Shown piece after piece: positions 1-12,577 of a stretch of DNA of 12,577 nucleotides; position 1 is the stretch's first letter; every line of letters begins with the position of its first letter. The position numbers and the translations under genes are program-made. This DNA is from Anaerolineales bacterium (GTDB lineage Bacteria > Chloroflexota > Anaerolineae > 4572-78 > NAK82). The notes beneath the pieces are model-generated. The model was not told the DNA's origin, ran no database searches, and saw only the letters and a list, made by a program, of their open reading frames with translations. The stretch covers positions 1 to 12,577 of the forward strand of contig JAHELX010000113.1 of NCBI GenBank assembly GCA_024643945.1. The letters are read 5' to 3'.

Positions 1-1
1 T

Positions 2-538
2 GGTGTGGATATTGGGAAGATTGAGTTTCCAGAAGGGGCAGAAGACACGCTCCTCAGGCGCTGGAGTGCGCCGTGGGCACAACAGATCGGGCTCATTGAG
101 GCAGAGACGAAGGGGCAAGGAGATTTACGAACTGGAATGTTAAAGGCTCAGGGTGAGCTGGAAGCCAAAATGCTCGAAGCGCAGGGTGAACTGGAAGCAG
201 CGAGACTGGAAGCGCAAGGTGATCTAGAAATCGCACGATTGAAAGCCAGGGCTATTTTGATCAACGCCAAAGCTGAGGCAACGAAACTGACTATGGAAGG
301 TTGCAGTAAGGCAGAAGCACAAGCTGCTTTCTTCCGGTGTATACTGGAATCACTGCAAATAGATGGCCGTCCCTCCGATCCTCGATTGGTCAGAGTTGTA
401 CTGGGACAACTGGCCCGTAGCTTTGCTTCAGTGAATGATCTTGAGACTTTTATGAGGGTACACGGTGAAATGAATCGGCAAGGTTTCATGATCCATCAAC
501 AGTTTGGTCGAAATGGTTCGGCTGAAGTGGGTGAGTAA
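2..538 (+). CDS. Probable SPFH/band-7 (stomatin/prohibitin-like) protein, C-terminal part only
   Basis: The reading frame is open to the left edge, so the gene is cut there. A GTG at 5 is the first possible internal start, but it is more likely an ordinary Val codon. Numbering from that GTG, residues 4-24 (GKIEFPEGAEDTL, then RRWSAPW) resemble the junction between an SPFH domain and its coiled-coil tail. Residues about 30-95 are a charged, Ala/Glu/Leu-rich helix made of 11-residue units (LEAQGELEAAR and variants at 46-56, 57-67 and 68-78, then a diverged copy at 79-89), which predicts a long coiled coil. The rest is a short mostly helical tail with no recognisable catalytic motif. SPFH proteins oligomerise on membranes and organise microdomains; membrane association cannot be checked because the N-terminus is missing. 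The next gene follows after 63 bases on the same strand. Family assignment is by resemblance only; a generic coiled-coil protein is the alternative. Confidence 0.5.
   Translation, partial: GVDIGKIEFPEGAEDTLLRRWSAPWAQQIGLIEAETKGQGDLRTGMLKAQGELEAKMLEAQGELEAARLEAQGDLEIARLKARAILINAKAEATKLTMEGCSKAEAQAAFFRCILESLQIDGRPSDPRLVRVVLGQLARSFASVNDLETFMRVHGEMNRQGFMIHQQFGRNGSAEVGE
140..271 (+). repeat. Tandem 33-base coding repeat (11-residue coiled-coil units)
   Basis: Three in-frame 33-base units lie at 140-172, 173-205 and 206-238, with a strongly diverged fourth at 239-271. Each encodes an 11-residue unit of the type L-x-A-Q-G-(E/D)-L-E-x-(A/K)-(R/M). An 11-residue period is typical of hendecad coiled coils, and the identity at DNA level suggests growth by tandem duplication within the gene. 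Confidence 0.75.
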
Positions 539-583
539 TTCACTCGGACAGTCTCTAGCAAGGTAGGATATCTGAAGATCGGG

Positions 584-588
584 GGAGG
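584..588 (+). promoter_or_regulatory. Ribosome binding site with long spacing
   Basis: A perfect GGAGG core lies inside a purine-rich run, 13 bases before the ATG at 602. The spacing is longer than the usual 5-9 bases, but no better start codon lies closer. Confidence 0.6.
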
Positions 589-601
589 AATAATAGCAAC
601 G

Positions 602-1678
602 ATGTCCGAACAAGCATGTTATGAAATCCTCAAGTTCCTCGAATCTCTTCAAGGTGAACAGCCCGAGTTGCCGGATGCGATCTTACATTATTGGCACAGA
701 GTCATAAAGACAGTCGTGAGAGAAAAGCCCAACTGGAATAAAGTCAGGAATTGCTGTGAGCATATCACAATGATTGTGACCAAGCTTCGAGGTGATGGTA
801 GAAACGTTATGAGAGTAGAGAAGACTGAGGGATTGGTCTCAATTCTTTTGGGCGCGATACATCTGGGCCAAAAAAATTATCGTGAGGCAATTGACCATTT
901 TGAGCAAGGGGCCAAATTTTTACAACGTTGGGGAGATCCTGATTTCGAAAGTCTGGCCTATTTTGGCAGAGTATTAACCTATAAAGAAGAGGAAAACTGG
1001 CCTGGTACTCTGGAAGCAGCGCAGAAGGCATTAGACGCAATCCGTGACCTTCCCCTTCATGATCGGTCCAAACCCATGAAGTCCCTACAAGAGCGGATTA
1101 AGGAGGAAATTGTTTTAGCCACAGAGGCTTCCATTAGAGATGCAGAGAGAACACCGTCCGGTGCTAAGCCAAAGCCATCTCAACCTTCGCGTCCCAAACC
1201 GACCGAGATACCGATAATAGGCGACATCGCTGCCGGGCTGGGCCGTATTACAGATGAAAACATTGAAGATTATTTTCTCTTGGGCGACAATTATCGTAAT
1301 GGGGCCGACTTTGGTGTGAAGGTGATGGGCGACAGTATGCAAGGTCATGGCATTTTGTCAGGGGATATCGCGCTTATCCGCCAGCAGCCGGCCATTGAGA
1401 TGGGAGAGATTGCAGCCGCGGTGGTTACCACACTCACAGAATCCCAGAGTGTGCTTAAGCAATACTATCACTATGAAGAACATGCAGACCTGCAGCATTG
1501 GTTTCTTAAATCCAGCAACCCTTTGAGCGAGCACCTGGTGATTATACCGAGTGGTGCAAACATAAAGGGAATTCAGGATCTTTATGCCCCGGATATTCAG
1601 GCCGGCAGGATTAGAATTTATGAGAATGCTGAGTTAACAATCGTCGGAAAATATGTCGGGTTAGTGAGAAATATCTAA
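602..1678 (+). CDS. TPR-like protein with C-terminal LexA-type S24 self-cleaving peptidase domain, no HTH
   Basis: This is a 358-residue protein. Residues 1-180 are all-helical, with two TPR-like hairpins at about 75-108 and 115-148. A Pro/Lys-rich linker (about 182-202) leads into an S24 (LexA/UmuD-like) domain at about 203-358. The domain keeps the key features. There is an Ala-Ala-Gly cleavage sequence with the scissile bond expected between A211 and G212. The nucleophile is S245 in VMGDSM and the general base is K286 in SVLKQYY. The 34-residue distance from scissile Ala to Ser matches LexA (A84 to S119) almost exactly. S24 proteins normally join this domain to a winged helix or XRE-type HTH; here a TPR-like region takes that place, so it may be a cleavage-triggered switch for a protein partner rather than a repressor. 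The start is ATG with a strong GGAGG at 584-588, although the 13-base spacing is long. Sampled GC is lower than in the downstream genes. Confidence 0.85.
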   Translation: MSEQACYEILKFLESLQGEQPELPDAILHYWHRVIKTVVREKPNWNKVRNCCEHITMIVTKLRGDGRNVMRVEKTEGLVSILLGAIHLGQKNYREAIDHFEQGAKFLQRWGDPDFESLAYFGRVLTYKEEENWPGTLEAAQKALDAIRDLPLHDRSKPMKSLQERIKEEIVLATEASIRDAERTPSGAKPKPSQPSRPKPTEIPIIGDIAAGLGRITDENIEDYFLLGDNYRNGADFGVKVMGDSMQGHGILSGDIALIRQQPAIEMGEIAAAVVTTLTESQSVLKQYYHYEEHADLQHWFLKSSNPLSEHLVIIPSGANIKGIQDLYAPDIQAGRIRIYENAELTIVGKYVGLVRNI

Positions 1679-1731
1679 AAGCCTGAGCTACCAGGAAACC
1701 AGTGCTTGTGTCAAGCAAAGCGAGGTGACCT

Positions 1732-2979
1732 ATGCCACTCTGTGTATCGTGCCGGGGGGAATATTGGCTTCCATTTGAAGGGAGAGCAACAACTGAGCCG
1801 GGAACATCGGCGGCTACTACACCCACCTGGCGTGAAGAGTTTCAGGCAGATGAACGAAGAGAAGCGGCGAGAGCTGCACCGCCCGACCTCGAAGGCGGCC
1901 AAGAGGCGGGATCGAGAACGCCTGTGGGCAATGTACCACCCCCGGCAGCTTCAGATCTGGCACAGTTGTACCGCCGCCCGGAAGTGCCAGCGTTTGTTTG
2001 CGCCCGTTGCGGGCAGAGCAACGAACACTGGCATGCCTGGGCCAGCCAGAGCGGCCTCATTCGTTTCAGCCGCTTCTTTTTCCACAGCCTCCCCTGGGGT
2101 TGGCTGGCGCTCATTTCTTTCGTGCTGCCTGTCGTCGCAGCCGCGGTTATCGATTTCACGCCAGTCGCTTCGGAGCGCATCGGTATCCCCCTGGCCATTT
2201 TACTGATCTTTGTCAACTTCGCCCTTCTATATGCCCTGAAGGACTCGCTGTGGCAGTATGATCACCTGGCCAGGGTGGGGCGCGGCTTCAGGCCTTCGCT
2301 GGCCTTGTTGACGGTAATCGCCTTTGTCCTGGCCCTGGTCTTTGGGCTGGCCCTGGTTTTCATGCTCGAAGCGCGCAAGGCCACACCGGAGGCGGGATCC
2401 ACCGAAGGATTGGTGCGGGTCATCACCACCATCCTGCTGGCCATGACCTTTGTCAACGTTACCCTCTCCGCCTTGTTCATGGCCGGGCACGATTACGGCA
2501 ATTGGTTGAATCGAGAGATGCCCCAGCCTATCTATTCCCAGGAAAGACGCCTGTTGAGAGTGATTGAGGATGGTTTGCGAGCGAAGATACGGCAGGCGAC
2601 AGGTAAAGATGGACCCGTGGAAATTACCATCGCTGACCTGGAGCGCAGCGCTGATGCCGGCGTTATTTTAATGGTCAACACGGAGACGGAGGTCAAACCA
2701 GATCCGGAGGGAGAAGCGCTGCGGCAACTGCAAAACTGGAGGGTCGAGGCGGACCGTTGGGGACAGATCATCAAGATGAGCCGCGAAGGCACGCCCCAGT
2801 ACATTGCCATAGAGAAGGCATCCACCAATGGCACGCCCGAGGCTGACCAGGGCAAGGCTGAGGCCGCAAAAGAAGGCGAGATAGTCGCCGCGAAAGAGAG
2901 TTACGCGGTAGAGAGCTACAAGACCCGGAGCGAGACTACTATTTCGATTGCCTCCCGCAGGCAACACTGGATGGAATAG
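1732..2979 (+). CDS. Zinc-ribbon four-helix membrane protein with split zinc ribbon
   Basis: This 415-residue protein belongs to no family I recognise. A CxxC pair at C4/C7 and a second pair at C90/C93 (CARC) would form a treble-clef or zinc-ribbon site. They are separated by about 82 residues that are Ala/Glu/Arg/Pro-rich and probably disordered. Four hydrophobic segments follow at about 121-140, 151-169, 188-211 and 228-250. After them comes a soluble domain (about 262-365) with the motif QNWRVEADRWG, and a low-complexity charged tail rich in Lys/Glu/Ala. The next gene is a clear paralogue: SLPWGWLAL against SPWGWLAL at the first helix, and NWRVEADRWG against HWRVVSDQWG in the C-terminal domain. 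The ATG at 1732 has GAGG at 1722-1725, six bases upstream. It follows the protease gene after 53 bases and could be co-transcribed, but the higher GC suggests a separate history. Function unknown. Confidence 0.8.
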   Translation: MPLCVSCRGEYWLPFEGRATTEPGTSAATTPTWREEFQADERREAARAAPPDLEGGQEAGSRTPVGNVPPPAASDLAQLYRRPEVPAFVCARCGQSNEHWHAWASQSGLIRFSRFFFHSLPWGWLALISFVLPVVAAAVIDFTPVASERIGIPLAILLIFVNFALLYALKDSLWQYDHLARVGRGFRPSLALLTVIAFVLALVFGLALVFMLEARKATPEAGSTEGLVRVITTILLAMTFVNVTLSALFMAGHDYGNWLNREMPQPIYSQERRLLRVIEDGLRAKIRQATGKDGPVEITIADLERSADAGVILMVNTETEVKPDPEGEALRQLQNWRVEADRWGQIIKMSREGTPQYIAIEKASTNGTPEADQGKAEAAKEGEIVAAKESYAVESYKTRSETTISIASRRQHWME

Positions 2980-2981
2980 CC

Positions 2982-4013
2982 TTGTTTGATCGAAGCCACC
3001 CTGCCACCCGCTGCGTATCCTGTCGCGCCGCCCTGGCCAATGCCCCGCCGGAGCGATGTCCCCGCTGCGGCGCTGACAACCGGGCCTGGTACGCCTGGAC
3101 CCAGGCCAGCTTGAAAGAACACCTCAAACGCTTTTTTCTCCGCAGCCCTTGGGGCTGGTTAGCGTTGGTCTCGCTCCTGCTGCCATGGGTCAGTTGGAGC
3201 GCTTTTGATTTTAAGCGGCCTGCCTTTGAAACGGGTGTCCTGTCTGCCTCCCTGCTCCTGAGCCTGGCCAGCTTGTTCCTCCTCTTCCGCGGGCGGGATG
3301 CCCTCTGGGTGTATGAACTGGCCGGCCGGGTTTCGCCCCGTTTGCGAGCCGGCCTGTTGCACCTGGGCGGAGCGGGCTTTTTGGTATTCGCGCTGGTGGG
3401 GGGCATGCTGGGGGTAGCCTGGGGATTGGGGGTTTTGAGAGGAGCAAGGTCAGAGTTCATGCAGCCGATGGGTTGGAAAGTACTGGCGGCGATAGGCCTG
3501 GCTTTTACCACCCAGGTGCTGGCAGCAGGCTTATACAACGTTTACGCCTATGGACGTTGGTCCTCCAGCACCTTCCCAGCGCCGGTCTTTTGGGACGAAA
3601 CCCGCCTGTTGTACCTGGTCGAGCGGGCGGCCAGGCCACGCATCCAGGTCAAAACCGGAAGGTATGCATATGAAGCGGTGGTGACCCGGGTGGCGGAGCT
3701 CTCGCGCACCGATCAGGCCGGCCTGAGTCTCAAAATCCGGGCGGAAGTGGCGACGGAGAAGGTCTTTGAGGGACATCCCTTGAAAGCGGTTCAGCATTGG
3801 CGGGTCGTGTCCGATCAGTGGGGCTATGTGAAACAGCTTGGCCCGGAGGGGCCACTGGAATACGTCCTCGACCCCAGTCGCCCGTATTCCGATCCTGAAG
3901 ATGTGAGGAAAGCTTTGGAAGGGGAAATCATTTTCCCCAAGAAGCGAACCCCGCCAACGCTGGAGGAAGCGATTATCCTGGCCTTGACATCTGACCATCA
4001 GCGGGAACTTTAG
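2982..4013 (+). CDS. Zinc-ribbon four-helix membrane protein, paralogue of the preceding gene
   Basis: This 343-residue protein starts at TTG, two bases after the stop of the preceding gene, which suggests translational coupling; no ATG or GTG lies nearby in frame. Its zinc ribbon is compact: C11/C14 (CVSC) and C26/C29 (CPRC), only 11 residues apart, in the normal form for such a fold. Hydrophobic segments lie at about 56-75, 84-103, 127-150 and 165-188. The C-terminal soluble domain (about 203-300) carries VQHWRVVSDQWG, shared with the upstream paralogue. Likely topology: the ribbon and the C-terminal domain on the same, cytoplasmic, side, with an even number of helices between; this is an inference. 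The last 41 bases overlap the end of the minus-strand receiver-kinase gene. Tandem duplication is the obvious origin, and the pair may form a hetero-oligomer. Function unknown. Confidence 0.8.
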   Translation: MFDRSHPATRCVSCRAALANAPPERCPRCGADNRAWYAWTQASLKEHLKRFFLRSPWGWLALVSLLLPWVSWSAFDFKRPAFETGVLSASLLLSLASLFLLFRGRDALWVYELAGRVSPRLRAGLLHLGGAGFLVFALVGGMLGVAWGLGVLRGARSEFMQPMGWKVLAAIGLAFTTQVLAAGLYNVYAYGRWSSSTFPAPVFWDETRLLYLVERAARPRIQVKTGRYAYEAVVTRVAELSRTDQAGLSLKIRAEVATEKVFEGHPLKAVQHWRVVSDQWGYVKQLGPEGPLEYVLDPSRPYSDPEDVRKALEGEIIFPKKRTPPTLEEAIILALTSDHQREL

Positions 4014-5628
4014 GATCGTTCCCTGTAGTCTGACTCTCCCCTGTGGCTGGCCAATCTCCTGGCGGCCATTCACCTCCCCAATGCCGAAGACGCTCACACA
4101 GCACAGCTCCCAGCAGCAGTGCTCGTTCTCGCTGAGGGGCACCTTCTGCAGCCAGCGTGGCCACAAAGAGGGTGTCTAACAGAAGCCCCCACAGGTACTC
4201 CCGGAAATCTCGGTAAGGGGCCACTTCGTAGGCCAGGCGCCGCAAGCCGGCGATGACGCCCAAGGCTTTGCGGGTTTCAGGCTCTGCCAGCAACTGCGCT
4301 GAGGCCCGGAATGGCGTCGCAGGTAGCGAAGGCTCCGCCAGGACAACCGCCAGTTGGTAGAGATGGGAAAGGCCATGCTCGGGAAACGAAACCAGCCGGG
4401 TAACCATATCCACCTCCAGCTCTACGAAATCCCGCAGAATGTGGCCCGGACCGGTTCGCTCAAAGTCAATGGCCCAGGCATGTTCATAGTCCACGAAGAG
4501 GTTCTCCCCGTGCAGATCGCCATGCGTGATGGCCTGGCGAGATTCAGGGATCAGGCTGTCATTGGCATGGCGAAGAACCCAAGGCACCGGATTTGTCAAC
4601 GAGACAGACAGGCCCGGGAAAGCCCACTTTTCCCCTTGATGGCCGAAGTTCTCTAAGCGTTCCTTCAGGCGCAATGCCCTATCATAGACCTGAAAAAGGG
4701 GGATAGACCTTTCTTGTAGAGGCTGAGCGTAGTACTTGCCCCACACTTCCTGGAAGAAATGCGCCAGAGGCCTCAAGATACCCAGGGGACCTTTCTCGTT
4801 TCGATAGAAGTCGGTGAAGGAAGGCAAAGCCTTCAAAGACGAACCCAAAAAATTGTAGGTGGCTCCTCCCAAGTCCCAGAATTCGACGGTTCGCTCCAAC
4901 TGGGCATAAAACTGCCCGACCAGGCGCCCCCTTGCATGTTCCTGGTAATTCCTCTCTTCATCGCGGATGCGCCTGGTTGGCGCCAGCTTTACGACGACAG
5001 GTTCAAGATCATCTGGGTGAACCTTCAAGACGACCGAACGTCCCCGCGGAACAGCGCGTGGGGTGACTACTTTCGTCCCTAAGATCTCCAGCGATAGCTC
5101 GTTATTATCGGGAAAGAGTCGGCCCAGGACGTCCTCTACCATGTCAAAAGGCACATCACTGTCGGGGCCGAAGAGTGCTTCCACAACGCGCTCAGAACTC
5201 AGAGCCGGAGCGCGATGCAGGCGAAGGTCTCCTCGGCAGGTCTCGCGAGCTGCCCTGGCCACCTCGTCCAGCAATCGTTGTGGCGACTCGCTCTTGCTGA
5301 CCCAACTGGCGGCCCCGTGGTGAGCTTCGCGGGTCACTTCCGGCCTTAGATAAGCTGAGTAAAGAATGGAACGTGCCGACTGCAAACTATTCAAGAGTAC
5401 CAGGCCGCTGCGATCGTCGCTGTATTCATCCAGCAGGCGGACATCCACAATGGCCACGTGAGGGCGGAAGCTATGGGCAAGGGTCATCGCCTGGTCCAGC
5501 AGTTCCTGTCCAGCTCCCTGCGCGACCTGGACCTCATACCCCAGCGGTTCAAGTATCCCTTGTAAATCTGGCCCCACTCGGGGGTCATTATCTATGACCA
5601 ATACCCGAGCTGTGCATCGCTTTGCCAT
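3973..5628 (-). CDS. Response-regulator receiver fused to an aminoglycoside-phosphotransferase-like kinase
   Basis: This is a 551-residue protein. Residues 6-128 form a receiver domain: acidic pair D13/D15, phospho-acceptor D62 in AIVDVRL, switch residue S91 and K112 in VSKSES. After a linker comes an APH/choline-kinase-like kinase (about 185-490). K214 in VVVKLAP is the likely beta-3 lysine and E225 the likely helix-C glutamate. H369-G-D371-L-H-x-x-N376 is the Brenner-type catalytic loop, and D388 in AIDFE is the metal-binding aspartate. Every residue needed for phosphotransfer is present. APH-fold kinases act on small molecules or proteins, so phosphorylation of the receiver probably controls kinase output. 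No DNA-binding domain is present. The ATG at 5626-5628 is preceded by AGAGG about 12 bases upstream. It is the last gene of the minus-strand signalling cluster, now separated from its neighbour by a MITE. From memory it may belong with the TCAD-type kinase-like domains of predicted ternary conflict systems; that link is weak. Confidence 0.85.
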   Translation of the reverse strand: MAKRCTARVLVIDNDPRVGPDLQGILEPLGYEVQVAQGAGQELLDQAMTLAHSFRPHVAIVDVRLLDEYSDDRSGLVLLNSLQSARSILYSAYLRPEVTREAHHGAASWVSKSESPQRLLDEVARAARETCRGDLRLHRAPALSSERVVEALFGPDSDVPFDMVEDVLGRLFPDNNELSLEILGTKVVTPRAVPRGRSVVLKVHPDDLEPVVVKLAPTRRIRDEERNYQEHARGRLVGQFYAQLERTVEFWDLGGATYNFLGSSLKALPSFTDFYRNEKGPLGILRPLAHFFQEVWGKYYAQPLQERSIPLFQVYDRALRLKERLENFGHQGEKWAFPGLSVSLTNPVPWVLRHANDSLIPESRQAITHGDLHGENLFVDYEHAWAIDFERTGPGHILRDFVELEVDMVTRLVSFPEHGLSHLYQLAVVLAEPSLPATPFRASAQLLAEPETRKALGVIAGLRRLAYEVAPYRDFREYLWGLLLDTLFVATLAAEGAPQRERALLLGAVLCERLRHWGGEWPPGDWPATGESQTTGNDPKVPADGQMSRPG

Positions 5629-5637
5629 TTATTTATT

Positions 5638-5645
5638 CTGCCTCT
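5638..5645. repeat. Left 8-bp target-site duplication of the MITE
   Basis: CTGCCTCT abuts the left inverted end of the 121-bp element and is repeated exactly, in direct orientation, at the other end. On the minus strand this copy supplies the AGAGG that serves as ribosome binding site of the receiver-kinase gene. Confidence 0.8.
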
Positions 5646-5766
5646 GTAACTGCTCAGGCTGGCCCAGGTGCAACGCACTTGCGCCGTATCCTCAAGCACG
5701 TCCTGTCAAAGCAAGCCGCTGTGACATTGCAGCAAAGTGCGTTGCACCTTTTGGCTGAGTAGTTAC
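5646..5766. mobile_element. 121-bp MITE with IS66-like ends
   Basis: The two ends are inverted repeats. The left arm (5646-5680) starts GTAACTGCTCAG and finishes AGGTGCAACGCACTT. The right arm (5735-5766), read in reverse complement, starts GTAACTACTCAG and finishes with the same 15 bases. The terminal 12 match at 11 positions and the inner 15 match perfectly; only the short stretch between them differs. Fifty-four bases of non-repeated sequence lie between the arms and contain no gene. Both ends abut an exact 8-bp direct repeat. IS66-family elements are known for ends starting GTAA and for 8-bp duplications, so this element was probably moved in trans by such a transposase. It sits between the second and third genes of the minus-strand signalling cluster. 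Confidence 0.8.
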
Positions 5767-5774
5767 CTGCCTCT
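5767..5774. repeat. Right 8-bp target-site duplication of the MITE
   Basis: CTGCCTCT abuts the right end of the element and is identical to the copy at 5638-5645. It lies 14 bases beyond the stop codon of the multi-GAF kinase gene, so the insertion damaged no coding sequence. Confidence 0.8.
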
Positions 5775-5788
5775 TCAACTGGCCCCTT

Positions 5789-8700
5789 TCAACGAGAGTC
5801 TGCCGCCAGTTGAGCCAGCGGTATGCCGAAGGCAAAACAGGCACCTTCTCCCGATTGGGTCCCGACCAATTTCGCATATCCGCCATGTTGCTCCGCCAGA
5901 AAATGTACCAGGAGCAGCCCCCGCCCCAGGCGCCCGTCTTCATGCGGAATCGGCTGCCGGAAGAGTATGGGTATGATCTCCGGCCGGACGCCTTGCCCTG
6001 TGTCTTCCACCTGCACCTCGGCCATAGAGCCTTGAACCGCGGTGCGTATGGTCACCAGCCGCGTCTCTTGGTTGGGCAGGAAAGACTTGACCGCATTGTG
6101 GACGAGATGCCGCAGCAAGCGCCGCAACCATTGCTCGTGGATGGCCACCCTGATGTTTGTACAATTCGGCTCCAGTCGCAAGGTGACCGAAGGATGAATC
6201 GCTTGAAGATCCTGTACTTCAGCCCGGATTACTTCGTCCAGGAGAGGCGCGTTCCTGAATTCCAAAACACGTCCCGATTCAGGGGCCTGCTCTGGAAGTT
6301 CTGGCAGGGCAAGGCGGCCGGTGTAGTGATCTATATCCTGCAAACGCTCCTTTACTGCGGGGGCAAGATCAGCGCGCTGTTGGAGCCCGAAAATAGCACG
6401 GCGGATAGCACCGACTTCCCGGTTGACGTCGTGGACAACATCGGCTCCCCAGGCACCCATCAAAGCCACGGCATTGGTACGACTAAGCTGCTCTGCTCGC
6501 CCTGAATTCTTGATGGCGATCACCGCCAGATCAGCCAAAGCCTGCAATGCCTGCTCATCATCCTCATCGAACGCTCCCCCATGGTCACTCTCGACGCTTA
6601 ACACGCCGATGATTTTGCTACCGTCGAGCAAGGGCACATCCAGCTCTGACCGGGTGGTGGCATTGATCTCTATATAGTCAGAGTCGGTCCCGACATCTTT
6701 GACCCGTTGGGGCTTCCCTTCCAGAACAGTCCGGCCAGTGATACCGATCCTGCCATTGGGCGCTTTGTCGCTGTCTAGAGATCTCCTCTCGCCCGCCCTG
6801 GATTGAAACTCCGGTAATGCCTGGGGCGGATAGACGCTCTCAAGCTGAAGTTCGTTGGTCACTTCATCGTACAACACAATAGCGCCGCGTATCGCTTTGG
6901 GACCTTTGATACCTGTGATACGTTCCACGGCTTGCTCCGCAATGCGATCCAAGACCTGCTTTCGCTTCGCGGCAAACCCGGCTGCGATCGCCTTGCTGGC
7001 CTCATGGAGCGCCTGCAAATGTTGGCTGCGGCGCTTAATGGCGTCATATAATCCGGCGTTGTGGATAGCGATGGCGGCCTGGGCCGCCATGCCCTCGATG
7101 ATCTCCCGCTCATCTTCGCTGAAATAACCCGGCTCAGGGTGCTCCAGGTTGAGCACGCCAATACACTGCTCGCCGATCAAGAGGGGCACCGCCAGCTCCG
7201 AATGCGTCCCTGCCCAAAACTCCCGGTAAATATCCTGCCAGGGTGGCTGGGTGACGTCGTGCACGATGATCGAGCGTTTCTCTCGCGCTGCTTTGCCAGT
7301 GATCCCTTCTCCTAACTTAAGGCGGGGATGCTCCAGCGGCACTAACGTCCCGCCCGTTCGCGACTGGATAATCAACTCCCCTGTCTCCTCGTCCAGCAAC
7401 TGCAGTAGACCATTTTGGACATTGACCAACTCCATCGCTTTGTCCAGGATGAGGGGCAACACCTCGTTCAGGTCAAGGGTCGAGGTGATGAGTTGATTGA
7501 TCTCACTCACTGTCTGAAGTTCGGTCACTTTTTGTTCCAGCTTCTCACTGGTGCGACCGTAGAGGCGGGCATTCCAGATAGCAATCGCGGCCTGGTTAGC
7601 GAATAAGTCGATGAGGTCCAGTTCGTCGTCGCTCCACTGGTGGGGCTGGCGAAAGTTGACGAAGAGGATGCCCACCGGCTCGGTGGCGTCGAGGCGGATG
7701 CCTACGAAGGCTCGGGTATGCTCTCGCCTAACGAAACTGTGTTGAAGCAAGTTGGAATCGTCCTGGGCAGCATCGTAAATGATCATGCGCCCCTCTCTCA
7801 GCACCCGCGACGATACCCCGGGACCTTCCGCCGGGCGCAGCTTCTCCCGGTACTTGAGTTCATGCCGCAAGCCAAACGCACCGACATTAGCCAGGTCGTA
7901 CCTCCTGGACTCGGCCAGGTAGGGATAGATGACGGCACAATCAGCTCCGGTCATCTGACACGCTTTATGCGCGATCTTGTCCAACAAGATTTTGGATTGA
8001 GTGGTAATGTTTCGAGTCACTTCCTGCTCGACCTCTAACAGCGCCTTCAGGGTTTTGGCTTGTTGGAACTCTCTGTCATAGAGGCGGGCATTTTCGATAG
8101 CCACAGCCGCCTGGTTGGCGAAGGTCATCAGCAGCGCGACGCGGTCTTCTGGGAACGCACCAGGCATAAGACTGTGCACGAAGAGCACACCGACCACTTT
8201 GCGTTTGGTTTTGAGTGGCAGGCCGACGTAAGAGGCCACACCGGCCTGAATTAGATAGGGGTTATGGTCTCCCTCGGGCTCAATTTGATGCGCGATAAAG
8301 GGTTCCCCGCTGACGAGCACCCGACGGGTTGTTCCGTTGGGGCGAGCCCGTTCGTGCAAGGGGGGGATGTCCCGGAAAACGTCGGTAACTTTTTCCACAC
8401 TCTCGCTCAGCCGGCCGGTGTCGTCCACCAACACCACGCTGACGTTGTCGGAATCAGCCACTTCGGCTGCCAGGGCCACCACCTCGTTCAGGACTTGCCG
8501 CAAGTCCAGGGAGGAGGCAACCACCTGCGAGGCATGATGTATCTTATCCAGATCGTCCAGTCGCCCTTGAGTCTCCGAGAAGAGACGCGCGTTCTCGATG
8601 GCGATGGCTGCCTGATTGGCAAAAATCGTAGCCACGCGAGCATCATCTTCATCGTAGAAGCCAGGCGTCTGGCTATCGAGGGTGATAACGCCGATGGCCT

Positions 8701-9466
8701 CGTCCCAGTAGATGAGCGGCACCCCCAGCCAGCCCCGTACATGCCGGGCGTGGTAAGCGGCTTGCAAGTCATACTCAATCCGAGGTTGTCGGCTCCGCCA
8801 CACCTGGTAGTTGGGAAGTTCTTCATCGAGCGGAAAGACGTGGCCGAGCAGTTCGTTCGGGTCGGAGAATCCCCGGCAGGCGACGACCTGGAGTCCCGCG
8901 TCGATGATGTGTTGGATGGAGGCGCTGTCGTAGACGACGACGCGTTTCATCTCGTCCAAGATGAGTTCCAGTACCTGCTCTAACTCCAGGGTGGAGTTGA
9001 CGCTTTGCGACACCTGGAGCAGGCTTTCCAACCAGGCTTTCTCGCGGGACGTCGCCTCCAGTTTCTCCCTGGTTCTGCGTACCTCGACGATGGATTGAAT
9101 GAGGATGGCCAGTTCCTCCCGGTCGAAGGGCTTGGCCAGGTAACGGTAAGCACCGGCCTTGAGCGCCTCAACGCCCACCTGTGGATCCAGGCCCCAGCCG
9201 GTGAAGATGATGAAGTCCATAGACGCGTCAGGGCAACGGCCCTGAATCTCCTTCATCAGTGTGATGCCGTTGTGAGGTGCGGGCAAGAGGTAGTCGAGCA
9301 GAATCACGTCGAAGCAGCCGTTTGCCGCCAGCATGTCCAGAGCCTCCAAACCGCTGGCGGCTGTTTCTACATGGTAGTCGTGTTCCTCTGCCAGCCAATT
9401 CGCCAGCGGGGTGCGCAGACTCTCTTCGTCGTCCACGATCAGGACCCGAATCGGACTGTCAGACAT
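5789..9466 (-). CDS. Hybrid sensor: receiver, five GAF domains, histidine kinase
   Basis: This is a 1225-residue soluble protein with no membrane segment or signal peptide. The receiver at 6-125 has D12/D13, phospho-acceptor D58 in LLDYLLP, T89 and K112. Five GAF domains follow at about 150-295, 310-460, 475-635, 650-805 and 815-985; each ends in a variant of ANQAAIAIENARLY, joined by short helical linkers. The kinase core has a probable phospho-acceptor H1012 in VVHDVNREVG, an N box with N1124 (VHNAVKS), a G1 box DTGQG at 1155-1159 and a G2 region GRLGRGL from 1178. The H box lacks the usual Asn-Pro, so it is atypical. GAF domains bind small ligands or chromophores; none shows a Cys or motif that lets me name a ligand. 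The ATG at 9464-9466 is preferred over a TTG one codon earlier, because AAAGGAG then lies 7 bases upstream instead of 4. It lies 50 bases after the S1-domain kinase gene and is probably in the same operon. Confidence 0.92.
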   Translation of the reverse strand: MSDSPIRVLIVDDEESLRTPLANWLAEEHDYHVETAASGLEALDMLAANGCFDVILLDYLLPAPHNGITLMKEIQGRCPDASMDFIIFTGWGLDPQVGVEALKAGAYRYLAKPFDREELAILIQSIVEVRRTREKLEATSREKAWLESLLQVSQSVNSTLELEQVLELILDEMKRVVVYDSASIQHIIDAGLQVVACRGFSDPNELLGHVFPLDEELPNYQVWRSRQPRIEYDLQAAYHARHVRGWLGVPLIYWDEAIGVITLDSQTPGFYDEDDARVATIFANQAAIAIENARLFSETQGRLDDLDKIHHASQVVASSLDLRQVLNEVVALAAEVADSDNVSVVLVDDTGRLSESVEKVTDVFRDIPPLHERARPNGTTRRVLVSGEPFIAHQIEPEGDHNPYLIQAGVASYVGLPLKTKRKVVGVLFVHSLMPGAFPEDRVALLMTFANQAAVAIENARLYDREFQQAKTLKALLEVEQEVTRNITTQSKILLDKIAHKACQMTGADCAVIYPYLAESRRYDLANVGAFGLRHELKYREKLRPAEGPGVSSRVLREGRMIIYDAAQDDSNLLQHSFVRREHTRAFVGIRLDATEPVGILFVNFRQPHQWSDDELDLIDLFANQAAIAIWNARLYGRTSEKLEQKVTELQTVSEINQLITSTLDLNEVLPLILDKAMELVNVQNGLLQLLDEETGELIIQSRTGGTLVPLEHPRLKLGEGITGKAAREKRSIIVHDVTQPPWQDIYREFWAGTHSELAVPLLIGEQCIGVLNLEHPEPGYFSEDEREIIEGMAAQAAIAIHNAGLYDAIKRRSQHLQALHEASKAIAAGFAAKRKQVLDRIAEQAVERITGIKGPKAIRGAIVLYDEVTNELQLESVYPPQALPEFQSRAGERRSLDSDKAPNGRIGITGRTVLEGKPQRVKDVGTDSDYIEINATTRSELDVPLLDGSKIIGVLSVESDHGGAFDEDDEQALQALADLAVIAIKNSGRAEQLSRTNAVALMGAWGADVVHDVNREVGAIRRAIFGLQQRADLAPAVKERLQDIDHYTGRLALPELPEQAPESGRVLEFRNAPLLDEVIRAEVQDLQAIHPSVTLRLEPNCTNIRVAIHEQWLRRLLRHLVHNAVKSFLPNQETRLVTIRTAVQGSMAEVQVEDTGQGVRPEIIPILFRQPIPHEDGRLGRGLLLVHFLAEQHGGYAKLVGTQSGEGACFAFGIPLAQLAADSR

Positions 9467-9473
9467 CAAGTAT

Positions 9474-9480
9474 CTCCTTT
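9474..9480 (-). promoter_or_regulatory. Ribosome binding site deciding the start of the multi-GAF kinase
   Basis: AAAGGAG on the minus strand lies 7 bases before the ATG at 9466 and only 4 before the TTG at 9469, which favours the ATG. It directly follows the 3' arm of a 15-bp inverted repeat. Confidence 0.7.
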
Positions 9481-9538
9481 GCCCCTATCCGAAAAGTATG
9501 CAGGCATAGGGATACCCCCCTATTTTTCGGATAGGGGC
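9481..9538 (-). repeat. 15-bp perfect inverted repeat spanning a stop codon and the next gene's leader
   Basis: GCCCCTATCCGAAAA (9481-9495) and its exact reverse complement (9524-9538) enclose 28 bases, which themselves contain a weaker ATAGGG/CCCTAT pair (9506-9511 and 9518-9523). On the minus strand the first arm encodes the last residues (PLSE, then K and stop) of the S1-domain kinase, and the second arm ends directly at the AAAGGAG of the next gene. No T-run follows in either direction, so it is not an intrinsic terminator. It may be an RNA hairpin affecting translation or stability, or a small palindromic repeat element. No flanking direct repeat is seen. Confidence 0.7.
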
Positions 9539-11850
9539 TCCACAATCAATGGCAACTCTATCAAGAAAGTGGTACCCACCAGCATCACGCTCTCGGCAAT
9601 ACTGATGCGCCCCCCCATCGACTCGATGAGGCCGCGGGTGATGTACAGCCCCAACCCGGTTCCCTCCTGGCGCCGCGTGGTAAATCCCAGCGTGAAGACC
9701 TGGTCGAAGTGCTGGCGGTGGATACCCGGACCGTCGTCGGCGATGCGAATCTTGATGGGGTAGGTCGGATCGTCGGGCACGTGTTCGCTGCTCACTTCTA
9801 CCCGGCCACCCCCATTGTGTTGTTCAATTTGCTGGATGGCGTTGAGGATGACGTTGTGGAAAGCCTGTTGCAACCGCACGCCCACGACCAGGGTACGCGG
9901 CAATTCGGACGCCAATTGGGGTTTCAACTCTACCTGGTGTTTGCGGGCCAGCGGATCCAGGAGGCGCAGGGTGCGACGGATGACATCGTTCACATTCATC
10001 AACTGGGCTTCCTCACCCGTGATCAGGGCCCGAAACATGCGCGCTGTCTCCAATACACTGCGATTCATATCGGCGATCGTTTCAGCGGTGCGATATAGGT
10101 CACGGTAGAGAAAGGTGCCGGCCAGGTCGGCCTGCTCTCGTGCCAGCCGCTCGAAACCAGCCAGCAAGTTTCGGGTGTGGAATTCGACGCTTGCCAGCTT
10201 GTTGTTGACCTCATGCGCCAGACCGCCGCTGAGTTGCCCTACGAGAAATAACCGCTGGAAGGAGCGCATCATGCGCTCCACCATACGCCGCTCAATGGCT
10301 GCCCCCATGACGACTGAGGTGGATAGCGCGCGCTGCAAGTGATGCGAGGTAAAATGGCCCCCGGCAGAGTGGAAAAGGAAGAGCCCGTGCCGAACGCTGT
10401 TTTGCGCCTTAATAGGTACCCCGATGCAGGATCCAAAATTGACCAGGGGCAATAAGTAACGAAAGCGGGCCGCTCCCCGCCCCCTGGCATCACCCTCCCA
10501 GATCACCTGGCGCTCCAGGATGACGTCTTTAACCGGACTCTCACCCAGACCATGCCTGGACTGCTCAAAAGCCAGGGGATCGCCGCTGTAGGCCATAAGC
10601 GAGACGGCCTGAGTCACGGGATCCATCTCAAACACAGCCCCGGCTGTGGCGTTTGCCTCCCCCTGCAGTTCATCCAGGGCAGAAGTCAGGGCGTGAACCA
10701 GAGTGCCGCGTTCTTCGACCACCTGCGACACCCGTTGAAAGAAGTCTATCTCCTCCGCCAGGTCTTTGCTTTGGGCTAGGTCGAGGTCCCTGCCAAGTTC
10801 ATCGCCGCTTTCCAACTGCTCAAGCAGGGCCTGGATCTCCTGTGGGGTGAAGGGCTTGAGCAACACTGAGGCCAGATTCGTAGCTTCGATGCCAGCGCTG
10901 TGTTCGTCGGCCAGACTTGCGCCGGTGATCAACACAATTCGGCTGGATGGCCGTTCGGTCAGGATACGCCGCGTAGCCTCCAGGCCATCCATACCAGGCA
11001 GGTTGAGGTCCATAAAAATCAGCCCATAGTCACTCTCCAGAGCGCGCTTGATACCATTCTCTCCACTGTAAACCGTTTCGACCTCATAGCCCATGCGGTA
11101 AATCCAGCGCTCCATAAGGTCGGCCAGCGCTTCCTCGTCGTCCACGATCAAGATTTTCCCCAGCCGGCGATCACGTCTCTTGGCCTGCTCCGACTCACCC
11201 CAGACCTGGCGCTCCAATTGCCTGGCCGTTAGCCCCAACCGGTCCCCCAGCGAAACCTGCATCCCCGGCTCCCGACTCACGTATTCGGAGATAATGGCCC
11301 GCGTCGCCTCCCGTTCCTGACGCTTGAGGTACTTTTTGATGCTCAATGCGACGTGTCGCTTGGAGGGATCAATGCTCAAGATCTCGGCTCGCACATCATC
11401 GCCTACCCAGAGAAGGTCTTCTACTTGTTCCACAAACCACGGTGCGATTTCGCCGATGTGTACCAGCCCCACCACGCCGGGGGTGATCTCCACGAAGGCT
11501 CCATAAGGCATTACCCGGATCACCTGGCCGAGAACAGCCTGGCCGGGCTTGAACTCCTTGGCGAAATCCCCCCACGGATCGTATTCCACCAACCGGCGGC
11601 TGAGCTCCACCCGGTGACTTTCATAATCGACGTCAACGACCACGACCTCAATGCGCTGCCCGGGCGACGCAATATCCTGAGGTATGGCTTCGCTGTCCCA
11701 GCTTAGGTCCCGCTGGCGAATGATGCCCTGGACGCCATCGTCAAACTCGACAAAGGCACCAAAGCGCAGCACCTTCGTCACCCGACCGGTAACGCGCGAC
11801 CAGCGCGGGTAGTTGCGTTCAACTAGCCGCCAGGAGTCGTCATCTTTCAT
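9520..11850 (-). CDS. S1-domain hybrid histidine kinase (S1-S1-receiver-GAF-HisKA-HATPase)
   Basis: This is a 776-residue soluble protein. Two S1-type OB folds occur at about 16-86 (GRVTKVLRFGAFVEF...) and 100-172 (GQVIRVMPYGAFVEI...GLVHIGEI), each with the GAFVE signature seen in ribosomal protein S1 and PNPase. A charged helical linker (about 173-228) leads to a receiver at 231-345: D237/D238, phospho-acceptor D281 in IFMDLNLPGMDG, T309 and K332. A GAF-like region spans about 375-525. The kinase core has H546 in GGLAHEVNNKLAS, N670 in VILNAIQQ, DDGPG at 705-709 and GTGLGL at 730-735, all intact. S1 domains bind RNA or other nucleic acid, so the input may be nucleic acid; S1 in front of a histidine kinase is unusual. 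The ATG at 11848-11850 has GGAG (11860-11863) 9 bases upstream and an extended -10 promoter before that. It is the first gene of the minus-strand cluster. Confidence 0.92.
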   Translation of the reverse strand: MKDDDSWRLVERNYPRWSRVTGRVTKVLRFGAFVEFDDGVQGIIRQRDLSWDSEAIPQDIASPGQRIEVVVVDVDYESHRVELSRRLVEYDPWGDFAKEFKPGQAVLGQVIRVMPYGAFVEITPGVVGLVHIGEIAPWFVEQVEDLLWVGDDVRAEILSIDPSKRHVALSIKKYLKRQEREATRAIISEYVSREPGMQVSLGDRLGLTARQLERQVWGESEQAKRRDRRLGKILIVDDEEALADLMERWIYRMGYEVETVYSGENGIKRALESDYGLIFMDLNLPGMDGLEATRRILTERPSSRIVLITGASLADEHSAGIEATNLASVLLKPFTPQEIQALLEQLESGDELGRDLDLAQSKDLAEEIDFFQRVSQVVEERGTLVHALTSALDELQGEANATAGAVFEMDPVTQAVSLMAYSGDPLAFEQSRHGLGESPVKDVILERQVIWEGDARGRGAARFRYLLPLVNFGSCIGVPIKAQNSVRHGLFLFHSAGGHFTSHHLQRALSTSVVMGAAIERRMVERMMRSFQRLFLVGQLSGGLAHEVNNKLASVEFHTRNLLAGFERLAREQADLAGTFLYRDLYRTAETIADMNRSVLETARMFRALITGEEAQLMNVNDVIRRTLRLLDPLARKHQVELKPQLASELPRTLVVGVRLQQAFHNVILNAIQQIEQHNGGGRVEVSSEHVPDDPTYPIKIRIADDGPGIHRQHFDQVFTLGFTTRRQEGTGLGLYITRGLIESMGGRISIAESVMLVGTTFLIELPLIVEPLSEK

Positions 11851-11859
11851 GTCAGTCGT

Positions 11860-11863
11860 CTCC
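11860..11863 (-). promoter_or_regulatory. Ribosome binding site of the S1-domain kinase
   Basis: GGAG on the minus strand lies 9 bases before the ATG at 11850, within a leader of roughly 30 bases. Confidence 0.55.
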
Positions 11864-11886
11864 AGGTTACGATATGGTCTCTGTTT

Positions 11887-11895
11887 ATTATACCA
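11887..11895 (-). promoter_or_regulatory. Extended -10 promoter of the minus-strand signalling cluster
   Basis: On the minus strand TGG is followed at once by a perfect TATAAT, the extended -10 form TGnTATAAT. The hexamer at -35 (about TACAAT with a 17-base spacer) is poor, as is common for extended -10 promoters. The start of transcription would fall near 11880, leaving a leader of about 30 bases before the S1-domain kinase gene. Confidence 0.65.
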
Positions 11896-11940
11896 TAACT
11901 TATTGTATTATTGTACGGCCTTTCCATAACGGATTATTGT
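11893..11940 (-). repeat. Paired direct repeats upstream of the promoter, possible operator
   Basis: CCATAAC occurs at 11893-11899 and 11924-11930, and ATTATTGT at 11907-11914 and 11933-11940, all in the same orientation. The proximal CCATAAC overlaps the TG of the extended -10. The copies are 31 and 26 bases apart, in AT-rich DNA. They could be binding sites for a regulator; no known operator is recognised. Confidence 0.4.
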
Positions 11941-11970
11941 TCGGTAAGATCATAAGCCCAGGAAAAACAC

Positions 11971-12007
11971 AAATCCCCCCTGCCTCATAGTGAGGCAGGG
12001 GGGATTT
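11971..12007 (-). terminator. Intrinsic terminator of the cysteine synthase gene
   Basis: A 17-bp perfect inverted repeat (11971-11987 and 11991-12007) with a 3-base loop and a run of six C/G pairs lies 17 bases beyond the cysteine synthase stop. On the minus strand the stem is followed by GTGTTTTTCC, a short U-tract. Only the minus direction has the T-run. It insulates the signalling cluster from the gene upstream of it. Confidence 0.88.
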
Positions 12008-12024
12008 CGCATCAAGCAAAATCA

Positions 12025-12577
12025 CTATCGGCGGTCGCAGTCGTCACACAGGCTCAAATACTTCTCCCCCCCATCCGGAAACACCGTCACCACCACACCC
12101 TGCTCCAGCGAGCAGGCCACCTGCAAGGCAGCCCACATAGCCGCGCCGGAGGAGTAGCCCACAAACAGCCCTTCCTCGCGCGCCAGGCGCGCCGCCATCT
12201 CGTGGGCGGCTTCTGTCTGGACGGCAATTTTGCCGTCAGGGAAGCTCGGGTCGTAGATACCGGGCACAATAGAGGTTTCCATGTGCTTCAAGCCCTCAAT
12301 GACGGCCAGTTCGTCCGCCGGCTCCACGGCGATGACTTGCACCGCCGGATTGTAAAGCTTGAGGCGGCGGCCAGTGCCCATCAGCGTGCCGCTGGTGCCG
12401 ATGCCAGCTATGAAGTGGGTCACCTGCCCCCCCGTCTGGCGCCATATCTCGTGCCCAGTGGTCTCGAAGTGGGCGCGCCAGTTGGCGGGGTTATTGTATT
12501 GGTCGGGGCGATAATAGCGATCTGGCTCCGCCTGGCAGAGACGCTGGCACTCGCGGATGGCGCCGTCGATTCCCTCT
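12025..12577 (-). CDS. PLP-dependent cysteine synthase (CysK/CysM family), C-terminal 184 residues
   Basis: The frame is open through the right edge of the window, so the N-terminal part, including the PLP-binding lysine, lies outside. The visible part shows NNPANWRAHFETTGHEIW, the glycine-rich GIGTSGTLMGTGRRL loop that holds the PLP phosphate, VIAVEPAD, VGYSSGAA and the end motif FPDGGEKYLS. These mark the fold-type II beta-family enzymes that make cysteine from O-acetylserine (or O-phosphoserine) and sulfide or a sulfur carrier. The details resemble CysM-like enzymes more than E. coli CysK, but donor choice cannot be read from this fragment. The protein ends in LCDDCDRR; this Cys-x-x-Cys pair is not a standard part of the fold. 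The stop is TAG at 12025-12027, followed by a strong terminator. A house-keeping gene, probably unrelated to the signalling cluster. Confidence 0.93.
   Translation of the reverse strand, partial: EGIDGAIRECQRLCQAEPDRYYRPDQYNNPANWRAHFETTGHEIWRQTGGQVTHFIAGIGTSGTLMGTGRRLKLYNPAVQVIAVEPADELAVIEGLKHMETSIVPGIYDPSFPDGKIAVQTEAAHEMAARLAREEGLFVGYSSGAAMWAALQVACSLEQGVVVTVFPDGGEKYLSLCDDCDRR

Follow-up and report, generated by a model that had tools for sequence, protein, structure and literature searches.

Within the window, by which is meant the whole 12,577-nucleotide stretch of DNA analysed, a run of three minus-strand genes ends in a single open reading frame joining a receiver (REC) domain to an APH-superfamily kinase. 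This gene (3973..5628, minus strand) encodes a protein of 551 aa (P0001) in which an N-terminal receiver domain (residues 6–130; 5239..5613) is coupled to a C-terminal TCAD9-type kinase domain (residues 197–520; 4069..5040) via a linker (residues 131–196; 5041..5238). The receiver contains D13, D15, D62, S91 and K112, with D62 (codon 5443..5445) as the predicted phospho-acceptor, and the kinase domain carries the catalytic HGD motif at residues 369–371 (4516..4524), all on the minus strand. Conservation is lowest in the linker, where the mean identity to the window protein is 39%. The C-terminal tail (residues 521–551; 3976..4068, minus strand), the site of effector domains in relatives, is short and modelled with low confidence (pLDDT <50 at residues 536–551), and neither Pfam nor the predicted structure revealed an effector tail.

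As the initial annotation had indicated, two histidine kinases neighbour the REC-kinase gene, both upstream on the minus strand. The nearer, which directly precedes it, encodes a REC-GAF(x5)-histidine kinase of 1226 aa (5789..9469), identified by Pfam and motifs, and the second an S1-S1-REC-GAF-histidine kinase of 776 aa (9520..11850), identified by Pfam, with gaps of 50 bp between the two histidine kinase genes and 160 bp before the REC-kinase gene. The second of these, a hybrid kinase, bears two N-terminal S1 RNA-binding domains; an RNA-binding sensor input of this kind would be unusual, and nothing relevant was found in the literature searched. The 160-bp gap contains a perfect 14-bp inverted repeat (5667..5748, minus strand; arms 5735-5748 and 5667-5680) and folds as RNA at a z of -2.76, an equally good fold being reached by 2 of 200 shuffled sequences. 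The corresponding gap is much shorter in most related loci.

Other genes of the window lie on the plus strand, and BLAST found no link between them and the neighbours in related loci. Two form a paralogous pair (1732-2979 and 2982-4013; BLAST E about 1e-36 to 1e-41), whose products by eye resemble zinc-ribbon plus membrane proteins and gave no Pfam match over cut-off. The second of the pair is convergent with the REC-kinase gene and overlaps its 3' end by 41 bp. In the product of the gene at 602-1678, the N-terminal part is TPR-like, matching TPR models weakly, and is followed by a Peptidase_S24/LexA-like domain (9.8e-16). An ORF open at the window edge (2-538) is coiled-coil-like and has no significant Pfam match, its start resembling the end of an SPFH protein by eye only.

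The initial annotation had described a complete receiver wired directly to an APH-like kinase under phosphorelay control. Every receiver residue named was found in place, as were K214, HGD 369–371, N376 and D388 of the kinase; the catalytic glutamate, assigned earlier to E225, is corrected here to E224, the conserved αC glutamate in the alignment. Profile searches placed the C-terminal part within kinase families, with matches to TCAD9 (PF19974; 82.7 bits against a curated cut-off of 40) and APH (PF01636; 28.4 bits against 23.2). This result favours the initial annotation, which a non-kinase placement of this part would have refuted. Structure prediction agreed, giving a receiver fold for the N-terminal part and an APH-superfamily kinase fold for the C-terminal part, the latter folded alone since the full-length structure-match list had filled up with receivers. 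By profile the window receiver falls below the curated cut-off of PF00072 (22.1 bits versus 30.2), which several homologues pass (e.g. 54.3 bits in L049 and 61.4 bits in L048). Solved structures match the protein weakly by sequence, with receivers from an E value of 0.003 and a sole kinase, hygromycin-B 7''-O-kinase, at 0.042. The kinase half shares its predicted fold and catalytic motifs with aminoglycoside phosphotransferases, choline, methylthioribose and glucosamine kinases and LxmK, but differs from them in its fused receiver and in its identity to solved structures of approximately 8–16% among the matches listed. Many families of the superfamily, metabolite kinases included, were tied in Z, and assignment of a substrate from structure was dropped. 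The joining of a receiver and an APH-superfamily kinase in one minus-strand ORF is thereby confirmed, chance adjacency or a decayed gene being excluded by the single ORF and by the catalytic residues kept in relatives. The reading of the protein as a phosphorelay-controlled APH-like kinase is also supported, with phosphotransfer and kinase activity as its putative elements.

GTDB genomes yielded 40 related loci, 37 of them presumably in Chloroflexota judging by record title; the remaining three comprise a Nitrospirae locus, a Gemmatales locus and a weak Propionibacteriaceae match. The set includes the two ends of one contig (L030 and L031), while L041, L045 and L052 duplicate loci already among the 40, and its neighbour genes were called with a simple ORF finder that splits or misses some (L017, L027, L035). 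Among 400 genomes of the phylum to which G003 (the genome carrying L014) belongs, the whole protein was matched in 11 (E 1e-20), TCAD9 exceeded its cut-off in 19 and matches at E 1e-8 were obtained in 23. In the phylum that includes G006, from which L034 comes, two of 294 genomes matched at 1e-15, one being G006 itself. Control genomes were matched by the TCAD9 search in 7 of 14 cases at the initial setting, none over cut-off, and in 0 of 14 at E 1e-8. Carriage as plasmid or phage cargo was considered and rejected, since tblastn at E 1e-5 matched none of 72,556 plasmid and 50,697 phage records. No family of PADLOC-DB 2.0.0 matched the REC-kinase at E up to 0.1, and both window histidine kinases matched weakly to REC-type models only. 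Some source records annotate homologues as 'thiamine kinase-like enzyme/CheY-like chemotaxis protein', naming both parts, so the fusion has already been seen by annotation pipelines. TCAD9 is matched at 266.8 bits by a divergent REC-TCAD9 protein encoded in L049, and by this measure proteins like it may be close to the founding members of the family.

The most constant neighbour of the REC-kinase gene is a histidine kinase: of the 36 related loci that could be tested, 35 have one immediately upstream in the same orientation. Testable loci were the 40 without L035 and L040, for which no full ORF was called, and L034 and L036, which start at a contig edge. The exception, L030, has an AAA ATPase gene in that place, and at L051 a transposase-like gene was found at the histidine-kinase position. 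A separate genome survey, sharing some genomes with the 40-locus set, found a histidine kinase directly upstream in 10 of 12 loci. A counterpart of the S1-REC-histidine kinase is the second upstream gene in 18 of the 40 loci, and L001 repeats the three-gene order of the window with a TIR domain at the end. The linkage in 35 of 36 loci backs the proposal that a phosphorelay acts on the receiver. Also upstream, an SPFH/Band_7-like protein recurs in 16 loci (one of the two members scanned passed the Pfam cut-off), as does a family of approximately 365 residues in 17 (e.g. L014:1854-2960 (+)), two members of which were scanned with Pfam and matched nothing at E up to 0.1. The gene for the latter usually has the SPFH-like gene on one side and that of the S1 histidine kinase on the other.

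On the other side, AAA/STAND-like ATPases of one family are encoded next downstream in 29 of 40 loci, 25 of these genes having the orientation of the REC-kinase gene and four being convergent with it. Pfam was run on 28 of these ATPases, namely 27 of the 30 STAND-family ORFs (without L006_4, L027_12 and L027_13) and one from L047. At E <=0.001 the matches were to AAA_16 (13), AAA_22 (7), nSTAND1 (6) and NB-ARC (1), most matches to AAA/STAND models being weak. Residues G34, G39, K40 and D139, which are taken here to be Walker-type residues, are invariant in the family alignment. The association with TCAD9 persists in proteins that lack a receiver: TCAD9 is fused to NB-ARC in L068 (37.7 bits, cut-off 23.5) and to AAA_16 and TPRs in L030 (24.3 bits, below cut-off), and is followed in L059 by a gene weakly matching AAA_22 (24 bits, cut-off 27). 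Mainly for this reason the ATPase is placed downstream of the kinase. A Trans_reg_C DNA-binding domain is carried by 7 of the 28 STAND-like partners, so a transcriptional output is also possible. At the window itself no STAND gene is in view, the downstream neighbour being the convergent membrane-protein-like gene. MoxR and vWA were absent from the eight window ORFs scanned with Pfam. Neither was among the 25 of 120 families listed for 91 of 192 neighbour ORFs in related loci, the families listed being ordinary housekeeping ones; this sample omitted the STAND, SPFH and unknown families, L035, L040 and some hand-picked ORFs.

In relatives, the position of the C-terminal tail is in places occupied by an effector domain. 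Precomputed Pfam annotation of 120 listed close homologues (242 found) includes nine TIR, four SIR2, one EAD7 and one guanylate cyclase fusion, and an example of each type was confirmed by Pfam (TIR_2 8.8e-32 in P0010; SIR2_2 2.8e-24 in P0019; EAD7 4e-13 in P0053; guanylate cyclase 2.1e-9 in P0105). The TIR and SIR2 families include NADases. The terminal TIR domain of the L001 REC-kinase matches at 2.3e-23, and the gene for a REC-TCAD9-caspase protein (Peptidase_C14, 8.9e-20) in L046 is flanked by a histidine kinase gene and a STAND gene. L034 encodes a CHAT fusion (6.2e-20) for which neither BLAST nor Pfam gave a receiver, and which is counted as TCAD9-CHAT. Other tails resemble membrane segments or are without a Pfam match, and in a more distant clade none of the 120 listed members bears an extra Pfam domain. 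The idea that an effector tail and a STAND neighbour strictly exclude each other was discarded, given that L005 (148-residue tail), L034 and L046 have both.

Other domain combinations were encountered among these loci. Directly behind a second REC-TCAD9 gene, L008:11977-13632 (-) encodes a REC-CHAT protease-like protein, another receiver-effector fusion. In L058:940-2862 (+) Clp_N is fused to TCAD9, an input other than a receiver. The L054:637-2814 (+) product carries an isochorismatase-like part before its TCAD9 domain (202.5 bits) and a DSP/PTPase-like part behind it, and would thus hold kinase and phosphatase-like domains within one protein.

Conservation of the two active sites was assessed in an alignment of 86 proteins: 35 of the 120 listed homologues were set aside by hand to limit its size, and the other 85 were aligned with P0001. 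D62, S91, H369, G370 and N376 are invariant (86/86), and K112 is kept in 82, K214, E224 and D388 each in 85, and D371 in 84. Position D13 is occupied by Asp in 77 proteins and Glu in three, with a gap in six. Of the 86 proteins, 76 keep all four receiver positions checked, the exceptions being the six N-terminal gaps and four K112A substitutions, while the six kinase positions checked are all intact in 82 and were all kept in a more diverse set (n=20). P0004 and P0036 carry D371N, and P0022, a SIR2-fused homologue, has both K214R and D388G and so has lost both kinase residues, suggesting that catalysis is not always needed. From this pattern of substitution both active sites look to be under selection, with occasional loss.

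The component parts are already known. TCAD9 is named in Pfam and is expanded in a figure legend of PMC10910872 as 'ternary complex-associated domain 9', a domain assigned there to vWA-MoxR-VMAP conflict systems. The kinase half scores as this domain, but here it bears a receiver and stands behind histidine kinases. In its passages on effectors, PMC7159879 counts among them a small number of active APH-type kinases and, sporadically, receivers, and describes vWA-associated effectors without histidine kinase domains. The corresponding part of PMC8195603 likewise has receivers independent of histidine kinases and small-molecule kinases among the effectors of related systems. The domain types recur between these MoxR-vWA systems and the present loci, with TIR, caspase, EAD and STAND partners in common (PMC7159879, PMC8195603); the difference, on these accounts, is that histidine kinases are missing there and are the most constant neighbour here. 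Because conflict-system receivers are described in those passages as lacking histidine kinases, REC-TCAD9 looks like a histidine-kinase-wired version of known modules. Response regulators with enzymatic output likewise have a receiver N-terminal to an enzyme and a histidine kinase in the gene run, but in the present case it is an APH-superfamily kinase that forms the output. The initial annotation knew of no characterised two-component output of this kind. This held to the extent that no histidine-kinase-linked REC-APH protein was found in the titles and abstracts of the literature searched (mostly non-subscription, with bioRxiv outside its scope), though the component domains had already been catalogued. 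No biochemistry of TCAD9 kinase domains was found in the literature searched.

The explanation favoured here, with modest confidence, is that the REC-kinase acts as the last response regulator in a phosphorelay cassette, and that its kinase switches a STAND ATPase or a fused effector. Phosphate would reach D62 from the REC-GAF histidine kinase, which is the constant neighbour, and perhaps from the S1 histidine kinase as well, and the phosphorylated receiver would free or block the attached kinase. The kinase might then phosphorylate a small molecule or a partner protein, such as the STAND protein, switching on a responder that would usually be the STAND-type ATPase next door and in some relatives a fused TIR, SIR2 or caspase-type protease. 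For the window copy the responder may be encoded elsewhere, or the kinase itself may be the output. This explanation is weakened by the absence from the window of both an effector tail and a STAND gene, by the distant clade without extra Pfam domains, by the four K112A homologues and the losses in P0022, and by the weakness of most ATPase matches, with Trans_reg_C fitting a transcription output. The lack of a PADLOC match, the ordinary housekeeping neighbours listed and the transposase-like gene of L051 weaken it further.

Several of these observations would fit phosphorelay-controlled metabolic or transcriptional signalling, in which a phosphorylated metabolite or a modified STAND transcription regulator would adjust gene expression and neither conflict nor cell death would be involved. 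The DNA-binding domain on a quarter of the STAND-like partners scanned, the many metabolite kinases tied in Z, the tail-less window copy and a neighbourhood unlike a defence island among the families listed are all consistent with such signalling, which is judged possible at a lower level of probability; TIR, SIR2, caspase, CHAT and EAD7 domains on relatives would, however, be unusual for a purely metabolic switch. It is unlikely that the kinase domain is instead a non-catalytic or nucleotide-sensing scaffold through which the receiver drives STAND or effector assembly or release. P0022 does retain its SIR2 tail despite K214R and D388G, D371N recurs in P0004 and P0036, and catalytic residues are disrupted in most conflict-system kinase domains treated in that part of PMC7159879, but those belong to other families, the APH ones being called active, and here the kinase positions are intact in nearly all aligned proteins and throughout the diverse set. 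It is highly improbable that the receiver works independently of histidine kinases as a nucleotide-responsive switch, or that it is a cyclic-phosphate-processing (cRec) domain, since such roles are proposed for receivers away from histidine kinases (in part of PMC8195603, and in that part of PMC7824862 where the cRec class is never in histidine kinase systems), whereas the phospho-acceptor pocket is kept here and a histidine kinase lies directly upstream in almost every testable locus.

The phosphorelay-switched kinase therefore remains the preferred reading, and the conserved, histidine-kinase-wired version of TCAD9 kinase modules that it concerns is real. The recurrence of a STAND-like ATPase partner, with the TIR, SIR2 and caspase fusions in relatives, suggests a more specific output: tentatively, these proteins might form a new class of two-component output, in which a phosphorelay-gated APH-fold kinase, through its product or a partner that it phosphorylates, licenses STAND, TIR, SIR2 or caspase partners in a cell-death or immunity pathway. 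A role in cell death or immunity is plausible. For conflict-system receivers and APH-type kinases the input had been unclear, with histidine kinases reported missing in the passages cited above; the conserved cassette ties a well-understood input, the phosphorelay, to a TCAD9 kinase and its STAND, TIR, SIR2 and caspase partners. What TCAD9 kinases do thereby becomes testable by standard phosphotransfer and kinase assays, and the arrangement points to a little-studied wiring of sensing to immunity-type or cell-death-type responses.
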